Assembly: GCF_030406725.1 (NCBI RefSeq)
Contig: NZ_CP129107.1
Span: forward strand, 1,054,001-1,118,000
Direction of reading: 5' to 3'
DNA length: 64,000 bases
Source: Alteriqipengyuania flavescens
GTDB taxonomy: Bacteria > Pseudomonadota > Alphaproteobacteria > Sphingomonadales > Sphingomonadaceae
Of this stretch, positions 1-64,000 are shown piece by piece (the first letter of the stretch is position 1; each line of letters starts with the position of its first letter). The position numbers were made by a program, and so were the translations under genes. The notes beneath the pieces are model-generated. The model did no database searches. It had not been told where the DNA came from and saw nothing but the letters and a program-made list of their open reading frames with translations.

Positions 1-1
1 T

Positions 2-1798
2 CTCACCTTCACGGGGGTCGAGGGCAAGACGTTCTCGCCAATGGCCATCACGGTCATGCTGGCACTCGCCTCCGCCTTCGTGCTGTCCCTGACCTTCGTG
101 CCGGCGATGATCGCGGTGCTCCTCAATCGCAAGCTGACCGAGAAGGAGGTCAAGCCCGTTCGGATGGCGAAGGAACGCTATGGCCCGGCAGTGCGCCGCG
201 CCATCGCACGTCCCTGGCCGGTGATCGGTGCGGGCGCCGGACTCTTCGCCGTAGCGGCTTTCGTGTTCACCCTTCTCGGCAGTGAGTTCACACCGCAGCT
301 GGATGAGCGCGACATCGCGGTTCAGTCGCTGCGGATACCGTCGACTTCGCTCGAGCGCTCGCTCGCCATGCAGAGACAGGTGGAGGACAGGCTCGAGACC
401 TTCCCGCAGGTGGAGCTGGTCTTCTCGCGCACCGGCACGGCCGAGGTCGCGAGTGATCCGATGCCGCCGAACGCGTCCGACGCCTACGTGATCTTGAAGC
501 CGCGCGAAGAGTGGCCCGATCCCGACCTGTCGAAGGATGAACTCGTCGCGCAGATGGAGGAGTCGCTCAGCGGTCTGGTGGGCAACCTCTACGAGTTCAG
601 CCAACCCATCGAACTGCGCTTCAACGAGCTGATCGCGGGTGTTCGCGGCGACGTGGCGGTCAAGCTCTACGGAGACGACCTGACCGCACTGACCCGGTCA
701 GCCGGAGAAGTGGCCGAGGTGCTGCGCGGCGTCGAGGGTGCTGCAGACGTCAAGGTCCAGCAGGTCACTGGCTTTCCTACGCTGGACATCGCCTTCGATC
801 GTCCGACGATCGCCCGATACGGTCTGACCGTGGAGGAGGTCGCGCAATCCGTTGCCATCGCGCTGGGTGGTCGGCCAGCGGGGCTGGTATTCGAGGGTGA
901 CCGCCGGTTCGATGTCGTCGTGCGGCTCGAGGATGCGACCCGGGACGATTTCGATCAGCTCGGAGCTCTTCCCATAGTCCTCGAAAGCGGGGTCACGGTT
1001 CCGCTTCGCACACTGGCGGATTTCCAGGTGGTCGATGGTCTCGCGGAGGTTCGCCGGGAGCAGGGTCGCCGACTGGTGATCGTGTCGGCGAACGTGCGCG
1101 AGCGCGATCTCGGCTCGTTCGTCGAGGAGGCTCGCGCAGGCGTCTCCGAGAACGTCGGATTGCCGGCCGCCTCCTTCATCGAATGGGGCGGACAATACCA
1201 GAACCTCCAGGCCGCGCAGGCAAGGCTCGCCCTCGTCGTTCCGGTCTGCTTCGCGCTGGTGCTGCTGCTCCTGTTCATGGCGCTCGGCGGATGGGTGCCA
1301 GCGCTGGCGGTGTTCAGCGCGATCCCGATGGCGCTGGCAGGCGGGGTCTTCGCGCTTGCCCTACGGGGGATGCCGTTCTCGGTGTCGGCCGCAGTGGGGT
1401 TCATCGCCCTATCGGGGGTCGCGGTATTGAATGGCCTCGTGATGATGACCGCGATACGCCAGCGCCTCGACAAGGGAATGCCTCTCGATGAGGCGATCTC
1501 CGATGGCGCACTGGCGAGGCTGCGACCGGTGCTGATGACAGCCTTGGTGGCCTCGCTCGGCTTCGTGCCGATGGCCCTTGCGACCGGCACGGGCGCGGAA
1601 GTCCAGCGTCCGCTCGCCACTGTCGTGATCGGCGGATTGATTACCGCGACCGCGCTCACGCTCTTCGTCCTGCCCGCGATCGCGCGGCTCGTGCTCAATC
1701 GATCGGACGATGAGCGCAGCTGGCGCGAGAAGTGGTGGGATCGCCTGCGTCGAAACGTGACCAGCGACGAGCAGCGCGAACTGACGGACATCGCATGA
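2..1798 (+). CDS. Heavy-metal efflux RND transporter, CzcA/CusA family (5' truncated by window)
   Basis: Inner-membrane pump subunit that would work with a periplasmic adaptor and an outer-membrane channel to export divalent or monovalent metals. The reading frame is already open at base 2, so the gene starts before the window; about 598 C-terminal residues of a usual ~1040 are visible. Seen: the end of the first transmembrane (TM) bundle (LASAFVLSLTFVPAM), the HME-RND signature GSEFTPQLDERD opening the second periplasmic loop, a porter domain with GVRGDVAVKLYGDD, then a hydrophobic second TM bundle with ALSGVAVLNGLVM. The closest match is the CzcA/CusA branch; the metal cannot be decided because the first-half TM4 motif is outside. 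It is followed 22 bp later by the SpoIIAA-like and CDF genes, which supports a metal-resistance operon. Confidence 0.93.
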   Translation, partial: LTFTGVEGKTFSPMAITVMLALASAFVLSLTFVPAMIAVLLNRKLTEKEVKPVRMAKERYGPAVRRAIARPWPVIGAGAGLFAVAAFVFTLLGSEFTPQLDERDIAVQSLRIPSTSLERSLAMQRQVEDRLETFPQVELVFSRTGTAEVASDPMPPNASDAYVILKPREEWPDPDLSKDELVAQMEESLSGLVGNLYEFSQPIELRFNELIAGVRGDVAVKLYGDDLTALTRSAGEVAEVLRGVEGAADVKVQQVTGFPTLDIAFDRPTIARYGLTVEEVAQSVAIALGGRPAGLVFEGDRRFDVVVRLEDATRDDFDQLGALPIVLESGVTVPLRTLADFQVVDGLAEVRREQGRRLVIVSANVRERDLGSFVEEARAGVSENVGLPAASFIEWGGQYQNLQAAQARLALVVPVCFALVLLLLFMALGGWVPALAVFSAIPMALAGGVFALALRGMPFSVSAAVGFIALSGVAVLNGLVMMTAIRQRLDKGMPLDEAISDGALARLRPVLMTALVASLGFVPMALATGTGAEVQRPLATVVIGGLITATALTLFVLPAIARLVLNRSDDERSWREKWWDRLRRNVTSDEQRELTDIA

Positions 1799-1820
1799 TG
1801 GTCCGGGAAAGGAGAATACG

Positions 1821-2192
1821 ATGTTGAAGATAGACGAAGAGAACGGACTGCTGCGGATACGCGCGAGTGGCCAACTCGAAAGCTCGGACTACGATGACTT
1901 CGTGCCTCGGTTCGAACAGCTTGTCGGGCGAAAGCCCGGCAAGCTGCCGATTGTAATCGAACTCGCGTCCGATTTTGCAGGCTGGGATCTGCCCGGACTA
2001 TGGCGCGATCTCAAGTTCGACGCGCGTCATCAGGACAGCTTCGGCAGGATCGCCATCGTCGGCGATGCGAAATGGGAAGAGTGGGGCACCAGACTCTCCG
2101 ATCCGCTCTTCCGCGCCGAAATGAAATTCTTTGAATCCTCCCAGCATCAGGTTGCCGAGAGCTGGGTCCGCTCCGGGGAGGACACGGCATGA
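1821..2192 (+). CDS. SpoIIAA/STAS-like small protein
   Basis: A 123-residue soluble protein resembling the SpoIIAA-like (STAS-related) family: an N-terminal strand pair (MLKIDEENGLLRIRASGQL), a central predicted helix-strand region, and the WxxWGxRLSDPLFRAEMKFF segment typical of the family's C-terminal half. Members bind small hydrophobic ligands or act as protein-interaction modules; the exact role is not known. It lies between an RND metal pump and two CDF transporters, and its stop overlaps the next start (ATGA at 2189-2192), so it is probably translated together with them. An AAAGGAG-like ribosome site sits just before the ATG. The family assignment is by overall pattern; a metal-resistance role is inferred from neighbours. 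Confidence 0.7.
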   Translation: MLKIDEENGLLRIRASGQLESSDYDDFVPRFEQLVGRKPGKLPIVIELASDFAGWDLPGLWRDLKFDARHQDSFGRIAIVGDAKWEEWGTRLSDPLFRAEMKFFESSQHQVAESWVRSGEDTA

Positions 2193-2827
2193 GTGGTGAC
2201 CATGATATCGATCTCGGTTCGGCCGGGAAGCGCCGGACGCTGTGGGTCGTGCTCTGGCTGAACGTTGCGATCGCAATCGGGTTTTTCGTCGTCGGCTACT
2301 TCGCGGACTCGAACGCGCTCTTGGCGAACGGGCTCGACAACTCGTCCGACGCGATAGTCTATGCGCTCAGCCTGCTCGCGCTGGCCCGCTCGCGCATCTG
2401 GCAGCGTGGTGCGGCGCGGTTCTCCGGGGTCATGCTCTTGGTGTTCGCGGCAGGTGTCATTGCCGATGCCGTGCGTCGGTTCGTGGAAGGCTCGGAGCCA
2501 GGTGGATTTATGATGCTCGCGATGGCGGCAGTCGCAGCCGTGGTGAACCTTATCTGCCTGCGGATGCTCCAGCGGACGGAGGACAAGGACGTCAGCATGC
2601 GCGCAGCGACGACCTTCAGCTTCAATGATTTCATCGCCAATGGCGGGATCATCATCGCAGGCATCGTCGTGATGCTTACCGGCGCTAATTGGCCCGACCT
2701 GGTGGTAGGCGTCGCTGTGGCATGCATTGCCCTTTATGGCGGCATCCAGATCCTGCGCGATGCCCACATGGATATCCATGACGAGGAAGGAAGCGAGCAT
2801 CGGAAGGGGGATCAGTTCCGGACATGA
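2189..2827 (+). CDS. Short CDF-like cation transporter lacking the cytoplasmic domain
   Basis: A 212-residue membrane protein with about six hydrophobic segments. It aligns by pattern to the transmembrane part of cation diffusion facilitators: the TM2 motif appears as GLDNSSD (usual form HNxSD) and the TM5 motif as FNDFIAN, so some metal-site residues are changed. There is no C-terminal ferredoxin-like dimerisation domain, in contrast to the next gene. The start overlaps the SpoIIAA-like stop (ATGA), and its own stop overlaps the next start (ATGA at 2824-2827), giving a tightly coupled cluster. It probably moves a cation out of the cytoplasm or supports its full-length neighbour; the substrate is unknown. 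Confidence 0.75.
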   Translation: MSGDHDIDLGSAGKRRTLWVVLWLNVAIAIGFFVVGYFADSNALLANGLDNSSDAIVYALSLLALARSRIWQRGAARFSGVMLLVFAAGVIADAVRRFVEGSEPGGFMMLAMAAVAAVVNLICLRMLQRTEDKDVSMRAATTFSFNDFIANGGIIIAGIVVMLTGANWPDLVVGVAVACIALYGGIQILRDAHMDIHDEEGSEHRKGDQFRT

Positions 2828-3768
2828 GCAATCAACACACACATGGTGGGCATGGCGGCCACAGCCACGGCGAGGAGAACCTGAGCGATCGCCAGCTGAT
2901 CTTCGCGGTCGCGATCAACGTCCTGCTCACGCTCGCTCAGATCGTCGGCGGGATAGTCTCGGGTTCGCTCGCTCTCATTGCCGACGCCCTTCACAACTTC
3001 AGTGACGCCGCCTCGCTCGGCCTCGCGTGGTTCGCCCGAAGGATCGGCAGGCGTCCCGCCGACAGACGGATGACGTTCGGTTATGCGCAGGGCGAGGTCG
3101 TCGCTGCGCTCATCAACCTGACGACGCTGCTCATCATCGGCTTCTATCTGCTCGTGGAAGCGATCAACCGCTTCGCCGATCCGCAACCAATCGAAGGATG
3201 GACGGTGATCGCCGTTGCGGGCGTGGCATTGGTGATCGATCTGGTGACCGCTTTCATCACCCACCGCGGCGCCAAGGACAGCATCAACATGAAGGCGGCG
3301 TTCCTGCACAATGTGTCCGATGCCATGGCCTCTGTCGGTGTGATCGTCGCAGGGGTCCTGATCCTGCTATACGATCTCTACGTGGCCGATCTGGTCATCA
3401 CCGTCATCATCGCCGCCTATGTGATCTGGCAGGGGCTTTCGTTAATGCCGCGCACGGTTCGCCTGCTTATGGGTGCGGTGCCAGATGACGTCGAGCTGCA
3501 AGAAATCATGGACGAACTCGAGGCGATCGATGGGGTCGAGAGCATCCACCATCTGCATGTCTGGAACCTGGGAGAGCACCGCCGTGCTCTCGAAGTGCAT
3601 ATCGTGCCATCCAGCCCGTCACTCGAACGGTTCGAAGACCTGAAGCGAACGGTGCGACAGCACGTCTCCTCTCGTTTCAACATCGAGCATGCAACGCTGG
3701 AAGCTTGCCTAGCAGCGGACTGCGATGAAGGGTTGATAGCCCAAGCCGGGCATTCTGGAAGGTTCTGA
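2824..3768 (+). CDS. czcD: Cation diffusion facilitator (zinc/cobalt/cadmium efflux), CzcD-like
   Basis: A 314-residue CDF-family antiporter that exports Zn2+ and related ions from the cytoplasm in exchange for protons. Visible features: a His-rich N-terminus (HTHGGHGGHSHG, residues 5-16), six TM helices, the two canonical metal-site motifs HNFSD (TM2) and HNVSD (TM5), and a cytoplasmic C-terminal domain (about residues 215-290) with GVESIHHLHVWNLG. Length and architecture match CzcD/ZitB. It is the last gene of the metal module and overlaps the preceding short CDF-like gene by an ATGA. Metal choice among Zn, Co and Cd is not decided by the sequence. Confidence 0.92.
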   Translation: MSNQHTHGGHGGHSHGEENLSDRQLIFAVAINVLLTLAQIVGGIVSGSLALIADALHNFSDAASLGLAWFARRIGRRPADRRMTFGYAQGEVVAALINLTTLLIIGFYLLVEAINRFADPQPIEGWTVIAVAGVALVIDLVTAFITHRGAKDSINMKAAFLHNVSDAMASVGVIVAGVLILLYDLYVADLVITVIIAAYVIWQGLSLMPRTVRLLMGAVPDDVELQEIMDELEAIDGVESIHHLHVWNLGEHRRALEVHIVPSSPSLERFEDLKRTVRQHVSSRFNIEHATLEACLAADCDEGLIAQAGHSGRF

Positions 3769-4154
3769 GGAAGGCGACGGGGCGCTCGAGTTTGTAGGGC
3801 GGGACATTCCGCGTAAAAACGAAAAGCTGCCGGCGAGAGCTAGATACCAAGCGTTTGGCATCGCGCAATGCTAGGCACTCCGGTGTCCGCTATCTGCATT
3901 CATGAACCCCAAAGCCGACAGACAGCTGTCGGTCCAAATTCGGAAGTTGCGTTGCGAGCTAGGCGGTGGCTCGGTCCCCTAGGAACCGCGAATTTGGCTT
4001 CAGAAATGACTGCTGTGCGATTAGGGACGAATACTGTGCTCAACCACGATTGGCCTAACCAGCTGGAGGTCTGCTTCTCGTCCGATTGAGCTTTCGGGCT
4101 TCGCAATCGTAAGATTTTGGAGCTTCTGAGACTTTTTGGGGGTAGGATGCACAC
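3769..4154. other. Intergenic stretch between metal module and accessory genes
   Basis: No convincing gene in this 386-bp stretch; the open frames here have poor codon use and no recognisable product. It holds a perfect inverted repeat at 3915-3921 and 3926-3932 (arms CCGACAG and CTGTCGG, 4-base loop) and several A+T-rich runs near 4105-4140 that may carry the promoter for the next genes. It marks the change from GC-rich metal genes to a visibly more A+T-rich patch and may be a junction of acquired DNA; no transposase or integrase remnant could be recognised. Confidence 0.5.
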
Positions 4155-4808
4155 TTGCCCTTTCGCAATGCCGATATCGGCGATGTGCAAAATGATCCTT
4201 TCCATAAACTGCTGGAGAAGCTGACTGCCATCGACGCGCTGGGGCAACTTGTGCTGCCTCGCGAGTCCGAGAGGCTTGCGGAGCTGAAGCGACAGGCTGC
4301 CGCAGCAGCAAAACGGCGTTCGCGAGACGAACAACGATATACGCTCGGCGGCCTGATGTTCTCTTTGGATCTCAATACACTAGATTATCATGCGCTTTAT
4401 GGATTGCTGGCGCATCCCGACCATTTGCTCGTGTGGGCAATCGAAGCACGGGCATCGACAGGAGCGGGGACTTTGGCAAACATCATCCGCTTGATCTTAG
4501 ATGACAAGGAACGAGCTGGCAGATGTGCGGAGTGGGGCCAACACCTAGCGTGGAGTCGAATGCGCCAACTGTATGAGGCTGAGGTCAACGCGTTCATTTC
4601 TTCCGAAAAATGCGGACTGAAAGCAAGATGGCGCCGCGATCCCATCACAGCCGCCCAAAACTACTTGATCAGTGAAATCTGCAAGCTCGATAGCATCGAA
4701 AATCCAACGCTCACTACGAAAGGGCAAGCTTTCGATTGGCTTCGCGAGCGCGGCGGTAACCCAAGGTTTTTAGCGCGTCCTGCTCCTATGCCTCTGATGA
4801 GTTCATGA
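4155..4808 (+). CDS. Hypothetical protein of accessory patch (217 aa)
   Basis: Not recognised. A 217-residue soluble protein read from a TTG start, the only start that opens the whole frame; an AGGA lies about eight bases upstream. It has charged helices early (RESERLAELKRQAAAAAKRRSRDEQRY, residues 36-61, described by position), then mixed regions without signal peptide or TM helix. Its stop overlaps the start of the next small gene (ATGA at 4805-4808), so the two are probably co-translated. Codon use is less GC-biased than in flanking housekeeping genes, suggesting acquisition. Real coding is supported by the coupling and frame length only. Confidence 0.55.
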   Translation: MPFRNADIGDVQNDPFHKLLEKLTAIDALGQLVLPRESERLAELKRQAAAAAKRRSRDEQRYTLGGLMFSLDLNTLDYHALYGLLAHPDHLLVWAIEARASTGAGTLANIIRLILDDKERAGRCAEWGQHLAWSRMRQLYEAEVNAFISSEKCGLKARWRRDPITAAQNYLISEICKLDSIENPTLTTKGQAFDWLRERGGNPRFLARPAPMPLMSS

Positions 4809-5029
4809 TCAATCAAGTCTCCCATCCAATCGACGAAGCAGCTGCTCTGCTGAGCCAAAAGGAACGGGAGTTCCTGAACGCGTCGGCTGCAGTCGAGGCC
4901 GCTCTAGCAGATGGACATACCGGATTATCTGAGCTCGATCGGCTTAACGAGATCGCAGCGGAAGTCGCGCAGATAGCAGAGTTCCTTTCGGATCATCTTC
5001 AAACGCAGCTTGCGTCGTTTCTCGAATAG
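4805..5029 (+). CDS. Small hypothetical protein coupled to upstream gene (74 aa)
   Basis: Not recognised. A 74-residue acidic, strongly helical protein (for example FLNASAAVEAAL and LNEIAAEVAQIAEFL with heptad-like spacing), so it may form a coiled coil and partner the preceding 217-residue protein. The ATG overlaps the upstream TGA as ATGA, a strong sign of translational coupling and the reason for this start. No membrane segment or metal motif is present. Confidence 0.5.
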   Translation: MINQVSHPIDEAAALLSQKEREFLNASAAVEAALADGHTGLSELDRLNEIAAEVAQIAEFLSDHLQTQLASFLE

Positions 5030-5134
5030 GGCGCATTGAGATGGCCATTAAACCTTAGGATCAAAGAGTATGCGCCACCAATCAGTCAGGTCGGCGTTTG
5101 GTGAGGAATGAACTTCATTCTTAAGGAGTGTTTC

Positions 5135-6712
5135 GTGGGCGAGAAGAGGATAAATAAGTCTCCGTCTGAAATCGCCAGGGAGGCGGATTACCACAAGCGC
5201 CAGCACGGGAACCAAGAGGGTTTCTCGAATAAAGATCCAAGACAGGAAAAGGTTGCAAAAGAGACGCCGAGAGAACTGAAGAACAGGAAGAATCGGGAAT
5301 CGAAAACGAGATCTGCGATCATGCGGACGGACTTAAGTTTACTTGGAGGAAGTATCTCCTTTCCGGCGAATCTTAATGAATATATCGAGACGCTCGTCCT
5401 ATCCGAAAATTGTGGTGTGAGTAACGACGACAAGGCGTCAGCCATTTTCTCACCCACCCTGAAGGCGATCACAGATTTGCCGATCGGTCTGCTGACCGAG
5501 AAGGAATGTATGCTTCCGCGAGCATTGGTTCCTTCCGGATTTTCAGAAATTTTGCGCCATTGCCGGCGGATGATCTCCGTATCGGGGGACAAAAGCTACA
5601 TCGCCTACGCAGTGGCTGGTTGGAAAACGTGTTCTGTGGACCGGGCAGCTTTTCGAAAGATGCAGGTCACCGCGCAGCAAAATGCCTTAAGGCACCTTGA
5701 TGCTCATGCCCGCGCGCTGGCGCAAATCGAAGCAGATCACCCGAAGCTTTTTGAGGCGATTTTATGTGGCCGGCACAAGACTGCGCTGGACCTTCTAAGC
5801 CAAAGAACGCCAGAATCAGTGCTGAAGCCGCATCACATCCGCGCCGTGATTGCGGAGCATGGGCTGATCTATTGTCTGCATGATTTGCAATTAATCGCAG
5901 CGAGAGCGCATGCAGCAGAAGCTAATCCCTTCGAGAGCCTCGCTAGCTCCACCATGATCCAGATGAAGCCCGAAAACATCGCAAACCAGTCTCGCAGACA
6001 AGCGGCCACGCTGAACTCACTTCTGGCACAATATGCAACGCTGAGCGAAGAACTTGGCGGAAAGTTACCGCCCGAGGAAATTCCTGATCGGGAATCGCTG
6101 CGGTCTTTGGCCAACCAAGTGAGGTATGAAGCGAAGAAAACAGGCACCAACCTGCTCAGTCACCGATCGCAAATCGACGACTTAATCAGGTTCATGCGGA
6201 ATAATCCGGTCTCTAAAAATCTGACATACCTTGCGATCTTGCACCAACCGGTCAGCAGAAATGGAATGGCGACAAGCTTCAACGCGTTTTGGTTTTCGGG
6301 GTTGAGCGCTACCCAAACGGTTTCAGTAGCCATTCTACGCTATCTCCAAGCCGAAAAAACGATTAAAATGCTTATTGAGGAGCGTGACCCTCGTTCAGTG
6401 CGGCCGCTTCGTGAGCATACTGCGATGCCAGCTTACGAACTGAGCCCCAAAGCGCCAGATACCTTCAGAGAGGCCCAAGACCTTCTGTTCATGTTGAGGC
6501 AGAACATTCTCCACGACAAGGACTTCACAACGAACGAAGAAAGCGTGTGGGAGCGTAGCGATCGAGAAGGCAGGCCCCCTATTAAGAAAGCGGCCGAAGT
6601 CTTGAAGGAATGGGGGCAGAGAGAAATAGGCGCGGATAAGGGTTCGCTCGACGATGCGGGGCGCACTTACTACTTACTGGACGTAATCCCCGAGCATCGG
6701 CTGGCATACTAA
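5135..6712 (+). CDS. Large hypothetical protein of accessory patch (525 aa)
   Basis: Not recognised. The GTG at 5135 is preferred because a perfect AAGGAG (5123-5128) lies six bases before it; an ATG at 5108 would add nine residues but has no well-spaced site. Residues 1-65 are very rich in Lys, Arg, Glu, Asn and Gln and look disordered or nucleic-acid binding; the rest is mainly helical and globular with no signal peptide or TM helix. The C-terminal part contains ILHDKDFTTNEESVWERSDREG and a terminal LLDVIPEHRLAY. Codon use is distinctly more A+T-rich than the neighbours. With the two preceding unknown genes it forms a possible accessory island; a defence or mobile-element role is only a guess. 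Confidence 0.65.
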   Translation: MGEKRINKSPSEIAREADYHKRQHGNQEGFSNKDPRQEKVAKETPRELKNRKNRESKTRSAIMRTDLSLLGGSISFPANLNEYIETLVLSENCGVSNDDKASAIFSPTLKAITDLPIGLLTEKECMLPRALVPSGFSEILRHCRRMISVSGDKSYIAYAVAGWKTCSVDRAAFRKMQVTAQQNALRHLDAHARALAQIEADHPKLFEAILCGRHKTALDLLSQRTPESVLKPHHIRAVIAEHGLIYCLHDLQLIAARAHAAEANPFESLASSTMIQMKPENIANQSRRQAATLNSLLAQYATLSEELGGKLPPEEIPDRESLRSLANQVRYEAKKTGTNLLSHRSQIDDLIRFMRNNPVSKNLTYLAILHQPVSRNGMATSFNAFWFSGLSATQTVSVAILRYLQAEKTIKMLIEERDPRSVRPLREHTAMPAYELSPKAPDTFREAQDLLFMLRQNILHDKDFTTNEESVWERSDREGRPPIKKAAEVLKEWGQREIGADKGSLDDAGRTYYLLDVIPEHRLAY

Positions 6713-6813
6713 CGCCACTGTGCTCGTCTGGCTCATTTGAACACCATATTCCGTCGATCGACAAGAATTTCCCATTGTTTACAGTGCCCACCATATTCGT
6801 GTCGGGTGCGCCA

Positions 6814-6843
6814 AGGGGCGGTCTTTCAAAGATCGCCGCCCCT
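6814..6843 (-). terminator. Hairpin downstream of the GH3 gene
   Basis: Inverted repeat with 8-bp perfect GC-rich arms (AGGGGCGG at 6814-6821, CCGCCCCT at 6836-6843) enclosing a second short self-complementary stretch (TCTTT/AAAGA). It lies 29 bp past the stop of the minus-strand glucosidase and also follows the plus-strand accessory gene, so it could serve either. There is no long T-tract, so its efficiency is uncertain. Confidence 0.4.
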
Positions 6844-6871
6844 CGGCGTATCGTTGCCGTCCGGCCTCGGT

Positions 6872-9418
6872 TCAGCTCGCCGGGCAGGCCTGCACCGTCT
6901 CCGCATCGTTGCCCACGCGCACCTCGGCCAGCGCATAGTCTGCGGCGCCGCTCGTCTGGAGCATGATGGTGGTCAGCTGGGACATGTCGATACCGGCCCC
7001 GGCAAGGCAGCGCAGCGGGATGCCGTAGCGCACGAAGCCTGCGCTGGCCGGAATGTCGAGCGGGATGGTCGCCTGGGTTCTCCCGCCTTGTACCGCCAGA
7101 GCGAAGCTGTCCGCCGGGTCGGTCACCTGCATGGTCACCAGAAGCATGACGTCGCCCGCAGCCTCGCGCGACAGGTCGACTGCATCGAAATTGTGCAGCA
7201 CCACGTTCGCGTCGCCCGAAGCGATCTCGAAGCGGCGCGCGCCTTCCTGCACGATGTAGTTCGCTGCCGTAACGCGCATCCGGCCGCCCAGCGCACCGGC
7301 GGGGACCGTGGTGATGCGGGTCTGGTCGATCTCGCCCTCGTCATTGACCAGCAGCGACCAGCTCGCCGCCGGGACGCCGTTGGCGAACCATGTCCGGCTG
7401 TCGCCGGCTTCGGCCTTATCGAGCTCGGCCAGCGTTTCCCATGCGGTCGCCGGCGAGGCGTAGGTCAGGCCGTAGCCGAAGTCGAACAGCGCCCCGTCGT
7501 CGAGGCTGCCCGTGGCGGGCCATGCAGTCGGCAGCTTGCCGGTGAAGTCGTAGCGCGGCGCGCCGTCCGCCCCGGCGACGACCACGTCGGCAAGGCCTGC
7601 GCCCTCGCTGCCCGGCAGCCAGGCGACGACGAACGCGTCGGCTCGGTTCAGTGCCGGGTTCACGTACAGCGGCCGGCCGGTGATCATCACCGCGACCACC
7701 GGGATGCCCTGCGCTTTCAGGCGCTCCATCGTGGCATAGGGGCCGGTGAGGTCGGCATCGAGCATCAGCGTGGCCCGATCGCCCTGGAATTCGGCGTAGG
7801 GCTTTTCGCCGAAAACGACGACCGCCGCATCGGGGCGCTGTTCGAAAGAGCCGTCGGGCGAATGGACGGCGCTGCCGCCGCCCGCTTCGACCGCGGATTT
7901 CAGCCCCGCGAAGAGCGAGGTCGCGCCGGGGAACTGGCTGTTGTCGTGCCCGGTGCCCTGCCAGCTCAGCGTCCAGCCGCCGGACTGGCGGGCGATATCG
8001 TCGGCCCCTTCACCCGCGACGAGCAGCCGCCCGCCCGGTGCGATCGGCAGGACGCCGTCGTTCTTGAGGAGGACGAGCGACTTGCGCACCGCTTCGCGCG
8101 CCACTTCGCGGTGGGCGGGGGCGCCAAGCAGGTCGAACTCGCCCGAGAGGGGGCGGGTGGACGGTGCGCCCGCCTCGAACAGGCCGAGCCGCGCCTTGAC
8201 CCGCAGGATCGCTGCGACCGCCTCGTCGATCCGCTCCATCGGTATTTCGCCGCTGCGCGCCTTGGCCAGCGTGTCGGTGTAGATCGCCTTCCACGTGTCG
8301 GGCGCCATGTACATGTCGATCCCGGCCAGCAGCGCTTGCGGGCAGCTGTCGTTGGTGCAGTCGGCCACCTGGCCGTGGGCGTTCCAGTCGGAGACCACGA
8401 AGCCTTCGAAATCCATCCGGTCTTTCAGCACATCGGTGACGAGGCTCTTGTTGCCGGTCATCTTCTTGCCCTGCCAGCTGGAGAAGCTGACCATTACGGT
8501 GGACACGCCTTCGCTGATCGCCGGGCCATAGGGCAGGCCGTGGATATCGCGCAGCTCCTCTTCGGAAATCGAGGAATCGCCCTGGTCAACGCCGTCGTCG
8601 GTGCCGCCATCGGCCAGGAAATGCTTGGTCGAGGCGATGACCTTGTCGCCCGCGAGCATGTTCCAGTTGTCGGGCTCGCCCTGCAGCCCGCGCACCATCG
8701 CGCCGACATAGGACGCGACAAGCTGCGGATCGCTGGAATAGCCTTCGTAGGCGCGGCCCCAGCGGAAATCCTGCGGCACGGCCACGGTAGGTGCGAAAGT
8801 CCATTCCTGCCCCGTCGCGCGGATTTCGCGGGCGGTGATGGCGCCGATCCGCTCGATCAGTTCGGGATCGCGCATCGCGCCGAGACCGATGTTGTGCGGG
8901 AAAATGGTCGCCCCGATGATGTTCGAATGGCCGTGCACGGCGTCCACGCCCCACACGATCGGGATGCCGACGCCGCCATCGCTGGTGTCGATCGATGCGT
9001 TGTAGAAATCGTCCGCCGCCTTCAGCCATTCGGGTGCCGGGGCCAGGTCGTCACCGTAAGGCCCGCTATTGCCACCGACGAGGATGGAGCCGAGGTTATA
9101 GGCCTTGGCATCTTCGGGAGAGACGCAGCACAGGTCTGCCTGCACCAGCTGGCCGACCTTTTCCTCCAGCGTCATGCGCGCCAGCAGGCTGTCGATCCGC
9201 GCCTGCTCTGCCGCGGGCACTTCGACCGGATATTCGTACGCCGGCCAGATTCCGGGATTGGCGACGCCCGCTTCGCGCGGGGCATCCAACGCGTCGCCAT
9301 CGGCGACCTGGGGATTCGGTCCGCGCGTTTCGACGGTGGCACATGCGGCAAGCGCAAGGCCCGACCCGGCGGCACACAACAGCTTGGCAATCCTGGCAAA
9401 TTTCACGGCAATCCCCAT
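6872..9418 (-). CDS. Glycoside hydrolase family 3 exo-beta-glucosidase, lipoprotein
   Basis: An 848-residue exported enzyme that would remove terminal beta-linked glucose from oligo- or polysaccharides. The start ATG at 9418 (MGIAVKFARIAKLL) begins a lipoprotein signal with lipobox LAAC, so the protein should be membrane-anchored; the frame is open for another 250 codons upstream but that stretch is antisense-frame sequence of the ABC exporter. Visible domains: GH3 N-terminal barrel (from MTLEEKVGQLVQ) with the nucleophile motif GFVVSDWN, GH3 C-terminal domain (SLVLLKNDGVLPI), and a C-terminal ExoP-type carbohydrate-binding beta domain, matching the marine ExoP/Cel3-like subgroup. A LacI-type operator lies upstream, suggesting sugar-responsive control. 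Confidence 0.92.
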   Translation of the reverse strand: MGIAVKFARIAKLLCAAGSGLALAACATVETRGPNPQVADGDALDAPREAGVANPGIWPAYEYPVEVPAAEQARIDSLLARMTLEEKVGQLVQADLCCVSPEDAKAYNLGSILVGGNSGPYGDDLAPAPEWLKAADDFYNASIDTSDGGVGIPIVWGVDAVHGHSNIIGATIFPHNIGLGAMRDPELIERIGAITAREIRATGQEWTFAPTVAVPQDFRWGRAYEGYSSDPQLVASYVGAMVRGLQGEPDNWNMLAGDKVIASTKHFLADGGTDDGVDQGDSSISEEELRDIHGLPYGPAISEGVSTVMVSFSSWQGKKMTGNKSLVTDVLKDRMDFEGFVVSDWNAHGQVADCTNDSCPQALLAGIDMYMAPDTWKAIYTDTLAKARSGEIPMERIDEAVAAILRVKARLGLFEAGAPSTRPLSGEFDLLGAPAHREVAREAVRKSLVLLKNDGVLPIAPGGRLLVAGEGADDIARQSGGWTLSWQGTGHDNSQFPGATSLFAGLKSAVEAGGGSAVHSPDGSFEQRPDAAVVVFGEKPYAEFQGDRATLMLDADLTGPYATMERLKAQGIPVVAVMITGRPLYVNPALNRADAFVVAWLPGSEGAGLADVVVAGADGAPRYDFTGKLPTAWPATGSLDDGALFDFGYGLTYASPATAWETLAELDKAEAGDSRTWFANGVPAASWSLLVNDEGEIDQTRITTVPAGALGGRMRVTAANYIVQEGARRFEIASGDANVVLHNFDAVDLSREAAGDVMLLVTMQVTDPADSFALAVQGGRTQATIPLDIPASAGFVRYGIPLRCLAGAGIDMSQLTTIMLQTSGAADYALAEVRVGNDAETVQACPAS

Positions 9419-9466
9419 CCCTTTACAGGCGGCCGCAGCAGGCGCGCGGCCCTCTCTCACTCTCTT

Positions 9467-9480
9467 TGTGAACGTTAACA
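9467..9480 (-). promoter_or_regulatory. LacI-family operator-like palindrome upstream of the GH3 gene
   Basis: The 14-mer TGTGAACGTTAACA is an inverted repeat with one mismatch centred on CG, the classic form of LacI/GalR-family operators. It lies 48 bp before the glucosidase ATG. A TTGACC at 9496-9501 (minus strand) sits at -35-like distance, so a repressor bound here would cover the -10 region. No LacI gene is in the window, so the regulator would act in trans. Confidence 0.5.
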
Positions 9481-9533
9481 ACATATCGCGGCGAGGGTCA
9501 ATGCTCCGCTGCTTGCATGCGGCGAGGCCAGGA

Positions 9534-11198
9534 TCAGGAGACGATCTGGCCGTTCTCGATCCGCACCTGCCGGTCGGCCAGCGCGGCGAGCGCGCCCCGG
9601 TGGCCGATGACCAGGATGGTGACGGAGCCGCGCAGCCGGGCGATCGCCCCGGCGATGGCGTGTTCATTGTCCCCGTCGAGCGCGCTGGTCGCCTCGTCCA
9701 GGATGAGCAGGTCCGGATTGCGCAGCAGCGCGCGGGCAAGCGCAAGCCGCTGGCGCTCCCCGCCCGACAGCTGGCGCCCGCCATCGCCGAGCCGGTGCCC
9801 GGTCCCGCCGGGCAGGTCGAGGACGAAGCTGGCCGAGGCATCGCGCAGGGCCGCTGCAAGAACGTCGTCCGAAGCGTCCGGCGCCGCCATGCGCAGATTG
9901 CCGGCGATGGTGCCGGGGAACAGCACCGGCTCCTGCTGCACATAGGCGACGCGGCGGCGCCACGCGGCGCGCGCCGAGGAGGGCAGCGGCGTGCCGTCCA
10001 CCAGCAACGCCCCTTCGTCGGGGGCAACCAGCCCGCCCAGCACGTCGGCCAGCGTGCTCTTGCCCGCGCCGGAAGGGCCGGACACCGCAACCATTTCGCC
10101 AGCCGCGATGGTAAGCGAAATGCCCGACAACGCGGGCCGCGAGCCTTCGTAAGTGACGGATACACCATCGAGCGCGAGCGCCCGCGTCAGGGGCGGTGCG
10201 ACATTATCCGCGTCTGCGTTCTCGGCGGCCGCGTCCATCCGTGCAAGCAGGTCCTCGACCGCGCCGATGGCCGGCACTGCGTTGTTCCACCGCTGCAGGC
10301 TTTCAACCAATGCGCCGAGCAGCGGCACGCTGCGCAGGAGGATCGCGGCCAGCGGCAGGACGATGGCAAGGGCAAGCCCCTGCGTATCGGCCGCGAACCA
10401 CACGACGCCGCCGAGGATGATCGCCCCGCCCAACTGGAGCGCGGTGCGCGCCCATGCGGTGCCGGAAAGGTAAGCTCGCTCGGTCTTTCGCAATTGCGCC
10501 AGTTCATTCGCCAGACCAGTCGCTGCCGCATCCTCGCGCCCGAAGCTCTTCACGAGCCGCAACCCGTCGAGGCTGGTCTCGAGCCGTTCGTAAATCGCGT
10601 CGTAGGCTGCGCCGGTTTGGAGGCCCAGATGGCGGGCGCGACGTTGCAGCGGCAACAGCAGCAGCATAGCACCAGCGCCTACGCTAATCCCTGTCACCGC
10701 CGCGACCGGCGACAGCAACAACGCGGCCACGCTCAGCGCGGCTAGGGTCGTGGCGGCAGCTAGGGCGCTGCCCCCTTCCTGCACCGCATGGCCGACCCTT
10801 GCGATGCCGGAAATCAGCAGGGCGCGGTGCTCGCTCTGGCGGGAGGCAGAGAGCGCGCGCCAGTCGGCGGCGAGCAGCGAGCGGAAGGCGCGCAGCCGGA
10901 GGCCGTCGACCACCGCGATCTCGATATCGAGCGCGACGACGTGCCGCAAATGCGCCGCTGCCGCGCGCAGGGCGACGAGAGCCACGAACAGGCCCAGCAC
11001 GCTCGGTAGGCTGAGGGCAGCGGCCCATTCGAGCAGCCTGCCGCCATCCGCCCCGCGGCCAGCATTCCCGCCCAACCGCGCGAACAGCGGCACCAGCGCA
11101 ATGGCGCCCAGCGCCTCAAGCCCGGCGCCCGCAACAGTCAGAACGGCAAGAACGAGCGCCTTGCAGGCCGGCAAGTGATCGCGGATCGCGGAATCCAT
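9534..11198 (-). CDS. Lasso peptide exporter, ABC transporter with fused permease and ATPase
   Basis: A 554-residue half-transporter: six TM helices in residues 1-320, then an ATPase domain with Walker A GPSGAGKST, signature LSGGERQR and Walker B LLILDEATSALD. It begins five bases after the cyclase stop. ABC exporters of this type (D proteins) are standard in proteobacterial lasso clusters, where they pump out the mature peptide and confer self-immunity. There is no N-terminal C39 peptidase domain, consistent with leader removal by B2 rather than by the exporter. Alone it could be a generic multidrug or lipid exporter; its place directly after the precursor and cyclase makes the peptide-export role likely. 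Confidence 0.88.
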   Translation of the reverse strand: MDSAIRDHLPACKALVLAVLTVAGAGLEALGAIALVPLFARLGGNAGRGADGGRLLEWAAALSLPSVLGLFVALVALRAAAAHLRHVVALDIEIAVVDGLRLRAFRSLLAADWRALSASRQSEHRALLISGIARVGHAVQEGGSALAAATTLAALSVAALLLSPVAAVTGISVGAGAMLLLLPLQRRARHLGLQTGAAYDAIYERLETSLDGLRLVKSFGREDAAATGLANELAQLRKTERAYLSGTAWARTALQLGGAIILGGVVWFAADTQGLALAIVLPLAAILLRSVPLLGALVESLQRWNNAVPAIGAVEDLLARMDAAAENADADNVAPPLTRALALDGVSVTYEGSRPALSGISLTIAAGEMVAVSGPSGAGKSTLADVLGGLVAPDEGALLVDGTPLPSSARAAWRRRVAYVQQEPVLFPGTIAGNLRMAAPDASDDVLAAALRDASASFVLDLPGGTGHRLGDGGRQLSGGERQRLALARALLRNPDLLILDEATSALDGDNEHAIAGAIARLRGSVTILVIGHRGALAALADRQVRIENGQIVS

Positions 11199-11203
11199 CG
11201 GCC

Positions 11204-13102
11204 CTAGTTACGCCCTTCCAGGTGGTCGGCAAACCGGCCTGCCAGCACCACGCCCGGCAGCGCCAGCAGCAGCGCCTGCGCCTCCGCATGACCGGCGGGC
11301 GAGCGTGCGGGCCAGTTGTCGAGGATGGAGTAGGCGCGGTCGAAGTCGATGACGGCGCCCAGCTCCGGATGCGCTTCCATGCGGCGCAGGCTTTCGCGCA
11401 ATTCCTCGCGCCGCGGGGTCAGGCGGGCATGGCGGTCCGCGTTATGCATGCCGAGCCGCCGCTCCGTCCGCTGCGCTTCGGGCAGGCGGCCCTTGGCAAG
11501 CCGGCGGGCAAGATAGCGCGTCACGCCGCCGCGCACGAACTGGCTGGTCGGCAAGGTGATGCAGAATTCGATCAGCGGGCGATAGGCATAGATATCGCGC
11601 TGACGAATACCGAAAACCTGCTCGAACCCGTGGTGCATTTCCGCGCCTGCGTCCGCGCCATGCCAGACCATGTCGAGCCACTGGCGGCGGGTCGCCGGCC
11701 GCTCCCCGGTTCGCAGGCAGTGGTTGCGCCGCGCCCGCTCGCGCAGGTCCAGCTTGTCGATTGCGTCCGGGCGCACGAGGCTGCCGTTGGCGGGCATGAA
11801 ATCGGGCTCGCCATGAACCCGCTTGCGGACGAAGCGGCGAAACCCCTCCGGCATGATCGGCAACAGCGATTGCGCGGCGAACCGGCGCAGCCGCGACCGT
11901 TCGTCGCCTGGCGCAGGATGGGCGAGCAATCCGGACAGCTGTCGCCACTTGCCGTTCACCAGGAATTCGACCGGCGCCCACGGCGCGTCGTTGCTGAGCG
12001 TGTCGTTGCCCATGAATCCGGTCAGCAGGACGTCGCAGCCGGCGCGCGCCGCCGCGCTGTAGGCGTTGTGGTAAAAACTGGCCGCCGCCTGTCCGGGCCG
12101 GCCGGTGGAAGTCGCGGTGAAGAAACGCTCGGCAAGATTGTCGAATTCGGCGGTGCCGACGAAGTTTGCGTCGATGCGCCGATGCATGGTGGCGAACGCC
12201 TCGACCGCGGCGCGCTCGTCGGTCACAATCCCCGGCCGGCGGTCCCGCGCAGTACCCGCCTCCGGCACTACGGTGAAGCTCGGCAGGCGTTCCGATTCCC
12301 ACAGCTGGCGTAGTACCGCCTCCGCCGCGATGCCCGAATCGAGGCCGCCGGACAGCAGCAATCCCGGCTTCTCCGCGCCGTCCAGCGCGGCGGCGACAGC
12401 CTCGTCCAGCAACGCATCGGCAGCGGCGAGGTAATCGGCGTCGTCGGGCAATTTCGTGGGCGGGAGGGCGTGCGGATCGTACCACCGGTCGACCTTGAAC
12501 CCGTCGGGCCCCAGCGTGACGATCGAGCCTTGCGGCACGCGGTGGACCCCGTCGTACCAGAATTCGGTGCCGGTGTGCTCGATACCGAACAGCATGTTGG
12601 CATAGCGGTGCCGGTGCAGCCGGCGCGGGAAGCCCGCTGCGAACAGGACGCGCGGGACCGAGGCGACGACGGCGGCGTGGTCGTCGCCCGCCCAGAAGAG
12701 CGAGGGGGCGTCCCAAGCACTACGCGACAGCCTCAGCGTGCCGTCGGGCTTGATGACGATGGCGGCGTAGGAGCCGATTACGGGGCGGTCGGCGAAATCC
12801 CCGTGCTGGGCGACGAGGTGGGCAAAGACATGCGCATCGTCGCGATCGGCGACGTCGATGCTCTCGGCAAGATCCTGGTGGTTGTCGATCCAGCCGCAGA
12901 AGAGGCACAGCGATCCGTCGGGACCGGTGGCCGGCGTCCAGCTGCGATCGGGTGCGGCGCGCGGGTGCGGCAGGCTTGCGGCGAGCCCGGCGGGCGTGTG
13001 CGCGCTACTGGCGGGATGACCGGTGAATAGCCCCAGCGACGGGGCGATCCGCGACGTGTCGAGCCACGAGGCCGCGGACCAGTGGTGGCCGAGCGCAATC
13101 AT
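11204..13102 (-). CDS. Lasso peptide cyclase, asparagine synthetase B homologue (C protein)
   Basis: A 632-residue enzyme expected to adenylate an Asp/Glu side chain of the precursor and close the macrolactam with the freed N-terminus. The synthetase domain carries the pyrophosphate-binding motif SGGLDS at residues 251-256. The N-terminal domain resembles the Gln-amidotransferase fold, but the residue after Met is Ile, not the catalytic Cys of true AsnB, so no glutaminase activity is expected; this is typical of lasso cyclases. It starts 18 bp after the stop of the putative precursor and is followed within five bases by the exporter. Its context with PqqD-like, transglutaminase-like and HPr-kinase-like genes rules against a primary asparagine synthetase. 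Confidence 0.9.
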   Translation of the reverse strand: MIALGHHWSAASWLDTSRIAPSLGLFTGHPASSAHTPAGLAASLPHPRAAPDRSWTPATGPDGSLCLFCGWIDNHQDLAESIDVADRDDAHVFAHLVAQHGDFADRPVIGSYAAIVIKPDGTLRLSRSAWDAPSLFWAGDDHAAVVASVPRVLFAAGFPRRLHRHRYANMLFGIEHTGTEFWYDGVHRVPQGSIVTLGPDGFKVDRWYDPHALPPTKLPDDADYLAAADALLDEAVAAALDGAEKPGLLLSGGLDSGIAAEAVLRQLWESERLPSFTVVPEAGTARDRRPGIVTDERAAVEAFATMHRRIDANFVGTAEFDNLAERFFTATSTGRPGQAAASFYHNAYSAAARAGCDVLLTGFMGNDTLSNDAPWAPVEFLVNGKWRQLSGLLAHPAPGDERSRLRRFAAQSLLPIMPEGFRRFVRKRVHGEPDFMPANGSLVRPDAIDKLDLRERARRNHCLRTGERPATRRQWLDMVWHGADAGAEMHHGFEQVFGIRQRDIYAYRPLIEFCITLPTSQFVRGGVTRYLARRLAKGRLPEAQRTERRLGMHNADRHARLTPRREELRESLRRMEAHPELGAVIDFDRAYSILDNWPARSPAGHAEAQALLLALPGVVLAGRFADHLEGRN

Positions 13103-13120
13103 GCCCCGGCCCCGAAACCG

Positions 13121-13267
13121 TTAGCTGCGGTTCGTGGAATTCTTGCTGTTGCCCTGGTCGCTTGCAGTGCGGCTCCCCGCCACGTCGCGCAAGGTGCCCA
13201 TCGGCACCAGTCGGGGCGTCGACCATCGCTTGGCATCCGTGCCCTGCTCTTTCACATTCGCCTCCAT
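13121..13267 (-). CDS. Putative lasso peptide precursor (48 aa)
   Basis: A 48-residue ORF between B2 and the cyclase, on the same strand. The leader part contains WSTPRLVPMGTLRDV, resembling the PxLxxxG-type leader recognised by PqqD-like B1 proteins in proteobacterial lasso precursors. The C-terminal part AGSRTASDQGNSKNSTNRS holds a single acidic residue, Asp37, the only possible ring-closing residue: Ala30-Asp37 would give an 8-residue ring, Gly31-Asp37 a 7-residue ring. The usual Thr two residues before the cleavage site is not present for either choice. The last residue is Ser, as in peptides phosphorylated by HPr-kinase-like tailoring enzymes. The ATG at 13267 is chosen because the promoter places the transcript start just upstream; a further ATG at 13303 lies inside the -10 box. 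Confidence 0.75.
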   Translation of the reverse strand: MEANVKEQGTDAKRWSTPRLVPMGTLRDVAGSRTASDQGNSKNSTNRS

Positions 13268-13298
13268 GACGGACCGCGGGGATGCGGCGTTGCGATGC

Positions 13299-13327
13299 AG
13301 CATAACAGACACCGAATCGCCTGCCAA
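13299..13327 (-). promoter_or_regulatory. Promoter of the lasso precursor-cyclase-exporter transcript
   Basis: On the minus strand TTGGCA (13322-13327) and TATGCT (13299-13304) are separated by exactly 17 bases, five and four matches to the sigma-70 consensus. The predicted transcript start near 13292 leaves about 25 bases before the precursor ATG. It sits in the only gap of the cluster, between B2 and the precursor, so it would allow the precursor to be made at higher level than the maturation enzymes. Confidence 0.55.
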
Positions 13328-13341
13328 CGATGCTCTGTTAA

Positions 13342-13761
13342 TCAATGCGATCCCAGCGCATGGGACGCAAACGCCACGTCGCTGCCTCGCCGCTCCCCGT
13401 AAATGACCTGCCCGCGATGGGTCAGCCACGCATGCAGGTCCTCGTGCCCGTCGCGTTCGGCGGGAGGGCGCACGCCGATCTGAAGCTGCGAACCGAAGCC
13501 GCGCCGCCGCAGCATCAGCGCCATTGCCAGGGCGCGGGGCAGGCAGGGGGCATCGCCCGGCATGCGCGCAGCGGCCCGCTCGATGGCCGCGGAGCGGTGT
13601 CGCAAGGTCGCTGCGTCGGGAGCGAGACGGGTCGGGCCGCTGCCACGCGCGAACCAGGTCCGCCATGTGCGGAAGGGCACCAGACGGACGAGGCCGTGTG
13701 CGACCGCCAGCGCAAGCGCAGCCTCCGCCGTGCGCAGCCAGCCATGCACCCGTCGCGTCAC
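13342..13761 (-). CDS. Lasso peptide leader peptidase B2, transglutaminase-like
   Basis: A 139-residue protein of the bacterial transglutaminase-like fold that removes the leader from the precursor. The catalytic Cys73 lies in APCLPRALAMALMLRRRG and the catalytic His110 in LHAWL, the two hallmark segments of lasso B2 proteins. The N-terminal third (AEAALALAVAHGLVRLVPF) is the hydrophobic helix usual in this family. The start is GTG at 13761, overlapping the B1 stop as GTGA, so B1 and B2 are translationally coupled. Family and context together make the assignment strong. Confidence 0.9.
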   Translation of the reverse strand: MTRRVHGWLRTAEAALALAVAHGLVRLVPFRTWRTWFARGSGPTRLAPDAATLRHRSAAIERAAARMPGDAPCLPRALAMALMLRRRGFGSQLQIGVRPPAERDGHEDLHAWLTHRGQVIYGERRGSDVAFASHALGSH

Positions 13762-14009
13762 GCCAGCAGTCCCGCGCTGCGCAGGCTGGCGAGGAAGGCG
13801 TCGAGATCCTCCCCCATGGCCGGATCGCCGGCATAGTCGCGCTGCAGTCCGGCGAGGATTTCGTCACGGCTGCGCTCGCCATCGATCAGGTTCCAGATCG
13901 CGTGCGCGCTGCCTTCCATGGCGAAGAAATCGCCGTCGGACATGCGCATGACGACGGTTTCGTCGTCGAAGGCCGTTTCGGCGAAGTCGCTGGTCTTGCG
14001 CGGAATCAT
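13758..14009 (-). CDS. Lasso peptide recognition protein B1, PqqD family
   Basis: An 83-residue PqqD-fold protein (RiPP recognition element) that binds the precursor leader and presents it to B2 and the cyclase. The pattern ETAFDDETVVMRMSDGDFF, then AHAIWNLIDGERSRDEIL and a C-terminal helix ending in SAGLLA matches the family's beta-hairpin plus three-helix layout. The start overlaps the stop of the kinase gene (ATGA at 14006-14009), and the stop overlaps the B2 start. This split B1/B2 arrangement, rather than a fused B protein, is common in Gram-positive clusters and in the sphingomonad clusters with a kinase. Confidence 0.9.
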   Translation of the reverse strand: MIPRKTSDFAETAFDDETVVMRMSDGDFFAMEGSAHAIWNLIDGERSRDEILAGLQRDYAGDPAMGEDLDAFLASLRSAGLLA

Positions 14010-14863
14010 CGCATCGCACGCTCGATTGCGTGGCGCGCGAAGTCAAGATTGGCGGTGTATTCGCCGGCCCCGTGCGGCAGCCACAGCCGCCATGCGGGGA
14101 CGCTGCGCGCCCTGGCCGCGGCGTCGGCGAAAACGGCAGCGCGGTCCCACCGGCGGGCGAGCGCGAGGAACTCGCTGCAGTAATGGTCCGCCGACCAGGC
14201 CGCGATTGCCGCCGCGCCGCCGAGCGGCCGGAATGACCGGCCGCCCTCTTCCAGCAGGACCACCCCGCCGAGCGGCAAGGGCCGGTCCGCGCGCGGCAGG
14301 CCCTCGGCAAAGAACTTCGCGTATTCGGGCGAGACCTGCTCGCCCTTCGCCGCACCGGTCATCGCGAAGGCATCGGGCCACAGCTTGGGCTTTTTGCGCC
14401 ACGGGAGGACTTCGGGGCCGCTTTCGCCTTCCACGATCACGCTCAGGTCATCGGCGAGGAGCGGCATGCCCGCCAGCGCGAGCCCCGTCGCCAGCGTGGT
14501 CTTGCCCGCGCCCGACGGGCCGGTGAGGATGACGGCGCGCCCGTCCACCGCCACCGCCGATCCGTGGAACGGGTAGAGCCCGGCGAGTGCCGCCACCGCC
14601 GCCGCGATACTGCCTTCGCAGAAGAGGTCGATCTCGGCCGGGTGGGTCCCTTTGCTGGGATCGACCGTCAGCCCGCTGCCCAAGCGGTAATGGACGAGCG
14701 TGTCGGGCGGGATGCGGAACAGCAGTTCGCCCGGCTTGAGCATATACGTCCGCTGACCCAGCGCCTCGCCATCCAGCGCCGCTTCCACACGGCCGGTCGT
14801 TCGCTGCAGCTCGTGCTCCAGCAGCGCCAGCGCATCTTTGCTGTGCATAACCCGCTCAGCCAT
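14006..14863 (-). CDS. HPr kinase-like tailoring kinase of the lasso cluster
   Basis: A 285-residue P-loop protein of the HPr kinase/phosphorylase C-terminal-domain type: FHGSAVAV (residues 99-106), Walker A GPSGAGKT at 115-122 and LLADDLSVI at 135-143. It lacks a PTS HPr context, and its stop overlaps the B1 start. In paeninodin-type clusters such kinases phosphorylate the hydroxyl of the precursor's C-terminal Ser; here the precursor indeed ends in Ser. The frame is open further upstream but that would run into the divergent rpe gene; ATG 14863 or 14848 are both possible starts. Kinase activity and target are inferred from family and context. Confidence 0.85.
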   Translation of the reverse strand: MAERVMHSKDALALLEHELQRTTGRVEAALDGEALGQRTYMLKPGELLFRIPPDTLVHYRLGSGLTVDPSKGTHPAEIDLFCEGSIAAAVAALAGLYPFHGSAVAVDGRAVILTGPSGAGKTTLATGLALAGMPLLADDLSVIVEGESGPEVLPWRKKPKLWPDAFAMTGAAKGEQVSPEYAKFFAEGLPRADRPLPLGGVVLLEEGGRSFRPLGGAAAIAAWSADHYCSEFLALARRWDRAAVFADAAARARSVPAWRLWLPHGAGEYTANLDFARHAIERAMR

Positions 14864-14948
14864 GCGTTTGCGGGCCGGAGCGGTGTGGAAAAGGCCGCGC
14901 CTGCGCCTTGTCGGCGATTCGCCGCGCGCGTAACCGGCGGGGATAGTC

Positions 14949-15608
14949 ATGGCTCCCCCGCTGATCTCGCCATCCATCCTTTCTGCCGACTTCGCGAAGT
15001 TGGGCGAGGAAGTGCGCGCCATCGACGCGGCCGGGGCGGACTGGATCCATATCGACGTGATGGACGGGCATTATGTCCCCAATATCACCATCGGCCCTGC
15101 CGTCGTGAAGGCCCTGCGTCCCCATACCGACAAGCTGTTCGACGTCCACCTGATGATTTCGCCGGTGGATGCGTATCTCGAAGCCTTTGCCGATGCGGGC
15201 GCGGACATCATCACCGTGCATCCCGAAGCGGGTCCGCACGTCCACCGCACGGTGCAGGCGATCAAGGCGCTGGGCAAGAAGGCGGGCGTCGTCTTCAATC
15301 CCGCAACCCCGGTCGACACGCTCGATTACCTGGTCGAGATGGTCGACCTGGTGCTGGTGATGAGCGTCAATCCCGGCTTCGGCGGGCAGAAGTTCATTCC
15401 CAGCCAGCTCGGCAAGATCCGCGAGATACGGAGCCGCATCGACGCGAGCGGACGCGATATCCGGCTGCAGGTCGATGGCGGCGTCGATGCGCAGACCGCG
15501 CCGCAATGCGTCGAGGCGGGGGCCGACGTGCTGGTTGCCGGGTCGGCCACCTTCAAGGGCGGTCCCGATCGCTATGCCGCCAACATTGCCGGCCTGAAGG
15601 GCGGATAG
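14949..15608 (+). CDS. rpe: Ribulose-phosphate 3-epimerase
   Basis: A 219-residue TIM-barrel enzyme interconverting ribulose 5-phosphate and xylulose 5-phosphate in the pentose phosphate pathway. Signature segments are all present: [33 protein letters not shown] with the metal-binding His and Asp, [20 protein letters not shown] and the phosphate-binding VDGGV...VAGSATF. Length is normal. It is divergent from the lasso kinase gene and followed one base after its stop by the heparinase-like gene, so those two form an operon. Confidence 0.97.
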
Positions 15609-15609
15609 G

Positions 15610-17505
15610 ATGACCGATAGCCTCTCCCGCACCGCGCCGGACACAATCGAGCTGCCGCTCGGCGATCCGCAGGTTCCGGGCGAGGACGATGCGCGCGCCA
15701 TCCCGCTGAGGAGCGCTGAAGAAGGCTTGGTCCGCGAGGAAACGAAGCGCCGGTCCGATCCGCCGACCACCGCTGCCGCTGCCGTGGACCACGCCGCCGG
15801 CGCCAGCCGCGCGCTGGCGCTCGCCGATTTCGCCCCGCCGTCGGTCGGCGCGGGCGAGCGGTTGATGCGCATGGCATACCGGATGGGCGTGCCGGGCTCG
15901 GTCCTGTCCGGTCCGTTCCGCAAGCCGTCCGCACTGCGCCTGCTTGCCACGGTCGAAAGCCCGCTGCCGGGCCGCCGGCCCAGCGGCGTCGCGCTGAGGG
16001 CCGGCCATTTCCTCGTCCACGGGGTCAAGGCGCCGATTTCGCAGATGGATTTCACGCCCAGCGCGCGGCTCACCCCGCCGTTCGAGCAGGCGATCCACGG
16101 CTTCACGTGGCTGCGCGACCTTTCCTCCTCCGCCCCGCGCGAACAATGCAGCGGCGTGGCGGAGCGGATCGCCGCCGCGTGGCTGAAGGCCAATCCGCAG
16201 GTCGGCAAGGGCATGCCGTGGCGCGTCGGCCTGGCGGCGCGCCGGATGCTCGCATGGCTGGTCCACGCCCCGCTGGTGATGTCGGGCGACAAGGGCGTGC
16301 GCACCAAGCTGCTCGCCCAGATCGCCGAGACCGCGCGCTGGCTCGACCGCAACCATGGCAAGGCAGAGGACCGGCTGGAGGAAGTCGCCGCGTGGTGCGC
16401 GATCACCGCCGCCGGCCTGCTGCTGCCCGATGGCAAGCCGCGCCGCCTCTATGGCGAAGCCGGTCTTGTGCACGCGCTGGGCGAACTGGTGGGTGAAGAT
16501 GGCGGCGTCCTGTCGCGCAGCCCCTATGCCCAGATGGAAGCGCTGCGCCTGCTGGTCGACTGCCGCGCCTGTTACGAGGCGGTGCGCCGCGATCCGCCCG
16601 ATGCGCTGGAGGCGATGATGCGCCTGCTCGTGCCGCCGCTCCTTACCCTGACCCATGCCGACGGGTCGCTCGGCAACTGGCAGGGATCGGGCGCTACGAG
16701 CGCCAACACGCTGCGCGCGCTGGTGGAGGCGACCCGGGTGCGCACCCGCCCGCTCAGGCAGGCGCGCGGCTGGGGTTACCAGCGGGTCGCGGCCAAGGGC
16801 GCGGTGCTGCAATTCGACGCCGCCCCGCCGCCGCTGGCGCGCCACGCCCGTTATGGCTGCGCATCCACGCTGGCGTTCGAATTTTCCAGCGGTGCGCATC
16901 GGCTGATCGTGAATTGCGGCGGGGCTGCGATGGCCGGCGGACAGATTCCCGTGCGCATCGAACAGGGCCTGCGCGCCACGGCAGCGCATTCGACGCTGGT
17001 GCTGGAGGATGCCAATTCCACTGCCGTGCTGATCGGCGGTAAGCTGGGCGCAGGCGTCGGCGAAGTGGAAATCGACCGGCGCAGCGTGGGCGGCAAGAAG
17101 CCGGCAACCCGGGTGGAAGCGAGCCATGACGGCTATGCCAGCCGCTTTGGCCTGGTCCACCGGCGCATCCTGCTGCTGAGCGACGAGGGCGACGAATTGC
17201 GCGGCGAAGACGTGCTCGTGCCCTCGGGCCGCAAGGGCAAACGCGGCAAGGTCAATTATGCGATCCGCTTCCATGTCGGGCCGGGCGTGGAGCTCAGCCT
17301 GACGAAGGATCGCAAGGGCGCGCGGCTTGCGCTGCCTGACGGCACCAACTGGCAGCTGCGCACCACGGAAGGCGAGCTGTCGATCGAGGATTCGATGTGG
17401 TCGGACGGTGACGGCCGCCCGCAGGCGATCGAACAACTGGTAATCGCGGGGATGATCTCGCGCAGCGGGGCGAATTTCTCCTGGCTGCTCAAGCGAATGG
17501 GGTGA
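15610..17505 (+). CDS. Heparinase II/III family protein
   Basis: A 631-residue protein with an alpha-helical N-terminal half (to about residue 400; for example [14 protein letters not shown], which resembles the alpha6/alpha6 toroid region) and a beta-rich heparinase II/III-like C-terminal domain beginning near [26 protein letters not shown]. Family members cleave uronic-acid polysaccharides by beta-elimination, but this cytoplasmic-looking branch has no signal peptide and its substrate is unknown. It is sandwiched between rpe (1-base gap) and purH (4-base gap), so it is expressed with central-metabolism genes. Confidence 0.85.
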
Positions 17506-17509
17506 TTTT

Positions 17510-19102
17510 GTGACGGATGCAGTCACGGTGAAGCGGGCGCTGCTCTCGGTGTCCGACAAATCCGGCTTGGTCGAACTGGGCCGGGACCTGGCGGCGCGCG
17601 GCGTGGAGCTCGTTTCCACCGGCGGCACGGCCAGGGCGCTGCGCGACGCAGGGCTGGCGGTAAAGGATATTTCCGAGCTCACCGGCTTTCCCGAAATGAT
17701 GGACGGGCGGGTCAAGACGCTGCATCCCAAGGTCCACGGCGGGCTGCTCGCCGTGCGCGACGATGCCGCCCATGCCACCGCCATGGCAGAGCATGACATT
17801 GGCGCCATCGACCTCGTGGTGGTCAATCTCTATCCCTTCGAAGCGACCGTGGCGAAGGGCGCAGGGCGGCCCGAAATCATCGAGAACATCGATATCGGCG
17901 GGCCGAGCATGGTCCGCTCCTCGGCCAAGAACCACGCTTACGTGACCATCGCCACCGACCCTGGCGACTATGCCGCACTGCAGGGCGAGCTGGCCGACCG
18001 CGACGGGGCGACCTCCTACGATTTCCGCAAGGCGATGGCAGCGAAGGCCTTTGCCGCGACCGCCGCTTACGATTCCATGATCGCGAACTGGTTCGCCCAA
18101 TCCGACCAGGGGCAGGGCCTGCCGGACCGCCTGTTCGCCAACGGGCGCAAGGCGGACGAGCTGCGCTATGGCGAGAACCCGCACCAGTCGGCTGCGATCT
18201 ATATCCCGGCCGGCCCCCCGGCGCGCGGCATCCCGCAGGCCGAGCAGGTGCAGGGCAAGGAGCTGAGCTATAACAATTACAACGATGCCGATGCGGCACT
18301 GAACCTCGTCAGCGAATTTGCCGGACAGGACCCGGCCATCGTGATCGTCAAGCACGCCAATCCGTGCGGCGTGGCGCAGGCGGGCAGCCAGATCGAGGCG
18401 TGGGAAGCCGCGCTGGCGTGCGACAGCGTTTCGGCCTTCGGCGGGATCGTTGCCTCCAACACGCCGCTCGATGGCAGGACGGCAGAGGCGATCTGCAAGA
18501 TCTTTACCGAAGTCGTGGTGGCGCCCGATGCGGACGAGGAAGCGAGGGCGTTCTTCGCGGCCAAGAAGAATCTGCGCCTGCTCCTGACCGGCGAGCTGCC
18601 CGATGCGGCGCGCGGCGGCCTTTCGATCAAGTCGATCACCGGCGGCATCCTCGCGCAGTCGCGCGACAATGGCCGGATCACGCGCGACGACCTGAAAGTG
18701 GTCACCGAGCGCGCGCCGACCGAGCAGGAGCTGGACGATTGCCTGTTCGCCTGGACGGTGGCCAAGCACGTCAAGTCGAACGCCATCGTCTATGCGAAGG
18801 ACGGCGCGACCGCAGGCATCGGGGCGGGGCAGATGAATCGCCGCGACAGCGCCCGCATTGCCGCCATCAAGGCGCAGGAAGCGGCCGGGAAATACGATTG
18901 GGACCAGCCGCGCACCGTGGGCAGCGCCGTTGCGTCGGATGCCTTCTTCCCCTTCGCCGACGGATTGCTGTCCGCCGCCGAAGCGGGCGCGACGGCCGTG
19001 ATCCAGCCCGGCGGCTCGATGCGCGACCAGGAAGTGATCGACGCTGCGAACGAACAGGGCCTGGCTATGGTGTTCACCGGGATGCGGCACTTCAACCACT
19101 GA
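17510..19102 (+). CDS. purH: Bifunctional AICAR transformylase / IMP cyclohydrolase
   Basis: A 530-residue enzyme for the last two steps of IMP synthesis: formylation of AICAR with 10-formyl-THF and ring closure. The N-terminal cyclohydrolase domain shows [28 protein letters not shown] and [22 protein letters not shown]; the transformylase part shows [42 protein letters not shown] and the C-terminal [10 protein letters not shown]...[14 protein letters not shown]. The start is GTG. It ends a short cluster rpe-heparinase-purH and converges on the following lipoprotein gene. Confidence 0.97.
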
Positions 19103-19112
19103 TCCCGCGCTT

Positions 19113-20279
19113 TCAGAAGCGCATCGCGTCGGGATCGCCCTTGCGGCACATGTGCAGCAGGCCGCGCGGTGTGCGCAACACCAGCCGGCCGCGGTCGGTA
19201 AAGGCAAAGGCGTCGGGCGTCGCGAGGGAGAGGAACGAGAGCCCCCCCCCGATCTCGATCGGTTCCCCCGCTACGTACGGCTTCGGGACCTCATTACATT
19301 GCACACTGTCTTCCAGCGCCAGGGAGAGGTTTGGCCCCTCAGAAGAGTAGGTCGCACGGCAGCCGGATTGGTCAGTCATGGTGTCGCGGGCAATCGAAAG
19401 CGTGATCGGTCCCGCCTGATATGCGCCGAGCAGCGTGTTGCCGCAGCTTTGGAATTCGCCTGCCAGCGTCCGGTCTGGGTAAGGCGGGCGGCGCAGCGTG
19501 AGGCCGGGGCCACCGGTCAACGTCAGGCGATCACTGTCGATACGATAGCCCGTCACCGCGCCCAAGGCGGAGAAGAGCAGTGCATCCTCGGCCGCGTCTT
19601 CCTTGCTGCAACCCTGCTGCGTCGCAGCGCCGAGATCGATCCGCCCGGTCGTGCTGACGTCGCCATAGGCGGTGTTGCATTCGGCGCTGGCAAATACTCC
19701 TGCGTAACGGTATTCGATCTCCGCAGCAGCCCGTCGCTCCATGGCGAATGGCTCGCCGCCGATAGCGTCCACCAGCCATCTGCCGGCAAGTGCCGAAACG
19801 GCATAAGGCGGGCGTTCCAGCACGGCCGTAGTGCCGCTCGCATCGGCCAAGCGGAGAACGTCGCCTTCGCGCCGCCAAGTCGCAAGATTGTCGATGAAAT
19901 CGGCCCATCGGCGCTCGAAATCGGCGGCACCTGCCGCGTTGCCGCATTTGCCGATCTGCACCGCTTCGCGCCTGATCACCGAAATGGACTGACCGTCGAG
20001 CTGGTAGAACGCCGGATGACCTCCGCCGCATTGCGCGTGGTGGTTGAGAAAGCCACCGCCGCTGCCGGTCAGGACCCCTTCGCGGTCCGAAACGTCATCG
20101 CCGGCTAGTGTGCGCAAGAGCCAAGTGTCGCCGAGGGGATCGATTCGCTCGAGATACGTGCCATCGTCCATCGCGTCGCCTGATGCAGCACGCTGTTGCA
20201 TCGCTTCTCCGGTCGAGGCGACCGGCTGGCACGCGGTCAGCGCGCCAACCACACATATTGTTCGCATACTCAACGACAT
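19113..20279 (-). CDS. META-domain-like lipoprotein
   Basis: A 388-residue secreted protein. The start ATG at 20279 ([18 protein letters not shown]) gives a lipoprotein signal with lipobox LTAC and has a GGGAG ten bases upstream. The mature part contains repeated segments of the META/HslJ type ([15 protein letters not shown]..., [11 protein letters not shown]..., [10 protein letters not shown]...), i.e. beta-rich modules seen in heat-shock or inhibitor-like periplasmic proteins. Several paired cysteines suggest disulfides. It converges on purH and diverges from the msrA unit. Function is unknown; family call is by pattern. Confidence 0.65.
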
Positions 20280-20409
20280 GTCGTTTCCACTCCCACACGG
20301 CCTCATCGCAATTTCAAGCTGAACACCGCACGACAGGCAGCTTCACCTTTTTGCAAGCGGCCATGCGGTAGAAGGTGCCGGACGATGACGAAAATCGAAA
20401 GCACGACCG

Positions 20410-20505
20410 ATGGGCCTTTTCAAAACCGATTCCTACATCGCCTTCGCCGCAGGCTTCGGCTTGACCGCGTTCATCATGGCGAGCCAGTTCAACCTGCTTG
20501 CATGA
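20410..20505 (+). CDS. Putative 31-residue hydrophobic peptide coupled to msrA
   Basis: A short ORF beginning MGLFKTDSYIAFAAG and ending FIMASQFNLLA, with one hydrophobic segment long enough to cross the membrane. Its TGA overlaps the ATG of the exported msrA (ATGA at 20502-20505), the arrangement used for translational coupling throughout this window. No strong ribosome site is visible before it. It may be a genuine micro-membrane-protein or only a coupling device for MsrA expression. Confidence 0.45.
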   Translation: MGLFKTDSYIAFAAGFGLTAFIMASQFNLLA

Positions 20506-21188
20506 ACCGCATCCGCGCCAGCTTTGCCGCCGTCGCGCTGGCCACGGCGGCGTGCAGCCAAGCCATGCCCGCAGCCGTCGCTGCGGAAGAGACGGTGCGC
20601 GCACCGGTGGCTGATCGGATTTCGCGCGAAAGCGAAGGACTGAAGAACGCCTATTTCGCCGGGGGCTGCTTCTGGGGCGTGGAGGCCGTGTTCAGCCACG
20701 TGCCCGGCGTGACGAGCGCCGTCAGCGGCTATCACGGTGGCAATGCGGCGACCGCGAAATACGATATCGTCAGTTCCGGCGTCAGCCAGCATGCCGAAAC
20801 GGTGAAGGTCACCTACGATCCCAAGATCGTGCGTTACGACCAGCTGCTGCGCATTTTCTTCTCGGTCGTCCACGATCCCACCCAGCTCAACCGCCAGGGG
20901 CCGGATCGCGGTGCGCATTACCGATCTGCCTTGATCCCCGTCAGCGCCGATCAGCGCGCGGTCGCGCGTGCCTATATCGACCAGCTGGAAGCGGCGGACA
21001 TCTGGGACCGGCCGATCGTCACGAAGATCGAGACGGCGAAGCGGTTCTACCCGGCCGAACCCTATCACCAGGATTTCGCGCACAAGAACCCGCGCCACTC
21101 CTATATCGTGCGCTGGGACGCGCCGAAGGTTGCTGCGCTGCGCCGCCTGTTGCCGCAGCACCACCGCAGCAGCTTCAAGACCGGCTGA
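20502..21188 (+). CDS. msrA: Exported peptide-methionine (S)-S-oxide reductase
   Basis: A 228-residue MsrA that reduces methionine S-sulfoxide in proteins. The N-terminus MNRIRASFAAVALATAACSQ is a signal peptide (a weak lipobox TAAC is present), so it acts outside the cytoplasm. The catalytic Cys56 is in YFAGGCFWGVE; other family marks are SGYHGG, YDPKIVRYDQLL, FFSVVHDPTQLNRQGPDRG and YRSAL. The C-terminus lacks the usual resolving cysteines, so recycling may need an external partner. Start 20502 overlaps a small upstream ORF. A Tat-exported MsrB is encoded elsewhere in the window (36420-36938). Confidence 0.93.
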   Translation: MNRIRASFAAVALATAACSQAMPAAVAAEETVRAPVADRISRESEGLKNAYFAGGCFWGVEAVFSHVPGVTSAVSGYHGGNAATAKYDIVSSGVSQHAETVKVTYDPKIVRYDQLLRIFFSVVHDPTQLNRQGPDRGAHYRSALIPVSADQRAVARAYIDQLEAADIWDRPIVTKIETAKRFYPAEPYHQDFAHKNPRHSYIVRWDAPKVAALRRLLPQHHRSSFKTG

Positions 21189-21234
21189 TCGCGGCCCGAT
21201 TGCGAGCGGCTGCCGGGCGCCCTATATCGGCGGC

Positions 21235-21705
21235 ATGGCCAGTCACGCACATACCCACCACCAGGAACATTCCGGCGAAGCGCTGGTCGAGGCCGCGCGC
21301 GCCACGCTGACCGAGCACGGCGAGCAGTGGACCGCCATGCGCGAAGGCGTGTTCCGCGCGCTGGCGAGCGAGGACAAGCCGGTTTCCGCCTACGATCTTG
21401 CCGACGAGATGACCCGCCGCCGCGAAAAGCGCGTGGCCCCCAACAGCGTCTACCGCATCCTCGATTTGTTCGTGCGCACCAACCTCGCCAACCGGATCGA
21501 GAGCGCCAACGCCTATCTCGTCAACACCCATCCGGGCTGCAACCACGACTGCATCTTCGTGATCTGCGACGATTGCGGCGCGGCAACCCATATCGACGAC
21601 GACCGCGTCACCGGCGCCTTGCGCGAAGCGGGCAAGGACGCGGGCTTCGCGGGCATCCGCCCGGTCGTGGAACTGCGCGGCCTGTGCGACAAATGCGCGG
21701 CCTGA
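21235..21705 (+). CDS. zur: Fur-family regulator, Zur-like zinc uptake repressor
   Basis: A 156-residue Fur-fold repressor. The N-terminus is His-rich (MASHAHTHHQEH); the winged-helix part has AYDLADEMTRR...VAPNSVYRILDLF, and the dimerisation part has HPGCNHDCIFVICDDCG, giving the CxxC zinc-structural site with a second CxxC at the C-terminus (LCDKC). This His/Cys arrangement fits Zur better than Fur. It probably represses zinc import genes when zinc is replete. The operator set is not visible here. Family certain, Zur subtype likely. Confidence 0.85.
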   Translation: MASHAHTHHQEHSGEALVEAARATLTEHGEQWTAMREGVFRALASEDKPVSAYDLADEMTRRREKRVAPNSVYRILDLFVRTNLANRIESANAYLVNTHPGCNHDCIFVICDDCGAATHIDDDRVTGALREAGKDAGFAGIRPVVELRGLCDKCAA

Positions 21706-21771
21706 GGGCCGTCGCCTGCAAATCATTTGCGTTCATCGACAAGCACACATCGCGGCGCTAAGCCGAAAGCC

Positions 21772-23694
21772 ATGAGCCAACGCCCCGATACGCCGCTTCT
21801 GGACACTGTCGACACGCCGGAAGACCTTCGCAAGCTGAAGCCCGAACAGCTGCGCCAGCTGGCCGACGAATTGCGCGCGGAAATGATCGACGCGGTCGGC
21901 TCCACGGGCGGGCACCTGGGCAGCGGGCTGGGCGTGGTCGAGCTGACCACCGCGATCCACTATGTCTTCAACACGCCCGACGACAAGCTGATCTTCGACG
22001 TCGGCCACCAGGCCTATCCGCACAAGATCCTGACCGGGCGGCGGGACCGGATCCGCACGCTGCGGCAGGGCGGTGGCCTGTCCGGTTTTACCAAGCGGAG
22101 CGAGAGCGAATACGACCCCTTCGGCGCGGCGCATTCCTCCACCTCGATCAGCGCCGGGCTCGGCTTTGCCGTCGCCAACAAGCTGAAGGGAGAGCCGGGC
22201 AAGGCGATCGCCGTCATCGGCGACGGCGCGATGAGCGCGGGCATGGCCTACGAGGCGATGAATAACGCCGAGCAGGCGGGCAACCGGCTGGTCGTGATCC
22301 TCAACGACAACGACATGAGCATCGCGCCCCCGGTAGGCGGCCTGTCCGCATACCTCGCGCGGATGGTGTCCTCGAGCGAGTATCTCGGCCTGCGCAACCT
22401 GGCCTCCAAGGCGGCGAAGAAACTTTCGCGCCGCGTGTGGTCGGGCCTCGAAAAGGCCGAGGAATACACGCGCGGCATGGTGACCGGCGGGACGCTATTC
22501 GAAGAACTGGGCTTCTACTACGTCGGCCCGATCGACGGACACAATCTGGACCACCTCGTCCCGGTCCTGGAAAACGTGCGCGACAGCGAGCAGGGCCCGA
22601 TCCTGGTCCATGTCGTGACCACCAAGGGCAAGGGCTACCAGCCCGCCGAAGACAGCGCCGACAAGTACCATGGCGTGCCGAAATTCGACGTGGTCACGGG
22701 CGAAAAGGCGAAGTCCAAGGCCGGCCCGCCCGCCTACCAGAACGTGTTCGGCGAAACGCTGGCGAAGCTGGCCGAAACCGACGACCGCATCTGCGCGATT
22801 ACCGCTGCCATGCCGAGCGGGACGGGGGTGGACAAGTTCGCCGCCGCGCATCCCGACCGCGCCTTCGACGTCGGTATCGCCGAACAGCACGGGGTGACCT
22901 TTGCCGCCGGCCTCGCCGCGCAAGGGATGCGCCCGTTCGCGGCGATCTACTCCACCTTCCTCCAGCGTGCGTACGACCAGGTGGTCCACGACGTGGCGAT
23001 CCAGAACCTGCCGGTGCGCTTCGCCATCGACCGCGCGGGGCTGGTCGGCGCCGACGGGGCGACCCATGCGGGCAGTTTCGACATCACGTACCTCGCCACC
23101 CTGCCCAACTTCGTGGTGATGGCCGCGGCGGACGAGGCGGAGCTGGTCCACATGACCTACACCGCCGCCGAATATGATGACGGACCCATTGCCCTGCGCT
23201 ACCCCCGCGGCAACGGCGTCGGTGTACCGCTGCCCGAAACGCCGCAGAAGCTGGAAATCGGCAAGGGCCGGGTGGTGCGCGAAGGCAGCAAGGTCGCGAT
23301 CCTGTCGCTCGGCACGCGGCTCGCCGAAGCCAACAAGGCGGCTGACGAACTGGAGGCCAAGGGCCTTTCAACCACCGTCGCCGACCTGCGCTTCGCCAAG
23401 CCGCTTGACACCGACTTGATCGACCGGCTGATGAAAAGCCACGAGGTCGTGATCACGGTGGAGGAAGGCGCCATCGGCGGCCTCGGCGCGCATGTCCTCA
23501 CCCACGCCAGCGACAAGGGCCTGACCGATGCTGGGCTGAAAGTGCGCACCATGCGCCTGCCCGACATATTCCAGGACCACGACGATCCGGCAAAGCAATA
23601 CGACGAAGCCCGCCTCAACGCCCCGCACATCGTGGACACGGTGCTGAAAGCGCTCCGCCACAACAGCGCCGGCGTGGAGGAGGCGCGGGCTTAA
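21772..23694 (+). CDS. dxs: 1-deoxy-D-xylulose-5-phosphate synthase
   Basis: A 640-residue thiamine-diphosphate enzyme that makes DXP from pyruvate and glyceraldehyde 3-phosphate, the first step of the MEP isoprenoid pathway. Clear marks: [17 protein letters not shown], the TPP motif [17 protein letters not shown] ending near NDNDMSI, the transketolase-like middle domain ([30 protein letters not shown]) and the C-terminal domain. Start chosen at MSQRPDTP, since the open extension upstream has no coding features. Isoprenoids feed carotenoids and quinones, plentiful in this bacterial group. Confidence 0.97.
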
Positions 23695-23732
23695 GAAGCC
23701 GAATTGGCAAGATATTCTGATTAAAGCAGCGT

Positions 23733-24626
23733 ATGGTGAAACTGTTTACAATAAAGGCTGCGTTGAATTTCGTCCTATACGCTATAGCTCTTGCCGCGGG
23801 GGGCATGGCATTAGTTATTATCGTGGCGCAAACGAACGCCGGTCAGTTGAGCGGGTGGTCAGCCGCTGCAGTAGTCATCGGCGCGTTTGCGTTTTTCTTC
23901 AGCCCAATTATTTCAGCATTCATCGTCTACAAGCAATTTGATCGAGTTCGCGAAAAGGAGGCGAACGCTGTTCGCCTTGCTGACGAACAGAATGCTATCC
24001 GATTGTCATCTCAACTTCGCTTTTTTGAGCGCGAAAAACTTATTGCAGCGATCGAGATGCATCACCCTGCGCTTGAGCGAAATTTGCACCGGGCGGTTCG
24101 TCAAAATGATTATGGTATGATCACTGAAGACAACCGAAATGCGGCTCTTCGAGAATTCTTTGACAGCATTGATCTTCAAACCGATCGACTCGAATTTGAA
24201 GAGGCCGCCAACATCACCTATGAACATCTAGAAACCTGTCGTGCGCGTTTTCTAGTGAATGGATTTGAGCCTGACTTACTACCTGCTGATGGGCTCGACT
24301 TTGAAATTTGGGTGGCGAACTCACTGGTCCTTTTTGGTTGGGAGGCACAAACGACACCGGCTGGTGGAGACCAGGGATTGGATGTCATCGCAAAGCGTGA
24401 CGGCCGAAGTCTCGGGCTACAATGCAAGTTATACGGCTCGGCGGTTGGTAACAAGGCTGTGCAAGAAGCCTATGCGGGCCGTCCTTTTCATGGAGTGCAG
24501 AAGGTTGGCGTTATTTCGAACGCGGGTTTTACATCGAGTGCGAAAGCGTTAGCTCACTCGACTGGAGTACATCTCTTCTCGCCGAACGATATACCGACAA
24601 TGTTTGAGCAAACATTCGGTTCTTGA
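23733..24626 (+). CDS. Membrane-anchored Mrr-type restriction endonuclease-like protein
   Basis: A 297-residue protein with two N-terminal TM helices (about residues 12-32 and 43-65), a charged coiled-coil-like linker (66-120) and a C-terminal Mrr/REase-like domain. The nuclease core is seen in FEIWVANSLVLFGWEA, then GGDQGLDVIA with Asp217 and LGLQCKLYG with Gln230 and Lys232, i.e. the D-(12)-QxK active-site pattern, followed by the ISNAGFTSSAKALA strand-helix. Codon use is much more A+T-rich than dxs before it or the NnrU-like gene after it, so it looks like a single-gene insertion. A role in cleaving modified or foreign DNA at the membrane is inferred. Confidence 0.82.
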   Translation: MVKLFTIKAALNFVLYAIALAAGGMALVIIVAQTNAGQLSGWSAAAVVIGAFAFFFSPIISAFIVYKQFDRVREKEANAVRLADEQNAIRLSSQLRFFEREKLIAAIEMHHPALERNLHRAVRQNDYGMITEDNRNAALREFFDSIDLQTDRLEFEEAANITYEHLETCRARFLVNGFEPDLLPADGLDFEIWVANSLVLFGWEAQTTPAGGDQGLDVIAKRDGRSLGLQCKLYGSAVGNKAVQEAYAGRPFHGVQKVGVISNAGFTSSAKALAHSTGVHLFSPNDIPTMFEQTFGS

Positions 24627-24638
24627 AGAGCAAGATTT

Positions 24639-25328
24639 TCAACCCATCCACCGCCAGATGCCCGCAGTCCAGCCGCCCAGCGGCATGTGCGCGTAAGTGG
24701 CGGCGAGCCAGATTGCCGTGCCTCCTGCCCAAGGGATCACCCCCGCTTTCGGCAGCCGGCTCCATCGCGGCCAGTAGGTCGTCTTGCCCTCCCACTCGCG
24801 CCAGGCGCCGCCCATCAGGGCCTTTTTCTTGCGATCCTGCATATGCGCGCCGACGAGGGCGAGGAAACCGATGGCGCCCGCGGCCACCAGCGTGCGGGCG
24901 GTGGGCGCGGCGATGATGTGGGCGAGGGCCCATAGCGCGAAGCCCCACATCATCGGGTGGCGGGTGACGGCAAAGACGCCGTTTGCGGACTTGCTCATCG
25001 CCAGCTCCTGCGCACCCGGTGCTGGCAAGGCCGGGTTGCCCATCAGCGATCCCGTGATCAGCACCATGGCGACCAGCGTCAGCACGCTCGCTACCGCCCA
25101 GCTCACATCGTCGAAGCCCGACCACAGCGGCGTCATGGGCAAGTGTACGCCGGTGAAGGCGAAATACATCCACGCCGTGCAGGCGACGCTGACCAACGAA
25201 TAGGCGATCATGAAGCCGCCTTGCCCCAGCCGCTTGACGAGCGAGGCGCGCAAGGGGTGCGACATGGCGAAATGCGTGCCGACGAAAGCGATGCTGGCGG
25301 CAATCAGTTCGATCAGGTCGCGTTCCAT
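24639..25328 (-). CDS. NnrU family membrane protein
   Basis: A 229-residue protein with about six TM helices. The signature VTRHPMMWGFALWALAHI is the NnrU/isoprenylcysteine-methyltransferase-like membrane motif, with further conserved HFAMSH near the N-terminus. NnrU proteins are linked to nitric-oxide metabolism in denitrifiers, but in sphingomonads similar proteins occur without denitrification genes, as here. Followed on the same strand by nothing; preceded by the secreted FKBP gene, 21 bp away, so it may be the last gene of that operon. Confidence 0.82.
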   Translation of the reverse strand: MERDLIELIAASIAFVGTHFAMSHPLRASLVKRLGQGGFMIAYSLVSVACTAWMYFAFTGVHLPMTPLWSGFDDVSWAVASVLTLVAMVLITGSLMGNPALPAPGAQELAMSKSANGVFAVTRHPMMWGFALWALAHIIAAPTARTLVAAGAIGFLALVGAHMQDRKKKALMGGAWREWEGKTTYWPRWSRLPKAGVIPWAGGTAIWLAATYAHMPLGGWTAGIWRWMG

Positions 25329-25349
25329 GATGCCTCCTCCCGCCGCGCG

Positions 25350-25865
25350 TTACTCGATGGCGAGCAGTTCCACTTTGAACAACAGCGTCGCGCCGCCCGG
25401 TATCGGGCCCTTGCCTTCCGGACCGTAGGCCAGCGTGGCGGGCGCGGCGAGCTCGATCGTGTCGCCCACGGCCATTTGCGGGATCGCCATCTGCCACGCC
25501 GGGATCAGCCGGCCGAGCGGGAAGTTGGCAGGCTCCCCCCGGTCATAGGAGCTGTCGAAGCCCGTGCCGTCGACGAAGGTGCCGGCGTAATGGACGGTGA
25601 CCGTGTCCGCGACGCTCGGCTTTTCGCCCACGCCGTCGCCCGCGATCCGCCGCCAGCGCAGGCCGCCGTCCATGACCGTCCAGCCGTCCGCAGATGTGCG
25701 CGAATGGAGCGCGGTCTGCTGCTGTTGCTGCCAGGCGATATCCTGCGAATAATCGGGCGCCCGGTCCTGCGCCAGGACCGCCGCCCCGCTCGCCGCGATG
25801 GCGAGGCCCAGCATGGCCAGCGTGGTGCGCATGGAAGAAGTGCTTTTGCGTTTGGTTCCGGTCAT
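25350..25865 (-). CDS. Secreted FKBP-type peptidyl-prolyl cis-trans isomerase
   Basis: A 171-residue protein: signal peptide (MRTTLAMLGLAIAASGAAVLA), a spacer rich in Gln, and an FKBP domain with TVTVHYAGTFVDGTGFDSSYDRG, the PLGRLIPAWQMAIPQMAVGD active-site stretch, and AYGPEGKGPIPGGATLLFKVEL. The family accelerates prolyl isomerisation during folding of exported proteins. The start at 25865 is chosen because its ATG overlaps the stop of the amidohydrolase gene (ATGA); an alternative ATG at 25832 would begin right at the signal peptide. Some FKBP active-site aromatics are changed, so catalysis is not certain. Confidence 0.9.
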   Translation of the reverse strand: MTGTKRKSTSSMRTTLAMLGLAIAASGAAVLAQDRAPDYSQDIAWQQQQQTALHSRTSADGWTVMDGGLRWRRIAGDGVGEKPSVADTVTVHYAGTFVDGTGFDSSYDRGEPANFPLGRLIPAWQMAIPQMAVGDTIELAAPATLAYGPEGKGPIPGGATLLFKVELLAIE

Positions 25866-27238
25866 CGGTCGTAGGCTTTCGGCAGGTCGCTTTCGTCGAG
25901 ATCGCGATAGCGGTCGCGCAGGCGCGTCTGGTGGTTCGTCAGCGGCTGGTCGATGCCGTCGATGAAGACGCGAGTCGGGCGGCTGGACAGCTCCAGCGGA
26001 TCGCCGTCCCAGATCACCACGTCCGCCACCGCGCCCGGTGCGAGCACGCCGTAGCGCCCGCCGACACCCGCGATCTGCGCCGGGATGGAGGTGATCGATG
26101 CCAGCGCCTCTCCCCACGTCAGCCCGGTGCGGCCCGGCACGCGGGCCAAGCTGACGAGGTTGCCGGCATATTGCGGGGCAAAGCGTGGCTGCTCCATGTC
26201 GGAATAGCTGCCGACCGCCACCGTCACCCCGGCATCGACCATGCGGCCGACATTGTCCTGCGTGGCGGCGAGCTGCTCGAAGCTGGACGGCAGGTCGTCG
26301 AGCGGGTCGGCGATCACCGGCACGCCCGCCGCCGCGATCTCCCTTGCCACCAGCCAGCCTTCGCTGACGCCGACGAGGACCAGGTCGAGCGCGGGGAATT
26401 CGCTTTTCAGCGCCAGCACGCTGCGGATATCGGCGGCCCGTTCGGCGCGGATGTAGAGCTGCTGCTGCCCGCTCACCACCGGCACCAGCGCGGCGGCATC
26501 GAAGCGGGACAGCAGCACATCGTCACGCTCCGCCTCGCTGTCGACCAGCCGCGGGTCGATCGGCACGTCGTCGCCCGTGTCGATACTGGCCGGGCGGCGG
26601 CGCGATCCGGAAATGCCCGACGCCTCGCCATATTGCCGTGCTTCACGCAGGGCATTGCGGAGCAGCGCATGCGCCGCCGGGCGCGACCCGCCCGCCAGCG
26701 CACCGCCGCGTTCGCCCAGTTCGATCATCTGGAAGGCGCGCGGCCGGACCACGGGCTCGGGATCGTCGCCGAGGTCGATGATCGCACCTTGGCCGGCAAA
26801 GATTGAACTGCCTGCGGTCCCGATGGCCGTGGCGCGGGTCACCCCGCCCGCGCGGCTGACCGCGACCTGCGTCGATGCCGGATTGATCGAGGTCGAGAAA
26901 TCGAGCGCCGCGCTGAAGGGCGAGCTTCGAGCAGACAGGTCGTTCGAATTGCTCACCCCGCTGACATCGTACAGGCCGAGGTCGGTGAGCGAGGCGAAGA
27001 TGCCGGGCGTGACCCAGCCCCCGCCCGCATCGACCACCGTGCCCGCCGGGGCGGCACCGCCGGCAGGACCGGCATAGGTCACGCGCCCGCCAGTGACGAC
27101 GACAATGCCGCCTTCGACCGGCTCCGACCCGTCACCCGTGGCGACGGTGGCGTTGGTGACGGTGAAATCCTGCGCGGCGAGCGAGCCTGCCGAAAGGGCA
27201 AGGCCGAGCGTGGCGGCGGCGGACAGCAGGTGCTTCAT
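25862..27238 (-). CDS. Amidohydrolase-like exported protein lacking metal ligands
   Basis: A 458-residue protein with a cleavable signal peptide (MKHLLSAAATLGLALSAGSLAAQD) and the overall amidohydrolase fold: N- and C-terminal beta-sandwich parts (GRVTYAG...; LAPGAVADVVIWDGDPLELSSRPTRVFIDG). The usual HxH after the first strand (as in the partner IDIHSHLG) is replaced by FASLTDLG, and the later metal His and Asp positions are also not His or Asp. So it is probably catalytically inactive. It overlaps the intact amidohydrolase gene by ATGA upstream, and the FKBP gene downstream, suggesting a structural or regulatory partner of the active enzyme. Confidence 0.85.
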   Translation of the reverse strand: MKHLLSAAATLGLALSAGSLAAQDFTVTNATVATGDGSEPVEGGIVVVTGGRVTYAGPAGGAAPAGTVVDAGGGWVTPGIFASLTDLGLYDVSGVSNSNDLSARSSPFSAALDFSTSINPASTQVAVSRAGGVTRATAIGTAGSSIFAGQGAIIDLGDDPEPVVRPRAFQMIELGERGGALAGGSRPAAHALLRNALREARQYGEASGISGSRRRPASIDTGDDVPIDPRLVDSEAERDDVLLSRFDAAALVPVVSGQQQLYIRAERAADIRSVLALKSEFPALDLVLVGVSEGWLVAREIAAAGVPVIADPLDDLPSSFEQLAATQDNVGRMVDAGVTVAVGSYSDMEQPRFAPQYAGNLVSLARVPGRTGLTWGEALASITSIPAQIAGVGGRYGVLAPGAVADVVIWDGDPLELSSRPTRVFIDGIDQPLTNHQTRLRDRYRDLDESDLPKAYDR

Positions 27239-28608
27239 TTCACGTCTCCTTCACCGGGCAGCCCAAGCTCGAAATCGCTCACCGGGCGCATCGCCGGATC
27301 GGCCGCGTCGAACAACAGGGCGCCGTCGATCCATACCCGCTCGGGCCGCGAATAGACGGAGAAGGGATTGCCGTTCCACAGCACCACGTCGGCCATCTTG
27401 CCCGTTTCCAGGCTGCCGGTCATCGCCTCGATCCCCATCGACCTGGCGGCGTTGTAGGTGATCCAGCGGATGCCTTCCGCATCGCTGATCTCGATGCCCA
27501 TGCGGCGCCCGTCGGTTAACGCCTTGGCAGCTTCCTGGTTCAGGCGCTGGATGCCGTTCGCATCGTCGGAGTGGATGACCACGCAGGCACCCTGGTTGTA
27601 GAGCAGGGCCGCGTTTTCCGGGATCCCGTCGAGCGATTCCATCTTGAAACCCCACCAGTCGGCCCAGATCGCGCTGCAGACGTCGTTCTCGCGCAGCAGG
27701 TCGCTGATCTTGTAGGCTTCTACCGCATGGTGGAAGGCGCTGACACGGTAGCCCGCTTCTTTTGCCATATCGAGCACCAGCGCCATTTCATCGGCGCGGT
27801 AGCAGTGGTTGTGGACGAGGATTTCGCCGTCGAGCACGCCGGCCAGGGTTTCCATTTCGAGATTGCGTTTCTCGCGCTTGCCCTCTGCCCATTCCCTGGC
27901 TGCGGCCCACTTCGCGCGGTTGGTCGCGAAATTGCCCATGCGGGTGGAAGGCTGGCGGCCTCGGCTGCCGTAGACGCGCTTGGGGTTTTCGCCGCATGCC
28001 ATCTTGAAGCCATAGGGCGCGCCGGGAAATTTCATTCCCTGCACCGTGCGGCTGGGGACATTCTTTAGCGTGACCGAGCGCCCGCCCATGAGGTTGGCGG
28101 AGCCGGGCAGGATTTGAAGCGACGTGATGCCGCCGTTGGCGAGCGCGCGGCTGAAGCCCGGGTCCTGCGGCCAGACCGAATGTTCGGCCCAAACGTCGGC
28201 GGTGATGGGGGAAGTGGCCTCGTTCCCGTCGCTCTGCGCGGACACGCCGGGGCTGGGATAGACGCCGAGGTGCGAATGGATGTCGATGATGCCGGGGGTC
28301 ACGTATTTGCCCGTCCCGTCGATGCGGGTGTAGCCGGCCGGGATGGCGAGCGAGGCGTCGCCCACGGCCACAACCTCACCATCGGCGAACAGGACCGTGC
28401 CGCCATCGATCTGGTTGCCCGCCCCGTCGAGGATAGTCGCCCCCACGATCGCGGTCGGCGTGCCGGGATAGGCGGAATAGGTGCTGGCGAACGGCACTTC
28501 GGCCGGCGCGTCTGCGGTTTCCGCCTCCTCGCCCGTTCCGGTCGTTGCGCAGCCCGCGAGCGCGAATGCAGCCAGTGCCGCGAAGCCTGTCCTGAGGCCT
28601 GTGGTCAT
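27235..28608 (-). CDS. Metal-dependent amidohydrolase, lipoprotein
   Basis: A 457-residue hydrolase of the imidazolonepropionase/dipeptidase-like amidohydrolase group. The start ATG at 28608 follows a GGGGGGAA ribosome site and begins a lipoprotein signal with lipobox LAGC. Metal-site elements are visible: IDIHSHLG (HxH), ILVHNHCYRADEM, SAFHHAVEAY and VVIHSDDA. The C-terminal MADVVLWNGNPFSVYSRPERVWIDG is the usual closing beta-strand block. It lies directly next to a POT peptide importer, which suggests a peptide or dipeptide substrate outside the cytoplasm. Coupled by ATGA to a catalytically empty homologue. Confidence 0.9.
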   Translation of the reverse strand: MTTGLRTGFAALAAFALAGCATTGTGEEAETADAPAEVPFASTYSAYPGTPTAIVGATILDGAGNQIDGGTVLFADGEVVAVGDASLAIPAGYTRIDGTGKYVTPGIIDIHSHLGVYPSPGVSAQSDGNEATSPITADVWAEHSVWPQDPGFSRALANGGITSLQILPGSANLMGGRSVTLKNVPSRTVQGMKFPGAPYGFKMACGENPKRVYGSRGRQPSTRMGNFATNRAKWAAAREWAEGKREKRNLEMETLAGVLDGEILVHNHCYRADEMALVLDMAKEAGYRVSAFHHAVEAYKISDLLRENDVCSAIWADWWGFKMESLDGIPENAALLYNQGACVVIHSDDANGIQRLNQEAAKALTDGRRMGIEISDAEGIRWITYNAARSMGIEAMTGSLETGKMADVVLWNGNPFSVYSRPERVWIDGALLFDAADPAMRPVSDFELGLPGEGDVK

Positions 28609-28682
28609 GGTTCCCCCCATCGGAAATGTCGGTCCTGCAGATGCAAAGGGCGGGACCCTGCCGGACCCCGCCCCCTCATCAA

Positions 28683-30440
28683 TCAATTCGGCTTGGTGGC
28701 CGGGTGGATGCCCGCGCCCTGCGGTTCGCCCGGACCTTCGGCCTGGCCTTCCAGGTCGTCGCCCAAGTTGTCGTCTGCCAGCGTATCGAGATGCATCAGC
28801 TTCTTGATGAAGGGGCTGACGACCATCACGCCGACACCGATCCCGATGGCCCACCAGCCGACCGAGGAGTAAACGTCGAGCACGACCTGCTTGCCCGCTT
28901 CTTCGCCCACGCCTTCCGCGCCGGTTGCTGCCGCGATCAGGCCGGCGGCGAAGTTGCCGGTGGCCGAAGCGAAGAACCACGTGCCCATGATGAGCGATGC
29001 GATCTGCGCCGGAGCCAGCCGGTTCATGGCCGACAGGCCGACCGGCGACAGGCACAATTCGCCGGTCGTGTGGAGCAGGTAGATCAGGAAGATGAAGATC
29101 ACCGGCACCGGCACGTCGATGCCCACCGACTGCGCGCCCCAGACCAGGACCAGGAAGCCGAGCCCGACCTGGATAACGCCCAGGCCGAACTTGAACGGGG
29201 TCGAAGGTTCGATGCCCTTGCGCCCCATCACGGTCCACAGCGTGGCGAACACCGGTGCCAGCAGGATAATGTAGATGGCGTTGATCGACTGGAATACCGA
29301 TGCCGGCACGCCGCCGCGGTCGACATGGCGATCGGTGAACAGGTTGAGGCTGGAACCGGCCTGTTCGAACAGCGCCCAGAAGATGATCGACACGAAGATC
29401 AGGAACATCGCCGCGACGATCCGGTCGCGGTCATGGTCGGTCTTGGCGATCATCTGCAAGATCATCACGCTCAGCACGCCGCCTGCGCCGATCGTCGCGG
29501 GCAGCTGCCAGCCGGCATTGCCTTGCGAAACGAAGAACATCGACACGATCAGCAAGGCGCTGAGACCGACGAACGAATAGAACGCAGCCGAAGGTGCAGC
29601 GTTGTAGTTTCCGTAAGGCAGCTGGAACACCGCGATCGAAAGGACGTAGCAAACGAGCGCCGCGCCGAAGGTGCCGAGGAAGACGCCGACCGCGTCCTGG
29701 TTCTGGATGGCGATCCAGCACAATGCCACCATCAGCAGGCCGACGAGGTAGACGCTCATCTCCTTGCTCTTGGCCAGAGCCTTCGGCGGCTCGCCGCGAC
29801 CGAGAAGCAGGCCCTTGCCGAGCACGAAGACGATCAGGCCGGCGAGCATGCCGATACCTGCAAGACCGAAGCCATAGGCCCAGCCATAGGTTTCGCCGAT
29901 ATAGCCGCACAGCAGGGAGCCGATGGCCGCACCAAGGTTAATGCCCATGTAGAAGATGGTGTAGGCACCGTCACGCCGCACGTCGGTGCGGGGGTACAGC
30001 TGACCCACGATGACCGAGATGTTGGCCTTCAGGAATCCGGAGCCGACGATGATGAGCGCCAGCGCCAGCCAGAAGACGTAAATGACCGGATTATCGGCAT
30101 TGCCTGCTCCCGGCTCGCCTTCGAAGGCCATGAAGAAATGGCCCAGGGTCAGCAGGACCGCGCCGAACAGCACCGCCTTGCGTTGCCCCAGGTACCGGTC
30201 GGCCAGATAGCCGCCGACCACCGGCGTGATGTAGACCAGTGCCGTGTAGGCGCCGTAGATGATGCCCGCGTCGCTATCCGAAAACAGCCAGTGTTTGGTC
30301 AGGTAGAAAATCAGCAGGGCACGCATGCCGTAGTAGGAGAAACGCTCCCACATCTCGGCGAAGAAGAGGACGAAAAGCCCCTTCGGATGCCCCAGGAAAG
30401 TGCCCGCCGAATCTCCGTGCGGTAGCGATTGCGATGCCAT
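28683..30440 (-). CDS. Proton-dependent oligopeptide transporter (POT/PTR2 family)
   Basis: A 585-residue inner-membrane symporter for di- and tripeptides. The N-terminal signature FFAEMWERFSYYGMRALLIFYL contains the ExxER motif used for proton coupling; about 14 hydrophobic helices follow, with the family's GGYLADRYLGQR loop and later the GELCLSPVGLSAMNRLAP segment (PTR2 signature). Divergent from the GntR-type regulator and co-directional with the two exported amidohydrolases and FKBP, forming a peptide-utilisation block (about 75 bp between POT stop and the amidohydrolase start). Confidence 0.95.
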   Translation of the reverse strand: MASQSLPHGDSAGTFLGHPKGLFVLFFAEMWERFSYYGMRALLIFYLTKHWLFSDSDAGIIYGAYTALVYITPVVGGYLADRYLGQRKAVLFGAVLLTLGHFFMAFEGEPGAGNADNPVIYVFWLALALIIVGSGFLKANISVIVGQLYPRTDVRRDGAYTIFYMGINLGAAIGSLLCGYIGETYGWAYGFGLAGIGMLAGLIVFVLGKGLLLGRGEPPKALAKSKEMSVYLVGLLMVALCWIAIQNQDAVGVFLGTFGAALVCYVLSIAVFQLPYGNYNAAPSAAFYSFVGLSALLIVSMFFVSQGNAGWQLPATIGAGGVLSVMILQMIAKTDHDRDRIVAAMFLIFVSIIFWALFEQAGSSLNLFTDRHVDRGGVPASVFQSINAIYIILLAPVFATLWTVMGRKGIEPSTPFKFGLGVIQVGLGFLVLVWGAQSVGIDVPVPVIFIFLIYLLHTTGELCLSPVGLSAMNRLAPAQIASLIMGTWFFASATGNFAAGLIAAATGAEGVGEEAGKQVVLDVYSSVGWWAIGIGVGVMVVSPFIKKLMHLDTLADDNLGDDLEGQAEGPGEPQGAGIHPATKPN

Positions 30441-30506
30441 CGAATAATCCCTCTTGTCCCTGTCGGGTGCAGCGCTGTCCCGCGCCGTTCCCCGTGGAAA
30501 GCGCGC

Positions 30507-30534
30507 ACCCTAGCGGATGAATCGGCGCTGTGAA
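30507..30534 (-). promoter_or_regulatory. Possible promoter of the POT transporter gene
   Basis: Minus-strand TTCACA (30529-30534) and TAGGGT (30507-30512) with a 16-base spacer, about 65 bp before the transporter ATG. Matches to consensus are moderate. It lies in the divergent region shared with the GntR-type regulator gene. Confidence 0.3.
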
Positions 30535-30717
30535 GCGACAAGTTGCAGACGAAACCGCCTTTCTGTGACCTGAAGGAGCCGCCGCCGTGTAACCGCGATG
30601 GCGTGGGAACTCTTGACGCGCTGCGCCGTATTATGGCACTGAAACACCTTGCGGCCGGCGGATTGGGCCATGGTCGCGCAAGAAATCGGTCGGGTTACCG
30701 GCCGATCGGGGACCGAC

Positions 30718-31059
30718 ATGAACCAAGCCAACCGACCCGTATACCTGCGCCTTCGCGACCTGATCGCCGCCGCGATCATCGAAGGCCGCTACGAGGAGGG
30801 TGCGATGCTCCCGTCCGTCCGCGCCTTCGCGGCGGAGCAGGGGGCGAACCCGCTGACGGTGGCCAAGGCCTACCAGCAGTTCCAGAACGATGGGTTGGTC
30901 GAGGTGCAGCGTGGGGTCGGCATGTTCGTGGTTTCGGGCGCGGCCAGCCGCCTGCGGGCGCGCGAGCGCGACGAGTTCCTGTCCGAAGAGTGGCCGGATA
31001 TCCGCGCGCGGATGGAACGGCTCGGGATCGCGGCCAGCGACCTGCTCGCCGATTGCTGA
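30718..31059 (+). CDS. GntR-family transcriptional regulator, YtrA-like short form
   Basis: A 113-residue regulator consisting of the GntR winged helix-turn-helix (PVYLRLRDLIAAAIIEGRY, LPSVRAFAAEQGANPLTVAKAYQQFQNDGLVEVQRGVGMFV) and a short C-terminal tail, the YtrA-type arrangement. The start ATG at 30718 has GGGGA six bases upstream; the frame is open further upstream without coding signs. It is transcribed divergently from the POT gene, so it may control that operon; YtrA-type repressors often regulate adjacent membrane transporters. The effector is unknown. Confidence 0.85.
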   Translation: MNQANRPVYLRLRDLIAAAIIEGRYEEGAMLPSVRAFAAEQGANPLTVAKAYQQFQNDGLVEVQRGVGMFVVSGAASRLRARERDEFLSEEWPDIRARMERLGIAASDLLADC

Positions 31060-31206
31060 TCGGCCCCCTGGCCTAATTTAACAATTCATGCTGCAAGGTT
31101 GCCCCGTGCGCCCGCGTCTGGCAAGGAAAGCCAGGCGCGCAGGATTCGACAGCCGCTTATAAACAGGCGAAAAAAGCGGTTTCGTGGTCAACTCAAGGGG
31201 TGTGAC

Positions 31207-31488
31207 ATGATCAGATCGGAACTCATTCAGGCCCTCGCCGACGACAACCCCGATTTGCGCCACGAGGAAGTCGAGCAGGTGGTCGAGCTCTTCTTCGACG
31301 AAATCAGCGCACGGCTGGCCGAAGGCGGCCGGGTCGAATTGCGCGGCTTCGGTGCCTTTTCCACGCGCGAGCGCGAGGCCCGCAAGGGCCGCAATCCGCG
31401 CACGGGCGAGGAAGTGGACGTCGCCGCCAAGCGCGTGCCGTTCTTCAAGCCCGGCAAGGATATGCGCGAACGCCTCAACCGCGACTGA
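31207..31488 (+). CDS. ihfB: Integration host factor beta subunit / HU-family DNA-bending protein
   Basis: A 93-residue histone-like protein that bends DNA as a heterodimer with IHF alpha. The sequence has the IHF-beta pattern [46 protein letters not shown] and [15 protein letters not shown], including the DNA-intercalating proline loop GRNPRTG. An AAGGGG lies seven bases before the ATG. It is monocistronic here, with tRNA-Leu 72 bp downstream. Confidence 0.93.
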
Positions 31489-31560
31489 CCGCGGTTTCCC
31501 GGCTCTCTATCATTGCCATCGTTGTGGCGGCGCCGCAGCCGCGCTAGGCGCTGCGAAGAC

Positions 31561-31645
31561 GCGGGCGTGGCGGAATGGTAGACGCCGGGGACTTAAAATC
31601 CCCTGAGCCTTGCTCGTGTGGGTTCGAGTCCCACCGCCCGCACCA
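31561..31645 (+). tRNA. tRNA-Leu (UAA)
   Basis: An 85-base tRNA with encoded CCA. The acceptor stem GCGGGCG (31561-31567) pairs with CGCCCGC (31635-31641), followed by discriminator A and CCA. The anticodon stem GGGGA/TCCCC encloses the loop CTTAAAA with anticodon TAA at 31594-31596. The long variable arm (type II) fits leucine. The TpsiC arm GGTTCGAGTCC is standard. Confidence 0.96.
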
Positions 31646-31690
31646 GTTTCAACTAGAGAAAACCATCCGGGGGATGGTTTCCGTTGAAAC
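31646..31690 (+). repeat. Nested perfect inverted repeats after tRNA-Leu
   Basis: Two nested palindromic pairs: the outer arms GTTTCAAC (31646-31653) and GTTGAAAC (31683-31690), the inner arms AAACCATCC (31660-31668) and GGATGGTTT (31672-31680) with a GGG loop. Together they could fold as one long hairpin directly after the CCA end. There is no T-tract, so this may be a processing or structural element rather than a classic terminator. Confidence 0.55.
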
Positions 31691-31908
31691 TCCCGAGCGA
31701 AGCGAAGGTGCGCCAACCTTGATTTTGGCACCCCTATCGGCCCAGCAGTCCCAGGCAAAGCCAAGCCCAGCCAACGCATCGCCGACTCCCGTCCGCACCC
31801 GCACTAGGTAGTTCCCCCAAACCCTTCCGCCGCCGCTTTTTAGCCAATCCGCGCCCAGACCTCTGCGTGTCGCCAATCTTCCGGCGATCAGGAAACGGGG
31901 ACGACAGA

Positions 31909-32553
31909 ATGGGGCAGGCCTGGCAGCTACCGATCATCGACGAGGGACAGGACGTGGACCGGCACAGGGCCTCGCACGCCCATCCTCACGCTCCGCATCC
32001 CGAAGAACGCCGCGCCAAGCCGCGCCAGACGATGCTGATCCGCAGCGCCAAGCTGGTCATCGGCGCGCGCGAATATCTCTGCGTCATCCGCGACGTTTCC
32101 GAAAAGGGCATCTCGCTGCGCGTCTTCCACGATATCCCGAAGGCGGACACGCTGGAGCTGGTGCTCGGCAACGGGGACCGGTTCAAGCTGACGCCCGTCA
32201 GGCGCGAACCGATGCTGCTGGCATGCGAATTCGTCGGCAAGCCGGACGTCACCCGCATCGTGGAGGAGCCGAGCCGTTATCGCCGCCGGCAAACCCGGCT
32301 GGCGGTCACGCTGCCGGTCACGGTAGAGGGCATCTTCGGCAGCGAGATGGCGCTCATCACCAATATCTCGCAGCAGGGTGCGCGGCTGGAATGCGAACGG
32401 CGATTGCCGGTCCACAGCCGTATCCGCATAGGCGCAAGGGGCCTGCCCGAGCTGGACGCCAATGTGTGTTGGTCGCACAGCCGGGCGGCGGGCGTGACGT
32501 TCGAAAACTATCTCCGCTTCGAGGAATTCGCCCAGCTCGTCGCCGCGATCTGA
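31909..32553 (+). CDS. PilZ-domain protein, two tandem domains
   Basis: A 214-residue soluble protein. The first PilZ-like unit (about residues 34-100) begins EERRAKPRQTMLIRSAKL, with VIRDVSEKGISLRV; the second (about 120-210) begins RYRRRQTRLAVTLPVTVEG with ITNISQQGARLE. The RxxxR plus D/NxSxxG pattern binds cyclic-di-GMP; the second copy has it as RYRRR...NISQQG. The ATG at 31909 is chosen over an upstream GTG because a GGGGA lies at good spacing. A role in surface or motility control is inferred from the family. Confidence 0.8.
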   Translation: MGQAWQLPIIDEGQDVDRHRASHAHPHAPHPEERRAKPRQTMLIRSAKLVIGAREYLCVIRDVSEKGISLRVFHDIPKADTLELVLGNGDRFKLTPVRREPMLLACEFVGKPDVTRIVEEPSRYRRRQTRLAVTLPVTVEGIFGSEMALITNISQQGARLECERRLPVHSRIRIGARGLPELDANVCWSHSRAAGVTFENYLRFEEFAQLVAAI

Positions 32554-32632
32554 CCGCGGTTTAACCATTGGATAACCATTTTCCTTCACTCCCGACCAAG
32601 ACATCCGGACAGGTTGGCCAACGGGGGCAGGA

Positions 32633-34222
32633 ATGGCAGCGGGAACGCGCAAGAACAGCGGTGAAATCGAAGTTGACGTGGCGATCGTGGGGGCTGGTCC
32701 CGCGGGGCTGACCGCCGGATACCTCCTCACCAAGGCCGGCAAGTCGGTCGCGATCATCGAGAAGGACGCGCATTACGTCGGCGGCATCAGCCGCACGGTG
32801 GAGCACGACGGCTATCGCTTCGACATCGGCGGCCACCGGTTCTTTTCGAAAAGCGCTGCTGTCGTGGATCTGTGGGACGAAATCCTGCCCGATGATTTCA
32901 TCCAGCGCCCGCGGATGAGCCGCATCTATTACGAGGGCAAGTTCTACAGCTACCCGCTGCGCGCCTTCGAAGCGCTGCGCAACCTGGGCCTGTGGCGCTC
33001 GACCGTCTGCATGGCGAGCTACCTCAGGTACAAGCTCTTCCCGATCAAGGACATCCGCAGTTTCGAGGACTGGACCACCAACCAGTTCGGCCGCAAGCTC
33101 TATTCGATCTTCTTCAAGACCTACACTGAGAAGGTGTGGGGCATGCCCTGCGACGAAATGAGCGCGGACTGGGCGGCGCAGCGGATCAAGGGCCTGAGCC
33201 TGTGGAGCGCGGTGGTCGACGGGCTGAAGCGCAGCCTCGGCCTCAACAAGAAACCGAATGACGGGATGGGTGCCAAGACCCTGCTCGAAAGCTTCCGCTA
33301 CCCGCGCCAGGGCCCCGGCATGATGTGGGAAGCCGCGCGCGACAAGATCGTGGCGAGCGGCAAGGGCGAGGTCCTGATGGGCCACGCGCTGAAGCAGCTA
33401 GCCAGTGATGGCGAAGGCGGCTGGCGCATGACCGCCAGCGGTGCGGATGGCGAGAAGATTATCCGCGCGAAACACGCGATCAGCAGCGCGCCGATGCGCG
33501 AGCTCGCCGCGCGCCTGCATCCGCTGCCCGACACGACGCTCAATGGCTCGAAGCTGAAATACCGCGACTTCCTCACCGTCGCGCTGATGGTGGAAGGCGA
33601 GGACCTTTTCCCCGACAACTGGATCTACATCCACGACAGCAAGGCGCAGGTCGGCCGGGTGCAGAACTTCCGCAGCTGGTCGCCCGAAATGGTGCCGGAC
33701 GAGAAAATGGCCTGCGTCGGCCTCGAATATTTCTGTTTCGAGGGGGACGGCCTGTGGGAAATGGACGACGGCGATCTCGTTGCGCTCGCGACCCGCGAGA
33801 TGGACATGCTCGGCCTGCTCGACCCCAAGAAGGTCAAGGGCGGCGCGGTGGTGCGGCAGGAAAAGGCCTATCCCGTCTATGACGAGGATTATGCAGCGAA
33901 CGTCGCCGCGATGCGCGCCGAGCTGGAGGACAGGTTTCCGACGCTGCACCTGGTGGGCCGCAACGGCATGCACCGCTACAACAATCAGGACCACGCGATG
34001 ATGACCGCGATGCTGACGGTGGAGAACATCCTCGCCGACCGCCGCGTGTACGACATCTGGTGCGTGAACGAGGATGCCGAGTATCACGAGGCCGGTGACG
34101 AAGGCGCCGAGAAGGCTCTACCAGCCCGCGAGACGGTGAGCGAGGACCAGGCCGCCGCACTCAATTCCATGCGCGACGTGCCGGAGCGGGTGAAGCCCGC
34201 TGCGGGTAGCAAGGCCGCCTGA
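32633..34222 (+). CDS. FAD/NAD(P)-dependent oxidoreductase, UDP-galactopyranose mutase-like
   Basis: A 529-residue flavoprotein with an N-terminal dinucleotide-binding motif VAIVGAGPAGLTAGYLLTKAGKSVAIIEK. The GGISRTVEHDGYRFDIGGHRFFSK segment and the later TYTEKVWGMPCDEMSADWAAQRIKGLSL match the amine-oxidase-like/UDP-galactopyranose-mutase-like family used in surface polysaccharide synthesis. It is followed by GtrA and a polytopic glycosyltransferase-like gene (10-base gap, then ATGA overlap), so the block probably makes or transfers a sugar for the cell envelope. Exact reaction not determined. Confidence 0.82.
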   Translation: MAAGTRKNSGEIEVDVAIVGAGPAGLTAGYLLTKAGKSVAIIEKDAHYVGGISRTVEHDGYRFDIGGHRFFSKSAAVVDLWDEILPDDFIQRPRMSRIYYEGKFYSYPLRAFEALRNLGLWRSTVCMASYLRYKLFPIKDIRSFEDWTTNQFGRKLYSIFFKTYTEKVWGMPCDEMSADWAAQRIKGLSLWSAVVDGLKRSLGLNKKPNDGMGAKTLLESFRYPRQGPGMMWEAARDKIVASGKGEVLMGHALKQLASDGEGGWRMTASGADGEKIIRAKHAISSAPMRELAARLHPLPDTTLNGSKLKYRDFLTVALMVEGEDLFPDNWIYIHDSKAQVGRVQNFRSWSPEMVPDEKMACVGLEYFCFEGDGLWEMDDGDLVALATREMDMLGLLDPKKVKGGAVVRQEKAYPVYDEDYAANVAAMRAELEDRFPTLHLVGRNGMHRYNNQDHAMMTAMLTVENILADRRVYDIWCVNEDAEYHEAGDEGAEKALPARETVSEDQAAALNSMRDVPERVKPAAGSKAA

Positions 34223-34232
34223 CGAAACCGCC

Positions 34233-34649
34233 ATGGCGCCCATCGTCCGCCGCCTGATCGACATCCGCTTCACGCGCTACGTGCTGGCAAGCGTCGGCGC
34301 GCTGGCGGTCGACGTCGGCACATTCCTCGCACTGCTCGCCTTGTCGGCCGCGCCGTGGGCCGCATCCGCGACCGGCTATTCGCTCGGCATCCTGGCCCAC
34401 TGGCTGCTGTCGAGCCGGACCGTGTTCGGCACCGACGTGGCGGACCGCGGCCCTGCCCGTACGCGGCAAAAGGCACTGTTCGTTGCTTCGGCGCTCGTCG
34501 GCCTCGCCCTCACCACCGCGATCGTGGCTGGCGGAGCGGCAGCGGGGATCGATCCGCGCGCGGCCAAGCTGGCGGCCATCGTGGTGAGCTTCTTCACCAC
34601 CTGGCTGCTGCGCAACCATTTCGTCTTTCGCACCGCGGGCACGCCATGA
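34233..34649 (+). CDS. GtrA-family membrane protein
   Basis: A 138-residue protein with four TM helices and the GtrA fold signature (FTRYVLASVGALAVDVGTFLALL near the start, LLRNHFVFR at the end). GtrA-like proteins assist flipping or use of lipid-linked sugars such as undecaprenyl-phosphate-glucose. It lies between a mutase-like flavoprotein and a glycosyltransferase-like membrane protein and overlaps the latter by ATGA (34646-34649). Confidence 0.88.
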   Translation: MAPIVRRLIDIRFTRYVLASVGALAVDVGTFLALLALSAAPWAASATGYSLGILAHWLLSSRTVFGTDVADRGPARTRQKALFVASALVGLALTTAIVAGGAAAGIDPRAAKLAAIVVSFFTTWLLRNHFVFRTAGTP

Positions 34650-36433
34650 GCGGTCTCGACCGGCGGCGGCCGCTGTTCGGGCGGGAGATGGTCGTGCGCG
34701 TTGCCGCCGTCTGGCTCGCCGCCATCGCGCTGTCGCTCGCATTTGCATGGAGCAAGCTTGCCGCGCTCGACCTACCGGGGCCGGACGATGCGTTGCGGCT
34801 GGTGCAGGTACGCGACCTTCTGGCCGGGCAGGGCTGGTTCGATCTCACCCAGTACCGGATCGACGCGGCGAGCGGCGGCATTGCGATGCACTGGTCGCGC
34901 CTCGTCGATGCGCCAATAATCCTGATCGCTGCCTTGCTGGCTCCGCTGATCGGGCACGATGCGGCAGAAGTGGTTGCGCTCGCGGCAGTGCCGGTCTTGA
35001 CCTTGCTCGCAGTGATGCTGCTGGCCGGCCGGATCGCTTGGCGGATGCTGGGCCTGAAAGCGGTCGTCGCCACCGGCATAGTGGTTGCCGTCGCCGCGCC
35101 GCTTGCGAACCAGCTGCGGCCCGGGCGCATCGATCACCACGGCTGGCAGATCGCGCTAGCGCTGGTGGCGATCAACGCACTTATCGCGCGTGACGAGCGA
35201 AAGGGCGGCCTTGTCCTCGGCACGGCGCTGGCGGCGTGGATGGCGATCTCCATCGAAGGCCTGCCGCTCGCTGCCGCATTCATCGGCATCGCCGCGTTGC
35301 GCTGGCTGCGCGATCCGCAGGACGCTGCGTTGATGACCCACGCAATGGCCGCGCTTGCCGCTGCCAGTGCGCTGCTGTTCGCTTTTACGCGCGGCTTCAC
35401 CGACCTTGCCGCCCACTGCGATGCGATCGGGCCGGTGCACCTGTCGGTGTTCCTACTTGGCGCGGCGAGCCTGTTCGGCCTTGCCCGTCTCGAACCCCGG
35501 AGCGTTGCCGTGCGGCTGGGCGGGCTTGCCGCCACTGCGGCGGCGGCATTCTCCCTGCTCGCGTTCAGCGCGCCGGAGTGCGCGACCGGCGGCTTCGCCC
35601 AGGTCGATCCGGCGGTGCGCGAGGGCTGGCTTGCCACTATCGCCGAAGGCCTGCCGATGTGGCAGCAGGAACCGACCATCATCCTGCTCACCGTGGTGCC
35701 TGCCGCGCTGGGCATCTGGGGCATGATGCACCACGCCAGCCTGACCCATTCGTGGCTGCGCCGCTTCTGGCTCGAGTATGCCGCGCTGACGCTCGCCGCC
35801 TTGGGCGTCGCCATGCTGGTCAGCCGCGCCGGTTCGGTCACCGTGGCCTTTGCCGCCCCGGTGCTGGGCTGGCAGCTGTCGCGTTGGGTGGAGGTGGTGC
35901 GCACCTCGCCGGTGCCGCGCCAGCGCATTGCCGCCATCGCGGGCTGCACGCTGATCCTGGTGCCCGCCCTGCCGTTCACGCTGGGCACGCTGCTGACATC
36001 CTCTGCCGTCAATGCGTCGCCAGGCGCAGCGCCGGACATCCTGGAGACGTGCGAGGCCGACTGGGCCGCATTTGCGAAACAGGCCGGGCGCGGCGAGGAA
36101 GTGCTTGCCCCGCTCGACCTCGGCCCGCAGATCCTGCTGCGCAGCCCCGCAGGCGTGGTCGCGACGAGCCACCACCGCGGGGATCGCGGCATCAAGGTCT
36201 TGCTGGAGATTTTCGCCGCGTCACCGCAGGAGGCCCGCACCATGCTGGCGGCGCGCGGCACGAAGTGGGTTGCCACCTGCACCGGGCATCACGAGCTTTA
36301 TTTCTACGCGCTGGAAGGTGGCGAGACGCTGGCCGGCGCCTTGCGCGGCGGGAACGCGCCTGCATGGCTGGAGCCGGTGATCGCGCCGCGCAGCCCCGCC
36401 GATCTCGCCCTGTGGCGGATCAGGACGGAATGA
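34646..36433 (+). CDS. Polytopic membrane glycosyltransferase-like protein
   Basis: A 595-residue protein with about 10-12 TM helices and a small C-terminal soluble domain (from about residue 460, with CEADW, TSHHRGDRGIKVLL and KWVATCTGHHELYFY). The early loop DDALRLVQVRDLLAGQGWFDL and a GRIDHHGWQ motif resemble lipid-linked-sugar-dependent (GT-C type) glycosyltransferases, where such Asp/His residues serve the active site. The start overlaps the GtrA stop. Substrate unknown. Its 3' end overlaps the convergent msrB by 14 bp. Confidence 0.75.
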   Translation: MSGLDRRRPLFGREMVVRVAAVWLAAIALSLAFAWSKLAALDLPGPDDALRLVQVRDLLAGQGWFDLTQYRIDAASGGIAMHWSRLVDAPIILIAALLAPLIGHDAAEVVALAAVPVLTLLAVMLLAGRIAWRMLGLKAVVATGIVVAVAAPLANQLRPGRIDHHGWQIALALVAINALIARDERKGGLVLGTALAAWMAISIEGLPLAAAFIGIAALRWLRDPQDAALMTHAMAALAAASALLFAFTRGFTDLAAHCDAIGPVHLSVFLLGAASLFGLARLEPRSVAVRLGGLAATAAAAFSLLAFSAPECATGGFAQVDPAVREGWLATIAEGLPMWQQEPTIILLTVVPAALGIWGMMHHASLTHSWLRRFWLEYAALTLAALGVAMLVSRAGSVTVAFAAPVLGWQLSRWVEVVRTSPVPRQRIAAIAGCTLILVPALPFTLGTLLTSSAVNASPGAAPDILETCEADWAAFAKQAGRGEEVLAPLDLGPQILLRSPAGVVATSHHRGDRGIKVLLEIFAASPQEARTMLAARGTKWVATCTGHHELYFYALEGGETLAGALRGGNAPAWLEPVIAPRSPADLALWRIRTE

Positions 36434-36938
36434 AGTCCATCGCCACGCCGTTCATGCAATAGCGCTTGCCCGTTGGGCGCGGTCCGTCATCGAACACATG
36501 GCCCAGGTGGCCGCCGCAATCGGCGCACAGTACCTCGGTGCGCGGGTAACCCAGCTTGTAATCGGTATCCGTCGCGATCCCGCCGCGCAGAGGGCGATAG
36601 AAGCTCGGCCAGCCGGTGCCGCTCTCGAACTTGGTCGACGAGGCATAGAGCCGGTTCTGGCAGCCTGCGCAGACATAGGTGCCGGCGCGCTTCTCGCTGT
36701 TGAGCCGGGAGGAATAGGGGCGCTCCGTTCCCGCCTGCCGCAGCACGCGGTATTCCGCGCTCGTCAGCTGGCGGCGCCACTGGGCGTCCGCCTTTGTCAC
36801 CGGCCAGTCGCGCGCCTCGGCCTCGCTCGCACCGCAGGCGGCAAGCACGGGCAGGGCGGTGCCGATGCCCAGGAATCTGAGAAAGCCGCGCCGGTCGGAA
36901 CTGGCTGGGCCCTGGTCGTGTCGTGTGGGCAAAGTCAT
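36420..36938 (-). CDS. msrB: Tat-exported peptide-methionine (R)-S-oxide reductase
   Basis: A 172-residue MsrB that reduces methionine R-sulfoxide in proteins. The N-terminus has a twin-arginine signal (SDRRGFLRFLGIGTALPVLAACG) whose end is also a lipobox, so it is probably a Tat-exported membrane-anchored enzyme. The catalytic domain shows two zinc CxxC pairs (CAGC, CADC), the substrate segment FESGTGWPSFYRPL and the catalytic RYCMNGVAMDF. Start 36938 is preferred; 36953 would add five residues. Together with the exported MsrA it repairs envelope proteins. Its end overlaps the convergent glycosyltransferase gene. Confidence 0.93.
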   Translation of the reverse strand: MTLPTRHDQGPASSDRRGFLRFLGIGTALPVLAACGASEAEARDWPVTKADAQWRRQLTSAEYRVLRQAGTERPYSSRLNSEKRAGTYVCAGCQNRLYASSTKFESGTGWPSFYRPLRGGIATDTDYKLGYPRTEVLCADCGGHLGHVFDDGPRPTGKRYCMNGVAMDFIPS

Positions 36939-36994
36939 GCGTGTCTCTGCCATGATATACGTATCGGCAGGCTGAACGGTTGCATTCCGGCGCG

Positions 36995-38335
36995 TCAGAA
37001 GCGCGACATGGTCACCCCAAGCTTGCGGAAGCCGTGGACGAAGTTCGCGCGCACGCGCTCCACCTCGCCCGTCACCGCGATGCGCATGCGCCGGGCGTGC
37101 ATTTCTTCCAGCAGGACCCGCAGCTGCAATTCCGCCAGCCGGGCACCCACGCAGCGGTGGATGCCATAACCGAAGGCTATGTGCCGCCGCGCATTCTCGC
37201 GCGTGATGTCGAGCTTGTCGGGATTTTCGAACATCTCTTCGTCGCGATTGGCGGAAAGGTACCACATCACGAGCTTGTCGCCCTTCTTGATCTGTTCCCC
37301 GAACAGCTGCGCATCCTCGGTTGCTGTGCGGCGCATATGGGCGAGCGGGGTCTGGTAGCGGATGCATTCCTGCACCGCGTTGGGGATGAGGTCGGGGTTC
37401 TGTTCGAACAGTTCGCGCTGGTCTGGGAACTGGTCGAAGGCATGAACGATGCCGCTCATCGTGTTGCGGGTGGTGTCGTTGCCGCCCACGATCAGGAGGA
37501 CGAGGTTGCCCATGAATTCCTGCGGGTCCATCTCGGCCATGGCCTCCGAATGGATCATCATGGAAATGAGGTCGGGCCCCGGCTCTTCCTGCGAACGCCT
37601 GGCCCACAGCTGCTGGAAATAGGCGCCCATTTCCAGGAGGATACCCTGCCGCATCTCGTCGAGATCGCGGACCAGCGCGATCTCCGTGTCGCCGGCCCAG
37701 TCGCTCCAGAAGGTGAGCAGGCGGCGGTCTTCCCACGGGAAGCCGAACAGGATCGCGAGCATGCCGGTGGTAAGCTCGATCGAAACCGTGTCGACCCAGT
37801 CGAACTCCTCGCCTTCGGGCAGCGTATCCAGCAGTTCGCCGGTGCGGGCGCGGATCTCGCTTTCCATCCGCTTCATTTCGGCGGGCGTGAAGGCGGGCGC
37901 CACCGTGCGACGCTGGCCGGTGTGCTTGGGCCGGTCCATCGCGATGAACATCGGCAGCTCGAAGCGCTCGCGGCCCTGCTTGGCCAGCTGCTCGTCGTCG
38001 AGGCGGTTGAGGATGGTGATGCCGCCGTATTCCCAGCTGGAGGAATAGAGTTCGGGCAGCGATTCGACGTGCTGGATGGCCTTGTGCTGAACCACGTTCC
38101 AGTAGGACCCGAAGGGGCTGCGCTCGACATAATGGAGCGGGCCTTCCTCGCGCATTTCGCGGAAGATCGGCTGCCAGCGATCCTCGTAATAGATGTCGCT
38201 GCGGCTAACGTCCTTGGGGTCTTCGTGCGTCCAGACCTGGTCGGGGTTCGCCGCAAGGTGGGCGTCCAGCACCTCGACCGCCGTAGGGGAGGACCGGAAC
38301 TTCATCGGAGCCTGCGGGGGTGCCTGCGTTGCCAT
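36995..38335 (-). CDS. Cytochrome P450, CYP153-like alkane/fatty-acid hydroxylase
   Basis: A 446-residue soluble P450. The I-helix motif GGNDTTRNTM, the ExxR-type region, and the heme-binding FGYGIHRCVGARLAELQ with the cysteine ligand are all visible; the I-helix and the RCVGARLAELQ stretch fit the CYP153 family, whose members hydroxylate terminal carbons of alkanes and fatty acids and are common in this bacterial group. The start ATG at 38335 follows a GGAG nine bases away; open frame upstream lacks coding features. No ferredoxin or reductase gene is adjacent, so electron partners are elsewhere. Confidence 0.9.
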   Translation of the reverse strand: MATQAPPQAPMKFRSSPTAVEVLDAHLAANPDQVWTHEDPKDVSRSDIYYEDRWQPIFREMREEGPLHYVERSPFGSYWNVVQHKAIQHVESLPELYSSSWEYGGITILNRLDDEQLAKQGRERFELPMFIAMDRPKHTGQRRTVAPAFTPAEMKRMESEIRARTGELLDTLPEGEEFDWVDTVSIELTTGMLAILFGFPWEDRRLLTFWSDWAGDTEIALVRDLDEMRQGILLEMGAYFQQLWARRSQEEPGPDLISMMIHSEAMAEMDPQEFMGNLVLLIVGGNDTTRNTMSGIVHAFDQFPDQRELFEQNPDLIPNAVQECIRYQTPLAHMRRTATEDAQLFGEQIKKGDKLVMWYLSANRDEEMFENPDKLDITRENARRHIAFGYGIHRCVGARLAELQLRVLLEEMHARRMRIAVTGEVERVRANFVHGFRKLGVTMSRF

Positions 38336-38455
38336 ACCTTTTATCTCCTCGCCCTCCTGCCGGTACATGCCTGCGGAATGGGTGGGCGTAGTGTTCACTG
38401 CGCCGCGCCGTCCGTCAAGACGGGTTTCGAAATGCGACGGATTTATACAAACGTC

Positions 38456-39703
38456 TCACCGCGCGGCGGGAACGGGCCGGCTGCGGCGGGTCAGCATCCT
38501 GCGCCAAAGCGGCCGCCGGTCCTGCGCGCCCGATTTCATCACGCGGCTGCGGAACAAGCCCGCGCCGACTTTCACGAAAATCGCGACCCACACGGCCTGG
38601 TAGGCAAGGGCGAGCACATGCGGCCACAGCATTGCGTCCTGGGCGGCGCGGGCGATCATGGTGAAAGGGGAGGACAGCGGAAACGCCATTGCCGCCATCT
38701 CCACGCCCGACCCCGGCTGCGCCATCGCGTAGCTGGCGAAGAGGAACACCATGAGCTGCATCATCGTCACCGGCATGGACAGCGTCTGCACCTCGCGCAC
38801 GGTGGCCGCCATCGATCCGATCGCGAGGAAGACCGAACCGAGCAGGAGGTAGGCCATCGAGAAATAGGCGATGCCGAGCCCGAAGAAGGCGGGCCAGCCC
38901 ACGGCGGGCGGGCTGAGGTCGGCGAGCGAGCGCCCCGCCATCGACAGCAGCCCGCCGCCGACCAAGCCCCACACGGTGATCCCGACGAAGGAGATCGCCA
39001 GCATCGCGAACAGCTTGCCGAGGAAGACCGCGTCCATGGGGATCGCCGCGGCCAGGATCTCGATGATCTTGTTGCCCTTCTCCTCGACGAGGTTGGACAG
39101 GACCATCCCGGCAAGCAGCATCGTCAGCATGAACAACAGCAGCTGCCCGCCCTGCGCGGTGAACAGGCGGGTGCGCGTCTCGCCCGCGGTGCTGCCCTGC
39201 GTGGTCGTGCTCGCGACTTGCGGCAGGGGCGCCGCGCCGCCGCTGCGCGCTTCCCGCGCGATCAGGCCGACGCGGCCCTGCCACGCCGCGACCTGCTCCG
39301 CCGGGCCGTAAAGCTGCGGCTTCTCCAGCGTGCCGCCGACGATGGCGCCCATGTTGACCTCGCTGCCTCGCAGCGCCGCACCGGGATCGAAATCGCCGCT
39401 TGCATCCACGCGCACGAGGCCGGGGATATAGTCGCCCAGTTCGGCCCGGAGCTGCGCATGGGCGCGCTCGAATTGCACCGTTGCCGCCGGCGCCATGGCG
39501 ATGCCCAGCACAGGCCGGTCGACCGTGTCGCGCACCTCCGCACCGATACCGCCGGCAAGCCCGCCGATAACGAAGGGGAACAGCGGGCCCAGCAGGAAGA
39601 AGATGAAGGTCTTGCTCATCAATACGGCAAGGAAGTCCCGCCGGGCGACGACCCATGCCGCGCGCCACACCGGCAGACGGCCTTCGATGTGTCCCGCGCT
39701 CAT
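38456..39703 (-). CDS. ABC-2 type transporter permease (NatB-like)
   Basis: A 415-residue permease: an N-terminal TM helix (LMSKTFIFFLLGPLFPFVIGGLAGG), a large extracytoplasmic region of about 150 residues, then five C-terminal TM helices. This layout is that of NatB/YhaP-type ABC-2 exporters. It overlaps the ATPase gene by ATGA (39700-39703) and is its obligate partner. Substrate not known; NatAB exports sodium, related systems export drugs. Confidence 0.88.
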   Translation of the reverse strand: MSAGHIEGRLPVWRAAWVVARRDFLAVLMSKTFIFFLLGPLFPFVIGGLAGGIGAEVRDTVDRPVLGIAMAPAATVQFERAHAQLRAELGDYIPGLVRVDASGDFDPGAALRGSEVNMGAIVGGTLEKPQLYGPAEQVAAWQGRVGLIAREARSGGAAPLPQVASTTTQGSTAGETRTRLFTAQGGQLLLFMLTMLLAGMVLSNLVEEKGNKIIEILAAAIPMDAVFLGKLFAMLAISFVGITVWGLVGGGLLSMAGRSLADLSPPAVGWPAFFGLGIAYFSMAYLLLGSVFLAIGSMAATVREVQTLSMPVTMMQLMVFLFASYAMAQPGSGVEMAAMAFPLSSPFTMIARAAQDAMLWPHVLALAYQAVWVAIFVKVGAGLFRSRVMKSGAQDRRPLWRRMLTRRSRPVPAAR

Positions 39704-40716
39704 GCCGGGCCGTCCTGTTCGCCGGTGCCCGCCATCTCGGCAGCTGCCGCTTCGCCCGCGATGGCGACGAATGCATCGTGCAGGCCCGCGCGCTCGATGG
39801 AGAGCGACAGGATGCCGGCCTCGCCTTCGATCAGGGCGCGCAGCAGGGGCTCGACCCCCGTTTCAGGCAGGTCGAACGACCAGAAATGCCCGCCGCCCGC
39901 CTTGCGGTCATGGTCGGCGCTTGGCGGCAGCGCGGCGCGCCAGGCGCCCTCGCCGCGCGCGGTTTCCAGATGGACTTGCGCCGGTATCCGGTCCCGCGCC
40001 ACGTCGACCGAGCCGGCGAACGGCACTTTGCCGCCGGCGATGATGGCGATGGATTCGCACAGGCGCTCGGCATGGCTGATGACGTGGGTCGAAAAGATCA
40101 CCGTCGTGCCGGCATCTGCCAGCCCGCGGATCATCTTTTCGAGCTTTCCCTGGTTGATCGCATCGAGGCCGGAGAATGGCTCGTCCAGCACCACCAGCTT
40201 CGGGCGGTGGACCAGCGTGCCGAGCAGCTGGACGGTCTGCGCCATGCCTTTCGACAACTGGCGGATCTGGCGCTCGGCCGCGTGGCCGAGGCCGTGCGCT
40301 TCCAGCAATTCGCGCCCGCGCCGGCGCCCTTCGGCCAGCGGAAGGCCCCGCAGTGCGCCCATGAAGCCGATAGCCTCGTAAGCCTTCATCGAAGGATAGA
40401 GCCCGCGTTCTTCCGGCAGGTAGCCGACCAGCCGCGCGACATCGCGGGGGTTGGCGTGGCCAAGCAATTCGCGCGTCCCGCTGTCGGGATCAATGATGCC
40501 CAGCAGCATGCGCAGCGTCGTCGTCTTGCCCGCGCCGTTCGGGCCGAGAATACCGTAGATCGCGCCTTCCGGCACGGTCAGGTCGACCCCGTCCACCGCC
40601 AGCGTTTCGTCGAACCGCTTGACCAGCCCGCGCGCGACGATGGCATTGCGCGCGAGCGCTTCGCCGGTTTCGTCGGGGGAATGGGTTGGCACGGCGGCTC
40701 CGCTGTCGGTAAGCAT
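39700..40716 (-). CDS. ABC transporter ATP-binding protein (NatA-like)
   Basis: A 338-residue ATPase with Walker A GPNGAGKTTT, signature LSKGMAQ, Walker B LVVLDEPFSGLD and the switch His in FSTHV, followed by an accessory C-terminal region (about residues 240-330). It pairs with the downstream permease by an ATGA overlap. The two face queG divergently. Substrate unknown. Confidence 0.92.
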   Translation of the reverse strand: MLTDSGAAVPTHSPDETGEALARNAIVARGLVKRFDETLAVDGVDLTVPEGAIYGILGPNGAGKTTTLRMLLGIIDPDSGTRELLGHANPRDVARLVGYLPEERGLYPSMKAYEAIGFMGALRGLPLAEGRRRGRELLEAHGLGHAAERQIRQLSKGMAQTVQLLGTLVHRPKLVVLDEPFSGLDAINQGKLEKMIRGLADAGTTVIFSTHVISHAERLCESIAIIAGGKVPFAGSVDVARDRIPAQVHLETARGEGAWRAALPPSADHDRKAGGGHFWSFDLPETGVEPLLRALIEGEAGILSLSIERAGLHDAFVAIAGEAAAAEMAGTGEQDGPA

Positions 40717-40760
40717 TGCAGCGACTTAACCGTCGCGAGTGAACGGGAGCAACTGCAAGT

Positions 40761-41825
40761 TTGGTTAATTCGGGCTCTTTGGCAGGCTTGCAGGACCGCT
40801 TGCGGGCGCAGGCGGCGGCACTCGGCTTCGCGGCTGTGGGCTTTGCCGACGCTGCGGGCGACCCTGTGCGCAAGGCCCGGCTGGAAGAGTGGCTGGGCGA
40901 CGGGCACCACGGTTCGATGGAGTGGATGGAGGCGCGCAAGGACCAGCGCGCCGATCCGCAAGTCCTGTGGCCCGCCGCGCAAAGCGTCATCGCCCTCGGC
41001 ATGGCATACACGCCTTCGGTCGACCCGCTGGCGCTGGACGGCGATGACGAGCGGGCGCGCATTTCCGTCTATGCGCAGGGGCGCGATTATCACGATACTG
41101 TGAAAAAGGCGCTTAAGGCGCTCGCCCGCTGGCTGGTGGCGGAAGCCGAGCGCGATGGGCTGGGAACGCCGGAACTCAAGGTGTTCGTCGACACGGCGCC
41201 GGTGATGGAAAAGCCATTGGGGCAGGCGGCGGGCCTGGGGTGGCAGGGCAAGCACACCAATCTCGTCAGCCGCGACCATGGCAGCTGGCTGTTCCTCGGC
41301 GCGATCTACGTCGCCCTGCCGTTCGCGCCGGACCAGGCCCACGCCGACCGCTGCGGGTCGTGCCGGGCCTGCCAGGATGCCTGCCCCACCGATGCCTTCC
41401 CGGCGCCCTACCGCATCGATGCGCGGCGCTGCATTTCCTATCTCACGATCGAGCATCACGGCCCCATTCCGGAAGAATTCCGCGAGGCGATGGGCAACCG
41501 CATCTATGGCTGCGACGACTGCCTGGCGGTATGCCCGTGGAACAAGTTCGCCGACGCGGCAGCCCGCCACAAGGCTTTCGTCCCGCGGGCGGAGCTGGTC
41601 GCACCGCGGCTCGCCGAGTTGCTGGCGCTGGACGATGCGGGCTTCCGCCAGCTGTTCTCCGGATCGCCGATCAAGCGCATCGGGCGCAGTCGCTTCGTGC
41701 GGAACTGCCTGATTGCCGCGGGCAACAGCGGCAATGCGGATTTGCGCGCACCCGTGGAGGCATTGCGCAGCGATCCGGACCCGGTGGTTGCCGAGGCCGC
41801 CGACTGGGCGGCGGCCCGGCTCTAA
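40761..41825 (+). CDS. queG: Epoxyqueuosine reductase
   Basis: A 354-residue cobalamin-dependent iron-sulfur enzyme that converts epoxyqueuosine to queuosine in tRNA. Two 4Fe-4S sites are visible: [16 protein letters not shown] and [14 protein letters not shown], with the [14 protein letters not shown] loop between, and the C-terminal HEAT-like part ([13 protein letters not shown]). The start is TTG at 40761. It is divergent from the ABC exporter and converges on the glutamate dehydrogenase gene six bases away. Confidence 0.95.
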
Positions 41826-41830
41826 CCGCG

Positions 41831-44800
41831 TCAGCGTTGCAGCAGGTTGCGAGCCTGGCTCGCGATCTGCGCCAGCATGGCAGGGGCCACGCCGACCGAA
41901 TTCTGCGCGCGGGTGATCATGGAGCGGAACTGGCGGATCGCCTCCTCGTTCTGCTCGACCCAGTTTTCGACCGCGCCCTGCGGATCTTCCTTCGCGCCCT
42001 TGCGGCGGGACAGGCGGCGCAGGAATTCAAAGCGCATCTGCTGGAAATCGCGGGCGAGGCCGGACACGAGCAGGCGCTCCCACACATCGGACGGGTTCAT
42101 GGTCGCCGCCGTGCTCTGCGCCCAGTCGATGCCGAGCGCGGAGCCGATTTCGGTAAAGCCATGGGTGATCTGGCGGGCCGGGATGTCGCTGTCGCTCGCC
42201 AGCTGGGCGAGGCCGACCGCGCCGTCGAATTCGAACATGCGCGATACCTGCGCCGCCATCGCATCGCTGGCGCCCGCTTCGGTGAAGCGCTGGCGCAGCC
42301 TGGCGGACTGGGCTTTCAATTCGCGGCCGAGCAACTGCTCGGTGTCGCTCGCTAGCACGTCCACGCTCTTGCCCAGCTCCTTCACCATGGCAGCCGGACG
42401 CACCCGCCCGGCTGCCGTGCGCAGGACGTCCGACATCAGGTTGGCAGAGGCGGCCGCCAGCCGGTCGAACAGGAACAGGCGCGCGCTTTCTTCCATCCTG
42501 GCCGTGTCGAGTTCGGCCCAGAGGTCGCGCAGGTTGAACAGGTGCGCCACGGCCACGAAGCTGGCCGCCACCTGCGCCAGCTCGACGCCTTCCTCCTCCG
42601 CCAGTTCGAACGGGTGGACGATGCCCAGGCGGTTGACCATCGCGTTCGCCAGCTTGGTCGCGATGATCTCGCGGCGGAGCCGGTGGTTTTCGATCTGCGT
42701 CTTGAAGCCTTTGCGCATCGGCTCCGGGAAGCTGCGCAGCAGGAGATCGTGCAGCACCGGATCGTCGGGCAGGTCGCTCGCCTCGATCGCGCTTTGCAGC
42801 ACCAGCTTGGCGGAGGACAGGAGCACGGCGAGTTCGGGCCGGGTCAGGCCGCGCCCGTCACTCGCGCGGCGTTGCAGCGCCTGGTTGTCGGCCAGCCCTT
42901 CGGTCCGCCGGTCGAGGTTGCCGCCGTCTTCCAGCGTCTCGATCAGGTGCAACTGCGAGCCGGTGGCGTTCGCGCCGCCGATGCCGGCGATCGACAGGGC
43001 GAGCGCCTGCAGCCGGTTGTCTTCCAGCACCAGCTTGCTGACCTCGTCGGTCATCTCTTCCAGCAGCTTGACGCGCTTGGGCTCGCTCAGCTTGCCCGCG
43101 CGCTTTGCGGCGGCGAGCGCGATCTTGATGTTGACCTCGTTGTCCGAACAATCGACCCCGGCGGAATTGTCGATGAAGTCGGTGTTGATCGCCCCGCCAT
43201 TCAGCGCGAATTCGATCCGCCCGGCCTGCGTGACGCCAAGGTTCGCGCCTTCGCCGATCACTTTCACCCGCAGCTCGTCGCCATTCACCCGGATCGGGTC
43301 GTTCGCGGGATCGCCCACGGCGGCGTTGTTTTCTGCCGAGGCTTTCACATAGGTGCCGATGCCGCCGAACCACAGCAGGTCGGTGGGCGACTTGAGGAGT
43401 GCGGAAATGAGCGCCTCGGGCTCCATCGCCTTGTCCTCGATATCCAGCAGCTTGCGCATCGCGGCGGTCAGCTTGATCTGCTTCGCATCGCGCGGGAACA
43501 CGCCGCCGCCTTTGGAGATGAGGTCCTTGTCGTAATCGTCCCAGCTCGACCGCGGCAGGTCGAACAGGCGCTTCCTTTCCTTCCAGCTTTTCGCCGGATC
43601 GGGATCGGGATCGATGAAGATGTGCCGGTGGTCGAAGGCGGCGACCAGCTTGATCGCTTTCGACAGCAGCATGCCGTTGCCGAACACGTCGCCCGACATG
43701 TCGCCGCAACCGATCACGCGGACCGGATCGGACTGCACGTCGACGCCCATTTCGAGGAAATGGCGCTGCACGGAAATCCACGCGCCCTTGGCGGTGATGC
43801 CCATCGCCTTGTGGTCGTATCCGTTGGAGCCGCCGCTGGCGAAAGCGTCGCCCAGCCAGAAATCCCGGTCTTCGGCGATGGCGTTGGCCACGTCGGAGAA
43901 GCGCGCGGTGCCCTTGTCCGCCGCGACCACGAAATAGGGATCGTCCCCGTCGCGGATGACGACGCGTTCCGGGTGGATCACCTTGTCGCCGTCGAGGTCG
44001 TCGGTGATCGACAGCAGGGTGCGGATGAAGACCTCGTAGCTCGCCTGCCCCTCGGCCGCCCAGCCGTCGCGGTCCTGCGCGGGATCGGGCAATTGCTTGG
44101 GATAGAAACCGCCTTTGGCGCCGGTCGGCACGATCACCGCGTTCTTCACCCGCTGGGCTTTCATCAGGCCGAGGATTTCGGTGCGGAAGTCGTCGCGCCG
44201 GTCGGACCAGCGCAGGCCGCCGCGCGCCACGGGGCCGGCGCGCAGGTGGATGCCTTCGACCCGGCGCGAATAGACGAAGATCTCGCGCCACGGCAGCGGC
44301 TTGGGCAGGCCCGGCACCTTCGCGGAATCGAACTTGAACGCCAGCGCTTCCGCCGCAGCAGGGGCAAAGATGTTGGTCCGCAGCATCGCCATGATCGTGT
44401 CGCGATAAAGGCGCAGCAGGCGGTCGTCGTTGATCGCCTGGACGCGCGACAGCCCAGTGCGGATCGCGCGGCGGGCATCGGCGGCGGCTTCCTCGCGGTC
44501 GCCCTTGAAATCGGGATCGTGCAACGCGTGGATCAGGTCGATCAGTGCGTGGGTGACTTGCGGCGCACCGCGCAGCGCGCCCACCACGGTGTAGATGACG
44601 AAAGTCATGCCCGTCTGGCGCAGGTAGCGGTAGAACGCGCGCATCCAGCCGGTCGCGGCGGCACTGACGCCGGTCGTGGTGACGAGGACGTTGAACGCAT
44701 CGTCCTCCGCTTCGCCATTGAGCACCGCGGCGATGGCGGCCTCGATATCGCCCGCGCGGTCCAGCAAGGCATCGGTATCCTGCTGCGCACCGAGGTCGAG

Positions 44801-46549
44801 ATGGAAATCGTGGATCGTGCCGAGCTTGCCGCGGTCGAGCAGGGTGGGCACTTCTTCCAGCACGCGGAAACCGAAGTTCTCGAGCGCGGGGACGGCGTCG
44901 GACAGCGGCAGGCTACCCGATTGCTGGTAGACCTTGAGGCGCAGCGACCCGTCGGCGTCGTCGTCCTTGCGATAGAGGCGGACGCCGCGATCGGGCGCGC
45001 CTTCGCTTCTGCCGTCGAGCGTGCGCAGTGCGGTGATGTCCCGCGCGGCTTCGGCCGCCGTGTTGCGCAGGCGGTAGCCTTGCGGGAAGCTTTCGGCGAA
45101 ACGCCCGGCGATGGCGGCGGCGCGGCCTGCTTCCTCGGTCTTGCCGAGCTCGCGCTCCACGGCCTCGCCCCAGCCGCGCAGCATCGCTTCCAGCTCTTCT
45201 TCCAGCTTTGCCGCATCGGGCACGCTGCCGCCTTCGCGGATGTCGAGGACGAAGCGCAGCGTCGCCAGCTGGCCGCCGTCCACTTCCAGGCTCCAGTCCA
45301 GCAGCTTGCCGTTTGCCGCCTCGCTGACCAGCGTCTGCGCCTGGTTGCGCACCGCCGTGCTGAGGAGGTCGCGCGGGAGCCAGACGAACACGAACAGGTG
45401 GCGCGCCAGCGGCGCTTCCACCAGCGCGAGGCGCGGGCGCGGGCGGTCGACCAGCCGCATCATCGTCGTCGCTACGCGCTCGACGTCCTTGTCGGTGAAC
45501 CCGATCACCAAATCGTGCGGCAAGGTGGTGAGCGAATGGACCAGCGACTTGCCGGCATGGCCCTGCGGGTCGAAGCCCAGCTTGCCCGCCAGCGCTTCCA
45601 GCTGCGCGCGCATGCGCGGGACGTTCTGCGGGCGGGTGGTGAGCGCGGCGCTGGTCCATACGCCGGCATGGATCGAAAGCGCGTTCACCGTCGTGCCGTC
45701 TTCCGCGAACAGCGGCACGATAAACAGGTCGAGCGGGACCGGGCGGTGCACGTTGCTGATCCGGTTGGCCTTGATCGCCAGCGGCGCGGCCTCGCACGCA
45801 TCGCGGTCGGCGAACCAGGCAAAGGCGCGCTCGATCGATTCGGGGGCCAGCAGCGGGCTCGCGCTGGCACGGCAGATGCCGAGCGGGGCCTTGGTCTCCC
45901 CGCCGCGCTGGTAGATGATGTGACCGAGCTGGGTCAGGTTGCCGTCGTCCAGCCAGCGCATCAGTTCCGCGCCTTCACCCTTGCAACCGTCGAGTGCGGC
46001 GGCATCGCGCTGCATCGCGGCGCGCAGCTTGGGCCAGTCTTTCACCGCCGCATGCACATCGTCGAGCGTTTCGGCCAGATGTTCGCACAGCGCGCGGCGC
46101 TGGCGGGCATCGGCGCGCGAACATTCGACATAAATCATCGATTCCGCAGCCGCGCCGTTGCCGTTCTCCCGCCGGTCGTAAGCGGAAATCCCGTCGATGG
46201 CGCCGCCTTCGTCACGCGACACGCGAACCACGGGATGGACCAGCCGGTCGATGGTCAATCCGTGTTCCGCGATGGCGGCCGCGACCGAATCGACCAGGAA
46301 AGGCATGTCGTCGTTGATGATAGCAATGCGCATGAAGCGCCGCTCTTCGGAAGCGGATTCCAGCGTGATGTTGTGCTTGCCCGGTTTGCGGCCGGCAGCC
46401 GCCGCCAGCAGGAAGGTGGCGGCATCCTTGCGCGCGGCAGGGGGGAAGGCCGGGTCGCCGAGAAGAAGCGAGGCGGAAATCTGCTTGCCGAGCGCATCGA
46501 CCAGCTTGCCGGGCACATCGTCCGTCCGCTTCGTCCGGCCTTTACCCAT
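41831..46549 (-). CDS. gdhB: NAD-specific glutamate dehydrogenase, large 180-kDa type
   Basis: A 1572-residue enzyme that oxidises glutamate to 2-oxoglutarate. Such GDH-180 proteins carry long N-terminal regulatory segments (here about 700 residues) before the catalytic core, which is seen as [24 protein letters not shown], the lysine loop VPTGAKGGF, and NAD-domain segments ([18 protein letters not shown]). The length and the catabolic type fit marine and soil alphaproteobacteria using amino acids as carbon source. Likely monocistronic: it converges on queG, and a 201-bp gap follows its start. Confidence 0.93.
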   Translation of the reverse strand: [1572 protein letters not shown]

Positions 46550-46750
46550 CTGCGCTGCTCCTCAAGAACCCTGGCGTGCCGGCGGGAAGCGGCACGATTG
46601 CCGCAACAAAATTGCCGCTGCCGGCAGCAATCGGCCCGCCCTTACCCCCGTGAGCCAGCGGCGGCAACAGGTGCAATTGCGATAATTCATTCGTATGCAC
46701 GAAAGGCCCGATGCCCTTACGGCATCCACGGCAAACGGGCGGCGGGGGGA

Positions 46751-47566
46751 CTAGCGGCTTTCGGGCGCGGGCAGCTGGTCGATATAGGCTTGCGCGCGTT
46801 CCGCCAGCGCGGATCCCGGCGCGACTTCGATGACCGAGGCGAAGCTGAGGCGTGCGGCCCCGTCGCGCCCGGCCAGCGCGGCGATGATGCCCGCTTCCAG
46901 CCCGACCTCGGGATCGCGCGGGCTCAGTGCGGCGGCGGTCTGGATGAAGCCCTGCGCTTCGGCCAGCCGCTCCTGGCTGCGGCTGAAGCGGGCGCTGATC
47001 AGCCAGGTGAGCGGATCCTGCGCGTTGTTGCCCCGGGCGCGGGCGAGGGCGGCATCCGCCTCTTCCACCCGGCCGAGCTGGACCAGCGGGCTCGCCGCAT
47101 CGCGGGCGATCGCCGCGGCAAGGACGGTGTCGCCGATTGCGATCGCATCGGCTTCCGCCGCCGTCGCCGCCTCGACCGCGCCTGCCATGTCGCCGGCGGC
47201 TTCCAGCGCGATGACCGCCATCGCGCCGTAGCGGGCGCGCGCCGCGCGCTGTTCGGCAGGCGTGATATCGCGCGCTTCGCCGAAAGCCTCGGCCGCGGCG
47301 GCGTGGCGGCCCATCCACATATAGGCAGTGCCCAGGCATTGCAGCGGCAGCGCGCGACCTGCGCCCGGCTCCTCGCTGGCCCAGCGGCTGGCCTCAGCAA
47401 TCGCGCTCGGCACGTCGTCGCGCAGCATGTTCATGCACGCGGTGAGGCGCGCTTCCTCGGTGGTCATCGGCGCGGCAGCGGGGCTTGTCTCGGCTGCATC
47501 GGTCGGCACGTCGGGCACCACCTGGGCAATCATGAGGGTGGACACGAGAAGGGCGGAAAAGGGCAT
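46751..47566 (-). CDS. Exported tetratricopeptide-repeat-like protein
   Basis: A 271-residue protein with a short signal-like N-terminus (MPFSALLVSTLMIAQ) and TPR-like helix pairs through the length (for example AAAAEAFGEARDITPAEQ, EEADAALARARGNNAQDP, EAQGFIQTAAALSPRDPE). The repeats suggest protein-protein contacts in the periplasm. Followed six bases before by the alpha/beta hydrolase gene on the same strand, so both are co-transcribed. Specific partner unknown. Confidence 0.75.
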   Translation of the reverse strand: MPFSALLVSTLMIAQVVPDVPTDAAETSPAAAPMTTEEARLTACMNMLRDDVPSAIAEASRWASEEPGAGRALPLQCLGTAYMWMGRHAAAAEAFGEARDITPAEQRAARARYGAMAVIALEAAGDMAGAVEAATAAEADAIAIGDTVLAAAIARDAASPLVQLGRVEEADAALARARGNNAQDPLTWLISARFSRSQERLAEAQGFIQTAAALSPRDPEVGLEAGIIAALAGRDGAARLSFASVIEVAPGSALAERAQAYIDQLPAPESR

Positions 47567-47572
47567 GCGTGG

Positions 47573-48313
47573 CTAAAGCTCCAGCAGGTCGTCTATGGCC
47601 GTTTGCAGCAGGGCGATATCCTGCGGGCGCGACAGGCGATGTTCGCCGTCCTTTACAAGCGAGACCTGCACCGCGCTTGAACGCAAGGCCGCGGCGAGGC
47701 GAAGCGAAATTTCCCATGGAACGTCGGCATCCTGCTGTCCGTGGATCAGGCGGACCGGCGCATCGATGGGGATCGTGCCGTCCAGCACCTTGTGCGCCTC
47801 GCCGTCCTGCCAGAACGCGGCATGGGTCGGGGTGTGCTCGGGGCCGTAGGGATTTTCCTCGAACACCGTCTCCCCGCTGCGCAAGCTGGCCTTTTGCGCC
47901 TCGTCGTAGCCCCAATCGGTGAAGTCGGGTGCGGCGGCGATGCCGACCATGCCCGCCAGCCGCTCTTTCAGCGCGAGGCCGACGAGCAGCATCAGCCACC
48001 CGCCCATGGAAGAGCCGACCACCAGCACGCGGTCCGCGCCGACATGGTCCAGTGCGGCAAGGACTTCGCCCCGCCATTTCGAAAGCGTGCCGTCGGCAAA
48101 GTCCCCGCTGCTTATCCCGCAGCCGCTGTAGTCGAGCAGCAGGCAGGCCTGCCCGCGCGCCTGCGCCCGGTCAAACACCGCGGTCGCCTTGCCGCCCGCC
48201 ATGTCGGACATGTAGCCCGGCAGGAAGACGATGGTGGGGCCGCTTCCGGCGGTGTGGCGAAAGGCGATGCGGCCGCCATCGGCCAGCTGGAGGAATTGCG
48301 TATCGGTCATCAC
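47573..48313 (-). CDS. Alpha/beta hydrolase, ABHD10/palmitoyl-thioesterase-like
   Basis: A 246-residue serine hydrolase: oxyanion region FLPGYMSDM, nucleophile elbow GSSMGG, an acid in HGQQDADVPW and catalytic His in GEHRLSRPQD. This spacing and the GYMSDMAGGKA segment match ABHD10-like thioesterases/esterases of alphaproteobacteria. Cytosolic. Transcribed divergently from phoD, upstream of the TPR gene. Confidence 0.85.
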   Translation of the reverse strand: MMTDTQFLQLADGGRIAFRHTAGSGPTIVFLPGYMSDMAGGKATAVFDRAQARGQACLLLDYSGCGISSGDFADGTLSKWRGEVLAALDHVGADRVLVVGSSMGGWLMLLVGLALKERLAGMVGIAAAPDFTDWGYDEAQKASLRSGETVFEENPYGPEHTPTHAAFWQDGEAHKVLDGTIPIDAPVRLIHGQQDADVPWEISLRLAAALRSSAVQVSLVKDGEHRLSRPQDIALLQTAIDDLLEL

Positions 48314-48359
48314 GCAAGGGCCCTACAGAAGCGACTTCACAATGTCATCGCGGGCGCGC

Positions 48360-50036
48360 ATGACTGCCGCCATGATATCTTCGACCAATGGTCCCACAGG
48401 CGGCCAGCCGCCGCTTTCCGCCCTCACCCGCCGCTCGCTGTTCGGGCTTGCCGGGGGCACGCTGGCAATCGCCGCCGCGCCGCTTTCCGCCCAGCTCGCC
48501 AGCGGCTTCACCCACGGCGTCGCCAGCGGGGAGCCGGGGGCGGACCGGGTGCTGCTGTGGACCCGCTTCGTGGCGGAGGCGGAGACGCGGCTGGCGATGG
48601 AAGTCAGCGACACGCTCGATTTCGCCCGCGCCCGCGCAGTGGGCGAAGCGGTGGCGAGCCCGGATCGCGACTGGTGCGCCAAGGCCTTTGCCGAAGGGCT
48701 GGAAGCGGGCCGGTGGTACTACTACCGCTTTGTCGCGCCCGACGGCCGGATGTCGGAGATCGGCCGCACGCGCACCTTGCCGACCGGGCCGACGGGGCGC
48801 TGGCGGATGGCGGTCTTCTCCTGCTCCAATATCGGCTTTGGCTGGTTCAACGCCTATGCCCACGCCGCCGCGGCGGACGATTTCGACTGCGCGGTGCACA
48901 CGGGCGACTATTTCTACGAATACGGCCGCGGCACCTATCCTTCCGCCGAGCAGGCGCTGGGCGGACGCGACATCACGCCGGCGGGGGAGACGGTCGCGCT
49001 GGCCGATTACCGCCTGCGGCACGCGGCCTACCGTTCCGACCCAGACCTGCGCCGCCTGCACCAGCTCTATCCGATGATTTCGGTCTGGGACGACCACGAA
49101 AGCGCGAACGACAGCTGGCGCGGCGGGGCGGAAAACCACCAGCCGGACACGGAAGGCGAGTGGGACGTGCGCAAGCGCGCGGCGATGCGCGCCTATCGCG
49201 AATGGCTGCCGGTATCGGACGATCCGTGGGCCAGCTACCAGGTCGGCGACCTTGCCACGCTCTATCGCCTCGAAACCCGGCTGGAAGCGCGTGCGAAGCC
49301 GCTCGACCTGGCGACCGTGCTCGCCGGCAAATCCTCGCCGGAGGATGTCGCAGGGGCGCTCGTCCGGTTCCGCGAGACCGATTACGCCGATCCGTCGCGC
49401 GAGCTTATGGGCGCCGCCCAGCAGGCGTGGCTGGCGCGCGGCATGCAGCAGTCGAAAGCCGCCGGCACGCGCTGGCAGGTGCTCGCGCAGCAGGTCATCA
49501 TGGGGCACCTGTCCGCCCCGCCCGACCTTCTGTCAGCCTATGCCGCGCTGCTGCCCAATGCCTACAAGGCGCGGGTGCAGGCGGGCGTCGCGGCGAGCCG
49601 GGCGGGCCTGCCGTTCAACATGGATGCCTGGGACGGCTATCCCGCCGCGCGCGAACGGCTGCTGAAAGCGGCGCTGGAGGCAGAGGCGGAGCTGGTTGTG
49701 CTGGCGGGCGATTCGCACAACGCCTGGGCGTTCGATCTCGACCTCGATGGTAGCCCCGCCGGGGTGGAGTTTGCGGGCCACTCGGTCACCTCGCCGGGGG
49801 CGGAAACCTACCTGCCCGGCCTGCCTGCCGACCAGTTCGCCCGCGCGGCTGTCGATCGCAACGACCAGCTCAAATGGGCCGACACGTCGCAGCGCGGCTA
49901 CATGGCGGTGGAGCTGACGCCGCAGCATGCCGCGTGCGAGTGGCGCTTCATGGACACGGTGCGCGAACGCTCCACGCAATTGGCCGGGACGCACCGCATG
50001 GTGGCCCCGGCCGGCGCGCGGCGGTTCGAGGCCTAA
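48360..50036 (+). CDS. phoD: PhoD-family alkaline phosphatase, Tat-exported
   Basis: A 558-residue phosphodiesterase/phosphomonoesterase. The N-terminus contains a twin-arginine signal TRRSLFGLAGGTLAIAAAPLSAQ. The PhoD domain shows WTRF, the SCSNI metal loop, HTGDYFYEYG, SVWDDHESANDSW and a VVLAGDSHNAWAFDL C-terminal metal site. The enzyme needs Fe/Ca and releases phosphate from organic sources outside the cell. Two ATGs four codons apart are possible starts. The 3' end overlaps the convergent regulator gene by its stop bases. Confidence 0.93.
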   Translation: MTAAMISSTNGPTGGQPPLSALTRRSLFGLAGGTLAIAAAPLSAQLASGFTHGVASGEPGADRVLLWTRFVAEAETRLAMEVSDTLDFARARAVGEAVASPDRDWCAKAFAEGLEAGRWYYYRFVAPDGRMSEIGRTRTLPTGPTGRWRMAVFSCSNIGFGWFNAYAHAAAADDFDCAVHTGDYFYEYGRGTYPSAEQALGGRDITPAGETVALADYRLRHAAYRSDPDLRRLHQLYPMISVWDDHESANDSWRGGAENHQPDTEGEWDVRKRAAMRAYREWLPVSDDPWASYQVGDLATLYRLETRLEARAKPLDLATVLAGKSSPEDVAGALVRFRETDYADPSRELMGAAQQAWLARGMQQSKAAGTRWQVLAQQVIMGHLSAPPDLLSAYAALLPNAYKARVQAGVAASRAGLPFNMDAWDGYPAARERLLKAALEAEAELVVLAGDSHNAWAFDLDLDGSPAGVEFAGHSVTSPGAETYLPGLPADQFARAAVDRNDQLKWADTSQRGYMAVELTPQHAACEWRFMDTVRERSTQLAGTHRMVAPAGARRFEA

Positions 50037-50224
50037 TCACGCAGGAATATGTCCTCTATCGCCATGTCGAACAGGTCGGCGATGCGGAAGGCGAGGGGCA
50101 GGGACGGGTCGTATTTCCCCGTCTCGATGGCGTTGACGGACTGGCGGCTGACCTCCAGCCGCTCGGCGAGGTCCTGCTGGCTCCAGTCGCGCTCGGCCCG
50201 GAGGACCTTGAGGCGGTTCTTCAC
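50033..50224 (-). CDS. Small XRE-family transcriptional regulator
   Basis: A 63-residue protein that is almost only a helix-turn-helix: MKNRLKVLRAERDWSQQDLAERLEVSRQSVNAIETGKYDPSLPLAFRIADLF (positions 1-52, key QQDLAERL and SRQSVNAIE). The start is GTG overlapping the stop of the membrane-protein gene as GTGA. Such mini-XRE regulators with membrane-protein partners often autoregulate. The stop shares bases with phoD on the opposite strand. Confidence 0.85.
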   Translation of the reverse strand: MKNRLKVLRAERDWSQQDLAERLEVSRQSVNAIETGKYDPSLPLAFRIADLFDMAIEDIFLRD

Positions 50225-50817
50225 GCGTCGTCTCCCGACCGGTCGCGCATCGTGAGCCACGCCTGGCCGAGACCCATGCCCATCGCCCAGATCGGCACCG
50301 CCCACCAGCCCGGAAAGTGCGGCACAAGCTCGAACGTTTCGAGGAAGCCCCAGAAGCTGCCGATGGCGAGGACCGCGCCGAGCCCGACAAGCGAAGCCAT
50401 CACGGCGCGATGGCGTAGATACTCGTCCTGCTCCTCCACGATGTAGCGGCCCATGACGAACAGCATGGCGAAGATCGGGATCACCGGCAGCATGGCAAGG
50501 AGCCAGGTCAGCCCGGTCGATGGATCGAGATTGCGCCAGACCCAGATCGCGATGCCGAGGCCGAGCATGTAGGCAAGCGAACTCGCGATAATGCCCTTGG
50601 TATATCGCAGCGCCGCCCTGTTGGCGTGCCCGCCCTTGTTCGAGGCGCGGGTCGCCTGGCGGAGCACCGCGAGCATGAAGCCGACCGGCACGATGGCGAG
50701 GATATAGGCCGTGGTCGCATTGATCGCGCCGCTCGACCGCAGGCCGAGAATGATCGCGGCCGTGGCCAGCATGAGGCCGCCGTAGAGCCCGCTGCGGTTC
50801 TGCACTAGGCCGCTCAT
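50221..50817 (-). CDS. Membrane protein of unknown function (198 aa)
   Basis: A 198-residue protein with about five or six TM helices (for example AYILAIVPVGFMLAVLR, LAYMLGLGIAIWVWR, LLAMLPVIPIFAMLFVMG) and a conserved-looking EEQDEYLRHRAVMASL loop. Not recognised as a named family. Coupled by ATGA to the small membrane protein upstream and by GTGA to the XRE regulator downstream. Confidence 0.7.
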   Translation of the reverse strand: MSGLVQNRSGLYGGLMLATAAIILGLRSSGAINATTAYILAIVPVGFMLAVLRQATRASNKGGHANRAALRYTKGIIASSLAYMLGLGIAIWVWRNLDPSTGLTWLLAMLPVIPIFAMLFVMGRYIVEEQDEYLRHRAVMASLVGLGAVLAIGSFWGFLETFELVPHFPGWWAVPIWAMGMGLGQAWLTMRDRSGDDA

Positions 50818-50996
50818 GCTGCGGTCCGCGCGGACTTGAGCCGGCACACCTCCTGCCGCGCCGTGGCGTACCCCATGACGAGCACGAGGATGAAGCCGGT
50901 GTAGGCGAGATCGTCGGTCAGCACGCCGATGTAGTTCATCAGGGCAACCATCAGGATGGCGATACCGATACCGAGCGAAGGCTTGTCGAATTTCAT
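50814..50996 (-). CDS. Small membrane protein, first gene of XRE operon (60 aa)
   Basis: A 60-residue protein with two TM segments (IGIAILMVALMNYIGVL and LAYTGFILVLVMGYA). It starts the three-gene operon small-TM/TM/XRE; its stop overlaps the next start (ATGA). The upstream promoter and TTGAC repeats make it a likely site of control by the XRE protein. Confidence 0.65.
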   Translation of the reverse strand: MKFDKPSLGIGIAILMVALMNYIGVLTDDLAYTGFILVLVMGYATARQEVCRLKSARTAA

Positions 50997-51026
50997 GTGT
51001 CAAACTCCCTTTAACTGATGTCAAGG

Positions 51027-51055
51027 AAACTAGACTTCCCATCCCGACAAGTCAA
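51027..51055 (-). promoter_or_regulatory. Promoter with repeated TTGAC motifs upstream of the XRE operon
   Basis: Minus-strand TTGACT (51050-51055) and TAGTTT (51027-51032) with a 17-base spacer form a plausible sigma-70 promoter 31 bp before the small-TM gene. The motif TTGAC occurs three times in the leader (51051-51055, 51020-51024, 50999-51003), a regular layout suited to a small dimeric regulator such as the operon's own XRE protein. Confidence 0.4.
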
Positions 51056-51109
51056 GCGTCATTTACAAAATGATTGCCGAGCTTGTCAGGAATGGCGGAT
51101 TTCCGCGGG

Positions 51110-51138
51110 TTGGCGGGGGGCGTCAGGGGCGCTATATC
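51110..51138 (+). promoter_or_regulatory. Promoter of the thr leader-thrS transcript
   Basis: TTGGCG (51110-51115) and TATATC (51133-51138) with exactly 17 bases between. The predicted transcript start is seven bases past the -10 box, at 51145, which is the A of the leader peptide ATG, so the leader mRNA would have no 5' untranslated region. Confidence 0.5.
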
Positions 51139-51144
51139 GCTCCC

Positions 51145-51216
51145 ATGCGGATCAAGATCCTGACCACGACCACTACCACCACCGGGCCTTGCCCTGGGCG
51201 TATGATCGCGGCCTGA
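51145..51216 (+). CDS. Threonine-rich leader peptide upstream of thrS (23 aa)
   Basis: A short ORF coding MRIKIL, seven Thr codons in a row, then [10 protein letters not shown] and a stop, lying 127 bp before thrS. A Thr run next to a threonyl-tRNA synthetase gene is the hallmark of ribosome-mediated attenuation, where stalling at Thr codons in low charged tRNA-Thr permits readthrough. Unlike enterobacterial thrL it precedes the synthetase, not the biosynthetic operon. No ribosome site is seen and the promoter suggests leaderless translation. A GC-rich hairpin lies downstream, before the thrS start, but lacks a T-tract. Confidence 0.75.
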
Positions 51217-51229
51217 TTCGCCCGACCGT

Positions 51230-51249
51230 GCCGCCCGGGACCGGGTGGC
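51230..51249 (+). terminator. Attenuator-like hairpin between the Thr leader and thrS
   Basis: Arms GCCGCCCGG (51230-51238) and CCGGGTGGC (51241-51249) pair over nine positions with one G-U and a very short loop. The alternative pairing GGGCG (51196-51200) with CGCCC (51219-51223) lies just before it and could compete, as in an attenuator. It is followed by CGTCCTTCC rather than a clear T-run, so termination may be weak or need another factor. Folding was judged by eye. Confidence 0.35.
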
Positions 51250-51343
51250 GCGGCGTCCTTCCCGATCCCGACAGCAACAGACGCCTTCCAGCCCGCGCGC
51301 CGCTATGCCATGGCGTGTGCGCAATGCGATTGGACGAGAGAGA

Positions 51344-53356
51344 ATGACGGAATTGCTCAAGATCAGCCTGCCCGACGGATCGGTGCGCGAAGTGGAGCGC
51401 GGGGCGACCCCCGCCGACATCGCCGCCGCCATCGGCCCCGGTCTGGCCAAGGCAGCCATCGCCGCCCGCGTGGATGGCGAGCTGCGCGACATCAATCGCC
51501 CGTTCGAAGGCGATGCCGAGCTGGCTCTGGTGACTGCCCGTGACGAGGAGGATGCGCTAGAGCTCGCCCGCCACGATTTCGCGCATGTGCTGGCCGAAGC
51601 GGTCCAGTCGCTGTTCCCCGGCACGCAGATCACCTTCGGCCCGGCGACGGACGACGGCTTCTATTACGACGTGAAGGCACCCGAAGGGCGCGAGCCCTTC
51701 AGCATGGACGACCTCCCCGCGATCGAGGAGGAAATGCGCCGCATCATCAAGGCGGACAAGCCGCTCCGCCGCGAGGTCTGGAGCCGCGAGGACCTGATCG
51801 CGAAATGGGAAGCCGACGGCGAGACGTTCAAGGCCGAATGGGCCCGCGAATTGCCCGAAGGCGAGGAGCTGACGGTCTACCATTCGGGTGACGACTGGCT
51901 CGACATGTGCCGCGGGCCCCATCTTGCCAGCACCGGCAAGCTCGATCCCCAGGCGTTCAAGCTGATGCGCGTGGCCGGCGCCTACTGGCGCGGCGACCAG
52001 AACAATGCGCAGCTGACGCGCATCTATGGCACGGGCTGGCTCAACAAGAAGCAATTGAACGCGCACCTCGTGCGGCTGGAGGAGGCCGCCAAGCGCGACC
52101 ACCGCAAGCTCGGCCGCGAGATGGACCTGTTTCACTTGCAGGAAGAGGCGCACGGCAGCGTCTTCTGGCACCCCAAGGGCTATCGCATCTGGCGCGAGCT
52201 GGAGGCCTACATGCGCCGCAAGATGGACCGCGGCGGTTACCGCGAGATCAAGACGCCACAGCTGATGGACGTGCGCCAGTGGGAACAGTCCGGCCACTGG
52301 AGCAAATATGCGGAGAACATGTTTGCCGTGCCCGACATGGTGCCGGAGGTGGACGAGCTGGGAGACGGTCCGGCGAATCCGTCGGTGGCCAAGGACGCCG
52401 ACTGGATGGCGATCAAGCCGATGAATTGCCCGGCGCACGTGCTGGTCTTCAAGCAAGGCATCACCAGCTACCGCGACTTGCCGATCCGCCTCGGCGAAAT
52501 GGGCTGCTGCCACCGCAACGAACCGCACGGCGCGCTTCACGGGCTGATGCGCGTGCGCCAGTTCACGCAGGACGACGCGCATATCTTTTGCACGGAAGAC
52601 CAGGTGGTCGAGGAAGTGCGCAAGTTCTGCCAGCTGGCGGACGAGGTCTATCGCGACTTCGGCTTCAGCTACCACGTCAAGCTGGCCCTGCGGCCGGAAA
52701 AGCGCTTCGGCAGCGAGGCGGACTGGGACAAGGCGGAACAGGAACTGCGCGATGCCGTGGCCGAAGCGGGCATGGATAACGAGGAGTTCGGCTGGGAGGA
52801 GCTTCCGGGCGAAGGCGCGTTCTACGCGCCAAAGCTGGAATGGCACCTTACCGACGCGATCGGTCGCACCTGGCAGGTCGGCACGATCCAGGGCGACCGC
52901 GTCCTGCCCGAACGCCTCGATGCGAGCTACATCGGCGAGGATGGCGATAAGCACCGCCCGGTGATGCTCCACCGCGCGATCTTCGGAAGCTACGAACGCT
53001 TCATCGGCATCCTGATCGAGCATTTCGCCGGCAAGCTGCCCGTGTGGCTCGCCCCGGTGCAGGCGGTGGTGGCGACCATCGTGTCCGACGCCGACGACTA
53101 TGCAGGAGAGGTCGCCGCCAAGCTGGCCACAGCAGGAATCCGCGTCGAAAGCGACCTCAGGAACGAGAAGATCAACTACAAAGTGCGCGAACACTCGCTC
53201 GCCAAGGTCCCGCATTTGCTGGTGGTCGGCAAGCGCGAGGCGGAGGAAGGCACCGTCGCCGTCCGCACGCTGGGCGAACAGCACCAGAAGGTGATGACGC
53301 TGGACGAAGCGATCGCCATGCTGACCGCCGCCGCGACCCCGCCCGACCTCGCCTGA
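51344..53356 (+). CDS. thrS: Threonyl-tRNA synthetase
   Basis: A 670-residue class II synthetase that charges tRNA-Thr. Domains in order: N-terminal TGS-like domain ([20 protein letters not shown]), the editing domain with [11 protein letters not shown] and [19 protein letters not shown] (Cys of the zinc/editing site), catalytic core with [46 protein letters not shown], and the C-terminal anticodon-binding domain ([18 protein letters not shown], approximate). Start at MTELLK, the only good start after the leader. Preceded by the Thr leader peptide and hairpin, which suggests control by Thr-tRNA charging. Confidence 0.97.
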
Positions 53357-53369
53357 CTCGACCGGCCGG

Positions 53370-54116
53370 GTGGAAATCCTTGCAGGATACGGCGCGGGGC
53401 AGCTCGCGCTGGCGGTCATCGCCGCGCTGGCGGCGGCCTTCGTGCGCGGGCTCGCAGGCTTCGGCATGGCGATCCTGCTGGTGCCGGTTCTCGCACTCGC
53501 CATGCTGCCGGTGGAAGCGGTGCTGGTCACGAATTGCCTGGCGGTGATGATCGGCGCGACCGAATTCGTGCGGCTGGTTCGCGATGCGGAAAAATCCGCG
53601 CTCGTCATTTCCGGCCTGGTGATCCTGACCACCGCGCCGGGGCTGGTCCTGCTTGCCGCCACGCCGCCCGACATTGCCCGCGTGCTGATCGCCATTGCCG
53701 CCATGACGGCGTTCGGGGCGGTCCTGTTTCCGGTGCGCCCGGCAACGCCGCCCGGTCCGGTCGTCACGGGCATTACCGGCGTGCTGAGTGGGCTGCTGAC
53801 GGGCTTCGCGGGAATGCCGGGCCTGCCGGTCGTGCCCTATTACGTCGCGCGCGACATCGCCCGGAAGATCGCCAAGGCCTCCATGCTGCTGATCTTCACC
53901 GTGGCCGCGCTGGCGGGCCTCGGTTCGGGGCTCGCCATCGGGGCGTTCGAGTGGCGCTTCCTCGGCCTCGCGCTGCTGCTGTTCCCGTTCATCCTGATCG
54001 GCAACCGCATCGGCATGGCGGCATCGGGCCGCGTCGGCGACAAGGCGTGGCGCGGCTTCACCGCCGCCGTGCTGGGGGCGACGGCGCTGGCGTCATTGAT
54101 CAAGCTGTTGAACTAG
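53370..54116 (+). CDS. Sulfite exporter TauE/SafE-family permease
   Basis: A 248-residue membrane protein with about eight TM helices. The GLAGFGMAILLVPVLALAMLPVEAVLV opening and the GLLTGFAGMPGLPVV repeat are the two halves of the TauE/SafE fold. Members move sulfite, sulfonates or other organic anions. Start GTG at 53370, 13 bp after thrS, so perhaps in the same transcript. Its stop shares the CTAG palindrome with the convergent 44-residue membrane peptide gene. Confidence 0.85.
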   Translation: MEILAGYGAGQLALAVIAALAAAFVRGLAGFGMAILLVPVLALAMLPVEAVLVTNCLAVMIGATEFVRLVRDAEKSALVISGLVILTTAPGLVLLAATPPDIARVLIAIAAMTAFGAVLFPVRPATPPGPVVTGITGVLSGLLTGFAGMPGLPVVPYYVARDIARKIAKASMLLIFTVAALAGLGSGLAIGAFEWRFLGLALLLFPFILIGNRIGMAASGRVGDKAWRGFTAAVLGATALASLIKLLN

Positions 54117-54247
54117 AGCGGCAGGAACGGGCCCGCGGCGATCAGCGCGATGGCGCAAGCGCCGACGATGACGGTGCGCGCCAGGTCGGCGGCATCCAGC
54201 GATGCCTGCGTGGCGGTCTGCCGGACGAGTGCGATGGCCTTGCTCAT
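54113..54247 (-). CDS. Small membrane protein, convergent with the TauE gene (44 aa)
   Basis: A 44-residue ORF beginning MSKAIALVRQTATQASLD and continuing into one hydrophobic segment (VIVGACAIALIAAGPFL). The stop (TAG on minus, 54113-54115) shares the CTAG palindrome with the TauE-family gene's stop on the plus strand. It sits 42 bp before the start side of the agmatine deiminase gene end. Not recognised; the amphipathic N-terminus and TM helix suggest a genuine small envelope protein. Confidence 0.5.
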   Translation of the reverse strand: MSKAIALVRQTATQASLDAADLARTVIVGACAIALIAAGPFLPL

Positions 54248-54289
54248 GCGGGCATTTTCCCAGCCGCGGCCTAACGAAAGGTAAACGCC

Positions 54290-55267
54290 TCAGGCGCGAG
54301 GCATCTGCTGGCTCGCACAGTGGAAGCTGCCGCCGCCCGCCAGCACCGCGTCCGCCGGCAGGCCGATGGTTGCGCGGTCGGGGAAGAGCGCGGCGATGGC
54401 CGCCACCCCCGCCTCGTCATGCACCGAGCCATAGGTCGGCACCACGACGAGGTTCGAGGTGATCGCGAAGTTCATGTAGCTGGCAGGCTCAGCGTCCTCG
54501 CCCATGCTGACGAGGCCGGGGGATGGGATGTCCACCACCTTCACACCGAACCCCTCGGCCCGGGCGCGCGCGTCGGCATAGACACCGGCGTTGGGATCGT
54601 CCGCCCCGCTCGGCACCGGCAGCGCCAGCGTGTTTTCGCCGACGAAGCGGGCGAGGTTGTCGACGTGGCCGTCCGTATGGTCGCCCAGCAACCCGTCGCC
54701 CAGCCACAACACCCGGTCAAAGCCGAGGTCGCGGGCAAGGCGCATCTCGATATCTTCGCGGGACAGCTGCGGGTTGCGGTTCGGGTTCAGCAGGCATTGC
54801 TCGGTCGTGACGACCAGCCCGGTGCCGTCGGTATCGATCGCGCCGCCTTCCAGGATCCACTCCGCGGTTTCGAGTGGCAGGCCGGCCTCGCGGGCAAGCT
54901 TGGCCCCTACGGTCTGGTCGCCGTCCATCAGGAACTTGCCGCCCCAGCCGTTGAAACCGAAGCGCCGCGCGACGAGCCCGTTGTCACTGTGCACGACCAG
55001 CGGCCCGGTATCGCGCAGCCAGATGTCGCCATATTCGCGTCGCTCCAGCGTGACGGCGGGCGAGACGAGGTCTTGCGCTCGCACCCCGTTCGCCGCGTCG
55101 CGGACCAGCAGCCGCACCTCCTGCCCGCTGTCGGCGACCGCGTTGGCAAAAGCGGCGATCTGTTCCTGCGCGCGCGGCAGCGTGTCCGGCCACTCCTCCG
55201 CATCGTGGGGGAAGCCGATCCACAGCCAGTCCTGCAGCGCCCATTCGGGCGGCATCGTCACGCTCAT
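54290..55267 (-). CDS. aguA: Agmatine deiminase / porphyromonas-type peptidyl-arginine deiminase family
   Basis: A 325-residue guanidine-modifying enzyme that hydrolyses agmatine to N-carbamoylputrescine and ammonia. Features: WIGFPHDAEEW, the substrate-site REYGDIWLRDTGP, NGWGGKF, LEGGAIDTDG, LGDHTDGHVDNLARF (catalytic Asp/His) and GGGSFHCASQQMPR (catalytic Cys). Downstream steps of putrescine synthesis are not in the window. It lies ten bases after the M28 peptidase stop on the same strand, so they are co-transcribed. Confidence 0.9.
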   Translation of the reverse strand: MSVTMPPEWALQDWLWIGFPHDAEEWPDTLPRAQEQIAAFANAVADSGQEVRLLVRDAANGVRAQDLVSPAVTLERREYGDIWLRDTGPLVVHSDNGLVARRFGFNGWGGKFLMDGDQTVGAKLAREAGLPLETAEWILEGGAIDTDGTGLVVTTEQCLLNPNRNPQLSREDIEMRLARDLGFDRVLWLGDGLLGDHTDGHVDNLARFVGENTLALPVPSGADDPNAGVYADARARAEGFGVKVVDIPSPGLVSMGEDAEPASYMNFAITSNLVVVPTYGSVHDEAGVAAIAALFPDRATIGLPADAVLAGGGSFHCASQQMPRA

Positions 55268-55277
55268 GGTTTGCGCG

Positions 55278-56972
55278 TCAGCAAGTCGACTTTTTCGCTT
55301 GGCCCGCGGCGCAACTTTCGTCGCGGATACCCTTGAACTCGTCGCCTTCGACCCAGTTCGGCCAGTCCTCGCTCATCGCCAGCATCCGGCCGATGCGATA
55401 GAACAGCTGCAGGTCGGCCATCACGCCCGACCAGTCCCAGTTCTCGTCGAATTCGTCCTTCGGTCCGTGATAGCGGTTGTCGGTGTAATCCTTGGCGACC
55501 TTGGCCCCGGCAGCGTTGCCGCCGTCCTTCAGGTCCTCGCCCCCGTCGACATACAGCATCGGCACGCCGCGCTTGGCGAAAGCGAAGTGGTCGCTGCGGT
55601 AGTAGTATCCCTTTTCGGGCGTCGGTTCGGGGGTGGCGACGCGGTTCTCGTCGCCCAGCGCCTTGTCGAGGAAGCGGTCGAGCTCGCTTTTCCCGCTACC
55701 GACCACGGTGACGTCGTTAGCCGGGCCTGCCATCAGGAAGGCGTCCATGTTGATGCCGCCCACGGTCTGCGCCAGCGGGAAGACGGGGTTGGCGGCATAG
55801 TAATCCGCGCCCAGCAGCCCCGATTCCTCCGCCGTCACGGCCAGGAACACCAGCGTCCGGTCGGCGGCGCCCGCCTTCGCATGGGCGGCGCCCAGCGCGA
55901 CCAGCGCGGCGGTGCCCGTGGCATTGTCGACCGCGCCGTTGCAGATGTCGTCGCCTGTCTCGTCGGCCTTGCAGCGGCCGAGGTGGTCCCAGTGCGCCGT
56001 GTGGAGCACATATTCCTCCGGCCGCGTCTTGCCCGGCAGCATCCCGATCACGTTCTGCGAGGAGAAGCTGCGGATGTCGTTGCGGAAGCTGGTCGATGCG
56101 GTGAGGCCCAGCGGCACGGCGGTGAAACCGTCCTTCTTCGCGGCCATGCTGAGCTTGCCGAGGTCCTGCCCCGCCGCCGTCATGATCCGTTCGGCCACGC
56201 TTTTCTGCACCCAGCCGTTCATGATCGTGGTCGCAGGCGCATCCTCGCCGCGCTGGGCATAGGCCTGCGGGCCGGACCAGCTCGATTCGACCACGCCCCA
56301 GCCATAGGCTGCGGGCGCTTCGTCGTGCACGATGATCGCGCCGGCCGCGCCCTGCCGCGCGGCTTCTTCGTACTTATAGGTCCAGCGCCCGTAATAGGTC
56401 ATGGCCCGCCCGCCGAAGGGGCCATCCAGTTCCTCGGTGCCGAAGTCGGGATCGTTCACCAGGATCACGGCGGTCTTGCCCGCCATGTCGATGCCTTCGT
56501 AGTCGTTCCAGCCCTTCTCCGGCGCGTTGATGCCGTAGCCGACGAAGACCAGCTCGCTGTCTTCCAGCTTGGTGTCGACCTCTTCTTTGTAGGTCACGCC
56601 GACCCAGTCGCTGCCGTACTGGAATTCCATCGGCTCGCCGTTTTCGCCTGCAACGGTCAGCGGCGTGAAATTCTTGCCGGTAATTTCCACCAGCGGCACG
56701 TCTTGCGTCCAGGAACCGTTGTTGCCCGGCTGGAGGCCGGCGGCCTCGAATTGTTCGATGAGGTAGGCGATGGTCTTGCGACCGCCCTCGGTGCCCGGGG
56801 CGCGGCCTTCGAAATCGTCGCCGCTGAGCGTGCGGGTGACCTCGACCATGGTTTCTTGCGAGATGTCGCCCGGCTCGACCGAGGGGATTTCGCTGCCGCT
56901 TTCATCGATCGCGGCCATGTCGCAGCCCCCCAGCGCGAGCGCGGCGGTGATGGCAAGGAATGTGCGTTTCAT
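55278..56972 (-). CDS. M28-family zinc metallopeptidase, lipoprotein
   Basis: A 564-residue exopeptidase. The signal MKRTFLAITAALALGGC has lipobox LGGC, so the enzyme is membrane-anchored outside the cytoplasm. A protease-associated (PA) insert lies at about residues 130-260; the zinc site is seen as VLHTAHWDHLG, GAVDNATGTAALV and VTAEESGLLGADYYAANP. Expected to trim amino acids from peptides, fitting the peptide-use theme. Divergent from glnE. Confidence 0.92.
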   Translation of the reverse strand: MKRTFLAITAALALGGCDMAAIDESGSEIPSVEPGDISQETMVEVTRTLSGDDFEGRAPGTEGGRKTIAYLIEQFEAAGLQPGNNGSWTQDVPLVEITGKNFTPLTVAGENGEPMEFQYGSDWVGVTYKEEVDTKLEDSELVFVGYGINAPEKGWNDYEGIDMAGKTAVILVNDPDFGTEELDGPFGGRAMTYYGRWTYKYEEAARQGAAGAIIVHDEAPAAYGWGVVESSWSGPQAYAQRGEDAPATTIMNGWVQKSVAERIMTAAGQDLGKLSMAAKKDGFTAVPLGLTASTSFRNDIRSFSSQNVIGMLPGKTRPEEYVLHTAHWDHLGRCKADETGDDICNGAVDNATGTAALVALGAAHAKAGAADRTLVFLAVTAEESGLLGADYYAANPVFPLAQTVGGINMDAFLMAGPANDVTVVGSGKSELDRFLDKALGDENRVATPEPTPEKGYYYRSDHFAFAKRGVPMLYVDGGEDLKDGGNAAGAKVAKDYTDNRYHGPKDEFDENWDWSGVMADLQLFYRIGRMLAMSEDWPNWVEGDEFKGIRDESCAAGQAKKSTC

Positions 56973-57097
56973 GTCGGTCTGGTCCCCGTCCGGTCGGTCG
57001 TATTGCTGCGCGCCTGTCTGGCAGAGGGCGCGGCGGGCGGCAAGCGGGCTTGCGTGTGGGGCTTGCGTGCGGGGCCGGGCGCAGGCAGGCGTGGCCT

Positions 57098-59776
57098 ATG
57101 GCAGGCGATTGGCAGGAAGCGATCACGCGGGCGCAGGCGCATTCGCCCTTCCTCGCGCGCGCGCTGGACGACATGCCGGCCTTGCGGGACCTGCTGCTTG
57201 CGGGCGAGGGGGACGCGGCGCTGGCAGCGGCCAAGAACGCGGGCGAAGGCATCGAGGACATCGGCGTGGCGCTGCGGCGGGAAAAACGCGCGCTGGCGCT
57301 GGCGCTGGCCATCGGCGACCTGGCCGGGGCCTTCACACTCGAGCGCGTGACCGCGACCCTGTCCGAATTCGCCGACCGCGCTCTGGATGCCGCGATTGCG
57401 GAAGCGATCCGCCACCGCACGCCCGATGCCCGGCCGCAGGGCTTTGCCGCCATCGCGCTGGGCAAGCATGGCTCTCGCGAGCTCAACTACAGTTCCGACA
57501 TCGACCCGATCCTGATCTACGATCCTCATACCCTGCCGCGGCGCGAGCGGGACGAGCCTGCCGAGGCAGCGCAGCGCATCGCCCGCCGCGTGGTCGAGAC
57601 GCTCGGCCGCGTGACGGCGGACGGCTACGTCTTCCGGGTCGACCTGCGGCTGCGGCCCGCTGCAGAGGTCACGCCGCCGGCGCTGCCAATCGACGGGGCG
57701 ACCTCGCATTACGAAAGCTCCGCCCTCACGTGGGAGCGCGCGGCCTTCATGCGGGCGCGCGCGGCGGCTGGCGACACCGCGCTCGGCGCGCGCTTCCTCG
57801 AAGCGATCCGGCCGTTCATCTGGCGCAGCAGCCTTGATTTCGGGGCGATCGACGAAATCCGCCGCCTGACGGCCCGCATCCGCGCCGACCAGGGCGGTCC
57901 GGCGCAGCCCGGACCCGGTTACAACGTGAAGCGCGGGCTGGGCGGCATCCGCGAAATCGAGTTCTTCGTCCAGACGCACCAGCTGATCCACGCCGGGCGC
58001 GATCCTTCGCTGCGCGATCCGCGCATCCTCCCGGCGCTGGAGGCGCTCGCGGTGGCGGGTCATATCGACGGGCACAGCGCGCGGATTATGGGCGAAGCCT
58101 ATGTTGCGCTGCGCACGGCGGAGCATCGGCTTCAGATGGTGCAGGACCGCCAGACGCACACGCTCCCGAGCGGGGAGGAAGAGCTTGCCAATGTCGCGCG
58201 GCTGGCAGGGTTCACAGGCGCGCAGGAATGGTGCGCGCACCTCCACGAACACACCGAGCGGGTGGCGCGCATCTACGGCGAGCTGATCGATGGCGAGGAC
58301 GATGCCGCGCCCTCGCTGGGCGAGGCGTTGGCGGCATCAGGGCTGGCGGACACCGGAGCGCTGAGCGCGCGCATCGAGAAATGGCAGGACGGGCGTTACC
58401 AGGCTCTACGCTCCACCGCGGCGCAGACCGCCTTTCGCGCGGTATTGCCGGGCTTGCTGGAAGCTTTGGGGCAAGCACGAGATCCGCAAACCGCGCTTGC
58501 CCGGTTCGAGACCCTGCTCCAGCGCCTGCCCAGCGCAATCAACCTGTTCCGCCTGCTGGAGGCGCGCCCGGCGCTGGCCGACCAGCTGATGCGCATCCTC
58601 ACTCTCGCCCCGCCCCTCGCCGACGAGCTGTCGCGCCGGCCCGAACTGCTCGACGCGCTGATCGACAAGGGCGCTTTCGCCCTGCCGGGTTCGGTCGGGC
58701 AACTGGCGCAGCGGATGCGCAGCCCGCCCGATGCCGCTTACGAGGCGCAACTGGAGCGCCTGCGCCGCACGGTGGGCGAGCAGCGCTTCATGCTGGGCGT
58801 ACAGCTGATCGAAGCGGCGCAGGACCCGCTCGATGTCGCTGCCGGGCTGGGCCGGGTGGCGGAGGCTGCGCTGATCGTGGCGACCGAGGCGGCGGAGACG
58901 GAATATGCCACGCGGCACGGCCGCTTCGCCGGACGTGAGCTGCTGGTGCTGGGCCTGGGGCGGCTGGGCGGCGGGTCGCTCACCTACGCCAGCGACCTCG
59001 ACATCGTGTATCTCTTCACCGGATCGCTCGACGGGGAATCGGACGGGGCGAAGCCGCTCGGCCCGACGCTTTATTTCAATCGCCTCGCCCAGCGTGCCGG
59101 TGCAGCGCTGAGCGTGCCGACCGCGCAGGGCGCCTTGTACGAGGTCGACACGCGGCTGCGGCCGCAGGGCAAGCAGGGACCGCTCGCCGCCAGCCTCGAA
59201 AGCTTCGCCCGCTATCAGCGAGATGACGCGTGGACGTGGGAGCATATGGCCCTGTGCCGTGCGCGGCCGGTCTACGGCTCCGACCCGCGGCGGGCCGAAC
59301 TGGCCGGCCTTGTCCGGGAAGTCCTGTGCCGACCGCGCGATGTGGACGGCTTGCGCAAGGACGTGCTGGCGATGCGGGCCGAGATGGCGGAGCACAAGCC
59401 GCCGCGCGGCCCGCTCGACGTCAAATTGCTGCGCGGCGGGCTGGTCGATTGCGAATTCCTCGTCCACTTCCTGCAGTTGCGCGACGCCGCGGCATTCAAA
59501 CCCGCGCTGCATGACGCCATTGCGGAACTGGAGGCGGCCGGCACAGTGACGCCGTCGCTTTCCCGCGCGCACGATTTCCTCACCCGCGTTCTCGTCTGCG
59601 GGCGGCTGCTCGCGCCCGATGGCGTCGCTGCGCACCCCGCCGCCATGCTCGCCCTCGCGCGCGCATGCGGGGTAGGGGATGGCGATGCACTGCACGATCG
59701 GATAGCGGGGGCGCGCCGCGACATCGCGCGCGAATGGCATGACATTTTCGGGCAAACACTGGAGCTGAGACCATGA
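57098..59776 (+). CDS. glnE: Glutamine synthetase adenylyltransferase/adenylyl-removing enzyme
   Basis: An 892-residue bifunctional enzyme that adenylylates and deadenylylates glutamine synthetase in response to nitrogen status. Two nucleotidyltransferase domains are visible: the N-terminal one with IALGKHGSRELNYSSDIDPI and the C-terminal one with LGLGRLGGGSLTYASDLDIV. A linker with regulatory helices separates them. Length is normal for alphaproteobacteria. It overlaps bcp by ATGA (59773-59776), so nitrogen control and a peroxidase are co-expressed. Confidence 0.96.
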   Translation: MAGDWQEAITRAQAHSPFLARALDDMPALRDLLLAGEGDAALAAAKNAGEGIEDIGVALRREKRALALALAIGDLAGAFTLERVTATLSEFADRALDAAIAEAIRHRTPDARPQGFAAIALGKHGSRELNYSSDIDPILIYDPHTLPRRERDEPAEAAQRIARRVVETLGRVTADGYVFRVDLRLRPAAEVTPPALPIDGATSHYESSALTWERAAFMRARAAAGDTALGARFLEAIRPFIWRSSLDFGAIDEIRRLTARIRADQGGPAQPGPGYNVKRGLGGIREIEFFVQTHQLIHAGRDPSLRDPRILPALEALAVAGHIDGHSARIMGEAYVALRTAEHRLQMVQDRQTHTLPSGEEELANVARLAGFTGAQEWCAHLHEHTERVARIYGELIDGEDDAAPSLGEALAASGLADTGALSARIEKWQDGRYQALRSTAAQTAFRAVLPGLLEALGQARDPQTALARFETLLQRLPSAINLFRLLEARPALADQLMRILTLAPPLADELSRRPELLDALIDKGAFALPGSVGQLAQRMRSPPDAAYEAQLERLRRTVGEQRFMLGVQLIEAAQDPLDVAAGLGRVAEAALIVATEAAETEYATRHGRFAGRELLVLGLGRLGGGSLTYASDLDIVYLFTGSLDGESDGAKPLGPTLYFNRLAQRAGAALSVPTAQGALYEVDTRLRPQGKQGPLAASLESFARYQRDDAWTWEHMALCRARPVYGSDPRRAELAGLVREVLCRPRDVDGLRKDVLAMRAEMAEHKPPRGPLDVKLLRGGLVDCEFLVHFLQLRDAAAFKPALHDAIAELEAAGTVTPSLSRAHDFLTRVLVCGRLLAPDGVAAHPAAMLALARACGVGDGDALHDRIAGARRDIAREWHDIFGQTLELRP

Positions 59777-60240
59777 CCGACAAACCCGGCGAAGGCGATG
59801 CCTTTCCCGCTTTCACCCTTGAAACGCCCGATGGCGGCAGCATCGACACCGGGAGCCTTGGCAAGGCCGTCGTCTTTTTCTACCCGAAGGACGACACGCC
59901 CGGCTGCACGACCGAAAATAAGGATTTCTCCGGGCTCAAGGACGAATTCGATGCCGCCGGCGTGACCTTGCTCGGCATCAGCAAGGACCCGCCGAAGAAG
60001 CACGGCAAGTTCATCGCCAAGCACGATCTCGTTGCCCCTCTGGCCAGCGATCCGGAGACCAATGGTCTGGCGGACGCGCTCGGCATCTGGGTGGAAAAGC
60101 AGATGTACGGCCGCACCTACATGGGCATGGAGCGCACGACGTACCTCCTAGCTGCGGACGGCACGATCGCGCGCGTCTGGCGCAAGGTAAAGGTGAAGGG
60201 CCACGCGGACGAGGTGCTCGCCGCCGCGAAGGCGCTTTGA
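59773..60240 (+). CDS. bcp: Thioredoxin-dependent thiol peroxidase (Bcp), single-Cys form
   Basis: A 155-residue peroxiredoxin that reduces hydroperoxides. The peroxidatic Cys45 is in DTPGCTTEN; other marks are FFYPKDD and RTTYLLAADGTIARVWRKVKV. It is the only cysteine in the protein: the position five residues later that usually holds the resolving Cys is Lys. It must therefore use a 1-Cys mechanism with an external thiol. Overlaps glnE and the next gene by start-stop overlap. Confidence 0.93.
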   Translation: MTDKPGEGDAFPAFTLETPDGGSIDTGSLGKAVVFFYPKDDTPGCTTENKDFSGLKDEFDAAGVTLLGISKDPPKKHGKFIAKHDLVAPLASDPETNGLADALGIWVEKQMYGRTYMGMERTTYLLAADGTIARVWRKVKVKGHADEVLAAAKAL

Positions 60241-61037
60241 CGTCACACGCAACCGTCTCTGCCGCGATCCGCGCGGTGCTGCTGACGCCCGATCCCCACG
60301 CCAAGGCGATGGCGACGCGCGCGCTGGTGCGGGACTGGCGCCGCGGCGCGCTGGCCTTCGCTTTCGAAACCGCGATGCCGGACAGGCCCGCCTGGCCGGA
60401 CCGGCCCGAGCTGCTCGCCCCCCGCGACATGCCGCGGCGGGGCAAGGGCGGATCGGAGCGGGGACGGATCGCGCTGTGGCACAGCCTCGCCCATATCGAA
60501 TTCGTCGCCATCGACCTCGCGCTCGACATGGCCGGGCGATTCGGGGCGGACATGGATCGGGAGTTCGTGGACGATTTCCTCGATGTCGCGGCGGACGAGG
60601 CGATGCATTTCGGCCTGCTGGCGCGCAAGCTGCGCAATCACGGCAGCCATTACGGCGCGCTGCCGGCCCATGCGGGGCTGTGGCAGGCGGCAGAAGAGAC
60701 GCGTCATGACGTCGGGGCGCGGCTCGCCATCGTGCCGATGGTGCTGGAGGCACGCGGCCTCGACATCACGCCGGCAACGCGCGACCGCGTGGCGGCACAG
60801 GGCGATTCGGCCGGTGCACGCATCCTCCAGCGAATCCTTGACGACGAGATTCGCCATGTCGCCTACGGCACGAAGCACTTTCTGCGGGTGGCGTCACGAC
60901 GCGGGCAGAACCCCCCGAATCTTTGGAATTTGTTAGTAAACCGGCATTTTCGCGGCGCGCTGAAACCACCGTTCAACGACTCAGCGCGTCAGGCAGCCGG
61001 TTTGTCGCGGGAATTCTACGCGGCGGTTGCACGGTAA
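60237..61037 (+). CDS. DUF455-family ferritin-like protein
   Basis: A 266-residue helical protein with a ferritin-like diiron pattern: AHIEFVAIDLALD, DEAMHFGLLARKL, LEARGLD and DDEIRHVAYGTKHF. Related to MiaE-type hydroxylases; substrate unknown. The start is TTG at 60237, overlapping the bcp stop (TTGA), so it forms an operon glnE-bcp-DUF455. A role in oxidative tRNA or lipid modification is speculation. Confidence 0.85.
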   Translation: MTSHATVSAAIRAVLLTPDPHAKAMATRALVRDWRRGALAFAFETAMPDRPAWPDRPELLAPRDMPRRGKGGSERGRIALWHSLAHIEFVAIDLALDMAGRFGADMDREFVDDFLDVAADEAMHFGLLARKLRNHGSHYGALPAHAGLWQAAEETRHDVGARLAIVPMVLEARGLDITPATRDRVAAQGDSAGARILQRILDDEIRHVAYGTKHFLRVASRRGQNPPNLWNLLVNRHFRGALKPPFNDSARQAAGLSREFYAAVAR

Positions 61038-61178
61038 GAACTTCCGGTTACCCATCACAACAGGACGGGAGGGGATTTGTTCCTTCCTTGGGAAAATTTG
61101 TGAAGCGCAGCAGGCAACATGCTGCGCAGGGACGCAACAGACGTGCTGGATCGCACGTCGGGAAGGACACTCGCCCGG

Positions 61179-61850
61179 ATGCTCAAGTCGCTACGCACCG
61201 CCGCAACCCTCGCCGCCACAGCCGTCACGTGCGCATTCGCTGCACCGGCCGCAGCGCAGGGCAACGACATGCTGATTGTCGACAATACCCAGTCGGCGCT
61301 GGGCGAATCGGACGGTGAATTCCGTGAACTGTTCGCCGACTGGCAGAGCGAAGACGAGCCGGAAATGGCGGCAAGCTATTCGGCCGGTCCCTCGGCCATG
61401 GTGCCGTCGGGCATGCCGGTGGTCGATACCCGCCTGTCGAGCGATTATGGCATGCGCGACCATCCGGTCCTGCGTCGCCGCGCCGCGCACAAGGGCGTGG
61501 ACCTTGCCTCGCCCACCGGCACGCCGATCTACGCGACCGCCGACGGCATCGTATCGCGCGCCAACCGCTTCAGCAGCTACGGTCTTTATGTATCGATCGA
61601 GCATGGCGACGACATCCAGACCCGTTTCGCGCACATGTCGCGACTCGCCGTCAGCGAAGGTGAGCGCGTGCGCAAGGGCGACATTATCGGCTACGTCGGC
61701 TCGACCGGCCGCTCGACCGGCCCGCACCTGCACTATGAGATCCGCATCGCCGGCGTTGCCGTCGATCCGCGCCCCTACATGATCGAAGACGCTCCGGCGA
61801 CGATCCGCGTCGCTTCGAACGGCGCTGGCACCATCCGCGGCGCGGAATAA
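61179..61850 (+). CDS. Exported M23-family (LytM-like) peptidoglycan peptidase
   Basis: About 223 residues with signal peptide MLKSLRTAATLAATAVTCAFAAPAAAQG. The C-terminal M23 domain carries the first zinc motif HKGVDLASPTGTPIYATADG, FAHMSRL and the second zinc motif HLHYEI. It is expected to cleave peptide crosslinks or, if degenerate, to activate amidases; the catalytic residues look intact. An ATG at 61119 would add 20 residues before the signal. A strong terminator lies downstream. Confidence 0.92.
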   Translation: MLKSLRTAATLAATAVTCAFAAPAAAQGNDMLIVDNTQSALGESDGEFRELFADWQSEDEPEMAASYSAGPSAMVPSGMPVVDTRLSSDYGMRDHPVLRRRAAHKGVDLASPTGTPIYATADGIVSRANRFSSYGLYVSIEHGDDIQTRFAHMSRLAVSEGERVRKGDIIGYVGSTGRSTGPHLHYEIRIAGVAVDPRPYMIEDAPATIRVASNGAGTIRGAE

Positions 61851-61926
61851 GCTGACCGCATTTGCACCGACAGGGCGGGGCTGCTAACCAGCCTCGCAAG
61901 CACTTTGGAGAGGGTGCTTACCTTGC

Positions 61927-61960
61927 AAGGCGACGGCTCACGAGCCGTCGCCTTTTTCTT
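61927..61960 (+). terminator. Rho-independent terminator after the M23 gene
   Basis: Perfect 12-bp stem AAGGCGACGGCT (61927-61938) / AGCCGTCGCCTT (61943-61954) with loop CACG, followed by a T-rich run (CTTTTTCTTT). It lies 77 bp after the peptidase stop. Just before it, an AAGCAC...GTGCTT pair (about 61897-61915) and CTTGCAAGG suggest a further structured 3' region. Confidence 0.88.
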
Positions 61961-62063
61961 TGCGCGGGCACCGGGGGGAGTCTTCGCCCCTTGCGCGTCT
62001 TAATCGATCGCTTAAACTCGCCCCATGACGCGCCATGAAGAGCGCGCACGAGAGGCTGATACC

Positions 62064-63596
62064 ATGCACCCCATCCTTCACGCGCAGGCGCGCCCCGACC
62101 ATCCTGCCATCGTCATGGCGGGCAGCGGCGAGACGGTCACCTATGGCGAGCTCGATCGCCAGGCCAACCGTATCGCGCAGCTGCTCCGCGCCCGCGGCCT
62201 GAAGCGCGACGATGGTTTTGCGGTGCTGATGGAAAACCATCCGCGCAGCCTGGAGCTCGTCTGGGGATCGCAGCGCGCGGGCACGATGATGGTGCCGGTC
62301 GCCACCCGCCTGACCGCGCCAGAAATCGCCTATATCCTCGAAGACAGCGATAGCCGCCTGCTTGTGACATCGGCCGCCTATGCCGGCGTCGTGGCGGAAG
62401 TGCGCAAGCTGCTGCCCGATTTGCCGGTGCTGGTCATGGGCGGGGCTGATGGCGAGGATCTCGATGCCGCCATCGCTGCTCAGCCGGATGCGCCGATCGA
62501 AGACCAGGCGCCCGGCCTCACCATGCTCTATTCCTCCGGGACGACCGGCCGGCCCAAGGGCATCCGCCCGGCCCCGCCCCCGACCGACGACGTCACGGCG
62601 CCGGTCGCGCTGATGGGCCTCGCCACGATGGGTGCGGGCATGCCCGCCGACGGCAGCATGGTCTATCTCTCGCCCGCGCCGCTCTATCACGCCGCGCCGC
62701 TCGGCTGGTGCAGCACGGTGCACCGCCTCGGCGGTACGGTCGTCGTGATGGAGAAGTTCGATCCCGAAGCCGCGCTGGCGGCGATTGAGCAATTCAAGGT
62801 CACCGACAGCCAATGGGTGCCGACGCATTTCGTCCGGATGCTGAAGCTGGACCAGGCGGTGCGCACCAAGTACGATCTCTCCAGCCACCGACGCGCACTC
62901 CACGCTGCCGCGCCGTGCCCGGTGCCGGTAAAGCGCGAGATGATCGAATGGTGGGGCCCGATCATCAATGAATACTACGCCGGGTCCGAAGGGATCGGCA
63001 TGACGCTGATCAAGGCGGAAGACTGGCTCGCCCATCCCGGCTCTGTCGGCAAGGCGATCTACGGCAAGCTGCATATTTGCGGCGCTGACGGGGAAGAGGT
63101 GCCTGCCGGAGCCGACGGCCTCGTCTATTTCGAGAACGAGATCCTGCCGCAATACCACAAGGATCCGGGCAAGACGGCAGAGGCCATGCACCGCCATGGC
63201 TGGATGACCATCGGCGACATCGGCCATGTCGATGCAGACGGCTACCTCTACCTCACCGACCGGGCCAGCCACATGATCATTTCCGGCGGGGTCAACATCT
63301 ACCCGCAGGAGATCGAGAACCTGCTCGTCACCCACGACAAGGTGATGGACGCCGCCGTCATCGGCGCGCCCGATGCCGACCTCGGCGAACGCGTGGTCGC
63401 GGTGGTACAGCCGGTCGATATGGGCGATGCGGGCGATGCGCTGGAGGGGGAACTGCGCGACTTCCTCGGCCGCGAGCTCAGCCGCATCAAGATGCCCAAG
63501 CAGTTCCACTTCCGCCCGGAACTGCCGCGCGAGGCGAACGGCAAGCTCTACAAGCGCAAACTGCGAGAGGAATTCGCGGCGGAGGCGGCCTCGTGA
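62064..63596 (+). CDS. AMP-binding acyl-CoA synthetase/ligase
   Basis: A 510-residue adenylate-forming enzyme that activates a carboxylic acid to its CoA thioester. Visible motifs: the P-loop YSSGTTGRPKGI, the YYAGSEG acyl-binding strand, GDIGHVDADGYLYLTDR, and the C-terminal catalytic Lys in PREANGKLYKRKLRE. Start ATG at 62064 has AGAGG eight bases upstream; 13 more codons to another ATG at 62025 lack a ribosome site. Its stop overlaps the next P450 start (GTGA), so the two act in one pathway, perhaps fatty acid or steroid degradation. Confidence 0.92.
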   Translation: MHPILHAQARPDHPAIVMAGSGETVTYGELDRQANRIAQLLRARGLKRDDGFAVLMENHPRSLELVWGSQRAGTMMVPVATRLTAPEIAYILEDSDSRLLVTSAAYAGVVAEVRKLLPDLPVLVMGGADGEDLDAAIAAQPDAPIEDQAPGLTMLYSSGTTGRPKGIRPAPPPTDDVTAPVALMGLATMGAGMPADGSMVYLSPAPLYHAAPLGWCSTVHRLGGTVVVMEKFDPEAALAAIEQFKVTDSQWVPTHFVRMLKLDQAVRTKYDLSSHRRALHAAAPCPVPVKREMIEWWGPIINEYYAGSEGIGMTLIKAEDWLAHPGSVGKAIYGKLHICGADGEEVPAGADGLVYFENEILPQYHKDPGKTAEAMHRHGWMTIGDIGHVDADGYLYLTDRASHMIISGGVNIYPQEIENLLVTHDKVMDAAVIGAPDADLGERVVAVVQPVDMGDAGDALEGELRDFLGRELSRIKMPKQFHFRPELPREANGKLYKRKLREEFAAEAAS

Positions 63597-64000
63597 CCCC
63601 CCGGCCGAGCGTGTCGCCCGACGTGGCCCGACAGGTCGTCGATCCTGCCGCCTACGCTGCATGGGACCCATTGCTCGACACGTTCGACCGATTGCGCGAA
63701 GACACGCCCGTTGCGTGGATCGAGGGGCCGGAAGGCATGCATCCTCCGTTCTGGCTGGTGACGCGCTATGACGACGTGATGGCCGTGTCGAAGGACAACG
63801 CGACCTTTCTCAACAACCCGCAGACGGTTGTTTTCTCGCTAACCGAGGGGATCGAATTCGCACGCAACCTCACCGGCGGCAGCCCGCACATGGTCGCCAG
63901 CCTCGTCACTTTCGACGCGCCGATCCACATGAAATACCGCAAGCTGACGCAGGACTGGTTCATGCCGAAGAACCTGCGCACGATCGAAAACGAGGTGCGA
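63593..64000 (+). CDS. Cytochrome P450, 5' part (truncated by window)
   Basis: The first 136 residues of a P450 read from a GTG that overlaps the synthetase stop (GTGA). Seen: PAAYAAWDPLLDTFDRLRED, FWLVTRYDDVMAVSKDNATFLNNPQ and the C-helix region LVTFDAPIHMKYRKLTQDWFMP (WxxxR-like), which fit the CYP108/CYP125-type soluble bacterial P450s more than CYP153. The heme-binding cysteine is past the window end. Pairing with an acyl-CoA synthetase suggests lipid, terpene or steroid oxidation. Confidence 0.9.
   Translation, partial: MTPRPSVSPDVARQVVDPAAYAAWDPLLDTFDRLREDTPVAWIEGPEGMHPPFWLVTRYDDVMAVSKDNATFLNNPQTVVFSLTEGIEFARNLTGGSPHMVASLVTFDAPIHMKYRKLTQDWFMPKNLRTIENEVR

Follow-up and report, generated by a model that had tools for sequence, protein, structure and literature searches.

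Paeninodin closes its ring on an acid and has Thr at position -2. Reviews describe lasso rings as being closed on the adenylated side chain of Asp or Glu (PMC13352647, PMC10368454). Paeninodin, ThcoA/ThcoK, SyanA/SyanK and pseudomycoidin (PMC9266682) have the same type of kinase and the same C-terminal Ser as the precursor family presented here; within this group, the C-terminal Ser is modified by SyanK, which comes from a sphingomonad, and by PadeK and PsmK (PMC9266682). SyanA may itself belong to the Gln family described below. The bsf system of Bradymonas sediminis (BsfA/B1/B2/K; PMC10368454) shares with our locus an HprK-like kinase, split B1 and B2 proteins, a YxxPxL leader and Ile or Val at position -2. 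Experiments place the cleavage of BsfA after Ile(-2)-Arg(-1), and precursors with Val or Ile at this position were noted in Sphingomonadales, which makes the Thr(-2) rule one with a known exception (PMC10368454). Unlike the family of the window, however, BsfA has Asp8 and no terminal Ser, its kinase BsfK modifies Ser3 (PMC10368454), and the sequence similarity is partial. Metanodin (PMC12670498) is a recent lasso peptide whose ring contains an unexpected residue, but this is an Asn at position 1 and the acceptor is a normal Asp; it was therefore rejected as a precedent for an amide acceptor.

The window, that is, the whole 64-kb stretch of DNA that was analysed, carries the genes K-B1-B2-A-C-D on the minus strand at 9534–14863, with their motifs intact. 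The stop codon of K overlaps the start of B1 in ATGA (14009–14006), and the stop of B1 overlaps the start of B2 in GTGA (13761–13758). The remaining genes are separated by 74 bases (B2 to A), 18 bases (A to C) and 5 bases (C to D). The gene order and the proteins recur in relatives, which argues that the cluster is not a chance arrangement. The coordinates, profile matches, predicted fold and conserved gene order thus agree with the preliminary description, which had proposed a six-gene lasso-type cluster on one strand with overlaps between K, B1 and B2, and there is good support for assigning the genes to the lasso-type biosynthetic machinery. The cluster is flanked at 14949–19102 by genes that we take, from their sequences, to be rpe, a heparinase-like gene and purH. 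The same neighbours are present in several other genera, and the locus therefore looks inherited in place.

K (14006–14863, minus strand, 285 aa, alternative start ATG 14848) encodes an HprK-like peptide kinase which gave only weak HprK matches (TIGR04352, 5e-9). Its residues H100, the P-loop GPSGAGKT, D138 and D139 are those tested in BsfK (PMC10368454), and H100, GxxGxGKT and DD139 are conserved in 17 homologues, in line with the tailoring HPr-kinase-like gene that had been proposed. B1 (13758–14009, minus strand, 83 aa) is a PqqD-type leader-binding protein (RRE; PF05402, E 7e-14), whose family profile matches BsfB1 at 2e-21. B2 (13342–13761, minus strand, 139 aa, GTG start) is a transglutaminase-type leader peptidase that matches NF033537, lasso_biosyn_B2, with 73.6 bits (cut-off 33), and its Cys73 and His110 are invariant in 63 homologues. 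D (9534–11198, minus strand, 554 aa) was assigned by HMMs as an ABC exporter with transmembrane and ATPase parts. The search with lasso-specific profiles that had been suggested earlier thus returned lasso_biosyn_B2 for B2, PqqD for B1 and, for C, the lasso cyclase as best NCBIfam match, below its cut-off. No lasso isopeptidase was found in the genome above the curated cut-off.

The precursor gene A (13121–13255, minus strand) had been given as 48 residues, which corresponds to a start at ATG 13267. This ATG has no Shine-Dalgarno sequence, whereas GTG 13255 has a good one (GGAGG, 13265–13261), and we therefore revise the length to a probable 44 aa. The precursor had no NCBIfam or Pfam match at E<=1 and is the sole lasso-precursor-like small ORF within the window. 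A hidden precursor with Asp or Glu elsewhere was considered and rejected on this count; other motif matches were present in 5 of 72 relative loci, and none of these was lasso-like. A candidate promoter upstream of A at 13327–13299 was also discarded, as similar sites occur in only 7 of 60 relatives. The predicted core, GSRTASDQGNSKNSTNRS (13124–13177, minus strand), follows Val at -2 and Ala at -1. Its register was set by aligning the Val or Ile at -2, which gives GSRTASDQ... with Gln at position 8, where the sister clusters have Asp8. The core start is thus deduced from BsfA (PMC10368454) and the sister precursors; the leader of the window's family is one residue shorter than theirs, and a shift of one residue would change the ring size. 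The Gln8 codon, CAG, lies at 13154–13156. Beside it, at 13157–13159 on the same strand, is the codon of Asp7, which is the sole acidic residue of the core and an alternative acceptor at a position (7–9) where Asp or Glu is looked for in lasso precursors.

The small ORF before each cyclase was collected wherever it carried the pattern W..P.L...G...[DEN][VI], which yielded 60 distinct precursors from about 16 genera. The leader always contains its Trp, Pro and Gly, and Val or Ile follows the D at its end. In the register used, Val or Ile stands at -2 in all 60 precursors (Val in the window) in place of the Thr of the lasso rule, and the YxxPxL motif is present as W..P.L...G, with Trp replacing Tyr throughout. 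The core is variable except for one column and the last residue. This column holds Gln in 49 precursors, Glu in five, Asp in four and Asn in two, so that the acid looked for at core positions 7–9 is replaced by an amide in most of the family; 44 of the Gln residues lie at one position and five lie one residue later. Both codons are used (39 CAG, 10 CAA), so that it is the residue that is kept and not the DNA. The residue preceding the Gln is not conserved and may be Thr, Asp, Asn, Gly, Ala or others. No Asp or Glu at all is present in 34 of the 60 cores, such as GNGTVQNQGRSSGSVANS of Croceicoccus hydrothermalis (L092), whose cluster contains B1, B2 and K, and GPIGFGTQAGPNARS of Qipengyuania vesicularis (L105). 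A side-chain lactam is therefore impossible in these cores unless the Gln is converted. In close relatives, the Gln column itself is occupied by Glu or Asp. The sister clusters, which share the kinase and have leaders with Val or Ile at -2, show Asp or Glu at about core position 7–8; in L066, L068, L114, L116, L119, L136 and L140, the Val or Ile is at the same distance and Asp is found eight residues into the core. Taken together, the acids of the relatives and of the sisters indicate that the Gln column is the acceptor column.

The last core residue is Ser in 59 of the 60 precursors, including that of the window, and Thr in the remaining one, and the conservation of the Ser does not depend on the linkage of a kinase gene. 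By analogy with SyanK, PadeK and PsmK, K probably phosphorylates this C-terminal Ser. The C-terminal phosphosite proposed in the preliminary description is plausible in view of the conservation and of this analogy, although the Ser3 target of BsfK shows that a kinase of this kind may act elsewhere.

Asparagine-synthetase-like enzymes use ATP to adenylate a carbonyl, and argininosuccinate synthetase and TilS activate amide-like carbonyls. The cyclase C (11204–13102, minus strand, 632 aa) matches PF00733 (E 9e-16), and its best NCBIfam match is the lasso cyclase NF033535 (4e-24, below the curated cut-off). The protein begins MIAL... and thus has no glutaminase Cys, as had been described for this AsnB-type cyclase; the N-terminal catalytic Cys of primary asparagine synthetases is accordingly absent. 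The AlphaFold model (pLDDT 92.5) matches TsnB9, beta-lactam synthetase (Z 27) and AsnB (Z 26) over the full length, with Z of 24–29. The PP-loop SGGLDS (251–256) is invariant among relatives, which indicates that ATP use was kept, and C most likely still uses ATP. PesC, beta-lactam synthetase and TsnB9 have the same fold and PP-loop chemistry as C, but different substrates. No solved lasso cyclase was found by sequence for comparison.

In the cyclase tree, the Gln-family enzymes group together in a single, strongly supported clade (54 proteins, SH-aLRT 100). Within it, the precursors mostly carry Gln, with Glu in three places, Asp once and Asn once. The sister and outer cyclases with readable precursors pair with acids, except for one (L138). 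This cyclase lies outside the Gln clade and its acid-free precursor core has Gln at position 8, an apparent second, independent origin of the Gln acceptor. Among the Gln-type cyclases, residue 553 is His in 42 of 47, and it is also His in the window's enzyme; among the acid-type ones it is Gln in 20 of 28. A weak alignment places this residue in the loop that holds Lys443 of beta-lactam synthetase, four residues further on. The covariation of residue 553 with precursor type is suggestive only: it was the best-ranked column but tied with another, six independent pairs gave no significance (median p 0.6), and the pattern is explicable by the tree, so that it was rejected as proof of coevolution. 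A GN motif in C was likewise dropped as a mark of the Gln type, since it is general in related cyclases.

Cyclase relatives were found in 56 of 299 genomes of the window's family at E <= 1e-15, and a profile search found them in 66 of 398 genomes at E <= 1e-60. By our own count from the resulting table, about 40 of the 398 genomes, in 16 genera, fall in the window's part of the cyclase score range. Carriers include Croceicoccus, Novosphingobium, Qipengyuania, Pontixanthobacter, Parapontixanthobacter and Parerythrobacter. The order K-B1-B2-A-C-D recurs and K is clustered in many relatives, while about 17 clusters contain just B1-A-C(-D). K and B2 are gone from the cluster in many relatives and kept elsewhere in the genome: B2 was detected in 22/22 genomes with the cyclase versus 6/25 without it, and a K-like kinase (E < 1e-20) in 25/25 versus 3/12. 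B2 stands alone in several of these genomes. Relatives without B2 in the cluster (L071–L089) retain an unlinked copy, which in some adjoins an acyl-CoA dehydrogenase-like gene.

Several further observations were made in the relatives. In Croceicoccus genomes (L063, L064, L065) there is an additional cyclase whose precursor is of the Asp type, and neither B1 nor B2 nor K was detected nearby. One locus (L074) carries a second, more distant lasso-type cluster with an ORF between K and B1 (4272–5141) that is sulfotransferase-like by its sequence start, and another (L058) has two Gln-type precursor genes within one cluster. The Gln-type cores of L035, L036, L098 and L132 contain a Cys pair, which is possibly disulfide-bonded.

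From the genes, the motifs, the conservation of Gln and the phylogeny, we propose the following pathway. B1 would bind the leader (W..P.L...G...DV), K would phosphorylate the precursor, most likely at the conserved C-terminal Ser, and B2 would cleave after Val(-2)-Ala(-1). C would then use ATP to link the freed N-terminus with the side chain of residue 8, Gln in this family, and D would export the product. The odds that Gln8 is the residue used by C are about even. Since the Gln-type cyclases keep the ATP-binding loop, they probably activate the side-chain amide of Gln, leading either to an amidine or to loss of ammonia. In the likeliest chemistry, the carboxamide would be adenylated, the N-terminal amine would attack and AMP would be lost, giving a macrocyclic amidine; ammonia release with formation of an ordinary isopeptide bond would be the second choice. 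A precedent for the adenylation of an amide is given by PesC, a RiPP enzyme of the asparagine-synthetase-like type (PMC13060819). PesC activates the amide with ATP but, unlike the proposed action of C, works on the C-terminus and takes ammonia from glutamine. We assign a probability of roughly 0.3 to the reading that the Gln family, which occurs across about 16 genera of the window's taxonomic family (relatives of Erythrobacter, Croceicoccus and Novosphingobium), makes threaded macrocyclic amidines through the Gln carboxamide.

In the window itself, Asp7 makes the acceptor ambiguous: it would suffice for a conventional ring of seven residues like that of xanthomonins, with Gln8 as a mere neighbour or recognition residue and an ordinary phosphorylated lasso peptide as the product. 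Asp is found at position 7 in several relatives and the enzymes are lasso-like throughout, but the position before Gln varies, the acid-free cores have nothing to offer such a ring, and Glu and Asp replace Gln in its own column and not beside it, which leaves this reading doubtful. The earlier interpretation holds for the class, a lasso-type cluster with a tailoring kinase, while the Gln acceptor of most of the family and the Val at -2 had been missed. The water-loss signal by mass spectrometry that was suggested with it cannot by itself separate an Asp7 lactam from a Gln8 amidine.

A normal isopeptide lasso could also be reached if Gln8 were deamidated to Glu, or lost ammonia, for example with the help of B2, which has a transglutaminase fold with intact Cys and His. 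The five precursors with Glu at the same column within the Gln clade agree with such a step. We consider it unlikely: the clusters showed no additional conserved gene for a deamidase, the ATP site has been retained in C, and keeping a Gln that must first be converted would be a detour where Glu could serve directly. It is more improbable still that C makes no side-chain ring, and instead uses the C-terminus or converts Gln, for instance to a nitrile, with Gln8 serving for recognition. The C-terminus is the sole carboxylate in the 34 acid-free cores, and PesC acts on the C-terminus and makes a nitrile (PMC13060819); against this, the C-terminal Ser is the likely phosphosite, Glu and Asp alternate with Gln at position 8, and the Gln clade is surrounded in the tree by cyclases whose precursors are of the acid type. 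Amidine formation on Gln8 remains our preferred reading.

No Gln or amidine lasso peptides were found in the open-access literature, and the presence of Gln in place of the ring-closing acid suggests an as yet undescribed route by which a peptide is closed or modified in some other manner. As genome-mining rules depend on an Asp or Glu acceptor, they may overlook the whole Gln family or score it wrongly. The cluster is present in named species of which strains have been sequenced (Croceicoccus pelagius, C. hydrothermalis, Qipengyuania vesicularis and Parerythrobacter lutipelagi), which makes direct testing possible. Should Gln prove to be the acceptor, a macrocyclase that forms an amidine in a peptide would be new for asparagine-synthetase-like enzymes; if Gln is deamidated or bypassed, that step would be new too.
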